In this document: one piece after another, positions 1 through 64,000 of the stretch
Position numbering within the stretch: the first letter of the stretch is position 1
Layout of the letters: the number at the start of each line of letters is the position of its first letter
NCBI RefSeq assembly: GCF_947581785.1
Contig: NZ_CANPVO010000016.1
Span: 1-64,000 of the forward strand
From: Candidatus Palauibacter polyketidifaciens
GTDB taxonomy: Bacteria; Gemmatimonadota; Gemmatimonadetes; Palauibacterales; Palauibacteraceae
Reading direction: 5' to 3'
Length of the DNA: 64,000 nucleotides
The notes under the pieces: generated by a model
What the model was told of the DNA's origin: nothing
The model's database searches: none
What the model saw: the letters and a program-made list of their open reading frames with translations, nothing else
Position numbers and translations under genes: made by a program

Positions 1-110
1 TCGCGCATCCCGTGTTCCCAGTACGCCTTGAGCATGGTGAGCTGGTAGAGGTCCGTGAGCAGGGCGCTCCCTCCCCGGTTCGGCGTCCGGATGACGCCGC
101 CTTCCGCCAT
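1..110 (-). CDS. pncB: Nicotinate phosphoribosyltransferase, N-terminal fragment (runs off window)
   Basis: Only the first 36 or so residues lie in the window. After an ATG at 110 the protein reads through a motif LLTDLYQLTMLKAYW, which is the hallmark N terminus of nicotinate phosphoribosyltransferase, the enzyme that joins nicotinate to PRPP to make NaMN for NAD salvage. The start lies 6 nt after the pncA stop codon, so the two genes form an operon in which pncA feeds its product to this enzyme. The rest of the gene is beyond the left edge, so active-site residues cannot be checked. Confidence 0.85.
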   Translation of the reverse strand, partial: MAEGGVIRTPNRGGSALLTDLYQLTMLKAYWEHGMR

Positions 111-116
111 CGTTCG

Positions 117-710
117 CTACTCCTCGGCCAGGGCCGTTCGCGTGGAGGCGAATACGGCCCCGGCCGCTCGCATGCGTCCGATGGCGCGGTCCCCATCGCC
201 CGACTCGACATCCACGGCTCTCACCCCATCGTCCAGAACGACCACGTCCAGACCGACCGCCCGTGCGTCGAGGACGGTTCGAAGCACGCAGTAATCCGTC
301 GCGAGTCCGCCCACGAAGACCCGTCCGACGCGTCGATCCGAGAGGAGCTCGGCGAGATCGGTGCCCGAGAACGCAGAGTAGGCTTCGGAGGCCGGGTCAT
401 CGGCCTTCGAGATCACGACGGCCGCGGCAGGAAGTCTCAGGGACTTCGGGAACGCCGCTCCACTCGTCCCTCCAACGCAGTGAAGCGGCCAGAGCCCGCC
501 CTGCTGCACGAACGAGCAGTGGTCCGGCGGGTGCCAGTCGCGCGTCGCGAAGATCGGAAGGCCCGCTTCGGAGAAGGCGCGGATCGCTTCGTTCAGAAAT
601 GGAATGACGGCATCGCCTTCAGAGACGGCGAGCGCGCCGCCGGGGAGGAAGTCGTTCTGCACATCGACGACCAGCAGTGCGTCGCCCCGGCCGGGTGACC
701 GGATCCGCAT
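117..710 (-). CDS. pncA: Nicotinamidase (isochorismatase-like hydrolase)
   Basis: A 197-residue cytosolic enzyme that deamidates nicotinamide to nicotinate. The expected triad is visible: Asp16 in DVQNDF, Lys102 in ISKADD, and the nucleophile Cys141 in ATDYCVLRTV. The metal ligands Asp58, His60 and His77 are also in place (TRDWHPPDH and PLHC). The ATG at 710 was chosen because AAGGAG sits 5 nt upstream; an in-frame extension to 752 exists but has no ribosome site. It lies directly upstream of pncB, giving the two-step nicotinamide salvage route. Confidence 0.95.
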   Translation of the reverse strand: MRIRSPGRGDALLVVDVQNDFLPGGALAVSEGDAVIPFLNEAIRAFSEAGLPIFATRDWHPPDHCSFVQQGGLWPLHCVGGTSGAAFPKSLRLPAAAVVISKADDPASEAYSAFSGTDLAELLSDRRVGRVFVGGLATDYCVLRTVLDARAVGLDVVVLDDGVRAVDVESGDGDRAIGRMRAAGAVFASTRTALAEE

Positions 711-875
711 CGTTTCTCCTTCCGGGTATCCCTGCCCGACCCCGCAGGACATCCAGGTGCCACAGCCACTTGCTGCTCCACTCTATCATGCATTGCCGCG
801 CGGTGCGAAACCGTGTTACAAGTGGCCTCCCGGCAGGGGCTCCGGGGTCGTGAACGCGCTTTCTGGAGGTAGTGG

Positions 876-1568
876 ATGGACCGCAGAGCGGTTGTCCTGC
901 TCAGTGGTGGACTCGACTCGGCAACCACGCTGGCGATCGCGGTCGAGCGGGGATATCGGCCCTATGCTCTAACGCTCCGCTACGGACAGAGACACGAACT
1001 CGAGGTGGACGCCGCCTGCCGCCTCGCGGAGGCGATGCGGGTGGTCCGCCATGTGATCACCGCCGTCGATCTGCGGGCGTTCGGGGGCTCGGCCCTCACC
1101 GGTGACCTGGAAGTACCCAGGGGCCCGCAGGTGGCTGCGGACTCCGAGGACATCCCCGTCACTTACGTCCCGGCGCGGAACACGATCTTCCTGTCGATGG
1201 CTCTCGCGTGGGCGGAGGCTCTCCAGGCTTCCGACATCTTCATTGGCGTCAACGCCGTCGACTACAGCGGATATCCCGACTGTCGGCCCGAGTTTCTCGA
1301 TGCGTTCGAGAAGCTTGCCGGCCTCGGCACCAAGGCGGGGGTGGAAGGGAACCGGCCGTTCCGGATCCACGCACCTCTGATCGACCTCACCAAGGCGGAG
1401 ATCATCCGGCGCGGACTCGCGCTGGGCGTCGACTACGGGATGACGCGCAGTTGCTACGATCCCGATGAATCGGGCGCGGCCTGTGGAGAGTGTGACTCCT
1501 GCCGCCTGAGGCTCGCCGGGTTCGCGGCGGCGGGAGTCCGGGATCCGGCCCCGTATCAGTCCCCGTAG
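876..1568 (+). CDS. queC: 7-cyano-7-deazaguanine synthase
   Basis: A 230-residue ATP-dependent enzyme that converts 7-carboxy-7-deazaguanine and ammonia to preQ0 in queuosine synthesis. The N-terminal PP-loop SGGLDS is at residues 10-15. The C-terminal zinc site is complete: Cys193, Cys203, Cys206 and Cys209 in a CGECDSC context. GGAGG lies upstream of the ATG. No other queuosine gene is adjacent. I looked for a preQ1 riboswitch in 753-875 and saw no convincing one. The 3' end overlaps a convergent small gene by 13 bases. Confidence 0.96.
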
Positions 1569-1909
1569 CGGGCCCGGGTGCTGCGGCGCAGGCGTCTCGG
1601 ACGCGGAGGTTCCGGGTCGCGTCGACTCCGGGGCCGGAGCGGGGTCTTCGAACCCTCTGCGCCATGACGGGTGACCCGGACGAGCAACCGGTCGATGGTA
1701 GCCCGTTCACCGGTTTCCTTGTTCATGGCATGGACGATCCGGCCACGCTCGCCGACCCACAGTGTGTCGGCACCGAAATCGCCGATGAACCAACTCTGGA
1801 GCGTGTCGGCGGAGGCTTCATCGATCTCCGTGACGCGCGGGCCGTCCAGGATCCAGCAGCGCATGCCGAAGCACGCCGTGAACGCGAACGCGACGAGCAC
1901 GGGGTTCAC
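1556..1909 (-). CDS. Hypothetical small exported or lipoprotein-like protein
   Basis: A 117-residue frame starting at GTG 1909. I do not recognise the family. The first residues form a short hydrophobic segment ([15 protein letters not shown]) with a lipobox-like FTAC, followed by an acidic stretch and a very basic, proline-arginine-rich tail. The middle ([21 protein letters not shown]) looks like real protein, but the basic tail may be read-through of non-coding GC-rich DNA. It converges on queC and overlaps its last 13 bases. The call is tentative. Confidence 0.35.
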
Positions 1910-2045
1910 CGGTTGACCGCCGCAGACAGGTTCATTTCGTAACCTATTCGACGCACTGCGGTTTCACTAGAAGCACAGCCGATCACGGTTGGCGGCGGGT
2001 CGCTGAGCAGGGTGTGTGACCATTCGCACGAGTCGAATCGTCTGC

Positions 2046-2090
2046 CGGACTCGCCGAGCTCGCGACCAGAGGTCGCTCGGTTCGAACCCC
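2046..2090 (-). repeat. Truncated second copy of tRNA-Ser(CGA) T-loop insert unit
   Basis: This is the outer, incomplete member of an 87-bp tandem duplication downstream of tRNA-Ser(CGA). Bases 2048-2113 match 2135-2200 with a single difference (2096 region, G versus A). It holds the T-stem/T-loop start (GGGGTTCGA in tRNA sense) followed by the double-hairpin insert, and it ends before the distal tRNA part. See 2098-2177 for the complete unit. Confidence 0.75.
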
Positions 2091-2097
2091 TTCTTGG

Positions 2098-2177
2098 CGG
2101 AGAGGGGGGGATTGGCTTCCTCCCGCTGCGCGGGGACTCGCCGAGCTCGCGACCAGAGGTCGCTCGGTTCGAACCCC
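2098..2177 (-). repeat. tRNA-Ser(CGA) 3'-end copy split by a 56-nt double-hairpin insert
   Basis: In tRNA sense this unit reads T-stem plus TTCGA, then an insert at 2168-2113, then ATCCC and the acceptor 3' strand CCTCTCCG identical to the real tRNA next to it. The insert lies between the two A residues of the T loop (about tRNA positions 58 and 59). It can fold as one hairpin CCGAGC..GCTCGG enclosing GACC-TCT-GGTC, and a second hairpin CCCGC-GCA-GCGGG. The 5' half of the tRNA is absent, so it cannot encode a tRNA. Confidence 0.8.
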
Positions 2178-2184
2178 TTCTTAG

Positions 2185-2266
2185 CGGAGAGGGGGGGATT
2201 CGAACCCCCAAGCCCGTGAGGGCGCCGGTTTTCGAGACCGGTGCATTGCCGTTCTGCCACCTCTCC
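2185..2266 (-). tRNA. tRNA-Ser(CGA)
   Basis: A class II tRNA in reverse orientation. The acceptor GGAGAGG pairs with CCTCTCC, the anticodon loop is CTCGAAA (anticodon CGA, reading UCG), and there is a long variable arm GCCC-TCAC-GGGC. The T arm GGGGG-TTCGAAT-CCCCC is perfect and the discriminator is G. CCA is not encoded. It is the last gene of the Gln-Ser-Ser-Ser cluster. Confidence 0.95.
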
Positions 2267-2367
2267 GGGTGCCGGCTACCGGGATGCTCTCGGAGACTGC
2301 TGAAGCGGCCGGTACGCGCGGCCGGGGAAGGTGCTCCGAGAGGGCTGCCGCTGTCAAACTTTCGGGG

Positions 2368-2456
2368 CGGAAGGGGTGGGGTTGGCTTCCTCCCGCTGCG
2401 CGGGACTCGCCGAGCTCGCGACCAGAGGTCGCTCGGTTCGAACCCACGAGGGCAGG
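2368..2456 (-). repeat. tRNA-Ser(GGA) 3'-end copy split by a 55-nt double-hairpin insert
   Basis: In tRNA sense it begins CCTGCCCTCGTGGGTTCGA, matching the variable arm and T arm of the adjacent tRNA-Ser(GGA). The insert (2437-2383) follows, then ACCCCACCCCTTCCG, a slightly diverged acceptor strand. The insert is one base shorter than that beside tRNA-Ser(CGA) and otherwise identical, so the same element sits at the same T-loop point of a different serine tRNA. Confidence 0.8.
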
Positions 2457-2478
2457 CATCTTCGACCTGCCTCGTGGG
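2443..2478 (-). repeat. Inverted repeat made from tRNA-Ser(GGA) variable/T-arm sequence
   Basis: A 14-nt arm CCCACGAGGGCAGG (2443-2456) faces a 13-nt arm CCTGCCTCGTGGG (2466-2478) across a 9-nt loop, with one bulged G. Both arms derive from the variable-arm/T-stem sequence of the neighbouring tRNA, one of them inverted. It could act as a hairpin at the 3' side of the precursor; no U tract follows, so I do not call it a terminator. Confidence 0.6.
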
Positions 2479-2490
2479 AAACTGCTCTAA

Positions 2491-2578
2491 CGGACGGGGT
2501 GGGATTCGAACCCACGAGGCAGGGTTGCTGCCCACACGCTCTCCAGGCGTGCGCCTTAGTCCGCTCGGCCACCCGTCC
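2491..2578 (-). tRNA. tRNA-Ser(GGA)
   Basis: Reverse-strand class II tRNA of 88 nt. The acceptor GGACGGG pairs with CCCGTCC. The anticodon stem CACGC/GCGTG encloses CTGGAGA, giving anticodon GGA (reads UCC and UCU). It has a long variable arm and the T arm GTGGG-TTCGAAT-CCCAC. Discriminator G, no encoded CCA. Confidence 0.95.
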
Positions 2579-2612
2579 GGAAGCCTCCGGGGTGAGGCCG
2601 GAGGTAGGGAGG

Positions 2613-2703
2613 CGGAGGGGGTGGGATTGACTCACCCGCTCCGCGGGTTCGTCGAGCTCGCTTCCTGCGGTCGCTCGGTTCGAACCCACGAGACTCTTTC
2701 GAG
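2613..2703 (-). repeat. tRNA-Ser(GCT) 3'-end copy split by a 52-nt double-hairpin insert
   Basis: In tRNA sense 24 nt of variable and T arm (2703-2680) match the adjacent tRNA-Ser(GCT) with one substitution. An insert (2679-2628) follows, then the 15-nt acceptor side (2627-2613), identical to the tRNA. The insert has diverged from the other two, but it keeps the CCGAGC start, the GCGAGCTCG block and the CCCGC-GGA-GCGGG hairpin, with the loop changed while the stem is kept. That suggests structure is conserved. Confidence 0.8.
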
Positions 2704-2726
2704 CCGCCCACACCTTCCTTCTGAGG

Positions 2727-2812
2727 CGGAGGGGGTGGGATTCGAACCCACGAGACTCTCTCGAGTCAACGCCTTAGCAGGGCGCCGCCTTAAGCCACTC
2801 GGCCACCCCTCC
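2727..2812 (-). tRNA. tRNA-Ser(GCT)
   Basis: Reverse-strand class II tRNA. The acceptor is GGAGGGG/CCCCTCC. The anticodon loop CTGCTAA gives anticodon GCT, reading AGC and AGU. It has a long variable arm and T arm GTGGG-TTCGAAT-CCCAC. Discriminator G, no encoded CCA. With the CGA and GGA isoacceptors it covers most serine codons; a TGA isoacceptor is not in the window. Confidence 0.95.
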
Positions 2813-2832
2813 GCAGGATCCTGCTGTCCTGA

Positions 2833-2905
2833 TTGGCCCGCCAGGACTCGAACCTGGAATCTTCTGGTCCAGAGCCAGACGTGTTGCCAATTCCACCACG
2901 GGCCA
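2833..2905 (-). tRNA. tRNA-Gln(CTG)
   Basis: Reverse-strand 73-nt tRNA. The acceptor TGGCCCG pairs with CGGGCCA, and the anticodon loop CTCTGGA gives anticodon CTG (reads CAG). The T arm is CCAGG-TTCGAGT-CCTGG, with discriminator A and no encoded CCA. It is the promoter-proximal gene of the cluster and, unlike the serine tRNAs, has no 3'-end copy after it. Confidence 0.95.
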
Positions 2906-2929
2906 ACGTCCCGATGAGTTGGGGCGTCG

Positions 2930-2958
2930 ATAATACTTGCGGGGGGTCGACGCTTCAA
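2930..2958 (-). promoter_or_regulatory. Promoter of the Gln-Ser-Ser-Ser tRNA operon
   Basis: On the reverse strand TTGAAG (2958-2953) and TATTAT (2935-2930) are separated by exactly 17 nt. A start about 7 nt further would lie roughly 18 nt before the tRNA-Gln 5' end. The AT-rich -10 stands out in GC-rich DNA. No further promoter is obvious between the four tRNAs, so they are probably one transcript. Confidence 0.65.
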
Positions 2959-3058
2959 GCGGCGGTTTCTCTGGATGGCCGGTGGGGAGAGAGGCCGGTC
3001 CGCCGGAGTCGCCGCGACGGAGCGCTAGCGTGGTGTCGCAGACGTCCGCGAGGCCACA

Positions 3059-3316
3059 CTAGTCCTCGGGAGGGGAAGTTTCGCGGAGCTTGCGGAGGCG
3101 CTCTGCTTCGGCGGCCGCCTTCCTGATCGTCGGGAAACCGTCTCCCGAGCGCGAGGCGTCGCTGTCTCCCAACGGAACGACGTACCAGCGATCCGCGCGA
3201 TCCTCGGACCGATCCATGTAATGGCCGCGCTCGAGCCGAAATCCATCGAGTTTCGCCCGGAAGCGGAGGGCCCTCACGATCACGCCGGGGTCGAAGTTGG
3301 CTTTAGACACGATCAC
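3059..3316 (-). CDS. Hypothetical protein (85 residues)
   Basis: I do not recognise this protein. It is short and highly charged, with a central segment DRWYVVPLGDSDAS that looks like a folded core, then a probable helix rich in Ala, Glu and Arg. The frame opens with GTG at 3316; a second GTG two codons later is equally possible. It has no signal peptide or membrane segment. It stands alone between the tRNA operon promoter and a GntR regulator read in the same direction. Confidence 0.4.
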   Translation of the reverse strand: MIVSKANFDPGVIVRALRFRAKLDGFRLERGHYMDRSEDRADRWYVVPLGDSDASRSGDGFPTIRKAAAEAERLRKLRETSPPED

Positions 3317-3476
3317 ACTCGGAGCCGGAGTCCATGCCGCGACAGACAGTGGTCACAGTGTATGGCCCACTTTCCGAATAGTCGGCCGGATAGAACCTGT
3401 TCTTCACAATCTCAACAACTCCATGGCGGGGCGACGGCAGAACTTCCCTCAATATAGCTGGGTATGCGCGCATGGG

Positions 3477-4466
3477 CTATGTCCTCCCCGGGCGTAGCGG
3501 CCCGGAGGAAGCGGATCCGCTGCGGCCGCGGTCGGGCCGGTCCGTGCTGGACAGGTAGGCGCGGAGCCGTTCGATCTCTTCGGGAGGGAGGAGCGTGATC
3601 GGCACCGCTGGAGCCGTCCCTGCGGAATACCGGGATAGCGGGACGAGTCGGTCATGAAAGATGATCGTTGCCGCCGTTACGGCTCGCTGCACGGCCTGCG
3701 CGTCGACGTGCGGGTCGAGGGCCCTGAAGCGGATTCCGAGAGCGAAGTCCCTGGCGGCGAGTTCCGCGGCGAACACGCGCACGGTCTCGCTGCGGGAGAG
3801 AAGCACGACGAATCCACGGCGTATTCGGCGTCGGACGAGTTCGCGTTCGCGGGTGCCCCCGGCGAGTGAAATCGGAACGCACTCGACGGTTCCGGACCGG
3901 CGCATCCGTGACAGCAGTTCACGCCGCAGGACCACCGGGGCGTCCTCCGGCATCTTTCGCGCGGAGTCGACGGCGCGAACGACGAACCCGCACGCCTCTT
4001 CCAGTTCCGCAGCGAGCACGGCCCGCAACCCGGCGCGAGGTTCGCACAGCGTCACGGGATGCGGATCCGGGCTCCGCGGCTCGCCCACGATCCGCTCCAG
4101 CTCGTTGAGCAGCCGCCAACGTGAGAGTCCCCCCGCATGCGCCCGCCTCAGCAGGTCCAGCGCCGCCGCCCGCGGCACCATCTCCACGGCGGGCGGCGGA
4201 CGGGGGGAGCGCGGGCGCATCGACACGCGGGGACGCTGCCCCTTCCCGAGTTCGATGAGGTTTCTCCGCCGCAGTCGCGCGAGCGCGGCTCCGACGGTCC
4301 CCCGGTCGACGCCGAGCCGACGCGCCAAGTCCCGGGATGACGGTAGCGGGGCTCCGGGCCGCACGTGTCCATCCCGAATCCCGGCCTCCAGATCGGCCGC
4401 GAGCTGTCGGGGAAGCGGTATGTGGTGATCCCGCGACAGCGGCGAGAGTCCGCTTCGACGCGTCAT
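3477..4466 (-). CDS. GntR-family transcriptional regulator with large C-terminal domain
   Basis: A 329-residue DNA-binding regulator. Residues about 17-80 form a GntR winged helix (LPSSRDLARRLGVDRGTVGAAL, with the recognition helix near LGVDRGTVG). The linker is rich in Pro and Arg. The C-terminal 220 residues do not look like an aminotransferase (MocR type) or a short YtrA tail; they have alternating strands and helices and may be a periplasmic-binding-like sensor, but I cannot name the ligand. It starts at ATG 4466 with GGAGG upstream. No obvious target operon is attached, since the flanking genes are separately organised. Confidence 0.8.
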   Translation of the reverse strand: MTRRSGLSPLSRDHHIPLPRQLAADLEAGIRDGHVRPGAPLPSSRDLARRLGVDRGTVGAALARLRRRNLIELGKGQRPRVSMRPRSPRPPPAVEMVPRAAALDLLRRAHAGGLSRWRLLNELERIVGEPRSPDPHPVTLCEPRAGLRAVLAAELEEACGFVVRAVDSARKMPEDAPVVLRRELLSRMRRSGTVECVPISLAGGTRERELVRRRIRRGFVVLLSRSETVRVFAAELAARDFALGIRFRALDPHVDAQAVQRAVTAATIIFHDRLVPLSRYSAGTAPAVPITLLPPEEIERLRAYLSSTDRPDRGRSGSASSGPLRPGRT

Positions 4467-4546
4467 GTGTCCGAGCCTCCGTGCCCTGGGGTCCCAAATG
4501 CCGGCCCTTGTCGACGGGAGTATGGGGACCGGCTCTCAACGGGGGA

Positions 4547-6321
4547 TCAAATCGCCGGCTTCCCTTGAAGAGCTGCCAGGAAGTCGTCCACGCCACGCGT
4601 ATTGAGGACGTGTTCCGCGGTGAGCCACGCCCGGCGGGCCTGTTCGATGCCGTAGTGCGCCAGATCCAGATCGTCCGGCCGGTGCGCGTCGGTCGCGACC
4701 ACGACGGGCACGCCCAGTTCGCGCGCGCGCCAGAGGTGGCTGTCCTTCAGGTCCAGGCGGTGGGGGTGCGAGTTGACCTCGACGGCGACCCCGAACTCGG
4801 CGCAGGCGTGCAGAATATCGTCGATGTCCACATCGATGGGGCCGCGCCGGTTGATGATCCGTCCCGTCGGGTGCCCGAAGATCATCGAGCGGGGGTGTGC
4901 GAGCGCCTTCAGGACGCGTGACGTCTGCTGCGCCCGGTCCATTCCGAAGAAGGAATGGACCGAGATGATGACGACGTCGAGCTGATCGAGCATTTCGTCT
5001 TCGAGGTCCAGCGACCCGTCGCGGAGGATGTCGACTTCCAGCCCGCGCAGGATCCGGATCTCGGGGTGCGCCGCCTGCACCTCCGCGACCTCCTGCCACT
5101 GGCGTCGAAGCTTCGCGGCATCGAGACCCTCGACCATCGCCAGCGCTTTGGAGTGGTCGGTGATCGCCATGTACTCGTAGCCGCGCGCCACGCACGCCCG
5201 GACCATCTCCTCCAGGGAAGCGCGGCCGTCGGACCAGGTGCTGTGCATGTGGACGTCGCCACGCAGGTCGGACGTTTCGACCAGGCGGGGCAGTTCCCCG
5301 GCGTCGGAGGCCGCGAACTCGCCCCGGTCGCGGCGTATCTCCGGCGGCAGCCAGGAGAGGTCGAGCGCCCGGTAGACCTCCTCTTCCGTCGCTCCCGCGA
5401 CCATCTCCCCCTCGGAGGCGATGCCCCGCTCGCCGAGCGCATCGTCCAGGGAGTCCTCGGGGATCGTGAACACGCCGTACTCGGAGACCCGCAGCTTCCG
5501 GTCGAGCGCGCGGCGGCGCAGGCGAATGTTGTGCTCCTTCGATCCGGTGAAATAGATGAGCGCGGCTCCCCAGCTTTCGGGGGGCACGACCCGCAGGTCG
5601 ACCTGCAATCCGCTGCGGAGACGCACCGAGGTCTTCGTCCCTCCGGCTCCGATCACGCTCTCCACGCCGGAGAACCCGACGAGGGCGTCGGAGGCGGCGC
5701 GCGCGTCGTCGGCGAGGACGAGGATGTCGATGTCGCCGACCGTTTCCTTCCGGCGCCGGTAGCTCCCCGCGACTTCCAGGCGGGTGACGCCGGGCGTCGC
5801 CTGCAGGTGGTCGATCAGCGGCGGCAGGAGCTTGTCGACTTCTCCGAGGCGGAAGCGAGTCGTGCTCGTGCGATAGTTGCGTATGCCGCTCAGGATCCGG
5901 TCCTGCGTCTTGACTCCGAAGCCGGGCAGTTCGGCCACGCGTCCTTCGCTCGCGACCTCCTCCAGGTCGTCGATCGATTCGACGCCCAGCTCGTCCCACA
6001 GCTTGCGCGCCTTTTTCGGGCCGACCCCCGGGAGCCGCATCAACTCGACGAGCCCCGGGGGGATCTCGGCCGCTATCTCCTCGAGCATCGTGAGGCGCCC
6101 GCTTTCCACGAGTTCGCGAATGTTGTCCGCCAACCCTTTCCCGATCGACGGCAGCTCGGTGAGGTCGGCGCCCTGCTCGACCAGCTTGCGCAGGGGGGAT
6201 GCGTGCGCGTTGATCGTGCGGACCGCATTGCGGTAGGCCCGGACGCGGAACGGGTTCGCCTGCTGGATCTCGAGCAGATCGGCCACCTCGTCCAGGACGC
6301 GGACGATCTCGATGTTCTCCA

Positions 6322-6322
<1 letters not shown>
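4547..6322 (-). CDS. polX: DNA polymerase X with PHP exonuclease domain
   Basis: A 591-residue family X repair polymerase of the bacterial type. The order is an N-terminal helix-hairpin-helix region (PSIGKGLADNI, LPGVGPKKARKLW, LPGFGVKTQDRI), then the polymerase palm with GSYRRRKETVGDIDILV carrying the metal-binding Asp pair, then a C-terminal PHP domain with HMHSTWSDG, ITDHS, EVD, SVHS and NSHPHR plus a final ATDAH. The PHP domain supplies 3'-5' exonuclease activity. It would fill short gaps in base-excision or end-joining repair. The start overlaps the ligA stop in ATGA, so gap filling and nick sealing are translated together. Confidence 0.96.
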
Positions 6323-9143
<2,821 letters not shown>

Positions 9144-9203
9144 GCTCCGCTCCTGTCGTCGTATGTCACGGACGTCGTACTCCGTGGGCCGGGATGGAGT
9201 TTC

Positions 9204-12200
9204 TCATGGCTGCCGCGGGCTTCCGGCTTCGCGTAGCGCGTCGAGCTGCGGAGCGGTCTCCTCCAGCGCGGCATCCAGCCGGGCAGACGCGGCCTCGGCC
9301 TCCGCGCGGATCTGCTCCAGTCGCCGCCGGTGATCATCGGACGGCCCGGTCAGTGAGCCGGTCGTCGACACCCCACCGTCGAACTTGCCGCGCAGGCCGG
9401 TCCACCAGTTGCGGACGTCGTCGTTGATCGAGCGCCACTCGTCGGCGAGTTCCTCGATCTCGCCCGCCAGTTCGCGCGCCCGTTCGAGATCGTCCGCTGC
9501 GACCACCTCCGCGCTTTCCAGCGCCTCAAGCACATCCGAAGCCCGGCGCTCCAGGTCGTACGCCTCGATACCCCGTTCGTAGGCCAGCCGCTGCAGGTCG
9601 AACAGGTCCATCGTGAACTCGTAACGGGCCAGGCGCTCCTCGGCAGACACCGGCAGCTCGGGGTCGGGACGGACCTCCAGCAACTGTTCCCGCGTCTCGC
9701 CGCCCACGGTCAGCCGCACCGTGAACGTGCCCGCCAGGACGAAGGGACCTTCGGGGCCCGCGTCCAGGCTGGGCACCTCGTAGCGCGCGGTGTCGTGCGG
9801 AAGAGGATCGTGCCGCAGATCCCACGTGACCCGGTTGAGGCCGGCGGCGCCCGGACCGTCGAGCGCGCGGACCTGCCGGCCGTCCGCGTCCAGTACGTCG
9901 ATCGAGATGCCGTCACCCGTCGCCTCCGCGAGCCGGTAGTCGATGTTCGCGCCGAACGCGGGGTTCTCCGCGCGGAACGTCCCCTGGCCCATCGACGGTA
10001 CGTCGTTCCGGTACAGGAAGAGGGTCGCCGGTCGCGGGGCGAACAGCTGCGGGGCGCCGTCGTTCGTCGCGGCCGCGGCGGACCCCTGCGAAAGCGGCGT
10101 GATGTCGTCGAGAATCCAGATTGCGCGGCCGTGCGTGCCGAGGACGACGTCGTTCTCGCGCGGGTGGATCTCGATGTCGTCGACCGGAACGGCGGGGAGG
10201 CCCGAGCCGACCGGGGCCCACGTCGCTCCCCGGTCGAGCGAGGCGAAGGCGCCGTTCTCCGCGCCGACGAGCAGCAGGTCCGGGTTGTCCGGGTGTTCGC
10301 GGATCACGTTTACGCTCGCCATGCCGCCGCCCGTCGCCCGGCCCGTGGCCGTCACCGCCGCCGCCCCGCCGAGTCCGTCCGCGAGCGAGCGCCATGTGGC
10401 GCCGAAGTCCTCCGTCACCACCGCGTGCGGGCCGTAGTCGTCGTCCCAGTGGCCGTCCAGGCTCACGTAGGCCCGGCCCGCCTCCGCGTGCGAGGTCTCG
10501 ACCCAGCTCACGTAGTACGGGAACGGGATGCCCGCGGCCTCCGCCACCCGGCCGGTCAGATCCTCCCACGTCGCGCCGCCGTCCCGGCTCAGCCGCACCG
10601 AACCGTCGTCCGCCCCGATCCACAGCACCCCCGCCTCGACCGGCGACTCCGCCACGGCCGTGATCTCCCCGTACCCGGAGGCGCCATCGTGCTTCGAGAG
10701 CGTCGTCGAGTCCGGGCGGACGCCCATCAACGCGAGGCTGTCCTGGTGGATCTGCCGCGTGAGGTCTTCGGTCGCGGCCCAACTCTCGCCGCGATCGTCC
10801 GAGATGAACAGCCGGTTCCCGCCGAGGTACACGCGCGCGGCGTCATGTGGCGACACGAGAATCGGCGACTTCCAGTCGAAGCGATACGAAACCGTCGTGT
10901 CCTGCGGGAAAGGTTTGAGCGCCTTCCGGTCGCCGGTGGCGAGGTTCACGCGCACGATCCCGGCGTTCTGCGACGTGACGTAGACCGTCCCCGGGTCTCC
11001 CCAGTCCGTCTCGGCGTACATCCCGTCGCCGTAATCGAGGACCTGCCAGTCGCGGTTCAGGATCCCGTGATAGCGACGCGTGCGGCTGGGCCCCCGGTAC
11101 GAGTTGTTGTCCTGCAGTCCGCCGTACACGTGGTACGGATCCGCCAGGTCCAGGTCGATGTCGTAGAACTGGGCGATGGGGATATTCCCGATGAACGTCC
11201 AGTTGTCGCCGTCGTCCCACGTCGAATAGAGCCCCCCGTCGTTCCCGAGGATCATGTGACGCGAGTCCTCGGGATCGATCCACAGGTCGTGGTGGTCCAC
11301 GTGGACACCGGTGTTGTACTCGATCTCCATGGGCAGCGCCTCGAAGCTGTCGCCGCCGTCCTCCGACCGGTGCAGGCTCCCCGCCACGAGCCACACCCGC
11401 TCCTCATCGTTGGGGTCGATCCGGAGCTGGCTGTAGTACATCGGGCGCTGGTTCAGTTCGTTCACGCGCGTCCACGTCTCTCCGTGGTCGCGGGACTTGA
11501 AGATCCCGCCCTCCTCGGCCTCCACCACGGCCATGACCAGGGCCGGATCACGCCCGGAGACGGCGAGTCCGATCCGTCCCTTGTCACCCGCGGGCAGGCC
11601 GTCCGTGACCTCGCGCCACGAGTCGCCGCCGTCCGTCGACCTGTAGATGCCGCTTCCCGGCCCGCCGCCCGCGAACCCCCACGCGCGCCGGCGCCGCTGG
11701 TACGCCGACGCGTAGAGCATCGATGGGTCCGCCGGATTGAGGGCGAGGTCGACGAAGCCGGTGTCATCGTCGATGTGGAGGACCTTCTCCCACGTCTCGC
11801 CGCGATCCGTCGTCCGGTAGACGCCGCGCTCGGGGTTGGGGCCGAACAGGTGCCCCAGCGCCGCCACCCACACGACGTCGGGGTTGGTGGGGTGGACGGC
11901 GATGCGCCCGATGTGGCGCGTCTCCTCCAGCCCCGTGAGCCGCCACGTCTTGCCGCCGTCCGAGGAGTGATACACGCCCTCGCCCCACGGCGTGCTGTTG
12001 CGGTTGTTCGGTTCTCCCGTCCCGACCCACACTTCCAGTGGATCGGACGGGGCGAGCGCGATGTCCCCGATCGAGAGGTTCGCCGCGTCGTCGAAGATCG
12101 ATTCCCAGGTCGTCCCGTGGTTCACGCTCTTCCAGACGCCGCCCGAAGCCGCGCCGACATAGAGGTGCGACTGGGTGCCGGGCACGACTTCGAGATCGTT

Positions 12201-12347
12201 GATGCGCCCCCCGGAAACGGCGGGCCCGATCAGACGCCATGTGAACCCGGCCGCGATCCTCTCGGGGGACTGTGCCTCGCCGGGAGGGGGTGCGGCCGCG
12301 AGCCCGAGTTGCAGCGCTCCCAGCGAGAGCAGCGCGCGAATCGTCAT
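9204..12347 (-). CDS. Secreted BNR/VPS10-like beta-propeller protein
   Basis: A 1047-residue exported protein starting at ATG 12347, with a signal peptide ending near GEAQS. At least five Asp-box motifs of the type S-x-D-x-G-x-T-W are visible (SSDGGKTW, TTDRGETW, STDGGDSW, SRDHGETW, SEDGGDSF), which mark sortilin/sialidase-like propellers. Two propellers probably occupy residues 30-750. The C-terminal part contains a beta-sandwich-like segment and a helical, coiled-coil-like tail rich in Glu and Ala. It starts 2 nt after the S9 peptidase stop. Such pairs are plausible peptide-degrading surface machinery. Glycosidase activity cannot be claimed from the sequence. Confidence 0.88.
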   Translation of the reverse strand: MTIRALLSLGALQLGLAAAPPPGEAQSPERIAAGFTWRLIGPAVSGGRINDLEVVPGTQSHLYVGAASGGVWKSVNHGTTWESIFDDAANLSIGDIALAPSDPLEVWVGTGEPNNRNSTPWGEGVYHSSDGGKTWRLTGLEETRHIGRIAVHPTNPDVVWVAALGHLFGPNPERGVYRTTDRGETWEKVLHIDDDTGFVDLALNPADPSMLYASAYQRRRRAWGFAGGGPGSGIYRSTDGGDSWREVTDGLPAGDKGRIGLAVSGRDPALVMAVVEAEEGGIFKSRDHGETWTRVNELNQRPMYYSQLRIDPNDEERVWLVAGSLHRSEDGGDSFEALPMEIEYNTGVHVDHHDLWIDPEDSRHMILGNDGGLYSTWDDGDNWTFIGNIPIAQFYDIDLDLADPYHVYGGLQDNNSYRGPSRTRRYHGILNRDWQVLDYGDGMYAETDWGDPGTVYVTSQNAGIVRVNLATGDRKALKPFPQDTTVSYRFDWKSPILVSPHDAARVYLGGNRLFISDDRGESWAATEDLTRQIHQDSLALMGVRPDSTTLSKHDGASGYGEITAVAESPVEAGVLWIGADDGSVRLSRDGGATWEDLTGRVAEAAGIPFPYYVSWVETSHAEAGRAYVSLDGHWDDDYGPHAVVTEDFGATWRSLADGLGGAAAVTATGRATGGGMASVNVIREHPDNPDLLLVGAENGAFASLDRGATWAPVGSGLPAVPVDDIEIHPRENDVVLGTHGRAIWILDDITPLSQGSAAAATNDGAPQLFAPRPATLFLYRNDVPSMGQGTFRAENPAFGANIDYRLAEATGDGISIDVLDADGRQVRALDGPGAAGLNRVTWDLRHDPLPHDTARYEVPSLDAGPEGPFVLAGTFTVRLTVGGETREQLLEVRPDPELPVSAEERLARYEFTMDLFDLQRLAYERGIEAYDLERRASDVLEALESAEVVAADDLERARELAGEIEELADEWRSINDDVRNWWTGLRGKFDGGVSTTGSLTGPSDDHRRRLEQIRAEAEAASARLDAALEETAPQLDALREAGSPRQP

Positions 12348-12349
12348 GT

Positions 12350-15208
12350 TCAGCTCACTTTCTTCTTGCGGGGCCCGTCCTTCTGCTCCAGAAACGGGAC
12401 GCCGGTCGTGATCCACGCCGGCGCCGGCTCGCCCTTCAGATAGTGCCCGAACCACTCCAGGATGCGGCGCTGATAGTCGCGCTGGTTCGGCTCCTCCGCG
12501 AGTCCGTGGTTCTCGCCCTCGTAGACGAGCATCACGAGTTGTTTCCCGGCACGGCGGGCGGCGTTGTAGAACTCGACTCCCTGGTTGAACTCGACGGCGC
12601 CGTCCTCGGTCCCGAACTCGATGAGGAGCGGCGTTTTCAGATTCTCGATGTGATGAATCGGCGAGTTGTTGAAGTACGAGTCCCAGTCCTCCCACCACGG
12701 GACCTGCATGCGGCCCTGGCTGATCTCGAAGATGCGGGCGTCCGTCCCTCCCGAGTTCCAGTAGAAGGAGAGGTACATGCTCATCAGGTTCGTGAGCGGC
12801 GCGCCGGCCACCGCGGCCGCGAACAGATCGTCCTGGGTGACGAAGAACGTCGTCTGATACCCGCCCCAGGAGTGGCCGATGAGGCCCACGCGCTCGGTGT
12901 CGATCATCCCGGTCGCGACCGCGGCCGCCACGGCCGGACGCAGCGTCTCGACGTTGGACTGTCCCGGCCGCCGGTCGCGGTACACGACATCCGGCCTGAA
13001 CACGAAGTACCCCTCCTGGCTCCAGATCTGGACGTTGTAGTACTGCGTGGGATCGGGCACCTGGTACTGGTGGAGTGTCTGCGACAGCAACTCGTAGTGG
13101 TTCACGATCATCGGATATTCGCGGCCCGGTTCGTAGTCGGCCGGATAGACGAGCGCGCCCTGGAGCCGGCGTCCCCATTCGTTCTCGTATTCGACGAGTT
13201 GGGTCCGGCCCCACGCGTAGTCGTCCTGGAAGGGGTTCGTGGCCGTGACCTGCCGCGCGTCGTCGAGATCGGGCCCTGCGACGAAATAGTCGGGCGAATC
13301 CTCGAACCGTTCCCGGCGGAAGGCGTACACGTCGGCGTCCGCCGCCTTGAGCAGGCCCCCGAAGCGGGCGTCTTCCCAAATGAGCGGCTCCGGCGTGTCG
13401 CCGCGGCGGGCGCGCGAGAACCCGGCTTCCTTCGTCCACTCGCTGTAGGTGGAGTAGTAGAGCGGCTCGTCGGGACGGAAGGCGTCGGCTTCGGGGTCGA
13501 GCCGCACGATGCGGTGCCGGTTCGAGTCCTCGGTGCCGGCCGTGAGGCGCCGGCCGCCGGACCCGTCCGGGTTCACCTCCCAGACGTCGAAGCGGTCGTT
13601 CACGAGCAGCGCCGCGTCATCCTCCAGCCAGCCGACGAACCCGAACGGTGGCATCTGTTCGCGGGTGGGAGTCCGATCGAGGTCCACGAACGTTCCGCCG
13701 AGCGCGGACGTCACGTTGCGCGTCTCGCCGGTCGTCAGGTCGTGGGTCCAGTAATCCTCCCCCTCGAACCAGGCCACGTAACGTCCGCCGGGGCTGGAGC
13801 CTCCCCCGACCATGATCCGCTCCCGGACGAGTTCGCGGCGCCCGGTGCGCGCGTCGACGGCGTAAAGGTCATGGAACTGCTGGCGGAACATCGCGTCGAC
13901 GTCGTAGGGCGTCTCGTCGCGGGCCAGCACATGCCGTCCGCCCTCCGCGATCTCGACCCGATCCGCATGATCGCCACCCAGGAAGAGGAATTCGTCGGCC
14001 TCGAGGTCCCAGGCCCCGATGTCGTGCTCGCGCCGCAACTGTTGCTCGCGCACGCGCTGCTGCGGCACCGGGTCCACGTCGAGCGAATGCCAGATCTCCA
14101 CCCCGGCGCGCTCCTCGTCTTCCGCCGCATCGTCCGCGTCGTCGGCCGCGTCCCCTCCGTCGCCGCCGTCCCCCTCCTCTCCATCGCCGTCTCCGGGGCC
14201 CTCCCCGCCGCCGCTCCCGTCGGCCGCGGCGCCGTCCTCCCCCGCTTCATCGGAGGGGACGTCGGACGGGATCCGCTCCTGGGTGCCGAGGAAGAGGGTG
14301 GCCCCGTCATCCGACCACACGGGGGTGCGATGCTCGACGATCCGCGTGCCCGCGGGAAGCTCGGAGGGCACCCGCGGATCGAGCGTGAACGCCGCCGGCG
14401 TCCCGGAGTCCAGACCGCGCCAGGCCAGCGCCACATGCGCCGTGTCCTCGTACGCCTCGTCATCGAAGGTCTTGAGGACGGCAAGGTCCGGGGCGTTCTC
14501 CCGCCAGGTCAGTTCCCGGTAGGTCGCTTCGTCCGCGTCGAGCGACCGGATGCGACCGGACTCCGGATCGTAGAGCCGGACGCCGTTGCCGACCCGATCC
14601 TCGGCGTCGACGGTCATGGCCAGCAGGCTCCCATCCTCCTGCCACGCGAACGCCGAGACGTTGCCGAAGCTCATCGACCCTCCCTGGGTCAGATCCCGCA
14701 CGAGGACGTCGGCGCCGGCGCTCTCGCTCTCCGCGGAGCCGTAGCGGCGGAGCGCCAGGTATCTCCCGTCATCGGAGAAGGAGAACGACTGCATCGCCTC
14801 GATCTCCTCCATCTCTCCCGTCCGCAGGTTGAGGAGGCCGACGCCGTTGCGGACGGGGTCCCCCCGCTCGCGCAGCCGGTCGCGCTCGTCCGGGGAGACG
14901 CCGATGGCGTAGGCGAGCCAGCTCCCGTCCGCGCCGAACCCGGGGCGCGCGCCTTCCGCGACGACGACGACCGAATCGGAATCGGTGCGGTGGACCCGAA
15001 GCTCCGAGGTCTCGTCCACGCGACGGACGACGACGGCGAGCCAGAGTCCGTCCGGCGAAAGCGATGCCTGGCCCAGGCGCTCCCACTGGTCGTAGTCATC
15101 CGCCCCGAGCGTGGGTTTGTCCTGCGCGTCCGCCCTCTCGGGAATCAGGCTGGCGGTGGCCCCGAGCACGACGGCGAGGATCGTGATTCCCCGGAGAATG
15201 TTCCTCAT
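12350..15208 (-). CDS. S9 family prolyl oligopeptidase, exported, with acidic linker
   Basis: A 952-residue periplasmic or secreted serine peptidase. The signal peptide ends near ERADAQ. An N-terminal beta-propeller is followed by an alpha/beta-hydrolase domain with the triad Ser780 (GHSWGG), Asp869 (GTEDGAVEF) and His901 (GENHGL). Inside the propeller, residues about 316-366 are an extreme low-complexity run of Asp, Glu, Gly and Ala. ATG 15208 was chosen for AGGAG 8 nt upstream and the signal peptide; a longer open frame upstream is not coding. It is co-transcribed with the propeller protein that follows 2 nt downstream. Confidence 0.93.
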   Translation of the reverse strand: MRNILRGITILAVVLGATASLIPERADAQDKPTLGADDYDQWERLGQASLSPDGLWLAVVVRRVDETSELRVHRTDSDSVVVVAEGARPGFGADGSWLAYAIGVSPDERDRLRERGDPVRNGVGLLNLRTGEMEEIEAMQSFSFSDDGRYLALRRYGSAESESAGADVLVRDLTQGGSMSFGNVSAFAWQEDGSLLAMTVDAEDRVGNGVRLYDPESGRIRSLDADEATYRELTWRENAPDLAVLKTFDDEAYEDTAHVALAWRGLDSGTPAAFTLDPRVPSELPAGTRIVEHRTPVWSDDGATLFLGTQERIPSDVPSDEAGEDGAAADGSGGGEGPGDGDGEEGDGGDGGDAADDADDAAEDEERAGVEIWHSLDVDPVPQQRVREQQLRREHDIGAWDLEADEFLFLGGDHADRVEIAEGGRHVLARDETPYDVDAMFRQQFHDLYAVDARTGRRELVRERIMVGGGSSPGGRYVAWFEGEDYWTHDLTTGETRNVTSALGGTFVDLDRTPTREQMPPFGFVGWLEDDAALLVNDRFDVWEVNPDGSGGRRLTAGTEDSNRHRIVRLDPEADAFRPDEPLYYSTYSEWTKEAGFSRARRGDTPEPLIWEDARFGGLLKAADADVYAFRRERFEDSPDYFVAGPDLDDARQVTATNPFQDDYAWGRTQLVEYENEWGRRLQGALVYPADYEPGREYPMIVNHYELLSQTLHQYQVPDPTQYYNVQIWSQEGYFVFRPDVVYRDRRPGQSNVETLRPAVAAAVATGMIDTERVGLIGHSWGGYQTTFFVTQDDLFAAAVAGAPLTNLMSMYLSFYWNSGGTDARIFEISQGRMQVPWWEDWDSYFNNSPIHHIENLKTPLLIEFGTEDGAVEFNQGVEFYNAARRAGKQLVMLVYEGENHGLAEEPNQRDYQRRILEWFGHYLKGEPAPAWITTGVPFLEQKDGPRKKKVS

Positions 15209-15442
15209 CTCTCGATCTCCTGACTTGCGGGCGCCGCCCCACGGAGCGTCCGGCGGGCGGCCAGGGTCTGCGACTCCGCAACATGCACCGGAGACGGCGG
15301 TCCCGGGCAAGGGTGTGCGCCCTGTCGGAGCCCGAAGATGCGGGCGGCAAGGTCGGTTGCAACGGACTTCGGCACGAGATAGGGTAGAATCGCGGAGACG
15401 GTTTCTACCATCTGTTCTGCCATCCGTGTTGAGAGGTGGATG

Positions 15443-15700
15443 ATGAGTCTCAACATCAAGAACGAGGAGACGTGCCGGCTGGCCGATGAGCTGGCGCGGC
15501 TGACGGGAGATACGAAAACGGGAGCCATCACGATCGCATTGAAGGAACGTCTGGAACGTGAGCAGCGACGGCGCGACGCGGATGCGCTCATGCGGGACCT
15601 GCGCGCCATCGGCGAGCGGTGCGCCGCGAGGCTCAAGCCCGGCCCCTCCGCGATCGAGCACGGCGACTACCTCTACGACGAGCACGGCCTCCCGAAGTGA
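15443..15700 (+). CDS. vapB: VapB-type antitoxin
   Basis: An 85-residue antitoxin. The N terminus MSLNIKNEETCRLADELA is the ribbon-helix-helix DNA-binding region typical of the Rv0623-like VapB group, and the acidic C terminus would wrap the toxin. ATG 15443 is favoured over the adjacent ATG 15440 because GAGAGG is then 6 nt away. The stop overlaps the toxin GTG in GTGA. It should repress its own promoter; the 230-nt space shared with the divergent S9 peptidase holds the promoters of both. Confidence 0.9.
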   Translation: MSLNIKNEETCRLADELARLTGDTKTGAITIALKERLEREQRRRDADALMRDLRAIGERCAARLKPGPSAIEHGDYLYDEHGLPK

Positions 15701-16083
15701 TCGTCGACACCTCCGCCATCCTGGCGATCCTGTTTCGTGAAGAGGACGCACGCCGGTTCGAGCGGGCGCTCGCGCGCGCAACCGCTCCTCGAATCTCGGC
15801 GGTGACGTTGCTGGAAGCGGCAATGGTCGCCGAAACCAGGGGCGGATTCGGTGCCGGACAAGACCTCGACGATCTTCTTGAGCAAGCGGAGATCCAGGTG
15901 GTTCCCGTTACGCGGCAGCACTCCGAGGCGGCTCGCGACGCGTGGCGATGCTACGGAAAGGGGAACCATCCCGCCGCACTGAACATGGGAGACTGCTTCG
16001 TCTATGCCCTGGCGCGCACCGCGCGCGAGCCGCTGTTGTTCAAGGGCAACGACTTCGGGCTCACGGACATCGAGGCGGCGTGA
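15697..16083 (+). CDS. vapC: VapC-type PIN-domain ribonuclease toxin
   Basis: A 128-residue PIN ribonuclease. The first acidic residue Asp4 is in VIVDTSAIL, the second in SAVTLLEAAMV (Glu), and the third in the NMGDCFVYALA segment (Asp), so the active site appears complete. It starts with GTG overlapping the antitoxin stop. The C terminus converges on a uracil-DNA glycosylase gene and overlaps its end by 23 bases. Likely substrates are tRNAs or rRNA, as for the family; which one cannot be told. Confidence 0.92.
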   Translation: MIVDTSAILAILFREEDARRFERALARATAPRISAVTLLEAAMVAETRGGFGAGQDLDDLLEQAEIQVVPVTRQHSEAARDAWRCYGKGNHPAALNMGDCFVYALARTAREPLLFKGNDFGLTDIEAA

Positions 16084-16759
16084 CGAGTTGGGCGGCGCGC
16101 GTCCAGATGGCGTCGAACATGGGCTCCGTGAGCGTGCCGGTGAAGGTGTTCTGCTGGCTCGGGTGATAGGAGCCGATCAGCAGGCGGCGCCCGATCTCCA
16201 CCTCGACGCCGTGGCCGAATCGGGGCGCCGGCCGCGGGACGGCTTCACCGCGTTCGCGGAAGGTCCTCAGTAGCGCGGCGAACGAGAACCCGCCCAGGGC
16301 GACGATGACGGGGGCGTCGGCGAAGAAGTCCAGTTCGCGCTCGAGGTAGCCCCGGCACCGTTCCCGCTCCCCGGCGGTGGGCTTGTTTCCGGGCGGGGCG
16401 CAGCGCACGGCGGCGGTCACCCAGGCGTTCCGGAGCACCAGCCCATCGTGCCGGGCGGTCGAGTCGGGCTGCGAGGCGAACCCGGCGCGGTGCAGGGCGC
16501 GGTAGAGCCAGTCGCCGGACCGGTCGCCGGTGAACATGCGCCCGGTCCGGTTGGCGCCGTGCGCGGCCGGGGCGAGCCCGACGATGAGGAGGCGCGCGGC
16601 CGGATCGCCGAAGCCCGGCACCGGACGACCCCAGTAAGTGTCGTCGCGGAAGGCGGCCCGGCGTTCCCGCGCCACCCGCTCGCGCCACTCGACGAGCCGC
16701 GGACACATCCGGCAGGCCGTGACCTCCCGCTTGAGCGCGGCGAGGACCGGGTCCGTCAA
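16061..16759 (-). CDS. Uracil-DNA glycosylase, family 5 (UdgB-like)
   Basis: A 232-residue base-excision enzyme. The four Cys of the iron-sulfur type are partly visible (CRMCP near residue 16, Cys in RCAPPGNKP and RCRGYLE). Motif 1 is GLAPAAHGANRTGR, with Ala in place of the catalytic Asp/Asn of family 1, typical of family 5. A YHPSQQNTFTG motif is near the C terminus. It starts with TTG 16759 overlapping the stop of the HAD gene in TTGA, so a weak start is coupled to upstream translation. It acts on uracil and other deaminated bases. Confidence 0.9.
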   Translation of the reverse strand: MTDPVLAALKREVTACRMCPRLVEWRERVARERRAAFRDDTYWGRPVPGFGDPAARLLIVGLAPAAHGANRTGRMFTGDRSGDWLYRALHRAGFASQPDSTARHDGLVLRNAWVTAAVRCAPPGNKPTAGERERCRGYLERELDFFADAPVIVALGGFSFAALLRTFRERGEAVPRPAPRFGHGVEVEIGRRLLIGSYHPSQQNTFTGTLTEPMFDAIWTRAAQLVTPPRCP

Positions 16760-17457
16760 GCGCCGTCCGGCCGCGGACGGCCGTACTTCAGCCGGTAGAG
16801 CACCGCCTCGAGGCGCTGCGACCAGCGGACCGGGGCCGGAAAGCTCGCCCGCTGCAGCGTGGGCACCTTCACCGACCGGACGCCCGCCAGGTTCGCCGAC
16901 GCGATGTCCGTGAAGTACTGATCGCCCACCATCAGCGCCGCCGCCGGACGGTCCGCGATGTTCAGTTCCTCGAGCGCGGCATGCACGAGCTCGCGGCTCG
17001 GCTTGCGGATCGGCCGCAACTCCCCCGGAGGCCGGCCGCCATCGGACGAAGCCGCCGCCGCGCCGGGGCCGCGCCACGACTCGCGCGGTCCGCGGCGGAC
17101 CCGGAACGCCGCCCCTGCCCCGGTCTCGTACCCCAGCACGACCGGAATCGCCGGGAAGATCTCCCCCAGCTCGGCGAAGCGTGCCTCCTGGCAGTTGGAG
17201 ACGATCGCGTGCCGCAGCCCCGGAGCCCCGAGCAGATCCTCGAACCCGGCTGCAAGCGCCGGATCCACTCCCCCCGCGTGGTGCGCCATCAGCGTCCCAT
17301 CCACATCCCACAGGACGGCCTCGACGCCCAGATCGCGCAGGCGTCCGGCATTCAGATCCTTCACCGAACCGAGGTGGAACGTCGGCCGGATTTCCCGCAG
17401 GAGTCCTGCGAGACGCGGGAGGAGGCGCCGCGCCGTCTGCATCCAGGTCGCACTCAT
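16756..17457 (-). CDS. HAD-superfamily phosphatase (YqeG-like)
   Basis: A 233-residue soluble hydrolase. Motif I is DVDGTL (nucleophile and acid Asp), motif II is the Ser/Asn of IVSNCQ, motif III is the Lys in RKPSRE, and motif IV is VGDQYFTDI. These fit HAD subfamily IIIA, the group of YqeG and phosphatidylglycerolphosphate phosphatase. An insert of about 25 residues rich in Gly, Arg and Pro separates motifs II and III. Its substrate is unknown. It is coupled to the uracil-DNA glycosylase downstream. Confidence 0.85.
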   Translation of the reverse strand: MSATWMQTARRLLPRLAGLLREIRPTFHLGSVKDLNAGRLRDLGVEAVLWDVDGTLMAHHAGGVDPALAAGFEDLLGAPGLRHAIVSNCQEARFAELGEIFPAIPVVLGYETGAGAAFRVRRGPRESWRGPGAAAASSDGGRPPGELRPIRKPSRELVHAALEELNIADRPAAALMVGDQYFTDIASANLAGVRSVKVPTLQRASFPAPVRWSQRLEAVLYRLKYGRPRPDGA

Positions 17458-17497
17458 CGGGTCGCCCTCACAGTGGCGTCCTGTGGGGTCGGCCGCG

Positions 17498-19174
17498 TCA
17501 GTTCGCCCCCAGGATGGCATCCTTTTCGCCCGTCATCTCCCAGCGGGTGAGGACGATGGGGATGACTCCGGCGTCGTAGAAGGCATCGAAGAACCGCTTC
17601 ACGGTGAAGTCCCCGCCTTCCTGGATGGCGTACTCCGCGAGCAGTTCCTCGATCTGGATCTTCCCGGTCACGTAGCTCGTCCCGTACCCCGGCTGCCGCA
17701 GGTAGAGGCTCTGCTCGCCGCGCACGAGGGCGCCGTCCGGCAGCCACCCGCGCGGCGTCCACTTCATCGCGTGGGCCACGGCCTCCTCCATGTCGAACAC
17801 GCCGCCGTGCAGATAAAGACCGCTCAGGGCCCGCGCGGCCCGCTGCGCCAGCATGATCCACGTGAGTTCGCGGGAGCGGGGCGAGCCTTCGAGCAGCCCG
17901 AGGTGCATGAACATCTCCTCCACGCCCGTCGCGAGTCCCTCCGAACGGGCGTCGAAGATGTTGTAGAGGGATGGCGTGGCCCGGATAGGGCTGGCGTGAG
18001 GGGCGACCCGCATGCGCGCGAGTTCGATCCAGTGGTGCATGTGCGGCCGGAAGGCGTCCGGGTCGCGGTAGTTCACCTCGGAGAAGAAGTTCCGGATCTC
18101 GCCGGGTTCGGCGGGCGTGAAGCTCCCGTTCACGGCGCGGAGCGCCGGGTCCATCCACTCTTCCGTCGTCTCCACCTCCTCCTCGTCCAGGAAGCGCATG
18201 TAGCGGTCGACGGACTCGTTCAGCCTCCGGTCGTATTCGTCGGCCGAGGCGATGCGCTCGAGTTCCGGCAGATCCCGGTTGCGGTTTTCCTCCAGCCGCA
18301 TCGAGGCGTGGGCGCGGGCGAGTTCGCGCCGCATGATCGTGACCTGTTCCTCCCACGAATACGGGACGAGGTGCACGTTCTGCATGTACCACGTGTAGTT
18401 CTCCCGCCCCACGCCCGAGGGTCCGGTGCGCGAGGGCGCCTCCTCCTCCAGCCACGCGATGAACGCCTCCGAGGCGGCGCGCGCATCGGCGATGGACTGG
18501 TCGAGCGCGGCGCTCGTCCCGGCCACCCGCGCCGCAAGGTCGTCGAGGTCCCGCATCTGACCCCGATAGGCCCGAGGGCCGGCAAGCCAAAGGTCGCGCG
18601 CGTTCGAGTCCGCGAGGTTTTCGCGCGCCTGCTCCAGGAGGGCGGGGATCGCGCCGATGCGACCCGCGAGTTCGGCAGCATCCGCCTCCGAAAGCGGGTA
18701 GTCGTACGTCCAGAGGTCGATCCAGCCGTGGATGACCGCCCCTTCGTGGGCCGGCACGTCGCTCTCCGCCGCGAAGATCGTCACGTAGAAGGCCGGGTCA
18801 CGCGACCATGGGCGGCGCACGCGGTGATCGAAGTCGAGCCCGTTCATCTCGGCGCGGACCAGGTGCCAGTCGATCTGTTCCGCCACGGACCAGCCCTCCG
18901 GGGCGCCGCTGCCCAGCCTCCCCTGCCACTGCGGGAGTTCCTGCTGCTGCCGCGCCATCGCCGCCGCCGAATAGTCCGGCACGCCATCCACGAAGGCGGG
19001 GCGCTCGAATGCCCGCCATTCGTCGAACAGCGTCACGAGGTCGGCGTGCGAGTCCGGACCCGGGGTCGCGGCCGAATCCACCGGATCCGGCGCCACCTGC
19101 ACGAGAAGGAAGACGAGGGCGAGAACCGCGATTCCCGTAAGGATGAACGATGGACGGAGTCGGCTGCGAGCCAT
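17498..19174 (-). CDS. DUF885 family protein, membrane-anchored
   Basis: A 558-residue protein starting at ATG 19174, with GGGAGG 5 nt upstream. An N-terminal hydrophobic segment (FILTGIAVLALVFLLVQVA) serves as a signal anchor. The body is mostly helical and ends with the DUF885 pattern GYGTSYVTGKIQIEELLAEYA. DUF885 proteins resemble metallopeptidases in fold, but the usual HExxH is not seen here. Its partner and substrate are unknown. It diverges from a TonB-dependent receptor across a 149-nt AT-rich spacer. Confidence 0.82.
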   Translation of the reverse strand: MARSRLRPSFILTGIAVLALVFLLVQVAPDPVDSAATPGPDSHADLVTLFDEWRAFERPAFVDGVPDYSAAAMARQQQELPQWQGRLGSGAPEGWSVAEQIDWHLVRAEMNGLDFDHRVRRPWSRDPAFYVTIFAAESDVPAHEGAVIHGWIDLWTYDYPLSEADAAELAGRIGAIPALLEQARENLADSNARDLWLAGPRAYRGQMRDLDDLAARVAGTSAALDQSIADARAASEAFIAWLEEEAPSRTGPSGVGRENYTWYMQNVHLVPYSWEEQVTIMRRELARAHASMRLEENRNRDLPELERIASADEYDRRLNESVDRYMRFLDEEEVETTEEWMDPALRAVNGSFTPAEPGEIRNFFSEVNYRDPDAFRPHMHHWIELARMRVAPHASPIRATPSLYNIFDARSEGLATGVEEMFMHLGLLEGSPRSRELTWIMLAQRAARALSGLYLHGGVFDMEEAVAHAMKWTPRGWLPDGALVRGEQSLYLRQPGYGTSYVTGKIQIEELLAEYAIQEGGDFTVKRFFDAFYDAGVIPIVLTRWEMTGEKDAILGAN

Positions 19175-19207
19175 GGTGCCTCCCGGTGGGTGAAACCCGC
19201 GGGTCGT

Positions 19208-19219
19208 TTGACTTATAAT
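19208..19219 (+). promoter_or_regulatory. AT-rich divergent promoter region (candidate -10 TATAAT)
   Basis: Between the divergent DUF885 and TonB-receptor genes lies TTGACTTATAATGATACT, the most AT-rich stretch in several kilobases. TATAAT at 19214-19219 fits a plus-strand -10, though the -35 (TGAAAC) is weak. The reverse complement also has TATCAT/TATAAG boxes that could serve the opposite gene. A start site near 19226 would give a leader of about 100 nt. Confidence 0.35.
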
Positions 19220-19323
19220 GATACTTGTTGAGGTGTCCCGGAAATCCACGAGCTGTCGAGGGCGCCGAGGCTCCCGGTCGGGGATCGCTCCGGGAAAAGG
19301 CGCTCCGACGAGAGGGTAAAATC

Positions 19324-21801
19324 ATGAAGGCTCCGGCATTCTTCGCCCCGGCGGTCCTCGCAACGCTGGCTTCGGTCGGCTCGACAGCGGCTCAGGAACC
19401 CCCGGACACCGTCGTCGTGGTCCAGGAACTCGAGGTCGTGGTGGGCTCACGGGCGGGTGTCGCGGATCCCGCGACGCTTTCCGTCCCCGTGGACATCTAC
19501 AGCGCGGAGGAAATCGCGCGGCTCGGCGAAGTCGACCTTGCAGAGGTGCTGGGCAGCATCGCGCCGTCCTTCAATTCCACGCGTTTGTCCGCCGGTGATG
19601 GCGCGGCCCTCCATGTCGCGACGCTGCGCGGCATGAACGGCGACCAGGTGCTCGTTCTGGTCAACGGCAAGCGGCGCCACGGCGTCGCGTTCGCCAAGCT
19701 GCTCGCGGCGGCCGGGCAGGGGACGACGGGCACGGATCTGCGCGCCATTCCGGTCCACGCCATCAAGCGGATCGAAGTCCTGCGCGAGGGCGCGGCGTCG
19801 CAGTACGGCTCGGATGCCATCGCCGGCGTGATCAACATCGTGCTCAAGGACGACGCCAGCGGCGTGAGCGCGGCCACCTACCTCGGCCGGACGTCGCGTG
19901 GCGACGGTATGAGGCTGTTCACTTCGGCCAACGCCGGGGTTCCGCTCGGAGACGGCTTCTTCAACCTCACGATGGAGGTCGCGCGGCAGGAGGTCACGAA
20001 CCGGGCCGGCGAGGCACCCACCTGTTTCGGTCCCGATCCGTCCTACGGCCCCTGTGCGGATGGCGGAAAGGTCATCCAGCTGCAGCGAAACGGCGAACCC
20101 GACTACAGGGGTGCGGCCTTCATGGCCAATGCCGCGGTCCCCGTCGGGGGATCGGCTGAATTCTATGCATTCGGGGGATACTCCGGGCGCGAAGCGGTCT
20201 CGGACGGCCTGTACCGCAAGGCGGACTGGGTGCCTCGCTCGGTCAGCTACGTCTATCCGGACGGCTTCTTCCCCATCGAGGAGTCGGACCTGATGGACAA
20301 ATCCGCCGTGGCGGGTCTCCGGGGCGACATGGGCGCCTGGTCAGGAGACCTCAGTCTCGGGTTCGGACACGGCCGGTTCGCCTTCGGCGCCGCGAATTCG
20401 ATCAACCCGTCCTACGCGGCGGAGTTCCTCGCGAGGAACCCCGGGGCCGATGGCGCCTCGATCGCTGCCAACGCCGGACCCAGCGACACGTTCAGCGGCG
20501 GGCTCAACGTGCGGCAGTGGACGCTGAACGCCGACGCGACGAGGGAACTCGAGGTGGGTTCGACCCCGGCGTTTCTGGCCGTCGGGGGCGCGTTCCGGAG
20601 GGACTCGTACTGGATGGAAGCCGGCGACCGGGCCTCCTGGGCGTGCGGGCCGAGCGATACGCCCGGCAGCTTTCCGGCGGCCCATCACCAGAACGACGGG
20701 ACGGTCTACGCGAGCTGCGGGATACAGGGCTACCCCGGCTACAGCCCGGCCTCGGCGCGGCTGAGCGAACAGGATCGCAGCAGCGTCGGTGCGTACGCGG
20801 ACATGGAGTTGCGCTCGCCGAGCGGGCGCACGCTGGGTGGCGCCCTTCGTTATGAGCACTATACCGACGCCGGAAGTTCGCTCACGGGCAAGCTGGCTGG
20901 TCGTCTGGAGGTGGGCGAAACGGGCGCCGCGCTCCGCGCCGCGGTCTCCACGGGCTTCCGGGCGCCGCGACTCCCGCAGCGGGGGTTCAACACGATCGGT
21001 TTCGTGGGCGGCAGCGAGGGTCTGGTGAGCGCCGGGTTCCTGCCCGAGGGCGATGCGATCGCGTGTTCCGACTTCGGCGCCTGTTCGCTGAGCCACGAGA
21101 CATCGCTCAGCTTCACGGGCGGACTCGTCTACTCCAACGACGCCGGCCTGCTGGTGACGGCGGACTACTACCGCGTCAACGTCAACGACGCGATCGCCTT
21201 GACCCAGAGCCTCAACCCGAGCCACGGACTTCGGCCCGGCGCGCAGTTCCAGGGTCGGCCGGTGGACGCCGTGGCGTTCTGGACGAACGCGATCGACACG
21301 CGCACGCAGGGGTTCGACATGGCGGCGACCTGGCGCTTCCGCGGCATGGACTGGGGGGCCGCGGACCTGTCGGCCAGCCTGCACCGGAACAGCACGGAGA
21401 TCACCGCGAACCGCAACGAGAACTTCATCGGAGACACCCAGCAGACCCTCATCGAGGACTCCCAGCCCGGACAGCGGATCGGCGTCAGCGCCGATGTACG
21501 CTTCGCACGAGGTTTCGGCGCGAGGTTCGGTCTGAACCGGATCGGTTCCGTCACGACCCCGTTCATCTTCGAGGAGAACGTCACGATCGACGCGGCGACC
21601 ATCGCCGACCTCGAAGTCAGCTTCCGGCTGGGCGACCGCATCCGGGTGGGCGTCGGCGCCAACAACCTGCTTGACCGCCTGCCGAACCGACTCCCGGACG
21701 ACGCCGTGGCCCAACTGTGGACGATGGAATACCCCTCGGAGTCCCCCTACGGCGTGGCGGGACGGATCTGGTACGCGCGGGTCAACGTGGTCGGAAACTG
21801 A
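19324..21801 (+). CDS. TonB-dependent outer-membrane receptor
   Basis: An 825-residue receptor. The signal peptide ends near STAAQ. The plug domain (about residues 35-165) contains SVPVDIYSAEEI, LRGMNGDQVLVLVNGKRR and the conserved RIEVLREGAASQYGSDAIAGVINIVLK. A 22-strand barrel should follow. No N-terminal carboxypeptidase-like or STN domain is seen, so it is a simple transporter. A cysteine pair lies in an extracellular-type loop (TCFGPDPSYGPC) and more in later loops. The C terminus is GN rather than the usual aromatic residue. It starts at ATG 19324 with GAGGG upstream. Substrate unknown. Confidence 0.93.
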   Translation: MKAPAFFAPAVLATLASVGSTAAQEPPDTVVVVQELEVVVGSRAGVADPATLSVPVDIYSAEEIARLGEVDLAEVLGSIAPSFNSTRLSAGDGAALHVATLRGMNGDQVLVLVNGKRRHGVAFAKLLAAAGQGTTGTDLRAIPVHAIKRIEVLREGAASQYGSDAIAGVINIVLKDDASGVSAATYLGRTSRGDGMRLFTSANAGVPLGDGFFNLTMEVARQEVTNRAGEAPTCFGPDPSYGPCADGGKVIQLQRNGEPDYRGAAFMANAAVPVGGSAEFYAFGGYSGREAVSDGLYRKADWVPRSVSYVYPDGFFPIEESDLMDKSAVAGLRGDMGAWSGDLSLGFGHGRFAFGAANSINPSYAAEFLARNPGADGASIAANAGPSDTFSGGLNVRQWTLNADATRELEVGSTPAFLAVGGAFRRDSYWMEAGDRASWACGPSDTPGSFPAAHHQNDGTVYASCGIQGYPGYSPASARLSEQDRSSVGAYADMELRSPSGRTLGGALRYEHYTDAGSSLTGKLAGRLEVGETGAALRAAVSTGFRAPRLPQRGFNTIGFVGGSEGLVSAGFLPEGDAIACSDFGACSLSHETSLSFTGGLVYSNDAGLLVTADYYRVNVNDAIALTQSLNPSHGLRPGAQFQGRPVDAVAFWTNAIDTRTQGFDMAATWRFRGMDWGAADLSASLHRNSTEITANRNENFIGDTQQTLIEDSQPGQRIGVSADVRFARGFGARFGLNRIGSVTTPFIFEENVTIDAATIADLEVSFRLGDRIRVGVGANNLLDRLPNRLPDDAVAQLWTMEYPSESPYGVAGRIWYARVNVVGN

Positions 21802-21817
21802 GCGCGACGTGCGGTCA

Positions 21818-21891
21818 TGACCCCGGCTGGACTCGAACCAGCGGCCTCGGGATTAGGAATCCCGCGCTCTATCCACCTGAGCTACGGGGCC
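21818..21891 (-). tRNA. tRNA-Arg(CCT)
   Basis: Reverse-strand tRNA. The acceptor GGCCCCG pairs with CGGGGTC (one G-T wobble). The anticodon stem CGGGA/TCCCG encloses TTCCTAA, giving anticodon CCT (reads AGG). The T arm is GCTGG-TTCGAGT-CCAGC, with discriminator A. CCA is not encoded. It lies 16 nt after the receptor stop on the opposite strand and has no 3'-end duplications. Confidence 0.94.
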
Positions 21892-21951
21892 GGGACGGCA
21901 CCGAGTCGCCACTGCGCATGGACCGGGCTTCGGTAACCGCGTCGAGAAACT

Positions 21952-21996
21952 AGCGGCCGGGCCGGAGGGGAGGAAGATTGGGCCCTCCCGGCCGCT
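21952..21996. repeat. Inverted repeat upstream of the deaminase-like gene
   Basis: Ten-base arms (A GCGGCCGGG and CCCGGCCGC T) enclose a 25-nt loop that can itself pair in part. It sits between tRNA-Arg and the amidohydrolase start, in the 5' leader of the latter. No U tract follows. It may be a leader hairpin or a degenerate terminator. Confidence 0.45.
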
Positions 21997-22022
21997 GAAC
22001 CGTCAACCTCCCGGACTGTCAC

Positions 22023-23354
22023 ATGCAACCTGTGGACACGCTCATCCTCGGCCCCCTGGCCGTCACCATGGATGCCGGCGAGCGGAACCTCGACTCGGGC
22101 GCCATCGCAATCAGGGACGGGGAGATCGTCGCGGTGGGGAACGCCGCCGAACTCGAGGGCCTGGAGGCCGCGGAGACGATCGACGCCGCCGGAATGCTGG
22201 CCATGCCAGGACTCGTGAACGCGCATACGCACCTGGGCGACTCCCTCTTCCGGAGTCTCGTGGAGGAGTTGCCGCTCGAGGCGTGGCTGGAGCGGTTGTG
22301 GGTCTCCGAGCGCGCGTTCGTCAGCCGCGAGAGCGTCGAACTCGGGGCGCGGCTCTCGCTGGCGGAGATGATCCGGAGCGGGACGACGTGCGCGCTCGAC
22401 ATGTTCTGGTTCCCGGAGGCGGCGACCGACGCGGCGCTCGGCGCGGGCTTCCGGCTCCTCACCGGACCGATCTTCTTCGATTTCGACGGACCCGACGGCG
22501 TCGCCGCGGAGGACAGGATAGCGACGGGCGAGCGCTGGCTGGAACGCTACGCGGAGGAACCGCTGATCACCCCGTGCGTGCAGCCGCACAATGCGCTCAC
22601 GGTGTCGCCGGACGGTTTCCGGGCGGCGCGCGATCTCGCGGACCGCGCAGGCGCCCTCTTCCACACGCACTGCTCGGAGACGGCGACCGAGGTGCGGCAG
22701 ACGATCGAACGCTTCGGGCACACGCCGGTCGCGCACCTCGATGAACTCGGAATCCTCAACGGGCGCACGGTACTCGCGCACTGCGTCCACCTGGCCGACG
22801 ACGATTTCGCGCGTCTCCGGCGCACCGGGGCGGCGGTCCTCCACAACCCGCTCTCGAACCTCAAGCTCGGGTCCGGGATCGCGCCGATCGCGCGCATGAT
22901 GGAAGAGGGGATTCCCGTTGCGCTCGGCACGGACGGACCCGTGAGTTCGAACGACCTCGACATGTGGACCGCGATGCGTTTCGCGGGGCTGTTGCAGCGG
23001 GGCGTTCACATGGATCCGGTCGTCACGCCCGCCCACGAAATCGTACGCATGGTGACGACGGTGGGGGCCGAGACCCTGGGACTGGGAGATCGCGTGGGAC
23101 GGCTCGCGGAAGGCTACCGGGCCGACCTCATCCTCATCGACCTCGACCGCCCGCACCTGACGCCGATGTACGATGTCTACGGACACCTCGTCTACACGGT
23201 GGGCCGCGACGACGTCCGCTCCGTCATGATCGATGGCCGCTGGGTCCTGCGCGACCGGACGCTCGAGACGATCGACGAGACCGCCGTCCTCGCCGGGATG
23301 AGGGAGCTGGCTGCCGAAATCGAGCGTCACGCCGCCCGCCTCGAACCCGCCTGA
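22023..23354 (+). CDS. Amidohydrolase, S-adenosylhomocysteine/methylthioadenosine deaminase-like
   Basis: A 443-residue cytosolic metal hydrolase of the TRZ/ATZ/MtaD group. The metal-binding His68 and His70 are in NAHTHLGD; a later His is in HTHCSET and another in LAHCVHL; the metal Asp is in LGTDGPVSSNDLDM, a motif characteristic of MtaD and chlorohydrolase deaminases. No signal peptide is present. It probably deaminates a nucleoside or related heterocycle; the exact substrate cannot be fixed. No clear Shine-Dalgarno precedes ATG 22023. Confidence 0.88.
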   Translation: MQPVDTLILGPLAVTMDAGERNLDSGAIAIRDGEIVAVGNAAELEGLEAAETIDAAGMLAMPGLVNAHTHLGDSLFRSLVEELPLEAWLERLWVSERAFVSRESVELGARLSLAEMIRSGTTCALDMFWFPEAATDAALGAGFRLLTGPIFFDFDGPDGVAAEDRIATGERWLERYAEEPLITPCVQPHNALTVSPDGFRAARDLADRAGALFHTHCSETATEVRQTIERFGHTPVAHLDELGILNGRTVLAHCVHLADDDFARLRRTGAAVLHNPLSNLKLGSGIAPIARMMEEGIPVALGTDGPVSSNDLDMWTAMRFAGLLQRGVHMDPVVTPAHEIVRMVTTVGAETLGLGDRVGRLAEGYRADLILIDLDRPHLTPMYDVYGHLVYTVGRDDVRSVMIDGRWVLRDRTLETIDETAVLAGMRELAAEIERHAARLEPA

Positions 23355-23371
23355 GTCAGAGAGAAAACCCC

Positions 23372-24586
23372 TTACGGGGGATCCTGGCGGGGTTGGCTCA
23401 CCGCGGGGAGGATTCGGTCCTGGAGTGCGGTCCAGCTGAAGAGTTCGGGCTGTTCGTGGAGCGTCCAGCCGTTGAATACGGAGATGAGGTCGTATTCGGG
23501 GACGACATGGAGGAACTGGCCCCCGTATCCGTTGCCCGCGAATACCCGGGTTTCGCCATCCTCGTGCACCGGCACCCACCACTGGTATCCGTAACCCGTG
23601 TCGGGCCGGTCGTTGTCGGGGGCCACGTCCGGCACAACGGGCGAGGTCGAGGTTTCGACCCATTGCCGGGAGACGACCTGCCGGCCGTCCCATTCCCCGC
23701 CGCGGAGCATGAGGTATCCGATGCGGGCGAGGTCGTGGGTGGAGAGGTAGAGGCCGCCCTCGCTGTCGACTTCGCCGTCGGGGGCGAGCTTCCAGTAGTA
23801 CTTGTCGATCCCGATGGGACGGAACAGGCGTTCCTCCGCCCACGCATCCAGCCGCTGTCCGGTGGCCTCGCGCACGATCTTCCCGAGCAGGACGCTCACC
23901 CCATCGTTGTAGTCGAAGCGAGTGCCGGGCTCCGTCCCGACGGGCCGCGCGACGACGTAGTCGATCCACGCATCGCTCGCCTCAAGTACGACCGTGGGGT
24001 GGGTACCGTCGTCATACGTCTGGCCCGGGACCGCCCAGTCGATGCCGCTCCGCATCGTGAGGAAGTCTTCCAGCGAGGCGGCGGCCCGACGCGGATCGCC
24101 GAGATCGACCCCGTACATTTCGAAATAGGGCCAGGCGGGTGCCTCCACGCTCGGGATGTGACCTCCGTCCACGGCGATGCCGAACGCGACCGAGGTCACG
24201 CTCTTCGTCACGGACTGGAGCGAGTGCAGGTCGGTGTCCCGGTAGTACGGATGCCACGACGGGTGATCGTAGTTGTACTGATGGTCTGCCGTGTCCTCCT
24301 GCACGGCGAGAAGTTCGGCGTACCGCGCGCCGTGGTCCCAGCGGCGGTCGGCGATCACGCGTCCGTTGCGGATGAGGAGGAATTGGTCGATGAGGCCGTA
24401 GCGTCCGGCATCGATGTCGGCGATCAGCGAGTCGACCGCGGCCGGATCGACGCCCTCGGCCTCCGCCGTGGAGACGGGCCACGTATCGCCCGGCCAGCCG
24501 GGCCCCGCGCTCGTGGCGCAGCCCGACAGGAGGATCGCTCCCGACAGGAGGATCGCCCGAATCGCTCGTTGGCGGAGGGGGATCAT
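23372..24586 (-). CDS. Serine hydrolase lipoprotein (beta-lactamase class C fold)
   Basis: A 404-residue lipoprotein with lipobox LLSGC at about residues 18-22. The catalytic SxxK motif is Ser125-V-T-Lys128 and the second motif is Tyr226-Asn-Asp. The third-motif region near GNGYGGQ is consistent with HxG/GxG variants. This places it with esterase or DD-peptidase-like members of the family rather than a proven beta-lactamase. It acts in the periplasm on a membrane anchor. It converges on the amidohydrolase with 17 nt between the stops. Confidence 0.9.
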   Translation of the reverse strand: MIPLRQRAIRAILLSGAILLSGCATSAGPGWPGDTWPVSTAEAEGVDPAAVDSLIADIDAGRYGLIDQFLLIRNGRVIADRRWDHGARYAELLAVQEDTADHQYNYDHPSWHPYYRDTDLHSLQSVTKSVTSVAFGIAVDGGHIPSVEAPAWPYFEMYGVDLGDPRRAAASLEDFLTMRSGIDWAVPGQTYDDGTHPTVVLEASDAWIDYVVARPVGTEPGTRFDYNDGVSVLLGKIVREATGQRLDAWAEERLFRPIGIDKYYWKLAPDGEVDSEGGLYLSTHDLARIGYLMLRGGEWDGRQVVSRQWVETSTSPVVPDVAPDNDRPDTGYGYQWWVPVHEDGETRVFAGNGYGGQFLHVVPEYDLISVFNGWTLHEQPELFSWTALQDRILPAVSQPRQDPP

Positions 24587-24606
24587 CAGTTTCTTAAACC
24601 GTGCGT

Positions 24607-24651
24607 CCGGGGGTGCAGATTGTCATTCCGATTGACAATTTGCACCCCCGG
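24607..24651. repeat. Large palindrome, copy 1 (upstream of the DUF4143 ATPase)
   Basis: Arms of 19 nt (24607-24625 and 24633-24651) enclose a 7-nt loop TTCCGAT, with a single G-T wobble. The core is ATTGTCA..TGACAAT flanked by GC-rich CCGGGGGTGCA/TGCACCCCCGG. About 12 bases before it and 22 after it are also shared with a second copy at 52338-52380, including CGAGGGTTCG. It ends 134 nt before the ATPase start. It could be an operator, a structured RNA or a small mobile element. Confidence 0.8.
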
Positions 24652-24731
24652 AGCGAGGGTTCGCGAGATCACTCCAACAGTCGCTCTCTCGGACCGCAAA
24701 ACCGAGTCCAACCTGGCGAGCCGGGAGAAAC

Positions 24732-24776
24732 CCCGGAGAGCCCGGAGAGCCCGGAGAGCCCGGAGAGCCCGGAGAA
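24732..24776 (+). repeat. Nine-base tandem repeat (CCCGGAGAG)n
   Basis: Four perfect copies of CCCGGAGAG and a fifth differing at its last base lie immediately before the GTG start of the DUF4143 ATPase. Each unit contains a GGAGAG that could serve as a Shine-Dalgarno; the last GGAGAA is about 7 nt from the GTG. Copy-number change could alter translation without changing the protein. Confidence 0.8.
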
Positions 24777-24785
24777 CGTGGAAAC

Positions 24786-25961
24786 GTGACCATCATCCGT
24801 CGCAACCTCTTAGACTCGTTTTGCCGACGATTGCGGCGCTATCCGATCGTAATGGTCATGGGGCCACGGCAGTCCGGCAAGATGACGCTCTGCCGGACCG
24901 TTCTCTCCGACCGGCCCCACGTGTCGCTGAGACGGCTTGACGTGCGCACCGAGGTGCGGCTGGATCCCGAGGGTTTCGTGCGGGAGTATCGGGACGGGGC
25001 GGTGATCCACGACGCCCAGTTGGAGACCGTGTTGATTGCCTATCTTCGGGAACTCGTGGACGAAGATCCGGCTCCGGGGCGCTTTGTGCTGACCGGGTCG
25101 ATGCACTTCGGATTGAGTCCGGTGATAAACGCGTGGATGGCGCGTCGCGTGGGCGTCCTTCAACTGCTTCCGCCGGGATTTGACGAGTTGGCGCGTTTCG
25201 GAAGACCGCCGCCGAGTATGCTCGACGCGCTCTGGACCGGGGCGTACCCGACGATTCACCAGGGTAACATCTCGCCCCGGGTCTGGCTTCGGGATCATCT
25301 CGCAGCGTACCTGGATCGCGACGTCCTGTCGCTGCGGAACATCGCGAACCTCGGGGCCTTCTCGGAGTTCGTGAGACTGGTTGCCGGACGAACCGCGGAA
25401 GAGGTGAATCTGTCCGCGCTGGCGGCCGACGTCGGCATCCGGCACAACACGGTCAAGGCTTGGCTCCATGTCCTGGAGTCCAGCTTCCTTGTCTTTCGGG
25501 TCCCGGCGTACCGCCCCAACTTGCGCACGCGTCAGATCAAGGCGCCCAAGCTTCACTTTCTGGATTCGGGACTGGCCTGCTACCTGCTCGGCATCCGCTC
25601 GGCGGAGGAACTCCGCCATCACCCGTTGAGAGGGCAGATCTTCGAGAGCTGGGTGGCGGCGGAGGTTTTCAAGGCGATCACCCATCGCGGCGAAGAGCCG
25701 CGTTTGCGGCATTACAGGGCGGCGGGCACCGAGGTCAATCTCGTCATTGATCGGGGAGAGCGGCTCATCCTGGCCGAGGCGAAGTCCGGCGCCACGGTCG
25801 TCCCGCGTTTCCTCCTCGGCATGCGGACGCTCGGGAAGGCGCTGGGGAGAACGGGGCTGTTCGTCGACCGCCGGCTGATCTACGGAGGCGACTTTCCTCA
25901 CCGACACGGCGACGTGGACGTCCTGCCGTGGAACCGGATGCTGGAGAAGACCTGGAACTGA
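24786..25961 (+). CDS. AAA-type ATPase with DUF4143, active-site residues eroded
   Basis: A 391-residue member of the common ATPase/DUF4143 family. The N-terminal AAA domain has GPRQSGKMTL: Lys32 is present, but Met33 replaces the Ser/Thr that binds Mg-ATP. The Walker B region reads IHDAQ (74-78) where relatives have a hydrophobic residue then D-E. A winged helix follows (LAADVGIRHNTVKAWL), then DUF4143 with LHFLDSGLACYLLGI. The terminal nuclease-like motif has Asn318 in GTEVNLV, where an Asp is usual, with Glu331 and Lys333 kept. It starts with GTG. Family function is poorly known; this copy may bind but not hydrolyse ATP. Confidence 0.88.
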   Translation: MTIIRRNLLDSFCRRLRRYPIVMVMGPRQSGKMTLCRTVLSDRPHVSLRRLDVRTEVRLDPEGFVREYRDGAVIHDAQLETVLIAYLRELVDEDPAPGRFVLTGSMHFGLSPVINAWMARRVGVLQLLPPGFDELARFGRPPPSMLDALWTGAYPTIHQGNISPRVWLRDHLAAYLDRDVLSLRNIANLGAFSEFVRLVAGRTAEEVNLSALAADVGIRHNTVKAWLHVLESSFLVFRVPAYRPNLRTRQIKAPKLHFLDSGLACYLLGIRSAEELRHHPLRGQIFESWVAAEVFKAITHRGEEPRLRHYRAAGTEVNLVIDRGERLILAEAKSGATVVPRFLLGMRTLGKALGRTGLFVDRRLIYGGDFPHRHGDVDVLPWNRMLEKTWN

Positions 25962-25991
25962 CCTGCCGGATCGACGCGACCCCGCTTCGGG

Positions 25992-28061
25992 TCAGCGGAG
26001 GGCGGCGGCGACGTTACCGCCATCCACGGTGAGGATCGCGCCGGTCGTCGCGCGGGCGAGTGCCAGGGAAACGAAGGCCCGGGCGACATCCTCGGCTCGG
26101 ACCTCCCTGCCGAGGAGGTTGCCGCGCATGTAGGCGTCCTCGGTCACGCCGCGCGCCTCGGAGCGGGCCGCGATCATCTCCTCGGTGAGGACGCCGCTCC
26201 GGATGCGGTCGGCGTTCACCCCGTTCGACCGGATGCCCTCCCATCCGTGTTCGATGGCGTACTGGCGCACGAGTCCGAGGGTCGCCGCCTTCGGCAATCC
26301 GTACGGGCCGAAGTCCGGGCCCGGGTTGACCGCCTGCTTCGAGACGTTGAAGAGGAGGCAGCCGCCCGTCCCCTGGGCGCGCATCATGCGCAGGGCCGCC
26401 CGCGTGACGCGCTGGTGGGCGAAGAAGTTCAGCTCGAAGCTCTCCCGCAGCACCTCGTCCGTCACGTCGGCCATGGGACCGCGCCAGGCCGCTCCGGCGT
26501 TCGAGACGAGGATGTCGACGCCGCCTAAGCGGGCGGCGACGGTGGCGAACGCGCGGTCGACGGAGGCGTCGTCCGTCACGTCGCATGGGACGGCGAGCCC
26601 CGCTCCGGCCTCGGCGGCGGCGTCGAGCGAGGAGCCCGGCAGGTCGAAGAGGGCGACCTCGGCGCCGGCGTCCCGGAACACGGCGGCCGTGGCCCGGCCG
26701 ATCGCGCCGGCGCCGCCCGTGACGACGACGACGTGGCGGGCCAGCGCCTTCTCCTTCGCACCGGCCAGCTTCGCCTGTTCGAGCGACCAGTATTCGATGT
26801 CGAACAGCTCGGCCTCGGTAATGCTCTCGAAGCGGTCCATGCTTTCCGCGTCCGCGATGACATCGACGGTGGTCTCGGCGAGGTCGGCCGCCGCGGCCGC
26901 GGCCCGGGCGTCCCGTCCGCTCGCGAACAGCCCCACGCCCGGCACCAGGACCACGCGCGGACTCGGGTCGAGCATGCGTTTCGTCCCGCCGTAGCGCGGG
27001 TTGTGGCGCTCGAAGTAGGCCGTGTACGCCGTTCGGTAGGCTTCGACCGCGGCCCGCGCCTCCCGGGTCCAGGCGGCGAGGTCGCCGGCGGGCGGCGCGG
27101 GGAGCACGACGGGAAGCGGCTTCGTGCGGATCGCGTGGTCGGGCGTGACCGTGCCGACCTGGCTGTAGCGCGACAGCTCCGAGCCGCCGACGTAAGCGAG
27201 AATGGCCGGGCTGGCCCGGTGCTCGAGGATGAAGCGCTCGGAGTCTCCCGCCCCGCCCTCCTGCGCCTCGCCGCCGTGCCGGTTGGCGAGCATGCCGCGG
27301 ATGGCCGGCGCGATCTCGCCCGCTGAGGCGGTCGCCGATGGCGCCTCTGCAGCGGCGAAGACCTTCCGCCGGCCGCCTTCGATGCGCGCCTCGGCGAGGC
27401 TCACCCACTCGATCATGAGTTCGTACGCCTCGTGCGCCGTGTCCCCGAACGTGAACAGCCCGTGCTTTAGGAGGACGAGCCCTTCCGCCTCCGGATGGGC
27501 GTCCGCCGCCGCCTTCGCCGCCTTCGCGAGGTCGAAGCCGGGCATGATGTAGGGCACGATCGCGGCCCGGTCGCCGTAGACCTCGCGGCAGATCTCCTCC
27601 CCATCGGGCTGGTCCGTGAGAACGAGCGCCGCGTTCGCGTGCGTGTGGTCGATGAACGTGCGCGGCACCCACGCGTGCAGGAGTGTCTCCACCGATGGGT
27701 TCGGCGCCGTCGAGTCGAGCAGGTTGCGGCGCTGCAGGTTGACCATGTCCTCGTCGGACAGGGCGTCGATCTCAGCCAGCCCCAAAAGCGGATCGAGCTG
27801 CACCGCGGGAAGGCCGGGCGGTTCGATCGTCCCCATGTCCCAGCCGCTCCCCTTCACGTACAGCACGTCCAGTTCCGCCCCGGTCACGTCCCGGGCGCGG
27901 CCCTTGACCGACGTGTTGCCCCCGCCGTGCATCACGAGTCGAGGCTCGGAACCCAAGAGCCGCGTCGTGTACACCCGCAGCGCGAGATCCTCCCCGATGC
28001 CCTCGGCGGCGTACCGTTCGACGAACTCCGCCGCCTCGCGCTCGCTCCACGCGCTTTTCAT
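25992..28061 (-). CDS. Bifunctional class II aldolase/short-chain dehydrogenase (RhaD-like)
   Basis: A 689-residue fusion. The N-terminal 420 residues are a class II aldolase with GGNTSVKG and the metal-binding DHTHANA and KHGLF segments. The C-terminal 250 residues are an SDR with the nucleotide motif TGGAGAIG and catalytic YGLPK (YxxxK). Such fusions cleave rhamnulose-1-phosphate or a related sugar phosphate and oxidise the lactaldehyde released. ATG 28061 is chosen because GAGGGG lies upstream; GTG 28091 is an alternative. No other rhamnose genes are adjacent, so the substrate is inferred from family only. Confidence 0.9.
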   Translation of the reverse strand: MKSAWSEREAAEFVERYAAEGIGEDLALRVYTTRLLGSEPRLVMHGGGNTSVKGRARDVTGAELDVLYVKGSGWDMGTIEPPGLPAVQLDPLLGLAEIDALSDEDMVNLQRRNLLDSTAPNPSVETLLHAWVPRTFIDHTHANAALVLTDQPDGEEICREVYGDRAAIVPYIMPGFDLAKAAKAAADAHPEAEGLVLLKHGLFTFGDTAHEAYELMIEWVSLAEARIEGGRRKVFAAAEAPSATASAGEIAPAIRGMLANRHGGEAQEGGAGDSERFILEHRASPAILAYVGGSELSRYSQVGTVTPDHAIRTKPLPVVLPAPPAGDLAAWTREARAAVEAYRTAYTAYFERHNPRYGGTKRMLDPSPRVVLVPGVGLFASGRDARAAAAAADLAETTVDVIADAESMDRFESITEAELFDIEYWSLEQAKLAGAKEKALARHVVVVTGGAGAIGRATAAVFRDAGAEVALFDLPGSSLDAAAEAGAGLAVPCDVTDDASVDRAFATVAARLGGVDILVSNAGAAWRGPMADVTDEVLRESFELNFFAHQRVTRAALRMMRAQGTGGCLLFNVSKQAVNPGPDFGPYGLPKAATLGLVRQYAIEHGWEGIRSNGVNADRIRSGVLTEEMIAARSEARGVTEDAYMRGNLLGREVRAEDVARAFVSLALARATTGAILTVDGGNVAAALR

Positions 28062-28146
28062 CTCATAGTTCCCCTCGTCGAGCCCGGCCACGCATCCGGC
28101 GAAGACGGTACCGACCTCGCGGCAAGGCGTCCAGCGCCGGAGACGG

Positions 28147-28533
28147 TCACCAGAGGACGGGAGCCGGATACGAGGAGATGGCCTCGTCGGGCGTGACGAT
28201 CGTCAATCCGCTCACGATCGCCTGCGAGACGAGACCGCGGTCGAAGGGGTCCGCATGGAGCACCGGCAGGAGCACTTCGTGGGCCGCCGACGCCTCATCG
28301 AAGGGGAGCGGTTCGAGTTCCAGCCACTCGCGCCGGCTCGAGACGTAGCGGACGGGCGACTCCGGGAGCGGCAACCGTCCGAGGCGGTGCTTGATCGCGA
28401 TTTCCCAGGCCGAGAGCGCGCTCAGGTACACTGTGTTGCCCGGATCCCGGCACGCCGCCTCTGCCGCCCGCGAAAGCCGGGAGTCCGCCGCCGCCAGCCA
28501 CAGGAACGTACACGTGTCGACGAGCAGCCTCAC
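28147..28533 (-). CDS. PIN-domain toxin, VapC-like
   Basis: A 128-residue PIN ribonuclease with Asp6 in LLVDTCTFLWL, Glu in LSALSAWEIAIKHRLGRL and Asp in HADPFDRGLVSQA, the pattern of the Sll0205-like group. It starts with GTG that overlaps the antitoxin stop in GTGA. All acidic residues needed for metal binding seem to be there, so it is probably active. It is unrelated in sequence to the VapC at 15697. Confidence 0.92.
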   Translation of the reverse strand: MRLLVDTCTFLWLAAADSRLSRAAEAACRDPGNTVYLSALSAWEIAIKHRLGRLPLPESPVRYVSSRREWLELEPLPFDEASAAHEVLLPVLHADPFDRGLVSQAIVSGLTIVTPDEAISSYPAPVLW

Positions 28534-28778
28534 GGCTCGCCGGCGTCACCCTGGAAGGCCCGTAGTACGGATTCCGGCAGAGGTTCGAAGAAGCTCGCCG
28601 GCACCTTCATGCCCCGGTCGATGCCGATCGGACGTTCCCGGATCGGTGTCGAGGGCAGGGGGCGGATCTCGGCGATGGGCACGTTGCGCCGGCACAGCGT
28701 GACGGTCTCGCCGCGCTCCACGCGGGCGAGATACCGAGCCAGATCGGCCCGAGCTTCGGCGATGTTGACCCTGATCAT
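28530..28778 (-). CDS. Phd/YefM-type antitoxin
   Basis: An 82-residue antitoxin. MIRVNIAEARADLARYLARVERGETVTLCRRNVPIAEIRP is the Phd/YefM DNA-binding fold, and the C terminus would block the PIN toxin. The first Met of the longer frame (28796) lies in AT-rich repeats of ATGTACATG and seems less likely than 28778. The pairing of a Phd-type antitoxin with a VapC toxin is common. Promoter elements likely lie in the AT-rich stretch 28779-28805. Confidence 0.9.
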   Translation of the reverse strand: MIRVNIAEARADLARYLARVERGETVTLCRRNVPIAEIRPLPSTPIRERPIGIDRGMKVPASFFEPLPESVLRAFQGDAGEP

Positions 28779-28871
28779 GTACATGAACATATACAACTAC
28801 CTGTACAGATCAAGACCCTTCGGCCCCGGACTCCCCGGCCGGGGCTCGAAGCTGCCGGCCGGGGCCCGAAG

Positions 28872-30926
28872 CTATCCGCCGGCCGTGGTGACGGCGGCTT
28901 TCTTGTCCGGGTGGACGGGGGACGTCTCCCACTCGTACTCCTCGCCCAGCACCCAGCGGTAGTACCAGTCCAGTTCGACGTTCGCCTTGAACAGGCGCTG
29001 CTGCAGCTCCACCCAGCCGTGACCCTGCTCGGGCGCCACGTAGAGGTGGGTCGGGACGCCGTTGTGCTTCAGTCCCTGGTACAGTTCGACGGACTGCGGC
29101 ATCGGCACGCGTTCGTCGTTCTCCCCGACGAGGACCAGGGTCGGGGTCACGACCTTGTGGAGGTCGAAGAGCGGTGAATCGGCCATGTACTGCTCGATCG
29201 GGGCGTCCTCGGACCACGGGGTGCCCCCGAACCACGGCGTGCGATAGATGCGGACGTCGGATTGCGCGTACATCGACATCCAGTTCACGGCCCCCGCGCC
29301 CGACGACGCCGCCTTGAAGCGGTCCGTCCAGGTGATGATCTTGTTCGTCATGTGGCCGCCGGCGCTCCAGCCCATCTTCGCCATGCGGTCGCCGTCCACG
29401 AGTCCGCGCTCGATGAGATGATCCACGCCGGCCATCACGTCCTTGTGGGCCTGATCGAAGTAGTTGCCGATCATGTTGCGCAGGAAGTCGTCGCCGTATC
29501 CGGTGGACCCGCGATAGTTGGGCTTGAAGACGAACCATCCGCGGGCGGCGAGCACGGTTTCGTAGTTGCTCGAGCGCGCGAAGCGGAACTTGTCGGACGA
29601 CGGCGGGCCTCCGTGCGTCTGAACGACGAGCGGGTAGCGCTCGCCCTCCTGGTAGTCGATGGGAAAGAAGATGAGACCTTCCACCTCGACGCCGTCCTCT
29701 CCGGCGTACTGCACGGCTTCCATGCGCGGCAGAAGGAACTCCTCGGCAAGATAGTCGAAGAGGTGCGTGACCTGGCGTGCCGGGCCCGATCCCGTCATCG
29801 CCCACAGGTCCCCCGCGTTGGTCGAACTGCTGACCGCGTAGAGGTGCATGCCGGATGAAGGGTGATAGTCCCAGGCGCCGACCGAGTGGTCTCCCTCGGT
29901 GACCGCCTCGGCGCTCTCCGCATCGGAGGCATCGGCGGGCACGGAGTAGATCTGCTGGCGAACGCCGGTATTCGCGCGGAAGTAGATCGAGCGGCCGTCT
30001 CGCGACCACACCGCGGCGTTGACGTCGAAGCTTCCTCCCGGCACCACGGAGACGGGATCGCCGCCGTCGGTCGGGACGACGAACAGGCGCTGGTTGAAGT
30101 AGAAGTCGCTCAGTTCGTCGTTCGTGTTCGCGACGAAGAGCGCGTGGCGGTTGTCGGGAGAAAGGGACGCGCCGACTTCTCCCACGTGATTGTCGGTGAT
30201 CCGGCGCGCGCCGGTCCCATCGGGACCCATCACCCACAGTTCCGAGTTCAGCAGGTCGTCGTAGAGGGCGGTCGGCGCCAACTGCACGAGGAGGAGCGTG
30301 CCGTCGCGCGAGGTCGAATACCCGCGGACCATCAGGCCGGCCTCCGTCACGCGCTCCGCGGCGCCGCCCTCGCTCGGCACTCGCCACAGTCCGGTCGGGC
30401 GCTTGTCCTCTTCATAGCGAAACACGTTGTCGTTGACCGCTTCGCGCGCCTTCTCGGCCTCCGACTTCTCGTCGACCGCCATGAAGTAGATCCAGGCGCC
30501 ATCGCCGGACCACGAAATCGAACCCACGGGCGTCGGGTGCTCGCTCACGGCGCCGGCCTCGCCGCCGCGGGTCGGCATCACGAACACCTGGTTGTGCTCC
30601 GTATCGTGCCGGTTCGCGACGAAGGCGACGCGCGAGCCGTCGGGCGACCAGCGCGGGCTCGATTCACCGCCCTCGCCGTTCGTCATGCGCGTCGTGCCGG
30701 AGCCATCCATCGCGACGCGCCAGATGTGGGAAACCGTGGCGTTGGCTTCCCAGTCGGTGTCCGTCCTCACGTAGAGCACTTCCGACCCGTTCGGCGATAT
30801 TCGCGGGTCGGCGAGGCCGGGGATGTCGATCAGATCCACGATCGTCATCGCGCGGCGCTGGCCGGAGAGGGGGACGGTGGAGACGAGGACGGCGAGGATT
30901 CCGAGTCCGAGGATGCGGCGAGACAT
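28872..30926 (-). CDS. S9 family peptidase (dipeptidyl-peptidase/acylaminoacyl type), exported
   Basis: A 684-residue serine peptidase. The signal peptide ends near VPLSGQ. A TolB/WD-like propeller (DPRISPNGSEVLYV, SPRWSPDGSRVAFV) covers residues 30-400, and the hydrolase domain carries Ser521 (GWSAGG), Asp604 (GENDERVP) and His636 (EQGHGW). It cleaves short peptides in the periplasm. It is unlike the S9 protein at 12350 in length and lacks the acidic linker. It stands as a single gene. Confidence 0.94.
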   Translation of the reverse strand: MSRRILGLGILAVLVSTVPLSGQRRAMTIVDLIDIPGLADPRISPNGSEVLYVRTDTDWEANATVSHIWRVAMDGSGTTRMTNGEGGESSPRWSPDGSRVAFVANRHDTEHNQVFVMPTRGGEAGAVSEHPTPVGSISWSGDGAWIYFMAVDEKSEAEKAREAVNDNVFRYEEDKRPTGLWRVPSEGGAAERVTEAGLMVRGYSTSRDGTLLLVQLAPTALYDDLLNSELWVMGPDGTGARRITDNHVGEVGASLSPDNRHALFVANTNDELSDFYFNQRLFVVPTDGGDPVSVVPGGSFDVNAAVWSRDGRSIYFRANTGVRQQIYSVPADASDAESAEAVTEGDHSVGAWDYHPSSGMHLYAVSSSTNAGDLWAMTGSGPARQVTHLFDYLAEEFLLPRMEAVQYAGEDGVEVEGLIFFPIDYQEGERYPLVVQTHGGPPSSDKFRFARSSNYETVLAARGWFVFKPNYRGSTGYGDDFLRNMIGNYFDQAHKDVMAGVDHLIERGLVDGDRMAKMGWSAGGHMTNKIITWTDRFKAASSGAGAVNWMSMYAQSDVRIYRTPWFGGTPWSEDAPIEQYMADSPLFDLHKVVTPTLVLVGENDERVPMPQSVELYQGLKHNGVPTHLYVAPEQGHGWVELQQRLFKANVELDWYYRWVLGEEYEWETSPVHPDKKAAVTTAGG

Positions 30927-31055
30927 GGCAGACTCCTGCGGTTGGCGGTGGCCCGTCGCGGTACATCGATGTTGACAGGGTCGTCCCCGGGTGACAAGAG
31001 CCCGGCGCCGCCCTCCGGCAGGCGCCCGGGGCGTGGAGCCGGCGGCAGCGCCGGG

Positions 31056-32156
31056 CTAGGCCGTCGCGTCGCGGATCGCGGCGAGGTGGTCGGCGGTGAG
31101 GCCGTCCATCTCAAACGTGGACACGCCGGAGGCGCCGGCCTCGCGCGCCGTCGCGACGGCCTCCGCGAGCGCGGCCGGATCGAGCGACGGCAGGTAGAGT
31201 CCGGCGTTGAGCGGCGTGGCGGCTCCTCCGCGAACGTCGCCGTCGGTGGCGGCGAGGGCCGCGATCCCCTCGCGCACGCCGTCGCCGATCCAGGGGATGT
31301 CCTCCAGATAGAAGCTCTGGTAGAGCATCGGGAAGAAGCGGTCGAGGGGCCACCGGTCCCAGTCCTGGCGGACCAGCGTGCGGGCGATGGAAGGGGTCGG
31401 GAAGACGGCGGCCGTGATCGGCTTCCCGTGCTCGCGGGCCGCCTCGGCGAGTGCGCGCACGGCGCCCGTGACGGAGTCCCACCGGAAGCGGCGCCAGGCC
31501 TCGTCGGCGGGCGGATCGGGGATCTCCAGCGGGTCCCTCCCATCGAGAGCGGCGAACTGTTCGCGGCAGACGTCACAGTAGCAGAAGTCGAACTCCGGGT
31601 GCTCGACGTCCTGCACGAGGTCATAGGTCTCCCAGAGAGCGCGCGGGAGGATGACGTCGCAGTGGCGCACGTAGTCGAGGTGGACGCCGTCCACCGCCGG
31701 GTCGGCGGCGAGGTCCGCGATGCGTCCGCGCAGGTATTCGCGCACGGGCCCGCGCGAAGGGCAGACCCACTTGTAGTACCCGACGTAGGGGGGGTGATCG
31801 AGCGAGCTTTCCAGATTCCGGCTCACCGTGAACCACTCCGGGTGGTTCTCCTGCACCCAGGCGTCGCCGTTACGGTTCATCGTCCAGAACCAGCGGTGAT
31901 ATTCGAGTCCCTCCGCGCGGGCGGCTCCCGATACCAGGTCGACGTCGCCGCCACCCACGAGGACCGCGTGGAAGCCGGCCTCCCGAAGTCGGGCGAACTG
32001 TTCGCGCCAGGCGGCGGTGTCGCGATCGCGGTCCCCGTGAACCCACGTCCACAGCGTGAAGGGCGCCTCCGGATCGGGCGGGACCGCGCAGGCGGGAAGC
32101 GCCGCACCCAGCGCCGCCGCGCTGCCGGCGGCCCGGAGGAACTCTCTGCGCCTCAC
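31056..32156 (-). CDS. Glycosyl-hydrolase-like protein (GHL10 type), Tat-exported lipoprotein
   Basis: A 366-residue protein. It opens with RRREFLRAAGSAAALGAALPAC, a twin-arginine signal with a lipobox. The body is a TIM barrel of the GHL10/family-10-like group: GVHLDYVRH supplies a probable catalytic Asp, and FCYCDVCREQF is a Cys pair typical of the group. GTG 32156 overlaps the stop of the upstream CBM9-like gene in GTGA. It probably acts on an oligosaccharide at the outer face of a membrane; the substrate is unknown. Confidence 0.8.
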   Translation of the reverse strand: MRRREFLRAAGSAAALGAALPACAVPPDPEAPFTLWTWVHGDRDRDTAAWREQFARLREAGFHAVLVGGGDVDLVSGAARAEGLEYHRWFWTMNRNGDAWVQENHPEWFTVSRNLESSLDHPPYVGYYKWVCPSRGPVREYLRGRIADLAADPAVDGVHLDYVRHCDVILPRALWETYDLVQDVEHPEFDFCYCDVCREQFAALDGRDPLEIPDPPADEAWRRFRWDSVTGAVRALAEAAREHGKPITAAVFPTPSIARTLVRQDWDRWPLDRFFPMLYQSFYLEDIPWIGDGVREGIAALAATDGDVRGGAATPLNAGLYLPSLDPAALAEAVATAREAGASGVSTFEMDGLTADHLAAIRDATA

Positions 32157-33001
32157 GGGGAGTCGTCCCGACCGGCGACGAAACGCACGACGCCCCACCT
32201 CTCGGGTATGTGCATGTCGATCTCCCCCTGCGGCGACCACACCCAGTTCTCTTCAGGATGGTCGCTCGAATCCACGGGTTCCCGCCGCTTCCGGTACTCT
32301 CCGTCCACGACGACGAGCGGCCACTGTACGCGGGAGAAGTTCACGCGCCAGACCTCGCCGGGCCTGGGGGGCGCGACCGCGGCCTCCGCGGGGGCGCCAG
32401 GGGGACGCAGCGCCGACCAGGGGATCGCGATCTCGACCGACCAGCCGATGTCTTCGTCGGAGGGGTCGTTCAGCGTGCCGTCGAGGCGCACCGCGGTGCG
32501 CAGACCCTCCATGTCCCAGGCGATGTCCGCCCTTCCCTTTCGGCGGTACGGCCTGTCGAGGAAGAGGTCGAACTCGGTCCCGAGCGCGTTGATCTCGAGT
32601 TCATAGTAGGCGAGACCGTCGCCGTCCGGATCGAGAAAGACCTCGAAGTCATGTTCCCGGTAGACGATGGCGTCGCGGTCGGCCAGCGTGGCCCAGAGGT
32701 GCGGTTCCTCGAGTTCGGCGCCCACGTAGAGGAAGCGTTCATCCCAGATGATCCTGGCGCGCGTACCGAGGTGGGGATCGGGCCAGTCGGGGCCGCGAAT
32801 GTCGACGAAGGGCTCGGTCCACGGCGCGGCGCGCCAGACCGTATCGTCCAGCGACCCGTCGATCACGGGCGGGGAGACGGCGGGCGGCGCATGGTATTCA
32901 TGCGGCGCGGCCGGCACCTGGCCCGCCGAAGGCGCGACCCCCGGGATCCCCGACGCAGCGAGCGCGGTCAGGAAAACACGCGACAGATCGGCGCGATCCA
33001 T
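32153..33001 (-). CDS. Carbohydrate-binding family 9-like exported protein
   Basis: A 282-residue protein with a short, weak signal region (VFLTALAASGIPGVAPSAGQ). The core matches CBM9-like sugar-binding domains: VIDGSLDDTVWRAAPWTEPF, then ARIIWDERFLYVGAELEEP and FEVFLDPDGDGLAYYELEINALGT. It probably binds a glycan rather than cutting it. It lies 1 nt after one lipoprotein gene stop and overlaps the glycosyl-hydrolase-like gene, so the binding and hydrolase proteins are made together. Confidence 0.85.
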   Translation of the reverse strand: MDRADLSRVFLTALAASGIPGVAPSAGQVPAAPHEYHAPPAVSPPVIDGSLDDTVWRAAPWTEPFVDIRGPDWPDPHLGTRARIIWDERFLYVGAELEEPHLWATLADRDAIVYREHDFEVFLDPDGDGLAYYELEINALGTEFDLFLDRPYRRKGRADIAWDMEGLRTAVRLDGTLNDPSDEDIGWSVEIAIPWSALRPPGAPAEAAVAPPRPGEVWRVNFSRVQWPLVVVDGEYRKRREPVDSSDHPEENWVWSPQGEIDMHIPERWGVVRFVAGRDDSP

Positions 33002-33002
33002 G

Positions 33003-33488
33003 CTAGTTCCGGACGGAGGGGAAGACCTGGAAGATCCCGCTCGTCGCCGGAGTGTCGACCGCGAGGTTCCCTTCCGCATCCAGGAGCCACACGTTCACGC
33101 GATACCACCCCTGGAACGAAAAAAACGGGAGCGTCACGGTCTCCCGCGTCGAGTCTCCGGGTTCGAGTTCGACCATGTGCTGGATGATGTCGGACCGCGT
33201 GGCTCCGCGGCCGCAGTGCAGCGTGGGGTTGTAGGATGCCTCGAATTCCACTTCGAGGTTCGTCACGCCCACGGGCTTGATCGCGCAGGAATCCTTGAAG
33301 ATTCGAGCGCCGGATACGTTCCGCGAGGTGACGGTGACTGTCTGCCTGGGTTCGTATTCGGGCCGGTCCACGCAGACCTCGAGGCCGTGCTGCGTCGCGC
33401 AGAGCGCACTCTCGGGGCCTGTAGGGTCCTCGCTGCACGACAGCGCGAGGACGGCGGCCGGAATGGACATGAGCAACCTGCGTGACAT
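33003..33488 (-). CDS. Lipoprotein paralogue 1 (161 residues), function unknown
   Basis: A predicted lipoprotein with lipobox LALSC at residue 18. I do not recognise the family. The mature part begins with a PTGP motif, then CATQHGLEVCVDRPEY, and has further Cys residues in FKDSC and LHCG, so disulfides are likely; the rest looks like a beta sandwich (TVTVTSRNVSGARIF, YRVNVWLLD). It is the same length as, and clearly related to, the gene upstream at 33545-34030. It is part of an operon with CBM9-like and glycosyl-hydrolase-like genes. Confidence 0.75.
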   Translation of the reverse strand: MSRRLLMSIPAAVLALSCSEDPTGPESALCATQHGLEVCVDRPEYEPRQTVTVTSRNVSGARIFKDSCAIKPVGVTNLEVEFEASYNPTLHCGRGATRSDIIQHMVELEPGDSTRETVTLPFFSFQGWYRVNVWLLDAEGNLAVDTPATSGIFQVFPSVRN

Positions 33489-33544
33489 CTTCGGTCTCCG
33501 GAGGTTCACGAGTGTGATCCCTCGGAATCTACGGGACGAAGGGT

Positions 33545-34030
33545 TCAGTTGTCGGCTCCCGGGAAGATGACGAAGATGCCGCTCGCAGCCGGTGTGTCGA
33601 AGGCAAGGGCCCCGTCCGGCGTCAGAAGCCACACGATCACGCGAAAGAAGTCCTGCGGTGAGTAACCCAGCCGCAGGGTCTCACGGGTCGATGCTCCGGG
33701 TTCGAGCCGCACCATGCGCTCGACGACGACCGTCGGCGTGACCGCCTCGCCACAGTGCCGCTGCGGCTTGTAGGTCGGCCTGAAGTCCTCCTCGGAATCC
33801 GGCGCGGGTATCGCGGTCGTACCGCAGGCATCCTTGAAGATCGGGTGGTCGGACACATTCCGCGTGGTGACGAGGATGGACTCGTTCGACCGGTACTCGG
33901 GTCGGTCCACGCACACCTCGACGCCGTGCCGAGTATCGCACAGACTGCCCCGGGGCCCGGTCACGCCCTCGCCGCACGACAGGGCGGGCACGATCGTCGC
34001 TGTCAGTACGGCCAGACCTCGAAGCTTCAT
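33545..34030 (-). CDS. Lipoprotein paralogue 2 (161 residues), function unknown
   Basis: A predicted lipoprotein (lipobox PALSC) and the first gene of the operon. It shares with its neighbour the blocks CDTRHGVEVCVDRPEY, TTRNVS...IFKDAC, LEPGASTRET and VIVWLL...AFDTPA.SGIF, with Cys spacing preserved. The two genes arose by tandem duplication and then diverged to roughly half identity by eye. A 56-nt spacer separates them. They may bind the same or related ligands at the outer membrane. Confidence 0.75.
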   Translation of the reverse strand: MKLRGLAVLTATIVPALSCGEGVTGPRGSLCDTRHGVEVCVDRPEYRSNESILVTTRNVSDHPIFKDACGTTAIPAPDSEEDFRPTYKPQRHCGEAVTPTVVVERMVRLEPGASTRETLRLGYSPQDFFRVIVWLLTPDGALAFDTPAASGIFVIFPGADN

Positions 34031-34212
34031 GAATCTCCCGCCCTCCCGAAGACGCGAATCTAGTGTCGTGTCCCGGAGATTCGCGAGAATCTGGCGAGGG
34101 ACCGGCCGAGGTGAAGTGTTGCCCGTCGGAGCGCCGCATCGGACTGTAGGCGTTGCCGGGGAAAACACGGGGGTCGCTTGGAGCTTCGCACAGGTCACGT
34201 GGAGTGGAACGG

Positions 34213-36168
34213 ATGAAGGGAAGCAACAGGTGTTCCAGCTGGCTGGGCCGTCTGATGATGCTCGGCGCGGGACTCGGCGCCGGGCCTTTCGCGCTCGCCG
34301 CCCAGTCCGGGACGGCGGACGGAGAATGGCGCTACTGGGCCGGCGACGCCGGGTCCACGCGCTACGCGCCGCTCGATAAGATCGACGCCTCGAACGTCGA
34401 GGACCTGCAGATCGCGTGGCGTTGGCAGGCGCGCAACTTCGGTCCGACTCCGGAGGGCTACTATCGCGTGACCCCGCTGTACGCGAACGGGACCCTCTAT
34501 GCCACGGCGGGATTCCGGCGGGCGGCGGTGGCGATCGATCCGGAGACGGGGGAGACGCTCTGGATGTACCGGCTCGACGAGGGTGAACGCGGCAGGAACG
34601 CGCCGCGCGGCAACTCCGGGCGCGGTGTCGGTTACTGGACGGATGGCGTCGAAGAAAGGGTGCTTCTCATCACCCCCGCCTATCACATGGTCTCGCTGGA
34701 CGCGAAGACGGGCCTCCCCGACCCGGCCTTCGGCAACGACGGGATCGTGGACCTGAAGCTGGGACTCGGGCGCGACCTGGATCTGGTGAACGACCGCATC
34801 GGCTCCAGTTCTCCCCCGGTCGTCGTCGGAGATGTGATCGTCGTGGGAGCCGCACTCCCGCAGGGGGGACGCCCTCCGACCAAGGAAATGCCGCCGGGCC
34901 ACGTGCGTGGGTTCGACGCGCGGACGGGCGAGCAGCTCTGGACCTTCCACACGATCCCGCAGCCCGGCGATCCCGGCCACGAGACGTGGGAGGACGGATC
35001 CTGGGACTACACCGGGAACGCCGCCGTCTGGACGCCGTTCACGGCGGATCTCGATCTGGGCTACGTCTATCTGCCGGTGGAGTCGGGGACGGGCGACTAC
35101 TACGGGGGCCATCGCCCGGGCGACAACCTCTACTCGCAGAGCCTCGTGTGCGTGGACGCGGGCACGGGCGAAGTCGTGTGGTACTTTCAGACCGTGCATC
35201 ACGGGATCTGGGACTTCGATCCGCCGGCGGCGCCCGTTCTGATGGACATCACGGTGGACGGCCGGGAGATCCAGGCTGTGGCCCAGGTGACGAAGCAGTC
35301 TTTCACCTACGTGTTCGACCGCGTGACGGGCGACCCGGTGTGGCCGATCGAGGAGCGCCCCGTGCCCGCCGGGGACGTGCCGGGGGAATGGTACGCGCCG
35401 ACGCAGCCCTTTCCGACGCTTCCCGAGCCGTTCGACATGCAGGGCGCGACCGAGGATGACCTGATCGACCTCACGCCGGAACTGAAGGCGGAGGCGCTCG
35501 AGATCGCGAAGAACCTCACGCTCGGCGAGTTGTTTACGCCGCCGACCGTGCTCGTCGAGGGGGGGAACCAGGGGACCCTCATCACGCCCGGCAGCCTTGG
35601 CGGGGCGAACTGGCCGGGCGCGGCATACGACCCGGAGACGCAGCGGCTCTTCGTGGGGTCCGCGACGCGCGGCTCCGTGATCGGGCTCGTGAACGATCCC
35701 GAGTCGTCGAACATGCGCTACATCGCCGGACGGCCCCGCGGCGTCGGCGGCCCGCAGGGACTGCCGATCCTGAAGCCGCCGTGGGGAAGGATCACGGCGC
35801 TCGACATGAAGACGGGCCGGAAGGTGTGGCAGGTCGCGAACGACCACACGCCGTCGTTCGTGGAGGAGCACCCGGCGCTCGAAGGCGTCGACGTCCCGCG
35901 CACGGGTCGGCCCAGCAGGGCGGGCCTCCTCGCGACGAGCACGCTGCTCTTCGCGGGAACGGGCGGGGGGACGATGTCGCCGGACCTCACCGGTCTCCTG
36001 CGCGCGCACGACAAGGAGACGGGTGAGATCCTGGCCGAGATCGAACTGCCGTCGCACCAGACCGGCGTTCCGATGACGTACATGCACGACGGCCGTCAGT
36101 ACATCGTCGCGGCGGTCGCGGGACGCGGCGTGCCCGGGGAACTCGTCGCCCTGCGGCTCCCCGGCTAG
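34213..36168 (+). CDS. PQQ-dependent dehydrogenase (quinoprotein), exported
   Basis: A 651-residue periplasmic oxidoreductase with a signal peptide ending near ALAAQ. The N terminus DGEWRYWAGDAGSTRYAPLDKI and repeated W-motif blades (GETLWMYRL, GEQLWTFHT, GEVVWYFQT, GRKVWQVAN) define the eight-bladed quinoprotein alcohol/glucose dehydrogenase fold. It lacks a fused cytochrome c domain (no CxxCH), so electrons must leave through a partner. It starts at ATG 34213. It is followed 46 nt downstream by the GcvT-like/FAD oxidoreductase operon on the same strand, perhaps co-transcribed. Confidence 0.92.
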   Translation: MKGSNRCSSWLGRLMMLGAGLGAGPFALAAQSGTADGEWRYWAGDAGSTRYAPLDKIDASNVEDLQIAWRWQARNFGPTPEGYYRVTPLYANGTLYATAGFRRAAVAIDPETGETLWMYRLDEGERGRNAPRGNSGRGVGYWTDGVEERVLLITPAYHMVSLDAKTGLPDPAFGNDGIVDLKLGLGRDLDLVNDRIGSSSPPVVVGDVIVVGAALPQGGRPPTKEMPPGHVRGFDARTGEQLWTFHTIPQPGDPGHETWEDGSWDYTGNAAVWTPFTADLDLGYVYLPVESGTGDYYGGHRPGDNLYSQSLVCVDAGTGEVVWYFQTVHHGIWDFDPPAAPVLMDITVDGREIQAVAQVTKQSFTYVFDRVTGDPVWPIEERPVPAGDVPGEWYAPTQPFPTLPEPFDMQGATEDDLIDLTPELKAEALEIAKNLTLGELFTPPTVLVEGGNQGTLITPGSLGGANWPGAAYDPETQRLFVGSATRGSVIGLVNDPESSNMRYIAGRPRGVGGPQGLPILKPPWGRITALDMKTGRKVWQVANDHTPSFVEEHPALEGVDVPRTGRPSRAGLLATSTLLFAGTGGGTMSPDLTGLLRAHDKETGEILAEIELPSHQTGVPMTYMHDGRQYIVAAVAGRGVPGELVALRLPG

Positions 36169-36214
36169 CCGGCCGCTCCGGCCGTCGGCCACCCACCACC
36201 CGCCGAACGCCACG

Positions 36215-37423
36215 GTGCCAGCGCCTTCCGCCGTCCGGGGAACGCCCTTTCATGAACGAACCGGCCCGCTCTGCCAGGCCGGCAACTGGCGGCGCTGGGC
36301 CGGGCATCTCTCGGCAAGTTCGTACGAGCCGACGCACGAGCCCGAGTACCACGCGATTCGGTCGGCAGCCGCGCTCATCGATGTCTCCCCGCTCCACAAG
36401 TACCGGCTCTCGGGGCCGGGGGCGGCCACGCTCGCCAATCGGGTGGTGACGCGGGACGTGGACCGGCAGGAGATCGGCCAGGTGTACTACACGCCCTGGT
36501 GCGACGCGGCCGGGAAGGTGCGGGACGACGGTACCCTGCACCGGCTCGGCGCGTCCGATTTCCGCCTTACGTCCGCCGAACCGACGCTGAAGTGGCTGCA
36601 TGAGAACGCCCGCGGACTCGATGTGGAAATCCGGGAGGAAACGGAGCGGGTGGCCGCGCTCGCACTCCAGGGGCCCCGTTCGCGCGATCTGCTCCGGAGG
36701 CTCACTGACGGCGACGTGGCGGGACTCCGCTATTTCCGCGTGATGTCGGCGCGGATCGCCGGGATCGCCGCGGAAATCTCGCGCACGGGCTACACCGGCG
36801 ACCTCGGCTACGAGATCTGGGTCGGCGCCGCGGACGCGATTCCGCTGTGGGACGCGCTCACGTCGGCGGGTGCGCCGTTCGGCCTCGCCCCGGCCGGCAT
36901 GCTCGCCCTGGACATGGCGCGCCTCGAGGCCGGCCTGCTCCTCGTCGATGTCGATTTCATCCCGGCCCACCGCGCGATCATCGAAGACCGGAAATCGTCT
37001 CCGTACGAACTCGGCCTCGGCTGGACCGTGTCGCTCGGGGCGTCGAACTTCGTGGGCCGGGCAGCCCTCCGCGCCGAACGGGCCCGCCCGCCCGCGTGGC
37101 GCTTACGGGGGATCGTCCTCGACTGGGAATCGCTCGAAGCGGCGTACGCGACCGTCGGCCTCCCGCCGCAGCTCCCGGGCACGACCCTGCGCGACAGCGT
37201 GCCGCTGTATGCAGGGGGGCGACAGGTGGGCTACGCCACGAGCCGGGGCTGGTCGCCGACCCTCAAGACCTATCTGGGACTGGCCCACCTCGAAGCGGAG
37301 TCCGCGGGCGTCGGAACCGAACTCGAGATCGAGGTGACCGTCGAGCACCGGCGGCGCCGGGCCCGGGCTACGGTGGCGAAGACCCCGTTCTTCGATCCCG
37401 AGAGGAAACGGGCCACGCCGTGA
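36215..37423 (+). CDS. GcvT-like aminomethyltransferase
   Basis: A 402-residue folate-dependent T-protein relative. The GcvT fold is seen in ALALQGPRSRDLLRRL, SRTGYTGDLGYEIWV and APAGMLALDMARLEAG, with the barrel domain at the C terminus. It starts at GTG 36215. The stop overlaps the first FAD oxidoreductase in GTGA. A glycine-cleavage H or P protein is not adjacent, which argues for a role in demethylation of an N- or O-methyl compound with transfer to tetrahydrofolate, rather than glycine cleavage. That role is inference from context. Confidence 0.85.
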   Translation: MPAPSAVRGTPFHERTGPLCQAGNWRRWAGHLSASSYEPTHEPEYHAIRSAAALIDVSPLHKYRLSGPGAATLANRVVTRDVDRQEIGQVYYTPWCDAAGKVRDDGTLHRLGASDFRLTSAEPTLKWLHENARGLDVEIREETERVAALALQGPRSRDLLRRLTDGDVAGLRYFRVMSARIAGIAAEISRTGYTGDLGYEIWVGAADAIPLWDALTSAGAPFGLAPAGMLALDMARLEAGLLLVDVDFIPAHRAIIEDRKSSPYELGLGWTVSLGASNFVGRAALRAERARPPAWRLRGIVLDWESLEAAYATVGLPPQLPGTTLRDSVPLYAGGRQVGYATSRGWSPTLKTYLGLAHLEAESAGVGTELEIEVTVEHRRRRARATVAKTPFFDPERKRATP

Positions 37424-39048
37424 GCGCGACGAACGCGTACGACGCGATCATCGTCGGGGGCGGCCACAACGGCCTCATCAACGCCGCCTACCTCGCCCGG
37501 GCGGGACTGCGCACGGTCGTGCTCGAGCGCCGGCACCTGGTGGGCGGCGCCGCGGTGACGGAGGAGATCTTCCCGGGCTTCAAGTATTCCGTCGCCTCCT
37601 ACGTCGTGAGCCTGCTGAGGCCGGAGATCATCCGCGACCTGCGGCTCGCGCGGCACGGGCTGGAGATCCTCCCGCTGGAGAGCACGGTCACCCCGCTTCC
37701 GAACGGCGACTACCTCGGGCGCTGGGCCGACCACGACCAGACGCGGCGCGACCTCTATCGCCATTCTTCGAAGGACGCCGAGGCGTACGATGACTTCGCG
37801 ACGCTCATGTACCGGCTCGCGTGGGCCGTGAAACCGCTCCTCGGCATCGTGCCGCCCGACCCGCTCTCTCCCGGACTGCGCGATCTGAAGACGCTGCTCA
37901 TGCTGGGACGGCACGCGCGGGGCCTCGACGAGCAGCAGTTCCACGCGCTCTTCAAGCTGGGGACGATGAGCGCGGCCGACTATCTCGACGAGTGGTTCGA
38001 GTCGGATCCGCTCAAGGCGACGATGTCGGCGAGCGGAATCATCGGGACCTTCCTCGGCCCCCGGTCTCCGGGGACGGCGTACGTCCTTCTCCATCACTAC
38101 ATGGGGGAGATCGACGGCGTGTTCCGGGCGTGGGGGTTCGCGCGGGGCGGGAACGGGATGGTCAGCGAGTCCATCGCCTCCGCGGCGAAGTCCCACGGGG
38201 CGGAGATCCGTACCGGGGCCACGGTGGAGCGGGTGCTCACGGCGAATGGGCGGGCGACGGGCGTCGTGCTGGAGGATGGCGAGGAACTCACGGCGAAGAC
38301 GGTCGTGTCCGGGGTCGATCCGAAGCGCACCTTCCTCGGTCTGCTCGACCCGGAAGAGCTGCCGGACGATCTCGTGACGGCGATCCGGCGCTTCCGGATC
38401 CGCGGCTCCTCCGGGAAGGTCAACCTGTCGCTCTCGGAGGCGCCGGAGTTCTCCTGCCTGCCGGGCGGGGGGCCGCACCTGCGGGGCGCCTTCTCCATCA
38501 GTCCGAGCATGGACCACCTGGAGCGCGCCTACGACGACGCGAAGTACGGAGGGTTCTCGCGCCGGCCCTACATGGACATCGTGATCCCGTCCATGATCGA
38601 CCCCGGGATGGCGCCGCCGGGACGGCACGTGATGTCGATCTTCGTCCAGTACGCCGCCTTCGACATCGAGGGCGGCTGGGACGACGCGAAGCGGGAGGCG
38701 TTCGGGGACGCGGTCGTCGACACGCTCTCGGAGTACGTGCCGAACCTCAAGGACTCCATCCTCCACCGGCAGGTGCTCACCCCGCTGGACATGCAGGAGC
38801 AGTTGGGGCTCACGGAGGGCAACATCTTCCACGGCGAGCTGACGCCTCAGCAGCTCTTCTTCTTCCGCCCGTCGCCCGCCTGGGCCGACTACCGGACGCC
38901 CGTGCGGGGGTTCTACCAGTGCGGCTCGGGTACGCATCCGGGAGGCGGGGTTTGCGGCGCCTCGGGGCGGCTCGCCGCGCTCGAGATTCTGCGGGACCTG
39001 CGGCGGCGCCCGCGGGGCGGGTGGGCGGATCGGGGGAACCGGGCGTGA
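37420..39048 (+). CDS. FAD-dependent oxidoreductase, PYROXD2/phytoene-desaturase-like (1)
   Basis: A 542-residue flavoprotein. The dinucleotide-binding motif is YDAIIVGGGHNGLINAAYLARAG, and a second FAD motif near the end reads YQCGSGTHPGGGVCGASGR. The large central domain fits the crtI/PYROXD2 group. It starts with GTG overlapping the GcvT-like stop and itself overlaps the second oxidoreductase. Substrate unknown. Carotenoid desaturation is unlikely because no crtB or other carotenoid gene is near. Confidence 0.88.
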   Translation: MSATNAYDAIIVGGGHNGLINAAYLARAGLRTVVLERRHLVGGAAVTEEIFPGFKYSVASYVVSLLRPEIIRDLRLARHGLEILPLESTVTPLPNGDYLGRWADHDQTRRDLYRHSSKDAEAYDDFATLMYRLAWAVKPLLGIVPPDPLSPGLRDLKTLLMLGRHARGLDEQQFHALFKLGTMSAADYLDEWFESDPLKATMSASGIIGTFLGPRSPGTAYVLLHHYMGEIDGVFRAWGFARGGNGMVSESIASAAKSHGAEIRTGATVERVLTANGRATGVVLEDGEELTAKTVVSGVDPKRTFLGLLDPEELPDDLVTAIRRFRIRGSSGKVNLSLSEAPEFSCLPGGGPHLRGAFSISPSMDHLERAYDDAKYGGFSRRPYMDIVIPSMIDPGMAPPGRHVMSIFVQYAAFDIEGGWDDAKREAFGDAVVDTLSEYVPNLKDSILHRQVLTPLDMQEQLGLTEGNIFHGELTPQQLFFFRPSPAWADYRTPVRGFYQCGSGTHPGGGVCGASGRLAALEILRDLRRRPRGGWADRGNRA

Positions 39049-40652
39049 GCTCTCGGCCGTACGACGCCGTCGTCATCGGGGCCGGACACAACGGCCTGGT
39101 CGCGGCGGCCTACCTGGCGCGAGCGGGACTCCGCGTGGTCGTGGTCGAGCGGGGCGAGGCCGCGGGCGGGTGCGCCGCGACGGAGGAGCTGTGGCCCGGG
39201 TATCGCGTGGACACCGGTGCACACAGCCTGACCGGAATCGATCACGGCGTCATGGCGGACCTTGGCCTGGACCCGTCGAGACCGAGGGGCGCCGGGCTGG
39301 ACATCATGTCTCCCGCTTCCTGCGTCGTGTCGCCGCAGCCGGAGTGGGGCGCGCTCATGCTGGAGTCGGATCCGGCCCGGACGGCGGATCTCATTCGGCC
39401 CTTCTCGGCTCGGGACGCCGCGCGCTGGCCGGACTTCGTGGATGCGATGTCGCGGGCCGGGCGGGCGCTCGGCGTTCTCTACCGCACCCTGCCGCCGCGA
39501 CTCGCAGGCGCGAACCGTGGCGACCTGTGGGAACTCGTTCGCCTCGGCGCGAAGCTGAACCGCCTCGGACGGCGGGACGCGCTCGAACTGATGCGGCTCA
39601 TCCCGATGACGGTGGAGGAATTGCTCTACGAGTGGTTCGAGAGCGAGGCGCTCAAGGGTGCGCTCGCGGCGGACGGCGTGCGGGGGATCTGTCAGGGGCC
39701 GCTGGCGTCGGGTACCGGCTACATGTTCCTCCATCACATGGTGGGCGCCGGCGGGGTCGTGCGGCGAAGACGTCAGGTGCGCGGCGGGATGGGCGCGCTC
39801 GGTGCCGCCCTCCAGCGCGTCGCCGTCGCGGCCGGTGCGGAGATCCGCCTCGGCCAGGAGGCGGCCTCGATCCGCGTCGAGGACGGGCGCGCGGCGGGGG
39901 TCGTCCTCGCCGGAGGCACCGAGATCGCGGCGCCCCGCGTCGTGTCGTCCGCCGACCCCGGCCGCACGCTGCTCGGCCTCGTCGACCCCGGCGAACTGGC
40001 GCCCGAGTTCGTCCGCGCGCTGGACAACATCAAGTACCGGGGCGTCGTCGCGAAGGTGCACCTCGCGCTGGGCGAGCCTCCGCGCCTGCGCTCCGGTTGT
40101 GACGCGGCCCATGCCGCCATGCTTGCCGGCGCCGCCATCACGGTCGCGCCGAGCATCCACTACATCGAGCGCGCGTACGACAACGCGAAGTACGGCCGGC
40201 CCTCGAAGCGGCCCGTCCTCGATGCCGTCCTCACGACCGCGCTCGATCCGTCGCTCGCGCCGGAAGGGCGCCACGTCCTGTCGGTGGCCGCGCAGTACGC
40301 GCCGTTCCGACTCGCCGATGGTTCATGGGATGACGCACGCCGCGAGGCGCTGGGAGACACGGTCGTCGAGACGCTGGCCGAGCACATCCCCAACCTCGAA
40401 GCGGCGATCCTGCACCGCCACGTGCTGACGCCGGCCGACCTCGCCGACCGTTTCGCGCTGCCCGAGGGGAACATCCACCACGGCGAAATGACGCTCGACC
40501 AGGTCTTCTTCGGCCGCCCCATCGCAGGCTGGGCCCGATACCGCACCCCGATCGACGGGCTCTACCTGTGCGGTGCCGGCACGCACCCCGGCGGCGGCCT
40601 CAACGCCCGCCCCGGCGCCCTCGCCGCCACCCGCATCCTCCGCGACGGCTAG
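39045..40652 (+). CDS. FAD-dependent oxidoreductase, PYROXD2/phytoene-desaturase-like (2)
   Basis: A 535-residue paralogue of the preceding gene. The FAD motif is YDAVVIGAGHNGLVAAAYLARAG and the C-terminal motif LYLCGAGTHPGGGLNARPG. Shared blocks include EWFESEALK, YMFLHHMVGAGG, SIHYIERAYDNAKYG and EGNIHHGEMTLDQVFFGRP, so the pair probably acts as subunits of one heteromeric enzyme or on successive substrates. It starts at GTG 39045 in a GTGA overlap and is the last gene of the operon. Confidence 0.88.
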   Translation: MSSRPYDAVVIGAGHNGLVAAAYLARAGLRVVVVERGEAAGGCAATEELWPGYRVDTGAHSLTGIDHGVMADLGLDPSRPRGAGLDIMSPASCVVSPQPEWGALMLESDPARTADLIRPFSARDAARWPDFVDAMSRAGRALGVLYRTLPPRLAGANRGDLWELVRLGAKLNRLGRRDALELMRLIPMTVEELLYEWFESEALKGALAADGVRGICQGPLASGTGYMFLHHMVGAGGVVRRRRQVRGGMGALGAALQRVAVAAGAEIRLGQEAASIRVEDGRAAGVVLAGGTEIAAPRVVSSADPGRTLLGLVDPGELAPEFVRALDNIKYRGVVAKVHLALGEPPRLRSGCDAAHAAMLAGAAITVAPSIHYIERAYDNAKYGRPSKRPVLDAVLTTALDPSLAPEGRHVLSVAAQYAPFRLADGSWDDARREALGDTVVETLAEHIPNLEAAILHRHVLTPADLADRFALPEGNIHHGEMTLDQVFFGRPIAGWARYRTPIDGLYLCGAGTHPGGGLNARPGALAATRILRDG

Positions 40653-40681
40653 CCCAACGCCCGAACCGGCTACGACCGCCG

Positions 40682-40697
40682 CGTTCCCGCGGGAACG
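40682..40697. repeat. Perfect 16-bp palindrome between convergent genes
   Basis: CGTTCCCGCGGGAACG lies 30 nt after the second FAD oxidoreductase stop and 51 nt before the stop of the convergent VOC gene. A perfect palindrome has no loop, so it is a poor terminator hairpin as such. It could be a protein-binding site or a minimal bidirectional terminator. Confidence 0.4.
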
Positions 40698-40747
40698 TCC
40701 CGGCGACTGATCTCCGACGCGGAAGCCAACGTCCCCGCCACCTACAA

Positions 40748-41170
40748 CTAGTCCAGATCGACGCCACGGCTGACGCGGAAGACGTGGCCGTCGGGGTGGC
40801 GGACGTGCATTTCGCGCACACCCCACGGCATGTTCGTGGGGGGCCATGTGACGTCGAGTCGCTGTTCGACGCACCGCCCATGCGCGGCGTCGACGTCGTC
40901 CACCCAGATCGACATCCAGACGCCCTTGTCGGCGCCGTCATCGCCCCCCGGGCCGAACGTCCTCTCTACCTCGCTGCGGCCCCGGCCACCCTGCGCGTTC
41001 TGACACAGGAAGATCTGGCAGTCGCCGGAGACGACGCCGCCGAAGTCCGGCGGATCGCCCCATTCCCAGCTCTTGTTCCAGCCCCAGCGCTCGAACCAGG
41101 CGAAACTCTCCTGCAGGTCCGAGACGTTCAGGATCGGCGTCAGCCCCTTCGCGAATCCGTCGGCCTTCAC
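40748..41170 (-). CDS. VOC-family protein (glyoxalase/bleomycin-resistance fold)
   Basis: A 140-residue single-domain VOC protein. GLTPILNVSDLQESFAWFE at the start and VDDVDAAHGRCVEQ with VREMHVRHPDGHVFRV at the end are the paired beta-alpha-beta modules; metal-binding Gln/His/Glu candidates are present but the reaction is not certain. It starts with GTG 41170, 2 nt after the malate dehydrogenase stop, so the two are co-transcribed. Confidence 0.87.
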   Translation of the reverse strand: MKADGFAKGLTPILNVSDLQESFAWFERWGWNKSWEWGDPPDFGGVVSGDCQIFLCQNAQGGRGRSEVERTFGPGGDDGADKGVWMSIWVDDVDAAHGRCVEQRLDVTWPPTNMPWGVREMHVRHPDGHVFRVSRGVDLD

Positions 41171-41172
41171 GG

Positions 41173-42153
41173 CTAGCCGAGGAGGTTGGCGACCGCGGCG
41201 CGTTCGGCGCGGAGTTCCGCGTCGGTGATTCCCATGCGCTCGCGGCTGAAGTCGCTCGGGTCGAGGCCGTCCACGACGGAGTAATCGCCGTCCGCGCACG
41301 TCACGGGCTGCGAGTACACGACGCCCTCGGCCACGCCGTAGCGACCGTCCGCGTGCACGGCCATGCTCGTCCAGTCGCCCTCCGGCGTACCGTGTACCCA
41401 CGTCCGCACGTGGTCGATGGCGGCCGAGGCGGCCGAGGCCGCCGACGAGGCACCGCGCGCCTGGATGATCTCCGCTCCCCGCTTCTGGACCTTCGGGATG
41501 AAGGTGTCCCGGTACCAGGTCTCGTCCACCAGGTCCGTCGCCGGGGCGCCCGCCACCGTGCATTGGCTGATGTCGGGGTACTGTGTTGCCGAGTGGTTGC
41601 CCCAGATCGTCATGCGTCGGATCTCCGTCGCGTGCGCCCCCGTCTTCTCGGCTAACTGGCTGATCGCGCGGTTGTGGTCGAGGCGCGTCATGGCCGCGAA
41701 CTGCCGGCGGTCGAGCTTCGGCGCGTTCGCCGCGGCGATGAGGCAGTTCGTGTTCGCCGGGTTCCCGACCACGAGGACGCGCACGTCGGGCGACGCGCGG
41801 TCGCTCAGCGCGCGACCCTGCGGGCCGAAGATCCTCCCGTTGTCGGCCAGCAGGTCGCCTCGCTCCATTCCCGGCCCGCGCGGCTTGGCGCCCACGAGCA
41901 GCGCGTAGTCGACGCCCTCGAATCCCTCGTTCACGTCCGCAGTCCCGAGCACCCCGTGCAGGAGCGGAAAGGCGCAGTCGTTGAGTTCCATCTCGACGCC
42001 GCGCAGGGCGTCGAGCGCGGGCGGGATCTCCAGCAGTTGAAGCGTGACGGGCCGGTCCGGCCCGAGCATGTCCCCGGCCGCGATCCTGAAGGCGAGGGCG
42101 TATCCGATATTTCCTGCGGCCCCCGTGATGGCGACCCGCGCTGGTGCAGTCAT
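41173..42153 (-). CDS. mdh: Malate dehydrogenase (long-chain, NAD-dependent)
   Basis: A 326-residue TCA-cycle enzyme of the type common in actinobacteria and some Gram-negatives. The nucleotide motif is [12 protein letters not shown], the substrate Arg region is [14 protein letters not shown], and the catalytic His is in [12 protein letters not shown]. An Ala/Ser-rich segment ([15 protein letters not shown]) lies before the last helices. GGAGACGAC precedes ATG 42153. The gene is followed closely by a VOC gene. Confidence 0.96.
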
Positions 42154-42375
42154 GTCGTCTCCGCGCTTTACGTGTGAACGTCGTGTGCGAACGTTGGTGA
42201 ATGGGAGGCGCCAAACTCACAGGAGCGACCCCTCAAGTCCAGCGGGGATCCGGACGGGCGCGGCGGAAGCGGTGCGGCGGAAGCGGCATGGCGCGGTCTC
42301 GCGCCGGGGTTCACGGCGTGGCAAACTTCGGCCCTGCTTGAACCCGAGGGGAGACCCATCCGCGACAACGCTCAC

Positions 42376-42882
42376 ATGACCCGCCTGATGGCGGTGCTGC
42401 TCGCGCTCTGCGCCGTCCTGCTCGGCTTGCTCCTGGTGGCGGCCGCAACCGGGGCCGGCCGCGCCACGCCACTGCCCCACGCGGAGCATGCGCCGATGCT
42501 GGTGGGGATCGACGCGGGCGAACTCGGGGCACCGACATGGGCCGCGTACGTCGCGGGCATCGCCATGCTCGGGACCATGTGGGTCGCGATGCTGATCGGG
42601 TTCCGGGAGGGACACTGGATCCGGCGGGCGGTCAACGCGTGGATGGTGGGCTACGTCCTCCTTTTTGTCGTCCTCATGTGGTCCTTCGACGCCTACGCCG
42701 CCGGCGACACGACGATCGTCCTCGGCTTCGCGGCGCCGACGTCCCTGCTGGTGTACGGGCTCACGCTCGCGCCGTGGATCCCCCTGCTCGCCATCACCTG
42801 GGCGTTCGAGAACGCCTACTTCGGCCCCCGTGAGCAGGCCCGCTTCGACGAAATCGTCGACTCCGGCGGCGGCGAGGGATAG
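42376..42882 (+). CDS. Small membrane protein paired with SSS transporter
   Basis: A 168-residue membrane protein with four likely helices: near residues 5-24, 55-77, 87-105 and 115-140. I do not recognise a named family. It ends 6 nt before the start of a sodium:solute symporter, so it is probably a transporter partner, by analogy with the small subunits seen beside some SSS carriers. This role is inferred from position. Confidence 0.7.
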   Translation: MTRLMAVLLALCAVLLGLLLVAAATGAGRATPLPHAEHAPMLVGIDAGELGAPTWAAYVAGIAMLGTMWVAMLIGFREGHWIRRAVNAWMVGYVLLFVVLMWSFDAYAAGDTTIVLGFAAPTSLLVYGLTLAPWIPLLAITWAFENAYFGPREQARFDEIVDSGGGEG

Positions 42883-42888
42883 CGGTCG

Positions 42889-44385
42889 GTGGAGGCGAAT
42901 CGCGCCCTGATCACGCTGCTCGCCGTGATCGCATATCTCGCGCTCTGCGTGGGCGTGGGCCTCTGGTCGCTCCGCCGCACGAAATCGGCGAGCGACTTCT
43001 TCGTGGCCGGCCGCAATCTGGGGATGTTCGTGACCGCGTTCGCGATCTTCTCGAGCACGATGAGCGGGTTCGGGTTCGTGGGAGGTCCCGGCCTCATGTA
43101 CTCGATGGGGACGAGTTCGATCTGGATTCTCGGGACGATCGTCATCTCCAACATCATCGTCCTCAACCTGGTGGCGAAACGCCTCCGCCTCGTGTCGGAG
43201 CTTCGCGAATGTGTGTCGCTGCCGGACATCGCCGCGGCCCGGTACGGCTCGGAGTCGGTGCGGGCCTCCGTGGCCGTCGTGATCCTGCTCGGCGTGCTGG
43301 GCTACCTGGCGACGCAGATCCTCGCGATGTCGATCGTGCTGCAGGGCGTGCTCGCGGACGCAGGGGTGATCGAGACCCCGAGCCTCGCGCTCTGCGTCGC
43401 CATTTCGTGCTCCGTCCTGATCTTCTACTCGGTGACCGGCGGGATCGTGGCCTCCGTCTACACCGACGTGATCCAGGGCGCCATCATGGTCGTCGCTTCC
43501 GTCTTCGTCTTCGTCACCGTGCTCGGGACGTTCGACGGCGGGCTGACCGAGATCAGCCGGATCGTGGCGGCCGACGACCGCGCGGCGAGCGGGCCGTGGG
43601 GAACGATCGGGCTGATGGGAGGGCTCGCCTGGTTCTTCGTGTTCGGCATCGGCGTGGCAGGGCAGCCGCACATCATCACGAAGTTCATGATGCTGCGGCG
43701 CATGAAGGAACTGCGTTACGTGATACCGGTCGGCGTCATCGCGTACAGCTTCGCGGCGCTGCTCTGGATCGGGATCGGCTTCGCCATGCGGGCGCTGGTC
43801 ATCACTGGCGGGCATCCCGCGCTCGCGACGCCGGACGCGGCTTCTCCGGAGTTCCTGCAGGTGTTCACGCACCCGCTGCTCGCCGGCGTCGTGTTCGCCG
43901 CGCTGCTCGCCGCGATCATGTCCACCGCGGACGCGTTCCTGAACATCGGGACCGCCGCCATCATGCACGACCTGCCAAACGCGATCCGTGGCCGGTCGCT
44001 CGGCAACGAACTCGCGTGGGCGCGAATCATCACGGTCCTGCTGGCGATCTCGGCCGCGCTGGTGGCGCTGTATTCCGGCGATCTCGTGGCGCTGCTCGGC
44101 GTGTTCGGCTGGGGCACGTTCGCGGCGGGTCTCGTCCCCGTCATCGCGATCGGACTCAACTGGAAGCGGGCCAACGTCCTCGCGGCCAACGTCGCCGTCG
44201 CCAGCAGCCTGCTCGTCAACTTCGGGCTCCGGTCCGGGTTCGGCTTCGGCACCGTGCGCCTCCCCTACGGCGTCGACCACGGCGCCGCGGCGCTCCTCGT
44301 CTCCCTCGTCCTCTTCCTCTCCATCTCCTTCCTCACGAAACCCGACCCCATCGACCGCGACATCCAACGCGTGATGGAACTCTGA
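42889..44385 (+). CDS. Sodium:solute symporter (SSS family)
   Basis: A 498-residue inner-membrane carrier with about 13 helices. Family motifs include SDFFVAGRNLGMFVTAFAIFSS, the central GGIVASVYTDVIQGAIM block, and GVAGQPHIITKFMM with the conserved Gln-Pro-His, followed by AAIMSTADAFLN. It uses a Na+ gradient to import a small organic solute; proline, pantothenate or an organic acid are all possible. It starts with GTG 42889, GAGGG upstream, coupled to the small membrane protein. Confidence 0.93.
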   Translation: MEANRALITLLAVIAYLALCVGVGLWSLRRTKSASDFFVAGRNLGMFVTAFAIFSSTMSGFGFVGGPGLMYSMGTSSIWILGTIVISNIIVLNLVAKRLRLVSELRECVSLPDIAAARYGSESVRASVAVVILLGVLGYLATQILAMSIVLQGVLADAGVIETPSLALCVAISCSVLIFYSVTGGIVASVYTDVIQGAIMVVASVFVFVTVLGTFDGGLTEISRIVAADDRAASGPWGTIGLMGGLAWFFVFGIGVAGQPHIITKFMMLRRMKELRYVIPVGVIAYSFAALLWIGIGFAMRALVITGGHPALATPDAASPEFLQVFTHPLLAGVVFAALLAAIMSTADAFLNIGTAAIMHDLPNAIRGRSLGNELAWARIITVLLAISAALVALYSGDLVALLGVFGWGTFAAGLVPVIAIGLNWKRANVLAANVAVASSLLVNFGLRSGFGFGTVRLPYGVDHGAAALLVSLVLFLSISFLTKPDPIDRDIQRVMEL

Positions 44386-44434
44386 CCCCGAGACCTGATC
44401 CGCGAGGAGGGCCGGAGCGCGTTGAATCGGCGGT

Positions 44435-44463
44435 TTGCACATGGCGCGAGACGAGAACATAAT
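44435..44463 (+). promoter_or_regulatory. Candidate promoter of the Fic gene
   Basis: TTGCAC (44435-44440) and CATAAT (44458-44463) are separated by 17 nt in a locally AT-rich stretch. The expected start, near 44470, falls inside the direct repeats that follow. This arrangement fits autorepression. Confidence 0.4.
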
Positions 44464-44466
44464 CTA

Positions 44467-44501
44467 GACATATCGTTGGACATATCGTTGGACAAAAATC
44501 G
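44467..44501 (+). repeat. Twelve-base direct repeats before the Fic gene
   Basis: GACATATCGTTG occurs twice in tandem (44467-44478 and 44479-44490), followed by a related GACAAAAATCG (44491-44501). The units overlap the predicted transcription start and end 37 nt before the ATG. They look like an operator array. Confidence 0.65.
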
Positions 44502-44538
44502 ACACATAATCTCCACGCGACATGGGCAGGAAGGCAGG

Positions 44539-45735
44539 ATGACAGACGAGCGTCCGTACGAACGGAGTCACGCGTGGATCAGTTTTCGCGCGCGTCTGGA
44601 GCGGGCCACGCCGCAGTTGTGGTCCCTGCTCGGACAGGTGGCGGCTCGCTGCGAGCAGGTCGCCCGGGCGGTTCTGCCCCCCGCCGCAGCAGCGGAGATG
44701 CACAAGCTCTACCTCATCAAGGGGGCCCGCGCGACGACGGCCATCGAAGGGAACACGCTTACCGAAGAACAGGTTCGGGACAGACTCGACGGACAACTCG
44801 AACTTCCAATCTCGCAGGAGTACCTGGGCCGGGAAGTCGACAACGTCCTTCGCGCCTGCGAAGACATTTTTCGGCGGATTACCGCCGGCGAACCGCCACG
44901 CCTCACTCCGGACTGGATCCGGGAAGCGAACCGCCTCGTCCTCGCGGGGTTGGAAGAGCACCTTGAAGAAGGAGTCGTTCCGGGAGAGGTGCCCACGTTC
45001 TCCGTTGGCGTGGGAAGATATTCGGGTGCGCCGCGGGAAGACTGCCTGTTTCTCCTCGAACGGCTGTGTGAATGGCTGGAGGAAGACGTAGTCTGGCCGG
45101 ACATCGAGGAGCACCTGGACAGTGCGATCGCAGTGGCGGTTCTGCGGGCGGTCCTCGCACACCTGTACATCGCCTGGATTCATCCCTTCGGCGATGGGAA
45201 CGGTCGTGCGGCGCGGCTCACCGAGTTCCTCATCCTGGCTCGCGCCGGGGTTCCCTCCCCCGCCACGCATCTCCTCAGCAACCACTACAATCTCACGCGC
45301 GCGGAATACTACCGGCAGCTCGACCGTTCGAGCCGCGCCAATGCGGGCCGCGGGGACGCACTCGGGTTCGTCGTCTATTCGCTTCAGGGGTTTCTGGACG
45401 GGCTCGAGGAACAGTGTCGTTACGTGGAAGGGGTCCAGTCATGGCTGGCATGGGAACACTACGTGTATTGGACGTTCGGACAGCGGCGTCGCTCGCCGGC
45501 CATGAACCGTCGTCGGGAGGTCGTCCTCGTCCTGGGGCGGCACGCGGAGCCGGCGAGGAAGCGCGACATTCCCGACCTGGCTCCCGCCCTGGCGCGTCTC
45601 TATTCCACGAAGACGACGAAGACCCTCACACGGGACCTGAACTGGCTCCTGGCCAATGATCTGCTCGAGAAGGACGGGGGCGAATACCGCGCGCCCGTCC
45701 GCATGATGCAGCAGTTTCTTCCCGTCCGAGCCTAG
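44539..45735 (+). CDS. Fic-domain AMP-transferase, class II (N-terminal inhibitory motif)
   Basis: A 398-residue protein. The Fic core motif HPFGDGNGRAAR begins at His215, complete for AMP transfer from ATP to a hydroxyl of a target protein. An N-terminal inhibitory motif T-TAI-E70-G-N is present at residues 66-72, the class II pattern in which Glu blocks the active site until it moves. A C-terminal winged-helix-like region (TKTLTRDLNWLLANDLLE) may bind DNA and the upstream repeats. ATG 44539 is preferred over the upstream in-frame ATG 44422, which would lie before the promoter. Target unknown. Confidence 0.92.
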   Translation: MTDERPYERSHAWISFRARLERATPQLWSLLGQVAARCEQVARAVLPPAAAAEMHKLYLIKGARATTAIEGNTLTEEQVRDRLDGQLELPISQEYLGREVDNVLRACEDIFRRITAGEPPRLTPDWIREANRLVLAGLEEHLEEGVVPGEVPTFSVGVGRYSGAPREDCLFLLERLCEWLEEDVVWPDIEEHLDSAIAVAVLRAVLAHLYIAWIHPFGDGNGRAARLTEFLILARAGVPSPATHLLSNHYNLTRAEYYRQLDRSSRANAGRGDALGFVVYSLQGFLDGLEEQCRYVEGVQSWLAWEHYVYWTFGQRRRSPAMNRRREVVLVLGRHAEPARKRDIPDLAPALARLYSTKTTKTLTRDLNWLLANDLLEKDGGEYRAPVRMMQQFLPVRA

Positions 45736-45839
45736 CTCCGCCGCGCAACCCGAAACCTCCGGCGGCGGGGTGCGTACGCTCCGCTGAGAGTCCGGCCCGT
45801 TGCGCCGTCCCTAACCCCCCTGCGCCATCTCTAACGAGG

Positions 45840-46748
45840 ATGCCTGAAGAAGCCGTCGCCCGACTGTCGGGCGTGACTCATCGATACGGAGCTGTCGTCG
45901 CCCTGGAGGAGGTGGATCTGAAGGTCCGGCGCGGCGAGGTACTGGCGGTGCTGGGGCCCAACGGGGCAGGCAAGACCACCGCGATCAGTCTGCTGCTCGG
46001 GAGCGTGGCCGTGCAGACCGGAGAAGCGACCGTCTTCGGACAGCGACCGGGGGCCCCCGAGGTCCGCGCGCGCCGAGGCGCGATGCTCCAGATCTCCGGC
46101 GTACCCGAAACACTGACGATCGGTGAACACATCGACCTTTTCCGCGCCTACTACCCCGCTCCGGTATCGGCTTCCCGGCTGCTCGCCATGGCCGGGCTCG
46201 AGGGACTGGAGCGACGCAGGTTCGGCAAGCTTTCCGGGGGACAGAAGCAGCGGGTGATGTTCGCGCTCGCTCTGTGTGGCGACCCGCAGCTTGTGTTCCT
46301 CGATGAACCCACGGCGGGCCTGGACGTGGAAGCGCGGCGCGGGCTGTGGGAGGAGATTCGCGCACTCAGCGAGTCGGGGCGGACCACGGTTCTGACGACC
46401 CACTATCTCGAGGAGGCGGACGCGCTCGCGGATCGAATCGTCGTCCTACATCGGGGGCGGGTCATCGCGGAGGGCTCGCCAGCGAGCATCAAGTCGCGCA
46501 CGGCCGCCCGCCGGGTCCGTTGCGTCACCGGGGTTCACCGCGACCGCGTGGCCTCCCTTCCGGGCGTCGTGAGGTCCGAGACCCGGGGCCGGTACCTGGA
46601 AATCCTGACCTCCCGACCGGAGGATCTCGTACGCGCCCTCCTCGATCTGGACCCGGACCTGCACGACCTGACCGTCGTCGGCGCCGGACTCGAAGAGGCC
46701 TTCCTCGCCCTGACGCGAGCACCCGACGCCTCGGAGCCTGTCTCATGA
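45840..46748 (+). CDS. ABC-2 exporter ATP-binding protein
   Basis: A 302-residue ATPase. Walker A GPNGAGKTT, Q loop, signature KLSGGQKQR, Walker B LVFLDEPT, and the switch His in TTHYLEEAD are all present, so it should be active. The C-terminal 90 residues form the small extension found in DrrA/CcmA-like exporters. It starts at ATG 45840 and ends in an ATGA overlap with its permease. Cargo unknown (drug, lipid or sugar). Confidence 0.95.
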   Translation: MPEEAVARLSGVTHRYGAVVALEEVDLKVRRGEVLAVLGPNGAGKTTAISLLLGSVAVQTGEATVFGQRPGAPEVRARRGAMLQISGVPETLTIGEHIDLFRAYYPAPVSASRLLAMAGLEGLERRRFGKLSGGQKQRVMFALALCGDPQLVFLDEPTAGLDVEARRGLWEEIRALSESGRTTVLTTHYLEEADALADRIVVLHRGRVIAEGSPASIKSRTAARRVRCVTGVHRDRVASLPGVVRSETRGRYLEILTSRPEDLVRALLDLDPDLHDLTVVGAGLEEAFLALTRAPDASEPVS

Positions 46749-47542
46749 CGACGGCAACACTCGCCAGACGCGGGCGCATCTACGTGCTGGAGGCCCGGTA
46801 CCAGTTCCTGATGGTGCTGCGAGAGCCCGCCTTCGCGATCCCGACGCTGCTCTTCCCGCTGATCTTCTACCTGTTTTTCGGCGTGGTCATGGGCGGGAGA
46901 GGCTTTTCGGTCGCGGCACCCACGTACATGCTGGCGACCTACAGCGTCTTCGGCGTCCTGGGACCCTCGCTGTTCGGCTTCGGGGCCGGACTGGCGACGG
47001 AACGCGACTCCGGCGCTCTGCTGCTCAAGCGTACCACGCCGATGCCCGCGGCGGCCTACCTGCTCGCCAAGGTGGGGATGGCGTTGACCTTCGGGGCGGC
47101 AGTCGTCCTGGGGATCTTCTTTATCGGCGCCTACGGGGCCGGCGTGATGCTGTACCGCTGGCAGTGGTTCGCTCTGGCCGGGGTCGTACTCGCCGGGGTG
47201 ATCCCTTTCTGCGCGCTCGGGTTGGCCGTTGGAGCGTGGTCGAAGAGTCGCGCCGCGGTGGCCATCACGAATCTGGTCTTCCTGCCCATGGCCATGCTGT
47301 CGGGGCTCTGGATCCCGATCACGATGTTTCCGGCGGCCCTGCAGGACTTCGCCAACGTGTTGCCCGCCTATCACCACGCGCAGCTCGCACTTAAGGTCAT
47401 CGCGATGGACGGTGGACAGGCGACGGCCCTGCACGTCGCCGTGCTTGCCGTGCAATCGATCGCCTTTCTCGTCGTCGCCGCGGTCGGGTTCCGGCGGGCG
47501 GAGAGCGGCGCCGTCTCGATCCGTGGGGGAGGGATGTCATGA
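46745..47542 (+). CDS. ABC-2 type permease
   Basis: A 265-residue inner-membrane protein with six helices in the ABC-2 layout, and the conserved loop before the last helices (MLSGLWIPITMFPAALQDFANVLPAYH). One gene would form a homodimer with two copies of the ATPase. Both ends overlap neighbours by four bases, linking it to the amidohydrolase-CIA30 gene as well. Confidence 0.93.
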   Translation: MTTATLARRGRIYVLEARYQFLMVLREPAFAIPTLLFPLIFYLFFGVVMGGRGFSVAAPTYMLATYSVFGVLGPSLFGFGAGLATERDSGALLLKRTTPMPAAAYLLAKVGMALTFGAAVVLGIFFIGAYGAGVMLYRWQWFALAGVVLAGVIPFCALGLAVGAWSKSRAAVAITNLVFLPMAMLSGLWIPITMFPAALQDFANVLPAYHHAQLALKVIAMDGGQATALHVAVLAVQSIAFLVVAAVGFRRAESGAVSIRGGGMS

Positions 47543-49359
47543 ACCCGGAGAACCGCACCGCCCTGCGAAGCGTGTGGATTCTCCTTGTCGCGGTGGCGGG
47601 ATTCATCGGCGCGCTGGCGACGCTCCCGGTCCCGGGTGACGCGGCCGCCCCGGAGCAGGAGGCGCCGGACGAGAGCTTCGCGATCGTGGACGTGACGTTG
47701 TTCGACGGCGAGGCCTTCAGGCCAAACCAGGATGTGTGGGTGGAGGACGGACGGGTGCGGCGGGTGGGCGCGAAGCTCCGGCTGCCGGACGACCTGCCCC
47801 GCGTCGATGGCCGCGGACACACGCTGCTTCCAGGCCTCATCGACGGCCACGTCCACACGTTCGGCGGGACGCTGGGCGATGCGCTTCGCTTCGGCGTGAC
47901 AGCCGTGCTCGACCAGTTCACGGACCCCGGCCTCGCGGCCGCCGCGCGGACGGCCCGAGACGAAATCGCGCGGACGGCCGAAGCCGATCTCTTCTCCGCC
48001 GGCATGCTGGCGACGGCGCCCGGCGGTCACGGCACGCAGTTCGGGCTGGCGGTGGAGCCGCTCACGGGCCCGGAAGGCGCCGACGCCTGGGTGCGGGCGC
48101 GGAAGGCGGAGGGTTCCGACTGGATCAAGATCGTCTCCGAGGATGGAGCCGCGTACCGCGGGGATATCCCTTCTCTGGAGCGCGAGACGATTGCGGCGCT
48201 CATCGGGGCCGCCCACGCCGAGGGGCTGCTGGCCGTCGTCCACGTCAGCGACCTTGAGGCGGCGCTTGAGGCGGTCTCGCTGGGGGCCGACGGCCTGGTC
48301 CACACCTGGTTCGACGCCGCGATTTCCGAGGAGGGCGCTCGCAGCTTCGCGGAGGCGGGCGTCTTCGTCGTCCCCACCCTTTCCGTCATTATGGGACTGT
48401 TCGGCGACTCCACCGGTCTGCGCATCCTCCACGAGACGGAGGAAGCGCTGGTCTCGCCGATGCAGCGGCAGACGCTGAGCAACCGGTTCGAGATGCCCGA
48501 GGGGCCGGACTCCGGGGTCGCGCTGGAAAACGTGCGGCGGCTCCATGCGGCGGGCGTGCGGATCGTCGCGGGCACGGATGCGCCGAACCCCGGGACGGCG
48601 ACCGGCCTCTCGATGCACGGGGAGCTTCGGCTCCTCGCGCGGGCCGGCCTGGAGAGCCACGAGGTGCTCGCCGCGGCGACCTCCGTTGCCGCGGAAGCAT
48701 TCGCCGTCCCCGAGCGCGGCCGCATTGCCGAGGGCACCATCGCCGATCTCCTGCTGGTGCGAGGCGACGTGGAGGAGGACCTCGCGCGCACCGCCGAAAT
48801 CGTCACGATCTGGAAGGACGGCTTTCCGGTCGTCCGTGAGACCGCCGCGGCCGCCCGTTCGCCCGAGATCCCACCGGCTCCGGAGGGGCCGGTCGTCGTC
48901 GACTTCGAGGACGGGCTCGACTCCGGCTTCGGCTTCGGCTGGCAGGTGACGACGGACGCAATGAACGGTGGCGACTCCACCGCGGATCTGGCCGTGGAGG
49001 AGGGCGTGCTCGTTGTGCACGGCGAGACCCGAGCGGGCTTCGCCTTCCCCTGGGCGGGCGCGATCTGGTTCCTCGGCGACCAACCGATGCAGGCGGTCGA
49101 TTTCTCCGGCCGCAGCGTCCTGCGGTTCCGTGCCCGCGGAGACGGCCGGAGCTACACCGCGATGCTGTTCGGCGAGGGGGCCGCGGCCACCGTGCCGCCC
49201 ACGGTCCCCTTCATCGCCGGGCCGGAGTGGGCCGTGGTCGAGATTCCGCTCGGCAGCTTCGCCACCGCCGATCCCTCGATCATCGCCGCCCTCGCGTTCG
49301 TCGCCCAGGCGCCCCTCGGATCGTTCGCCTTCGAACTCGACGACGTAGAGATCCGCTAG
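47539..49359 (+). CDS. Exported amidohydrolase fused to CIA30-like domain
   Basis: A 606-residue protein. An N-terminal hydrophobic segment (SVWILLVAVAGFIGALATL) serves as signal or anchor. The amidohydrolase domain has His104 and His106 in DGHVHTF, a lysine-type bridge in DWIKIVSEDG, HVSD and GTDAPNPGT. From about residue 452 a CIA30-like beta sandwich follows (VVDFEDGL..GFGWQVTTDAMNGGDSTADL), a fold related to carbohydrate-binding domains. The fusion is unusual. The gene is coupled to an ABC-2 exporter, which may handle its substrate or product. Confidence 0.88.
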   Translation: MNPENRTALRSVWILLVAVAGFIGALATLPVPGDAAAPEQEAPDESFAIVDVTLFDGEAFRPNQDVWVEDGRVRRVGAKLRLPDDLPRVDGRGHTLLPGLIDGHVHTFGGTLGDALRFGVTAVLDQFTDPGLAAAARTARDEIARTAEADLFSAGMLATAPGGHGTQFGLAVEPLTGPEGADAWVRARKAEGSDWIKIVSEDGAAYRGDIPSLERETIAALIGAAHAEGLLAVVHVSDLEAALEAVSLGADGLVHTWFDAAISEEGARSFAEAGVFVVPTLSVIMGLFGDSTGLRILHETEEALVSPMQRQTLSNRFEMPEGPDSGVALENVRRLHAAGVRIVAGTDAPNPGTATGLSMHGELRLLARAGLESHEVLAAATSVAAEAFAVPERGRIAEGTIADLLLVRGDVEEDLARTAEIVTIWKDGFPVVRETAAAARSPEIPPAPEGPVVVDFEDGLDSGFGFGWQVTTDAMNGGDSTADLAVEEGVLVVHGETRAGFAFPWAGAIWFLGDQPMQAVDFSGRSVLRFRARGDGRSYTAMLFGEGAAATVPPTVPFIAGPEWAVVEIPLGSFATADPSIIAALAFVAQAPLGSFAFELDDVEIR

Positions 49360-49369
49360 CGCCGGCCGG

Positions 49370-50836
49370 TCAGCGGACGCCGACCTGGCCGGCGACGGCG
49401 GCGGTCAGGCTGTCGGGGTCGTAGCCGAGGCCGTCCTTGAAGACGATGCGGACGTTGCGGATGTCCGACGGACGGAGTTCGATGTCGCCCTCGATCACGA
49501 TCAGGTCGGCGAGTTTGCCGGGAGCGACGGTCCCGACTTCGCCGTCGAGGCCGAGAATCTGCGCCCCGTTCGCGCTCACGATCCGTACGGCGTCGGCCGG
49601 TTCAAAGCCCGCCTCGACGAGAATCTCGAAGTTCCGCTGGTCGCCGTAGCCGGGCAGGGCGCCCCAGGCCGGGTCCACGCCCGCCGCCAGCAGGCCTCCC
49701 GCCTCCACGAACGCGAGTTCGAACGCGAGCAGGTTCTCGAACAGGTCGATCATCCACGGCATCTCCGTCGTCCGGAAGATCGACCGCCGCTCCATCTCCG
49801 CCGCCACGACGTGATCCGGAAGCGCGTCCAGATCGCGCTCCGTGAGGTCGGGCACGAGCGGCGTGGCCTGCTCGGCGACGGCCACGGTAGAGGTCATGGC
49901 GACGCCCGCGGCGACCATCTCGGAGATCGTCTCGGCGACGCGGGGGTCATCCATGTCCAGTTCCGCGATGCTTCGCTGGTAGTTGGGGCTGCACCGGTCC
50001 GGTTCACGCGTCGTGTCGTACTCGGAGTTGGCCCACAGGCCGTGCTCGAGGTTGTCGATCCCCATCGCCGTCGCCTCACGGAAGCCCACCGAGCACAGGT
50101 GCGCCGTGACCTTCATCCCCTGCCGGTGCGCCTCGTCGATGATCGTCGCGAGCGCCTCGCGCGTGATCTGCGTGTAGGCCTTGATCCACTCCGCCCCCTC
50201 CGCGGCCCAGTAGCGCACGTACCGGCGCGCCGCCTCCTCGTCTCGAATCGCATACATCCCGAGATCCCGGAGGCGCTCGTCCGGTCCGGGGCTGATGACG
50301 TACGGGGCGGTGATGAGGATGCGGGGGCCCGGCGTCTCCCCCCGCTCGATCGCGCCCTTGAGCGAGATGTCCTGGTACGGGGAGACGCTTCCCGTCGTCC
50401 GCACGGTGGTGACCCCGGCCCCGAGATAGAGTCGCGGACCGGAGTACTGCATCTGCGACGCGCGGGGCGTGGACTGGTAGTAGAACATGTGGTTGTGGAG
50501 CCCGACCATCCCGGGCATGACCGAATGGCCTTCCAGGTCCAGCCGCTCGGCGCCCGACGGGACCTCGACCTCGCCCGTCGCGCCGACGCTCTCGATCCGG
50601 TTTGCGCGGATGACGATGGTCTGTCCCGAGCGTGCCGGTCCGCCGGTGCCGTCGAACAGGAGTACGTTCTCGAGCGCCACGACCGGCGCGGAGACGCTGA
50701 GATGGGATCGGACGTCATCGGAGAGGGCGTCGCGGTCCTGCGCCGCCGTCTGGCCGAGGCCGAAAAGGGGCGCCGCGAGCGCCGACAGGAAACCGCGACG
50801 AAGCCATGCGCCGCGAAGAGACGCGCCTTCGGGCAT
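49370..50836 (-). CDS. Exported amidohydrolase (imidazolonepropionase/prolidase-like)
   Basis: A 488-residue metal hydrolase. The signal peptide includes RRGFLSALAAPLFGLGQTAAQ. The metal ligands are His114 and His116 in GLHNHMFYY, a candidate lysine in EWIKAYTQ, His residues in TAHLCS and LEHGLW, and Asp in AGVDPAWG. AAGGAG lies 7 nt before ATG 50836. It converges on the CIA30-fusion gene with 10 nt between stops and diverges from a third amidohydrolase. Likely substrates are cyclic amides or dipeptides. Confidence 0.9.
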   Translation of the reverse strand: MPEGASLRGAWLRRGFLSALAAPLFGLGQTAAQDRDALSDDVRSHLSVSAPVVALENVLLFDGTGGPARSGQTIVIRANRIESVGATGEVEVPSGAERLDLEGHSVMPGMVGLHNHMFYYQSTPRASQMQYSGPRLYLGAGVTTVRTTGSVSPYQDISLKGAIERGETPGPRILITAPYVISPGPDERLRDLGMYAIRDEEAARRYVRYWAAEGAEWIKAYTQITREALATIIDEAHRQGMKVTAHLCSVGFREATAMGIDNLEHGLWANSEYDTTREPDRCSPNYQRSIAELDMDDPRVAETISEMVAAGVAMTSTVAVAEQATPLVPDLTERDLDALPDHVVAAEMERRSIFRTTEMPWMIDLFENLLAFELAFVEAGGLLAAGVDPAWGALPGYGDQRNFEILVEAGFEPADAVRIVSANGAQILGLDGEVGTVAPGKLADLIVIEGDIELRPSDIRNVRIVFKDGLGYDPDSLTAAVAGQVGVR

Positions 50837-50945
50837 GATGTTCTCCTTGTGCCGGGTCGTGATCTTCCTCAGCGTAGACGCGGTCGGGAGGGCCGGAAAG
50901 ACCTGAGCCCCCCGAGATGCCGTCGCTGACGCGGGAGGCCACATC

Positions 50946-52268
50946 GTGCGCGCTGCCAGAGCCCTGTTCGTCCTCGGTTGGATCATGGCCGTCTTCGCTC
51001 CCCTCGCCGCGCAGGAACGGTGGCTGGCGATCGAGGGGGGCACGGTCTTCGACGGCACGGGCGCCGTTCACGAGAACGCGACCGTGCTCGTCCGCGGCGA
51101 CCGGGTCGAGCGCATCGGGCCGGCGGGACAGGTCGAGATCCCCGCCGGGGCCCGGCGCATCGATGCGAGCGGCAAGTTCCTAACGCCGGGGTTCATCGAC
51201 CTCCACTTCCATTACTCCCCGGGCCCGCATGCCTCGATCGACGGGACGGGGACCGACGCGAACCCGGAACTGCCGCTCCTCTTCCTGGCTAACGGCGTCA
51301 CCACCCTGCGGGAGATGGGGCAGTGGATCGCGGACAACGAGGACTGGCTCGGCACCGTGGAGGCGAGGGAGCTCCCGGCGCCGCGGCTTCTCTACTCCGG
51401 GCCGATCCTCGACGGGTTCAACACGGCCTATCCCACGATCTCGCGCGTCCTGCTGGACGAGGCGGACGCCCGGATGGCGGCGAACGAACTGATGGATCGA
51501 GGTGCGACGTCGCTGAAGGTGTATTTCCGGCTCTCGCTCGCGCAGGTCGCGGCCGTCATCGAGGAGGCCGACCGCCGCAACGTGCCGGTCCACGGCCACC
51601 TCGAGATCGTCGACCCCGTGGCCGCGATACGGCTGGGGCTGGACGGGATCGAGCACACGAGGTCCCTGGGCCGGGCCCTCGTCGCGCCGAAGCAGGCGGA
51701 AGAGTTCCGGCAGGCAGTGCTGCGCGAGAGCATCCACCGAGGCCAGGGGGGATTCGCCCTGTGGGCGGCGCTGGATCCCGCCGGGCCGCGCGCCGACGCG
51801 CTCATCGAACTCATGCTCGAACGGAATGTGAACCTGGACGGCACGCTGGCCGTCTTCGAGCCGGAGTTCGGCGAGGAGGGCCGCGACGTGCAGTGGGCAG
51901 CGATGCGGAACATGGCCGCGCTCACGGTGCGCTACGCGAAGGCCGGCGGTCCCGTCACCATGGGATCTCACGGCCTCGTCGCGAACGCGCCGCCAGGGCT
52001 CGCCTTCCAGCGCGAGATGGAGTCCCACGTGGAGGCCGGCATGACGCCGTCGGAGACGCTGATCGCCGCAACTCGGGCAGGCGCAGAAGCGCTCCGACTG
52101 TCCGACCGGGGCACGCTGGCGCACGGCATGCTGGCCGACATCGTGCTGTTCGACGCCAGTCCGCTCGAGAACATCGCCAACGCGCGCCGCGTGCACGCCG
52201 TGATCCTCGCCGGCGAGGTGCTCGATCGCGACCGGCTGCTCGCCACCGCGGGGGGCCTGGTCCCCTGA
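50946..52268 (+). CDS. Exported amidohydrolase
   Basis: A 440-residue member of the same superfamily, with a signal peptide ending near APLAAQ. The first metal pair is His87 and His89 (DLHFHYSP). The usual lysine is in TSLKVYFRLS, and later His are in HGHLE and IEHTRS. The terminal Asp motif is weak: TMGSHGLVAN stands where a G-T/V-D is expected, so a second metal may be absent. It starts with GTG 50946. It is divergent from, and distinct in sequence to, the gene at 49370. Confidence 0.88.
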   Translation: MRAARALFVLGWIMAVFAPLAAQERWLAIEGGTVFDGTGAVHENATVLVRGDRVERIGPAGQVEIPAGARRIDASGKFLTPGFIDLHFHYSPGPHASIDGTGTDANPELPLLFLANGVTTLREMGQWIADNEDWLGTVEARELPAPRLLYSGPILDGFNTAYPTISRVLLDEADARMAANELMDRGATSLKVYFRLSLAQVAAVIEEADRRNVPVHGHLEIVDPVAAIRLGLDGIEHTRSLGRALVAPKQAEEFRQAVLRESIHRGQGGFALWAALDPAGPRADALIELMLERNVNLDGTLAVFEPEFGEEGRDVQWAAMRNMAALTVRYAKAGGPVTMGSHGLVANAPPGLAFQREMESHVEAGMTPSETLIAATRAGAEALRLSDRGTLAHGMLADIVLFDASPLENIANARRVHAVILAGEVLDRDRLLATAGGLVP

Positions 52269-52590
52269 TCCCAGGTGATGTCCTACGGAGGAGACGGAAC
52301 CACGCGCGCGTGGTCGCCTTCCACCTAACCGTGCATTCGGGGGTGTAGATTGTCATTCCGATTGACAATCCGCACCCCCGTTTCGAGGGTTCGGTGGATC
52401 ATGCCAAGGGCCGTCATCCCCGCCCGCGGGTGATCCCCACTCGCGCGTGCGGGCGCGAGTTCTCCGTCTCTGGGCTACGCGATTACAACCTGAGGTGAAG
52501 ACACGCGGCCGCCGGGTGGCTCACACCCATGCAAGGACTCGTCGAACCAAGGGTCACGAACGTCCTTGGCATCCAGGCCTGGCCTCCCCG
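52269..52590. other. Intergenic region with palindrome; no gene seen
   Basis: This 322-base gap between convergent genes contains the second large palindrome (52338-52380) in a repeat of about 75 bases shared with 24597-24672. The rest is GC-rich with no plausible coding frame, tRNA or promoter. An 18-bp tandem duplication (CCTGGCCTCCCCGC, at 52578 and 52596) overlaps the stop codon of the permease gene. Confidence 0.6.
52338..52380. repeat. Large palindrome, copy 2
   Basis: Arms of 18 nt (52338-52355 and 52363-52380) enclose the same 7-nt loop TTCCGAT as copy 1 at 24607. The ATTGTCA/TGACAAT core is identical, while two outer positions differ in one arm. Flanks match copy 1 (CCGTGC before, CGAGGGTTCG after). 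No DUF4143 ATPase follows it here. Confidence 0.8.
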
Positions 52591-54351
52591 CTAGACCTGG
52601 CCTCCCCGCGCGGGACCTTCGATGTGCACCGTGACGATGTCCGCGTCGTGATACTTCTGGTGCCTCACGGACGTGGCCAGGTGTTGCAGGATGCGGAGCG
52701 AAATTTCGTGCTCCTGCGGTTCCGCCGTGCCGTGGCTGGCCAGGACGGCGATCTGATCCTCGATGTTCCCGGCACCGCCTGCCGAGATGAACTCCAGTTC
52801 CGCACCGGTCTCCCACTTGCGGGCCACGACGCGCAGACGCCGGTCTTCTTCGCCTTCCTCCTCCTTCGCCTCCTCCAGCAGGAGCAGCAGCGTCTCCTCC
52901 GCCGCCTGCAGCAGCCGGTCGCTCATCTCCATGGGCCACTTGCGCCGGATCGAGAACTTGTCGAGAAGGTTCCGGATGGCGGGGAGCGCCTCCACGTTCA
53001 GCGTCGTCTCCACGCGCAGGGGCCGCGCGCCCGTGAACTCGAGCAACGCGGTGAGGAGGATCGCGACGAGGCCGCCCGCGGTCATCCCGTTCTCGAGCAG
53101 CGGCGCCAGCCCGGGACTCAGGTACTCGTTGAAGAGCGCGCCCTCCTGGAACGCGACGCCGGCCCAGAACGACACGCCGACGATCGCCGCCTTGCGATAG
53201 TCGATGCCGTCCTGGATCACGACCCGTGCCCCGATGACGAACAGGATCGCGATCAGCACGAACCCGTAGGCGGCGATGACCGGGTCCGGGATGGCGAGCA
53301 CGATCGCCGCGATCTTGGGCAGGAACGCCAGCACGACGAAGGTCAGGCCGATGCACACGCCCACGCGGCGCGCGGCCACGCCGGTGATCTCGGCCAGCGA
53401 GATGCTCGACGAATAGGTCGTGTTGGGGACGGTGCTCAGCAGCCCCGAGAGCAGGTTGCCGAGCCCATCGGCGGCGACCGCGCCCTGCACCGCTCCGAAG
53501 TCGGTGGCTCGGCTGCGCCGCCAGGAGACGCGCTGAATGGCCACCGCGTCGCCCACCGTCTCGATCGCGCCGATCAGCGTCACGAACACGAAGGTCGGCA
53601 GCAGCGCCCAGAAGGCGGGGCCGAAGCTGAAGCCGAAGCCCGGCCAGCCGGCTGCGGGGAGACCGACCCAATCCGCGGCCGCCACGCGCTCGAAGTCGTA
53701 GATGCCGAACGACACGGCCGCGACACACCCGACGAAGATGCCGATCACGGGACCCCACAGCCGCATCACGCCGCTGGCCCGGAGCACGATGAGCAGCGTC
53801 GCGATCACGGTCGCGCCCGCCGTCACCGGCGCCGCCAGCGACGAGGCGCCCTCGGGGACCTGGCGCAGAAGATCGAACAGAAGCGGCATGATCGTGACGG
53901 CGATCAGCATGATCACGGTCCCCGCCACCACGGGGGTGATGATCCGCCTGAGAAGCGCGAGATGCCGCGAGAGCCCGAACTGGAAGAGGGATGAGGCGAT
54001 GACCAGCGACGCGAGGAGGGCGGGACCGCCTTGGACGAGCGCCGTCACGGAGGCCGCGATGAACGCGCCCGATGTCCCCATGAGGAGGACGTACCCCGCG
54101 CCGATGCGCCCGATGCGCGCGGCCTGCACGGCCGTGGTCAGGCCGCTCACGATCAGGACCGCGAAGCTCCCCCACGACAGGTAGTCCTCGGAGCCGCCGG
54201 CCGCCCGCACCACGATCGCCACCGTGATGACGATGGCCGCGATCGTGAGCACGACGTACTGGAGCGCGAGACCGATGGCGATCCGGTAAGGGGGCGTCTC
54301 GTCGGGCTCGTACTGGATCGCGTTGTTGAAGTCGCGGGGTTCTGCAGCCAT
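52591..54351 (-). CDS. NCS2-family nucleobase permease with C-terminal HATPase-like extension
   Basis: A 586-residue protein. Residues about 20-440 are a 14-helix nucleobase:cation symporter-2 domain, with the conserved FVTLIGAIETVGDAVAIQRVS and LSTVPNTTYSSSISL segments. The soluble C-terminal 130 residues resemble the histidine-kinase/anti-sigma ATPase fold (LPAIRNLLDKFS, MSDRLLQAAEETLLLLLEE, ELEFISAGGAGNIEDQI), but the N-box Asn expected after EE is not there. Import of xanthine, uracil or a similar base is likely, perhaps controlled by the tail. Confidence 0.88.
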   Translation of the reverse strand: MAAEPRDFNNAIQYEPDETPPYRIAIGLALQYVVLTIAAIVITVAIVVRAAGGSEDYLSWGSFAVLIVSGLTTAVQAARIGRIGAGYVLLMGTSGAFIAASVTALVQGGPALLASLVIASSLFQFGLSRHLALLRRIITPVVAGTVIMLIAVTIMPLLFDLLRQVPEGASSLAAPVTAGATVIATLLIVLRASGVMRLWGPVIGIFVGCVAAVSFGIYDFERVAAADWVGLPAAGWPGFGFSFGPAFWALLPTFVFVTLIGAIETVGDAVAIQRVSWRRSRATDFGAVQGAVAADGLGNLLSGLLSTVPNTTYSSSISLAEITGVAARRVGVCIGLTFVVLAFLPKIAAIVLAIPDPVIAAYGFVLIAILFVIGARVVIQDGIDYRKAAIVGVSFWAGVAFQEGALFNEYLSPGLAPLLENGMTAGGLVAILLTALLEFTGARPLRVETTLNVEALPAIRNLLDKFSIRRKWPMEMSDRLLQAAEETLLLLLEEAKEEEGEEDRRLRVVARKWETGAELEFISAGGAGNIEDQIAVLASHGTAEPQEHEISLRILQHLATSVRHQKYHDADIVTVHIEGPARGGQV

Positions 54352-54447
54352 CGGTCACATCCATCGTTGGGGAACGGAGATGCCGAACGTACCGGCCCGA
54401 AGCTCAAACCGACGGCAGCAACCCGCAAGACGGGGACAGGCGCGTTA

Positions 54448-54982
54448 ACTCGCACGTGGAGGATCGCGGAGGCGAAGGCGCGCCTGTCCGAGATCCTGCG
54501 CCTCGCCGACGAACAGGGGCCGCAACGTATCGGCGTTCGTAGGTCCTTCGTCGTGGTGTCCGAACGGCTGTGGCGGGAGAAGACTCCGTGCCGGCAACCG
54601 CTCGGCCGGTGGCCGATCGACCACATGCCTCGCGGGCTGGAGCTCGCGATTCCCCGGGAGCGCGGGTCCGCGCGTCCGATTCCCTTCGTTTGATCTCGGA
54701 ACTGACAAGAAGAGTCCCCGCCCCGCCCGTGATCGCGTTTCTGTCCGAACGAGACGACCTCTGGCTGTCTGCGCTGGTGTTGAACGAACTGGATTTCGGC
54801 CTGCGCGTCCTGCCCCGCGGAAGCCGGCGAGACGAGCTTCGCGGCGTGCTGTCGGAGTTGATCCGGCGCTACGGGGACCGTGTTCTTCCCGTGGACGAGA
54901 AGGCCTGTCCGTGGCTACGAGAAACGTGACGGATTTCGACGGGCTCGAAGTCGTCCTCACGAACCCGTGGGACTACCGCTGA
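54448..54982 (+). pseudogene. Decayed VapBC-type toxin-antitoxin locus
   Basis: The antitoxin frame (to 54693) keeps a Phd-like core RIAEAKARLSEILRLADEQGPQRIG..SFVVVSERLW and the family tail PIPFV, but it has no ATG, GTG or TTG near its start (TTA stands where ATG is expected). The toxin begins abruptly at LISELTRRVPAPP, so the first Asp motif (DTN) is lost at the junction. It then runs to CPWLRET and stops; the true C terminus ATRNVTDFDGLEVVLTNPWDYR resumes in another frame (54916-54982). An internal deletion removed the second acidic cluster. No active toxin can be made. Confidence 0.8.
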
Positions 54983-56252
54983 CCCGATCCGCCTCTGGTG
55001 CGGTCGACGCCATGCATTGCTCGGCCCGGCCCACGACCATGTCACCGAATCGCGAGAGCGCCTCCACGTCCAACCCCGGCACGGTTAACTCTTGCGCTAC
55101 GTCCTGCGCCTTCCGGATCACCGACTCCCCGAGTTCGGCGACCCTCCTTCGGATGAGCGGGAGTCCCAGCGTCATTTCCTGGGCAAAGGCCTTCCAACGG
55201 TGGGAGTCCATCTCGGCGAGTCTGGCGCACCCTCCGATAGGCATGGCAAGCGCGCGCGACAGTTCCGGGTACTCGGTCGTCATGACGAGGTCGTAGAGCG
55301 GGGCGAGACGAGGTCCGGCGGCATCATACAGGAGTGAGAAGTTCTTCCCGTGCGCGTCGGCGTTGCCGATGATCAGGTTGAAGATCGTGGCGTCGAGGAG
55401 CCTGAGAACGTCGACGGCGGGGCGGAGGGCAACCTGCCGCAGAAGCCCGAAGCCATCCCTCAGACCCGGACCGCCCTCACCCGCGTATTTGGCTTCGGGG
55501 GGTATCCCGAGTGCCTGGCAGAAATCCTCCTGATGGACGCGGCGGACTCGACCGTCCGTACCCGTCGACCGATCGTACCGCGCGACCAGCAGAAACGTTC
55601 GGTCCCCCACTCTTCGCGGCTCCACGGATGCGACGTCCAGGCCCACCGACCGCGCGAGCCGCATGGCGAAGGCTTCGTTCTCCGTCGTGTGGGGGAAGTC
55701 GGGGATCGCCGGTTTCAGGATGTGGGTCGTGGGCTGCCCCGGCGCCGGAGGAGCGATCCGACCGTCGACCGTGACGACGGGCAGTTTCGATTGAGCGCCA
55801 GCGAGCGACAGACGAAGGCCTGCCTCGCCGGCGAGCAGGGGACGCCACGGCAGCCTGTCGAGCACCTCGATCAGTGCCGCGTCGTCAAGCGGTTGAGGCG
55901 AATAGCCCGATTCGAGATCGGTCGGCGATTCCCCGGGCGGCAACAGTTGGAGGGCTCCCGCCACGTCACCGCCGAGACGATCGAGAAGGGCGAAGTCGTT
56001 CAGGGGGGAGACGCCCAGCGACCGCGCCACGCGATCCCGCTGGGTCTCCTCCGGCAGGAGGCCGGCGAAGAACGGGCGGCATTCGCGGCGGGAGTACTGC
56101 TCGGCGCGCTTGGGGAGCGATGCGGACAGCGCCGGGGCCCGGTCGTCCCGCAGCCAGTCCTCCGCGTACGCAAACTCCAGGGCGGCGGGCCGGGGCTGCC
56201 TCAAACGGCCGACGAGCCGCCCATCCCACCAGATGTCGAGGACTCGGTTCAC
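54957..56252 (-). CDS. hipA: HipA-type serine/threonine kinase toxin
   Basis: A 431-residue persistence kinase. The N-terminal HipA_N-like domain (WDGRLVGRLRQ, LSASLPKR, FFAGLLPEE) is followed by a Gly-rich loop SLAGAQSKLPV and the catalytic region IIGNADAHGKNFSLLY with Asp299, then YDLVMTTEYP for metal binding. E. coli HipA phosphorylates glutamyl-tRNA synthetase; the target here is unknown. It starts with GTG overlapping the hipB stop. Its 3' end overlaps the vapBC remnant by 26 bases. Confidence 0.93.
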   Translation of the reverse strand: MNRVLDIWWDGRLVGRLRQPRPAALEFAYAEDWLRDDRAPALSASLPKRAEQYSRRECRPFFAGLLPEETQRDRVARSLGVSPLNDFALLDRLGGDVAGALQLLPPGESPTDLESGYSPQPLDDAALIEVLDRLPWRPLLAGEAGLRLSLAGAQSKLPVVTVDGRIAPPAPGQPTTHILKPAIPDFPHTTENEAFAMRLARSVGLDVASVEPRRVGDRTFLLVARYDRSTGTDGRVRRVHQEDFCQALGIPPEAKYAGEGGPGLRDGFGLLRQVALRPAVDVLRLLDATIFNLIIGNADAHGKNFSLLYDAAGPRLAPLYDLVMTTEYPELSRALAMPIGGCARLAEMDSHRWKAFAQEMTLGLPLIRRRVAELGESVIRKAQDVAQELTVPGLDVEALSRFGDMVVGRAEQCMASTAPEADRVSGSPTGS

Positions 56253-56506
56253 GAGTCGCGAATGCCGACCGGTGCAGTCGCGTCAGTCTCGGGTGGGGGA
56301 ACGATCTCGACGGAACAGCCGAGCGCCGCCAGCACCTGAAGGACCTTTCCGATCTGCGCGGTCGGTTTTCCCGCTTCAAGGTCTACGATGAAGCGCAGAC
56401 CCACTCCCGCGACACCCGCAAGCTCATGCTGGCGCAGTTCCGCGTTCTTGCGCGCGGTACGGACGATTTCGCCGATATCTGAAGGTGTGACGGTTCGTTT
56501 TCTCAT
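56249..56506 (-). CDS. hipB: HipB-type antitoxin, HTH repressor
   Basis: An 85-residue XRE-family protein (IGEIVRTARKNAELRQHELAGVAGVGLRFIVDLEAGK) with the helix-turn-helix at about residues 13-50. It should dimerise, bind HipA and repress the operon through the TTCCCGATCGGGAA sites upstream, the first of which ends 4 nt before the ATG. The order hipB-hipA with a GTGA overlap is typical. Confidence 0.93.
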   Translation of the reverse strand: MRKRTVTPSDIGEIVRTARKNAELRQHELAGVAGVGLRFIVDLEAGKPTAQIGKVLQVLAALGCSVEIVPPPETDATAPVGIRDS

Positions 56507-56510
56507 GATA

Positions 56511-56524
56511 TTCCCGATCGGGAA
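56511..56524. promoter_or_regulatory. hipBA operator 1
   Basis: Perfect palindrome TTCCCGATCGGGAA, extended to a perfect 20-bp form ATATTCCCGATCGGGAATAT (56508-56527). It covers the -10 box and the ribosome-binding position, just upstream of the hipB ATG, so binding would block both polymerase and, on the DNA, start-site clearance. Confidence 0.85.
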
Positions 56525-56552
56525 TATCGGGTGTCTCCAAGCTGCCTGTCAA
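56523..56552 (-). promoter_or_regulatory. hipBA promoter
   Basis: On the reverse strand a consensus -35 TTGACA (56552-56547) is followed after 18 nt by GATATT (56528-56523), which overlaps operator 1. The predicted start is about 10 nt before the hipB ATG, so the message would be nearly leaderless. Confidence 0.65.
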
Positions 56553-56560
56553 CCGCATTT

Positions 56561-56574
56561 TTCCCGATCGGGAA
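56561..56574. promoter_or_regulatory. hipBA operator 2
   Basis: Identical TTCCCGATCGGGAA core, exactly 50 bp from operator 1, placed just upstream of the -35 box. Confidence 0.85.
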
Positions 56575-56610
56575 TATTATCGGGCAGGCGGAACTAACGT
56601 GAAGCAGAAT

Positions 56611-56624
56611 TTCCCGATCGGGAA
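56611..56624. promoter_or_regulatory. hipBA operator 3
   Basis: Third identical TTCCCGATCGGGAA core, exactly 50 bp from operator 2 and 46 bp before the tRNA-Gly 3' end. It may help form a looped or multi-dimer HipB complex. Confidence 0.85.
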
Positions 56625-56669
56625 CACGGAGGAGAGAAAGCGTCGTATCGCAGATTTCGTAATGCCAAA

Positions 56670-56742
56670 AGCGGGCGACCGGGGTCGAACCGGCGACCTT
56701 CAGCTTGGAAGGCTGACGCTCTGCCAACTGAGCTACGCCCGC
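56670..56742 (-). tRNA. tRNA-Gly(TCC)
   Basis: Reverse-strand tRNA. The acceptor is GCGGGCG/CGCCCGC. The anticodon stem TCAGC/GCTGA encloses CTTCCAA, giving anticodon TCC (reads GGA, GGG). The T arm is GCCGG-TTCGACC-CCGGT, with discriminator T as usual for glycine. CCA is not encoded. It is transcribed toward the hipBA operators. Confidence 0.94.
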
Positions 56743-56824
56743 GAGGCCGTCAAATCTGGCGACCGGGCCCCGCGACGGGCAAGTTTCGGGCCGCACGGGA
56801 CGAGGAATCGAGGAGGGTGATCCA

Positions 56825-57181
56825 GTGAGCGTTCGACATGTGTCGGAGTTCGGGCTGACGCCGGTCGCCGCCGGGTCGGGGACCGAAACGCAAGTTCTCA
56901 TCGGGCCGGATCAGGGGCCGAACTTCGCGCTGCGCCGCTTCGTCATGCAGCCCGGCGGCGGGATGCCGCGGCACACGAACGCGGTCGAGCACGAGCAGTA
57001 CGTGCTCCGGGGACAGGCGCGCGTGTCGATCGGAGACGAAACGCACGACGTGAAGGCCGGAGACGTCGTCTACATCCCGGCAGGGACGCCGCACTCCTAC
57101 GACGCGGTCGGCGACGAACCCTTCGAGTTCCTGTGTGCCGTGCCGAACCGGCCCGACAGCATCGAACTCGTCGACTGCTGA
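56825..57181 (+). CDS. Cupin-domain protein
   Basis: A 118-residue single-cupin protein. Motif 1 is PGGGMPRHTNAVEHEQYVLRGQ with the metal-binding His, His and Glu. Motif 2 is AGDVVYIPAGTPHSYDAVG with the last His. It probably binds a divalent metal; the reaction is not known. It starts with GTG 56825. It converges on the alcohol dehydrogenase gene with 60 nt between stops. Confidence 0.88.
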   Translation: MSVRHVSEFGLTPVAAGSGTETQVLIGPDQGPNFALRRFVMQPGGGMPRHTNAVEHEQYVLRGQARVSIGDETHDVKAGDVVYIPAGTPHSYDAVGDEPFEFLCAVPNRPDSIELVDC

Positions 57182-57241
57182 TCCCCGGACAGCTCCCGCT
57201 TCACCGCCCTCGACGCTCAGGCGGGGTTCTGGCACGGGCTG

Positions 57242-58288
57242 CTACGCGGTAAGCACGACCCTCCCCACCACCCGGCCCGCCTCCAGGTCGCGCAGGCTCG
57301 CTTCCGCTTCCGCCATGGGCCGCGTCGCGTAGGGAATCGGGTCGACGCGCCCGGCGCGGACGAGTTCCATCAACTCCGCCATCTCGGCAAGGCTCCCCAG
57401 ATCGGACCCCTCCAGGGTGAGATCCTTGAGCACGAGCAGAGGGAGAGGGACGGAGAGCGAGCCGCCAAGCAGGCCTACCACCACGAGGCTTCCGCTCTTT
57501 GCGACCGTCCTGAAGCCGAGCGCGGTCGACGCTGAAGAGCCGGCGAAGTCGACGACCGCGGCGCAGCCGCCGTTCGTGAGCTTCTTCAGTTGCCGGGACG
57601 CGTCGTCCTGGCGGGCGTCCACGACGTGCGCGGCCCCCGCCCGCCGCGCCGCTTCGAGCTTCGCGTCGTCGACCTCGACCACGATGAGTTCGGCATCGAA
57701 GAGCGCTTTCGCGAGCTGGATGCCGGCGAAGCCGACGCCGCCGGCCCCGATGACGACGAGCTGATCCTCGAGCCGGCGTTCCGCCTTGCGGAGCGCGCTA
57801 TAGGCGGTGAGGCCGGAGCAGGCGTACGTGCCGGCCAGTTCGGGCGCGACGTCTCCGAAGTCGAAGAGATAGCGCGGGTGCGGGACGATGACGTGGTCCG
57901 CGAAGCCGCCGTCGAGGTGCGTGCCGAGGGCGCGAGGGCGGTGGCAGAGATGCTCCCGGTCGGCATCGCAGAACTCGCAGGCGCTGCACCCGATCCACGG
58001 GAAGACGACGCGGCGCTCGCCGATGGAGACGCCGTCGGCATCGGGCCCGGCCGCGGCGACCTCGCCGACGATCTCGTGGCCCAGTGTAAAGGGCAGTTCA
58101 CGCACGGCCCGGACGTCCAGCTGTCGGCCGCCGCCCATCTCGAAGTAGCCCTGCCACAGGTGCAGATCGCTGTGGCAGAGGCCACAGGCGTGAACGCGCA
58201 CGAGCACCTCGGTGCCCGTTGGTTCGGGGGTCGGCCGCTCCGCCGGTTCGAGCGGCCCGCCGTATTCGCGGAACTGGTAGCTCTTCAT
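57242..58288 (-). CDS. Zinc-dependent alcohol dehydrogenase (MDR family)
   Basis: A 348-residue enzyme. The catalytic zinc ligands are Cys38 (GLCHSDLH), the His in TLGHEIVGEV and a later Cys (AGTYACSGLTAYSAL). The structural zinc lobe is CSACEFCDADREHLC. The NAD(P) motif is VIGAGGVGFAGIQLA, and a Glu-Val-Asp after it suggests NAD preference. It starts at ATG 58288, 28 nt after the aminotransferase stop, as the last gene of a three-gene run. Confidence 0.93.
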   Translation of the reverse strand: MKSYQFREYGGPLEPAERPTPEPTGTEVLVRVHACGLCHSDLHLWQGYFEMGGGRQLDVRAVRELPFTLGHEIVGEVAAAGPDADGVSIGERRVVFPWIGCSACEFCDADREHLCHRPRALGTHLDGGFADHVIVPHPRYLFDFGDVAPELAGTYACSGLTAYSALRKAERRLEDQLVVIGAGGVGFAGIQLAKALFDAELIVVEVDDAKLEAARRAGAAHVVDARQDDASRQLKKLTNGGCAAVVDFAGSSASTALGFRTVAKSGSLVVVGLLGGSLSVPLPLLVLKDLTLEGSDLGSLAEMAELMELVRAGRVDPIPYATRPMAEAEASLRDLEAGRVVGRVVLTA

Positions 58289-58316
58289 CGCCTTCCTCGG
58301 TGTCGTGTCACGACCT

Positions 58317-59471
58317 TCATTGTCGTGCCAGGACCTTCGCGAACGCGTCCACGACATCCTGCATCTGGGCGGCCCCCGCAAGCAGCACCTCGTGCTTGAT
58401 CCAGACCGTCGTGCGGCACAGCACCTCGCAGACCGGGAACCCCCGCTCGAGCGGTGTGGTGTAGCCGGGGTGCGCGGGGATCCCCTCGGCGCGGAGCGCC
58501 TCGATCACGCGGTGTTTGTCGAGGCTCTTGTCGCGTGGGTCGGCCGCCGGCCGGGATTCTTCGATCCGGACCATGAAGATGTGGCAGCCGTGCGCGGTGA
58601 TGCGCGGGTCCGGGTCCGGCGTTCGCAGACCGTCCATCTCGGCGAGACCCTTCGCGAGCGCGTCCATGGCCTGCCGGCGGATGGCCTGCTCGGCGGGGAG
58701 CCGCTCGAGGCCGGACAGCAGCAGGGCCGCCTGGAACTCGGTCATGCGGAGGTTGAGGCCGTCCGGCGCGTGCGCGTGCGGGGAGCCCGTCGGGTCGCGG
58801 CCGCAGTCGTGCCACGACCACGCGCGGCGGTACAGCGCCTCATCATCGGTGAGAACCATCCCGCCCTCGCCGGCGGTGAGGTTCTTGCTCGACTGGAAGC
58901 TGAAGGCGCCCGCATCGCCGAGCGTGCCGACCGCGCGGCCGCGCCAGCCCGCGAGCCATGCCTGCGCGGCGTCCTCGACGACCCGGAGGCCGCGCCGCGC
59001 CGCGATCTCGTTGACGCGATCCATGTCCGCCGGGCGCCCGCCGATATGAACGGGCAGGATCGCCGTCGTGCGCTCCGTGACCGCGGCCTCGATCCGCTCC
59101 GGGTCCAGGTTGTGCGTGCCCGGCTCGACGTCGACGAAGACGGGGACGGCGCCCAGCGACCGGACGGCGTGGGCCGTCGCCGCGAAGCTGTACGGACTCG
59201 TGATGACCTCGTCGCCGGGCTGCACCCCGGCAGCGACGAGGGCGGCCTGCAGCGCCATCGTGCCGTTGCAGCAGGCCACGGCGTACCGGGCGCCGTGCAG
59301 CGCGGCGAAGCGGGCCTCGAGCTTCGGGACGGCGTCGCCGCCCAGCCCCCAGCGGCCGGACTCAAGCACTTCGGTCAGCGCGCGCCGTTCCGCCGCCCCG
59401 GAGCGCGGCCACGCGGGCCACGGCGCCGTGCGGACCGGGGTGCCGCCATCGATCGCCAGCCGACCCGTCAT
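58317..59471 (-). CDS. DegT/DnrJ/EryC1/StrS-family aminotransferase
   Basis: A 384-residue PLP enzyme. The Schiff-base lysine is Lys196 in FSFQSSKNLTAGEGG, and the PLP-ring Asp is in VVEDAAQAW. CCNGTMALQAAL binds the phosphate. Members transfer an amino group to keto sugars or to inosose-like cyclitols. No sugar-nucleotide gene is adjacent, so the substrate is open. GAGGAG precedes ATG 59471. It follows the propeller protein by 43 nt. Confidence 0.93.
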   Translation of the reverse strand: MTGRLAIDGGTPVRTAPWPAWPRSGAAERRALTEVLESGRWGLGGDAVPKLEARFAALHGARYAVACCNGTMALQAALVAAGVQPGDEVITSPYSFAATAHAVRSLGAVPVFVDVEPGTHNLDPERIEAAVTERTTAILPVHIGGRPADMDRVNEIAARRGLRVVEDAAQAWLAGWRGRAVGTLGDAGAFSFQSSKNLTAGEGGMVLTDDEALYRRAWSWHDCGRDPTGSPHAHAPDGLNLRMTEFQAALLLSGLERLPAEQAIRRQAMDALAKGLAEMDGLRTPDPDPRITAHGCHIFMVRIEESRPAADPRDKSLDKHRVIEALRAEGIPAHPGYTTPLERGFPVCEVLCRTTVWIKHEVLLAGAAQMQDVVDAFAKVLARQ

Positions 59472-59514
59472 GCGCTCCTCGGCGCGATTCGTGGCACGGC
59501 TCGCAGTGCGTGGC

Positions 59515-62500
59515 TCAGGAGACGGCGCGCGGCCGGGTCCGGGTGATGACGGCGGGGACGCCCGAGTCGCGCGCGAGCTGGTTGAACGCGTCGAGCATCT
59601 CGCCGAGCACCCGAACGAGCGCGGCCTCCTCCACCATCCACTCGGCCTCCAGATCGCCCCATCGCTCCAGCACGCCGGCCCGAGGGGGAAGATCCGAGCC
59701 GTCCACCTCACCCATGAGCGCGGTCAACTGCATGTTCAACAGCCCCTCGTAGGCGACCATGTCCTGCTGCGCCGCACGCCGCTTCTGGAACAGGCGGTCC
59801 TCCAGCACCGTGATCGAATCCGCGAGGGCCGTCCCCGCCGCTTCGAGCGCCTCGGCCCCCGAGAGTCCGGCGTCCGTCGCCTGCCCGACGACCGCGTTCA
59901 CCTGCGCGCGCACGTCCCGGATGTCGTTCACGCCGTTATGGAGCCCCACGATCGCCCCGAACACCGACTCCAGGAAGCGTCCGTTGGCTGCGAAGTCGGT
60001 CGCCGAGGCGGGGATTCGCGGGTCCCCGCGCACCTCGAACGATTGCGTCTGCGGCGGCGCGTCTCCTGCCGTCAGCCGGGCACCGTACGTCCCGGGCATC
60101 ACGCGATACCCCGGCGCGTCCCCGAAGAAGGAGTAGGATTCCGCGACCCGCGGGCCGCTCTCCACGCGCAAGTCCCAGAACACCCGGTTGTGCCCGGGGG
60201 CGGCGGGCGCGCGGGAGTGGCGGACCCCCGAGGCCGTCATCGCCGTGTCCGTCGTGAAGGTGCGGATCACCTCGCCTTCCGCGTCGAGGATCTCCAGCAC
60301 GATGGAGACGCCCTCCGACGCCGCGGATTCCGCAGACGCCTCCGAACCGTCCTCCGGAGCCTCCGCTCCCGGTGCCGCGGCGATCACGTAGTCGATGGCG
60401 ACGCCCGGCGGCTTGTTCTGCCCCGTGGTCGTCGGACCGACCGGACCCCCGAGTCCCTGACTCACGCGGTACGCCGCGGCGGGCGCGTAGAGATGGTGGG
60501 CGCCCGCGGACGCGGCGGACACGGCGTCGGCCCGCTGGCGTAGCGGCGAAAGATCGTCGAGCACCCAGAAGCCGCGTCCCTGCGTCGCCACGGCGAGATC
60601 CCCCGCCTGCACCTGCAGGTCCGTGATCTGCGTGAGCGGCATGTTCAGATCCAGACTCCGCCACGAGGCGCCGTCATCGAAACTCACGTACATCCCGAGT
60701 TCGGTACCGGCGTAGAGCAGGCCCCGCCGCTCGGGGTCCTCGCGCACGACGCGGGCCCAGGCCTCCGGCTTGTCCGCGGCGATCCCGGCATCGATGCGCG
60801 CCCAGCTCTCCCCGTAGTCCGTCGTCCTGTAGATGTACGGCGCGAAGTCGTTGAACTTGTAGCGGCTGAGCGTGATGTAGGCTCCGCCCGGCTCGTGCGG
60901 CGACGGATCGAGCGAGTTCACCATCCCCTCGGGCATCCCGCCCGGCGTGACGTCGGTCCACGTCTCTCCGTTGTCGCGCGTAAGGTGAACGAGGCCGTCG
61001 TCCGCTCCCACCCAGATCGTCCCGGCCTCCAGCGAGGATTCAGCCATCGTCATGATCGTGTTGTAGACCTCGCCCCCCGCCGCCTCGTTCGTGAACGGCC
61101 CGCCCGCCGCGACGTGCTTCTCCGGCTCGTTCCGGGTGAGATCGGGCGAGATCTCCTCCCACGTCACCCCGCGGTCGCGCGACCGCAGCAGGTGCTGCGC
61201 TCCGTGGTAGATCACCTCGGGATCGTGCGGCGACACGACGGCCGGCCCGTTCCAGTTCCAGCGGTAGCGCATGTCCTCGGCGTCCATCCCGAGTTGGAAC
61301 TGCGGGTACGCCTGCACGCTGCGCGTGGAGCCGAGTTCCGTGTCCAGCTCCGTGATGATCCCCTGGATCGAGGTCGCGTACAGGTAGCGCGGGTTGTCGG
61401 GATCGAAGGCGACCCAGGCCGATTCCCCGCCCCCCGCGTCGATCCAGTCCTTCCAGCCGAGGCCGCCCCCGTGCGTGGCCCAGCCCAGCATGCCCACGCT
61501 CGTGTTGTCCTGCTGTCCCCCGTACATGCGGTACGGGAACCGGTTGTCCACCGCGAGCCGGTAGATCTGCGCCGTGGACTGGTTCTCCTGCGTGGACCAG
61601 GTCTCGCCCCCGTTGAAGGTGACCGTCCCTCCCCCGTCGTTGGCGGAGAGCATGACCCGGCTGTCGAAGGGGTTGATCCACAGGTCGTGGTGGTCGACGT
61701 GCGGCGTCTGGATTGTCGCCCACGTGCGGCCCCCGTCGATCGACTTGAGGAAGGGCGAGTTCATCACGTAGACGGTCTCGCGGTCCAGGGGATCGGCGTA
61801 GATCTCGATGTAGTACCAGGCCCGTCCCCGGAGCTGGCGCTCGGAACTCGCCAGCGTCCAGCTCTTCCCCCCGTCATCGGAGCGGTACACCCCGTCCACA
61901 TCCTCGTCCGCCTCGACCAGCGCCCATACCCGATCCGGGTCCGCGGGGGAGACGTCGATCGCCGTCTTCCCCATGAGATCGGGCAGGCCCGCGTTGATCT
62001 CCTCCCACGTGTCTCCGCCGTCCGTCGACTTCCAGAAGCCGGAGCCGGGCCCCCCGCTGCGGATGTACCACGGCTCGCGGTCGTGGTCCCACATGGAGGC
62101 GTAGAGGATGCGCGGGTTCGTGCGGTCCATCGCGAGGTCCGAGGCCCCCGTGTTCTCGTCCACGTGGAGGACGAGTTCCCAGTTCTCTCCTCCGTCCGCC
62201 GAGCGATAGATGCCGCGCTCCGGCGTGGGCGCGAAGGGCGATCCCTGGGCGGCGACGTAGACGAGATCCGGGTTCTCCGGGTGGATCCGAATGCGGGAGA
62301 TCACGCGGGTGGGGGCGAGGCCCATGTGCGTCCATGTGCGGCCCGCATCCGTCGAGCGGTAGACGCCGTCGCCGTGGGAAGTCGTCACGCCGCGGATGGA
62401 GTGCTCGCCCATCCCGACGTAGACGACGTTGGGATCCGACTCGGAGACGGCCACGGCTCCGACGGAGGAGGAGGCGACGAAGCCGTCCGTGATGGGGCCC

Positions 62501-62880
62501 CAGCTGATCCCGCCATCGGAGGTCTTCCACACGCCGCCGCCGGCCGTGCCCATGTAGTAGGTGAGCCGGTCGTCGGGCACCCCGGCCGCGGCCACGGCCC
62601 GCCCGCCGCGGAACGGCCCCACGTTGCGCCACCGCATCGACCCGTAGAGCGCGGTTTCGGGGTTGCCCTCCGCCGCCTGTGCCTGAACGAGAACCGTCGA
62701 GTGCGGCGGAGTCGCCCCGGACCCGCCCGGGACGGCGGCGCGCACGCCGTCCGGGAGGCTTGCCGCCGCGAGCGCGAGGATCAGCGCCGGGAGCGGGGCC
62801 GGTGAGGCCGGACACCGCGACGGCGCGCGGCGCGGGGACAAGGGCATTGCAATCGATGGGATCCACTTGATTGACACCAT
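59515..62880 (-). CDS. Secreted BNR/VPS10-like beta-propeller protein (second copy)
   Basis: A 1121-residue exported protein. A signal segment (ALPALILALAAASLPDGVRAA type, residues 28-50) precedes a run of Asp-box motifs: TSDGGISW, STDAGRTW, SADGGENW, STDGGDTW, SDDGGKSW, SIDGGRTW, SRDRGVTW, TRDNGETW, TTDYGESW. Two propellers are likely, then a linker rich in Ala, Glu and Ser (PGAEAPEDGSEASAESAASEG), a beta domain, and a helical tail. It is related to the protein at 9204 but longer. ATG 62880 or 62847 could be the start. Enzyme activity is unproven. Confidence 0.88.
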   Translation of the reverse strand: MVSIKWIPSIAMPLSPRRAPSRCPASPAPLPALILALAAASLPDGVRAAVPGGSGATPPHSTVLVQAQAAEGNPETALYGSMRWRNVGPFRGGRAVAAAGVPDDRLTYYMGTAGGGVWKTSDGGISWGPITDGFVASSSVGAVAVSESDPNVVYVGMGEHSIRGVTTSHGDGVYRSTDAGRTWTHMGLAPTRVISRIRIHPENPDLVYVAAQGSPFAPTPERGIYRSADGGENWELVLHVDENTGASDLAMDRTNPRILYASMWDHDREPWYIRSGGPGSGFWKSTDGGDTWEEINAGLPDLMGKTAIDVSPADPDRVWALVEADEDVDGVYRSDDGGKSWTLASSERQLRGRAWYYIEIYADPLDRETVYVMNSPFLKSIDGGRTWATIQTPHVDHHDLWINPFDSRVMLSANDGGGTVTFNGGETWSTQENQSTAQIYRLAVDNRFPYRMYGGQQDNTSVGMLGWATHGGGLGWKDWIDAGGGESAWVAFDPDNPRYLYATSIQGIITELDTELGSTRSVQAYPQFQLGMDAEDMRYRWNWNGPAVVSPHDPEVIYHGAQHLLRSRDRGVTWEEISPDLTRNEPEKHVAAGGPFTNEAAGGEVYNTIMTMAESSLEAGTIWVGADDGLVHLTRDNGETWTDVTPGGMPEGMVNSLDPSPHEPGGAYITLSRYKFNDFAPYIYRTTDYGESWARIDAGIAADKPEAWARVVREDPERRGLLYAGTELGMYVSFDDGASWRSLDLNMPLTQITDLQVQAGDLAVATQGRGFWVLDDLSPLRQRADAVSAASAGAHHLYAPAAAYRVSQGLGGPVGPTTTGQNKPPGVAIDYVIAAAPGAEAPEDGSEASAESAASEGVSIVLEILDAEGEVIRTFTTDTAMTASGVRHSRAPAAPGHNRVFWDLRVESGPRVAESYSFFGDAPGYRVMPGTYGARLTAGDAPPQTQSFEVRGDPRIPASATDFAANGRFLESVFGAIVGLHNGVNDIRDVRAQVNAVVGQATDAGLSGAEALEAAGTALADSITVLEDRLFQKRRAAQQDMVAYEGLLNMQLTALMGEVDGSDLPPRAGVLERWGDLEAEWMVEEAALVRVLGEMLDAFNQLARDSGVPAVITRTRPRAVS

Positions 62881-63138
62881 GACGCGAACCTCCTCGGCGG
62901 CGACCGAACCCGGCGGACGGCCGAACCTCGCCGGGGCAGGAACGTTTGGATTGTTTCGGCGGTATGGAACCGATCGAGCCGGAGGTTTCGGCGCAACGAT
63001 GGTCCACGCAACTTTTTTATGCGGCCACGGTCAATTGATTGGCATCTACGTGTTGTCGCTCGACGGTATCCGTCAGCGCCCCCCGGCGGTCCCCGGGCTG
63101 CGGGGGGGGCGCCGCCCGCCCCCTGAAGCGGAGGTCCC

Positions 63139-63984
63139 ATGCGCGTGCTGCTGAAGCGTTTCGCCGGGCGTTTCGCCATCACGATGTCGCTGGTCGTGCT
63201 GGAGGCGGTCGGCTGGATCCTGTTCCCGCTCTTCATCGGGCGGGCCATCGACAGTGTGCTCGCGGACTCGACGCGCGGCCTCTACGAATTCGGCGCGCTC
63301 GGCATCGCGACCATGCTCATCGCCATCGTCCGGCGCCTCGTCGACAGTCGCGCGTACGCGAGGATCTACGTGGGCCTGGGCGAGGAGATGGTCGGTGCCG
63401 ATGAGGAGAGCGATACGTCGATCCGAACCGCGCGTCTCGGCATGCTCCGGGAGGTCGTCGAGTTCTTCGAGAACTCCCTGCCCGCGCTCGTCAACAGCCT
63501 GATCGGGCTCGGCGGCACCGTGCTGATCCTGTGGCTGCTCAACGTCCCCGTCTTTCTCGGGTGCCTCCTGGTCGCCGTCGCCACGGTGACGCTCTACGCC
63601 CTCACCGGACGGCTGACGACCCGCTACAACGAGGGGTTCAACGACCAGTACGAGCGGCAGGTCGACGCCGTGCACAGCGGCGATCCCCGGCGGCTGGGCG
63701 AGCACCTGCGCGCCATGATGCGCTGGAACATCCGGCTCTCCGACCTCGAGGCCGGCACCTTCGGCCTGAACTGGGTGTTCATGACCGGCCTCCTGGTCTT
63801 CGCGGTGGCCTCGGCGGCGGAACAGACGCTCGAGTATGGAGCGGTGTTCGCCATCGTCATGTACGTGTTCCAGTTCGTGGAGTCGATGCTGGGGATCCCG
63901 CTCTACTACCAGCAGTGGCTCCGCCTTCGTGAAATCTCGGGCCGGCTGGCCGGGTTCGGCGTCGAGGCGGGCGCCGCCGCCTAG
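63139..63984 (+). CDS. ABC-type six-transmembrane protein lacking an ATPase domain
   Basis: A 281-residue membrane protein with the layout of a type-1 ABC exporter membrane domain: a first helix pair (FAITMSLVVLEAVGWILFPLFIGRAID), coupling-helix-like loops, and helices near residues 52, 125, 145, 215 and 235. The frame ends (AAA stop) where exporters would continue into an ATPase, and no ATPase gene follows in the 16 bases left. It may pair with an ATPase beyond the window or be a standalone relative. GGAGG lies before ATG 63139. Confidence 0.75.
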   Translation: MRVLLKRFAGRFAITMSLVVLEAVGWILFPLFIGRAIDSVLADSTRGLYEFGALGIATMLIAIVRRLVDSRAYARIYVGLGEEMVGADEESDTSIRTARLGMLREVVEFFENSLPALVNSLIGLGGTVLILWLLNVPVFLGCLLVAVATVTLYALTGRLTTRYNEGFNDQYERQVDAVHSGDPRRLGEHLRAMMRWNIRLSDLEAGTFGLNWVFMTGLLVFAVASAAEQTLEYGAVFAIVMYVFQFVESMLGIPLYYQQWLRLREISGRLAGFGVEAGAAA

Positions 63985-64000
63985 GCGGGAAACTCAGTCG

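Follow-up and report, generated by a model that had tools for sequence, protein, structure and literature searches.

Hairpin units in split tRNA 3'-end copies behind serine tRNA genes of Candidatus Palauibacter polyketidifaciens: far-flung relatives of the E. coli tyrosine-tRNA repeats

Downstream of each of three serine tRNA genes of Candidatus Palauibacter polyketidifaciens (Gemmatimonadota) lies a copy of the gene's 3' end, interrupted inside the T loop. The locus raises the question of what such interrupted copies are and how they come to stand behind different tRNA genes. The window was a stretch of 64,000 nucleotides (contig NZ_CANPVO010000016.1). The units were found to be far-flung relatives of the E. 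coli tyrosine-tRNA repeats, their hairpins covaried strongly, and inserts were mixed between tRNA loci; the function and the mechanism of spreading proposed below are inferred. Two covariance models were used: R1, trained on Palauibacter units, and R2, trained only on 12 units of Wenzhouxiangellaceae and Lysobacterales.

Anatomy and fold of the units

ARAGORN and the Rfam tRNA model gave the minus-strand gene order Gln(CTG)-Ser(GCT)-Ser(GGA)-Ser(CGA) (Table 1). As an earlier sequence-only reading of this DNA had stated, the T-stem and acceptor end of each of the three serine tRNAs was copied 3' of its own gene, and in each copy the break fell between the two T-loop A residues (TTCGA/insert/ATCC). 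Each unit ran from the T-stem 5' half ending in TTCGA through the insert to the T-stem 3' strand and the acceptor end, both again of the tRNA upstream, with the variable arm also copied in the GCT and GGA units. Insert lengths (52 nt for GCT, 55 nt for GGA and 56 nt for CGA) and membership in one family agreed with that reading. A composite of the window inserts, used as query against the genome, found four places in the window (E 1e-27 to 6e-11) and one elsewhere (1.5e-15); matches to units were not due to chance, because these E-values lay far below the genome's next-best match (E 0.055).

Behind tRNA-Ser(CGA) a second unit (2047-2088) broke off inside hairpin 2; it had been overlooked before, as had a Ser(TGA) unit on another contig and a diverged Ile unit. 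The tRNA-Gln gene had been described as having no unit, and no 3'-end copy was present in the 1953 nt examined downstream of it. The hairpin-1 motif began 46 (GCT), 53 (GGA) and 16 nt (CGA) downstream of the tRNA. Runs of identity between tRNA and copy were 19 nt (GCT), 16 nt (CGA, the entire encoded tRNA part) and 40 nt in tandem (TGA). Occupied tRNAs of the window's genome had one to two units, and relatives had more. Long open reading frames (GFEPT..., VGSNRAT...) crossed tRNAs and units on both strands (window 1906-2917) and could be annotated as hypothetical proteins in what is tRNA and repeat sequence.

Table 1. Positions of the tRNA genes and unit parts in the window.
Feature	Position	Strand	Basis
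tRNA-Gln(CTG), first gene of the cluster, without unit	2831..2906	-	tRNA-gene call; reading downstream
tRNA-Ser(GCT), intact	2725..2812	-	ARAGORN; Rfam tRNA
GCT unit: copy of variable arm and T-stem 5' half, ends TTCGA	2680..2704	-	read in sequence
GCT unit: 52 nt T-loop insert, hairpins 1 and 2	2628..2679	-	R2 match 2624-2687, E 2.8e-4
GCT unit: 3'-end copy (T-stem 3' strand, acceptor 3' strand, discriminator)	2613..2627	-	19 nt exact identity run with tRNA end and flank
tRNA-Ser(GGA), intact	2490..2579	-	ARAGORN
GGA unit: copy of variable arm and T-stem 5' half, preceded by complementary stretch CCCACGAGGCAGG	2438..2457	-	read in sequence
GGA unit: 55 nt T-loop insert	2383..2437	-	composite query, E 1.3e-27; R2 match 2380-2445, E 6.6e-6
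GGA unit: tRNA-Ser(GGA) 3'-end copy, 2 mismatches	2368..2382	-	comparison with tRNA
tRNA-Ser(CGA), intact	2184..2266	-	ARAGORN
CGA unit 1: copy of T-stem 5' half	2169..2177	-	read in sequence
CGA unit 1: 56 nt T-loop insert	2113..2168	-	composite query; R2 match 2109-2176, E 9.1e-6
CGA unit 1: 3'-end copy	2098..2112	-	0 mismatches; 16 nt run
CGA unit 2: truncated insert, stops inside hairpin 2, without 3' copy	2047..2081	-	composite match 2044-2088; R2 match 1997-2089, E 9.7e-6

The two-hairpin fold first proposed for the inserts was upheld by covariation but was not the minimum-energy fold of the four sequences tried. Across 17 Palauibacter units the structure paired 93% of cells and contained 22 double-changed cells, a number reached by 0 of 500 shuffles and by no slid version (at most 4). 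The longer module of 12 Wenzhouxiangella-group units was 94% paired; its 44 double-changed cells were equalled in none of 500 shuffles, and slid versions gave no more than 11. In both sets the shuffles do not remove relatedness and the slid controls retain it. Row 3 of alignment A2 was one base short. Minimum-energy folds of four single sequences did not contain two separate hairpins, and hairpin 1 extended into the T half (z -0.8 to -3.2); the fold therefore rests on covariation. A full unit was a partial copy of the upstream tRNA with its T loop split by covarying hairpins, ending in the 3' end of that tRNA. By eye, an antisense hairpin was noticed upstream of Ile, Met, Ser(GGA) and Wenzhouxiangella units; that all units have one was rejected after upstream complementarity was scored in 85 units (88 collected, 3 with N dropped): the median z was -0.76 and only a subset had it.

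Occurrence in the genome, the genus and other phyla

The window's genome consists of 52 contigs, and the named Palauibacter records are MAGs by title. All 46 tRNA genes were viewed together with at most 2.5 kb of downstream sequence (shorter at the ends of contigs or of fetched stretches), and a clear unit stood behind 5 of them (four Ser and Ile(GAT)). Pro(CGG) was doubtful: it had a 3' copy and hairpin-like sequence without a T half, and the copy gave no R2 match to E 1. Two further units of this genome were matched by R2, those of Ile (E 0.0023) and Ser(TGA) (E 0.0032). Queried without the T-loop half, the hairpin-1 motif occurred at 6 places in the genome, 6 of 6 at tRNA copies, and none at the random intergenic positions that the sequence-only reading had named as evidence against itself.

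Among relatives, the DNA query was positive in 14 of the 35 genomes of the family, all 14 in the window's genus (17 genomes). Matches of R1 occurred in 15 of 43 genomes of the order, in the window's genus only, and in 16 of the 395 genomes sampled from the phylum, two of them outside the genus (G245, G397). The first of these, from another family of the class, has Palauibacter-like flanks by eye (L077) and is probably contamination; contamination is likewise likely for L154, filed under Gammaproteobacteria with flanks that also look Palauibacter-like. The second, G397 (L078), had a tRNA-Ser copy from the anticodon loop onward, with a longer, different insert at the same place of the T loop.

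A scan with a pattern that included the T-loop half, over one genome per species, returned 49 stretches. By title, 16 were Gemmatimonadota (several Candidatus Palauibacter), 24 Wenzhouxiangella or Wenzhouxiangellaceae, 2 Lysobacterales, 4 Bacteroidales and 1 Dokdonella, and 2 were labelled Gammaproteobacteria (one with Palauibacter-like flanks). The Dokdonella match (L180) had no tRNA beside it and was taken as chance. A viral origin was dropped, with 0 exact pattern matches in viral contigs. The later motif search in the window's genome and in carriers did not use the T-loop half; over 16 carrier genomes it found the hairpin-1 motif at 94 places, some of which look like chance, versus 29 for the reversed control. 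The distinct hairpin-1 contexts numbered 105, a mixture of loci fetched with and without the T half in the query: 94 followed an exact T-loop half (including L180), 4 a degenerate half and 4 a preceding module, and 3 followed neither and were unrelated places.

A site-specific element of serine (class II) tRNAs had been suggested. The single exact site, the tRNA 3' ends and the conserved structure stood, but the restriction to serine did not: the window's own genome had a unit behind Ile, the genus had three behind Met and two behind Ile in G033 and one behind Leu(TAA) in G029, and Wenzhouxiangellaceae and Lysobacterales had units behind Thr, Arg and Glu as well as Ser tRNAs. In the class of L162, R2 matched 10 of 274 genomes, that of L162 included. 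The 14 loci taken from the other 9, some of which are the same array, had a split T loop in 14 of 14; 12, related units of other Gammaproteobacteria, lay behind Glu, Gln, Ser, Arg or Tyr tRNAs, L256 lay before a tRNA-Ser, and L264 had a copied tRNA end but lacked an intact tRNA. In Wenzhouxiangella sp. XN79A (L237), units derived from tRNA-Arg(ACG) recurred over about 7 kb with other sequence between them, including similar stretches.

The hairpin-1 motif lay at tRNA sequences of four Bacteroidales, in one of them (L173) as a three-unit array 3' of tRNA-Arg. Two others (L176, position 306, plus strand; L186, position 4208, minus strand) had a degenerate, near full-length tRNA copy that was itself split at the T loop, one Cys and the other Arg by our own reading. 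At L176 an intact tRNA-Cys followed the degenerate copy, whose D arm looks replaced by another hairpin. Units stood at many different tRNAs in three phyla.

Relation to E. coli tRNA-linked repeats and Rfam RtT

The architecture found here, which the sequence-only reading did not recognise, is that of the tRNA-linked repeats (TLRs, tyrT/RtT) of E. coli. In the passages of PMC8144298 drawn on here, TLRs have been seen behind tyrT since 1978 and were without known function in 2021; E. coli K-12 has 22 at ten loci, with one to five units per locus, their hallmark is that the last 18-19 bp repeat exactly the 3' end of the tRNA or rRNA gene before them, and an early functional claim was retracted. 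The same passages describe the rrA, rrB and rrF TLRs, behind 5S rRNA, as transcribed past the first terminator, processed and bound to Hfq and CsrA (PMC8144298). RtT RNAs are visible on Northern blots in A. pleuropneumoniae according to an extract of PMC4986893, and RtT RNA has a tandem GA motif according to one of PMC7657543; this motif may match the GAGC...GCGA motif of the units here. Extracts of three further sources give a 175-bp VNTR difference at rtT in Salmonella (PMC2658671), list rttR as holding a REP (PMC12306157) and report the rtT transcript as similar to BIME-type elements upstream of other genes (PMC2965389). The link of rtT/rttR to BIME/REP is evidence against the E. coli hairpins having arisen solely in association with tRNAs.

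Window units shared with TLRs the place directly downstream in a tRNA operon, behind the gene whose 3' end they repeat, and a number of units within one to five. The E. coli tyrT/tyrV repeats consist of an antisense T arm, the sense T half AAGGTTCGA, hairpins, GAGTA and then ATCCTTCCCCCACCACCA, and are split at the same place of the T loop as the window units (AAGGTTCGA/...GAGTA/ATCCTTCC). They differ in that tyrV units are 178 bp apart, encode CCA and contain an antisense T arm (GGATGAGAA) and a larger number of hairpins, whereas window units have a two-hairpin insert of 52-56 nt and no CCA, and lie behind Ser tRNAs of Gemmatimonadota.

Applied to the window together with E. coli tyrT, R2 gave 7 matches below E 1e-3, all of them units: 4 in the window (6.6e-6 to 2.8e-4) and 3 of the 4 in E. 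coli (8.9e-5 to 9.5e-4; fourth repeat 0.084). The best non-unit match in the window had E 0.022. R1 found no E. coli repeat, its matches there being confined to their tRNA T arms (E 0.48); units in Wenzhouxiangella-group and Bacteroidales loci were within its reach. Rfam RtT (RF00391) resembles the units in its order of T half, GAGC...GCGA hairpin, more hairpins and 3' tRNA end; unlike the four E. coli repeats used as positive control (L251; 133-138 bits), window positions 1900-3000 gave no match to E 10 and failed its 45-bit threshold, and seven Wenzhouxiangella loci gave none to E 0.5. The antisense T arm of RtT (GATGAGAA, GAUGAGAA), its CCCGAAGGG hairpin and an encoded CCA were all absent from the window units on reading; the antisense arm GAUGAGAA and the CCCGAAGGG hairpin were present in gammaproteobacterial Ser units (L159, L182).

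The best sub-threshold non-tRNA match on the unit strand, Rfam sX4 (RF02223), was discarded since it aligned to tRNA-Ser itself; it covered tRNA-Ser and trailer at window 2115-2277 (minus strand), L182 and L251, so the family model seems to contain tRNA-Ser. The Plastid-psbl-rps4 and Plastid-ycf2 models matched the antisense strand of tRNAs. Searches of an open-access library returned no account of TLRs from Gemmatimonadota, Wenzhouxiangella or Bacteroidales, and the word tRNA is absent from the main text of the Palauibacterales paper PMC10469786. The tyrT-repeat architecture is now seen far beyond enteric bacteria and at many tRNAs, under a common rule by which the tRNA 3' end is copied, its T loop split and the gap filled by covarying hairpins; these comparative data can help in telling an RNA role from a DNA role, and they suggest that the TLR class spreads between tRNA genes.

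Exchange between loci and explanations of the units

A second genome of the same species (G022) had the same structures with different copy numbers, which argues against an assembly artefact. It had two full units and a truncated one at CGA (one full and one truncated in the window's genome), two units at GGA (one in the window's genome) and likewise more units at Ser(TGA). The Ser(GCT) site was occupied in the window's genome, G022, G025 and G020, held a remnant without insert in G030, and was empty in G024, G032, G023 and G026; in G027 a GCT-type unit lay directly behind an island end. Modules were stacked head to tail within one T loop at L014, L026, L058 and L077, and several arrays ended with a truncated unit. 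In loci without long tandem identity, the identity between tRNA and copy was mostly 15-21 nt and stopped near the tRNA end, whether CCA was encoded (tRNA part 18 nt) or not (15-17 nt); this run length fits a unit that must leave the tRNA complete.

Inserts did not sort by tRNA locus. Mean similarity among 25 inserts was 0.82 within a genome at different tRNAs (20 pairs), 0.81 at the same tRNA of different genomes (73) and 0.79 when both differed (204), differences that are small and to which no significance is attached. Nearest neighbours occurred at one tRNA (TGA of the window's genome and of G024, 98%) and across tRNAs (TGA of G026 and GCT of G027, 98%). Similarities and cross-locus neighbours are read together as exchange across loci in addition to inheritance.

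We consider it probable that the window units are TLRs that are co-transcribed with the tRNAs and released as a folded RNA with a role, and whose modules are exchanged between tRNA genes. In this genome, units inside the tRNA cluster would be transcribed together with the tRNAs; the copied acceptor end would be cut like a tRNA end, freeing a small folded RNA for whose role the hairpins would be retained; a release of this kind has been reported for some E. coli TLRs. Recombination through the tRNA 3'-end block could carry modules from one tRNA gene to another, and unequal exchange could raise or lower the number of units. The tRNA would stay intact, since a complete 3' end is rebuilt by every full unit. 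A simple search found a terminator between tRNA and unit in 0 of 22 Palauibacter rows (four of them pairing an empty tRNA with a neighbour's end), and co-transcription is therefore favoured here; co-transcription and release of a small folded RNA are favoured for this genome with moderate confidence. Co-transcription is not general, since among gammaproteobacterial rows (E. coli among them) a terminator-like hairpin preceded the unit in 15 of 27; rrB of E. coli is nevertheless made by read-through of a first terminator, according to a passage of PMC8144298.

Mobility at the level of DNA was ranked as the main rival to the RNA reading, and is regarded as possible but rather doubtful. A recombinase would insert the hairpin module between the A residues of the T loop, with the copied end as att identity block and the tRNA rebuilt, after the manner of tyrosine-integrase islands. 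One exact insertion point at tRNAs for about ten amino acids (Ser, Ile, Met, Leu, Thr, Arg, Glu, Cys, and in related units Gln and Tyr), the head-to-tail stacking, the orthologous Ser(GCT) sites both occupied and empty, the sporadic spread across phyla and the use of the same tRNA-Ser ends by integrase islands are all in its favour. Units hold no gene, however, and E. coli TLRs also lie behind 5S rRNA, without a tRNA T loop (in the passages drawn on from PMC8144298). A RAYT/Y1 transposase or a reverse transcriptase as mover was not supported: Y1 transposase was not found in the window's genome or in 14 of 17 genomes of the genus (present in 3 of 17), and RVT_1 matched in 4 of the 17, one below the cut-off and none the window's genome. 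REP/BIME sequences of RAYT transposases are likewise short intergenic hairpins, whereas the motif here is bound to tRNA ends. An extended form, which we regard as doubtful, would make TLRs cross-phylum mobile modules recognised by structure, inserted only into the T loop of tRNA-end copies by a host recombinase or through the folded strand, with the tRNA rebuilt at every insertion, and carried between Gemmatimonadota, Gammaproteobacteria and Bacteroidales.

Variable copy number between genomes, frequent truncated terminal units and empty sites would also be expected of functionless, neutral debris in tandem. Under this reading a T-loop insertion that once entered a duplicate of a tRNA end spread by slippage and by gene conversion between similar tRNA genes. 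Covariation in two separate alignments (each 0 of 500 shuffles) and a single hairpin-1 motif in three phyla speak against debris and make it improbable. The units might, with very low probability, be remnant attachment sites of integrase islands that enter tRNA-Ser 3' ends in the genus. A common island end (...GGCGGGGAGGCGGACA followed by CCCC[CG]TCCG, with small differences) lay directly before a unit in L020, L029 and L035, and the islands resemble the units in that a tRNA 3' end serves as their identity block and a copy of it is left behind. Unlike the units, the islands carry genes and an integrase (L075) and have no hairpin module; their core is the acceptor end and not the T loop, tandem units occurred without any island, and the hairpins are conserved in structure. 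No island attP with a hairpin module was present in the loci read. A Palauibacter island with a tyrosine integrase at L075 (3126-4340, plus strand) and ends of one island type at L020, L029 and L035 directly precede units of Ser type, which marks tRNA-Ser ends as island targets.
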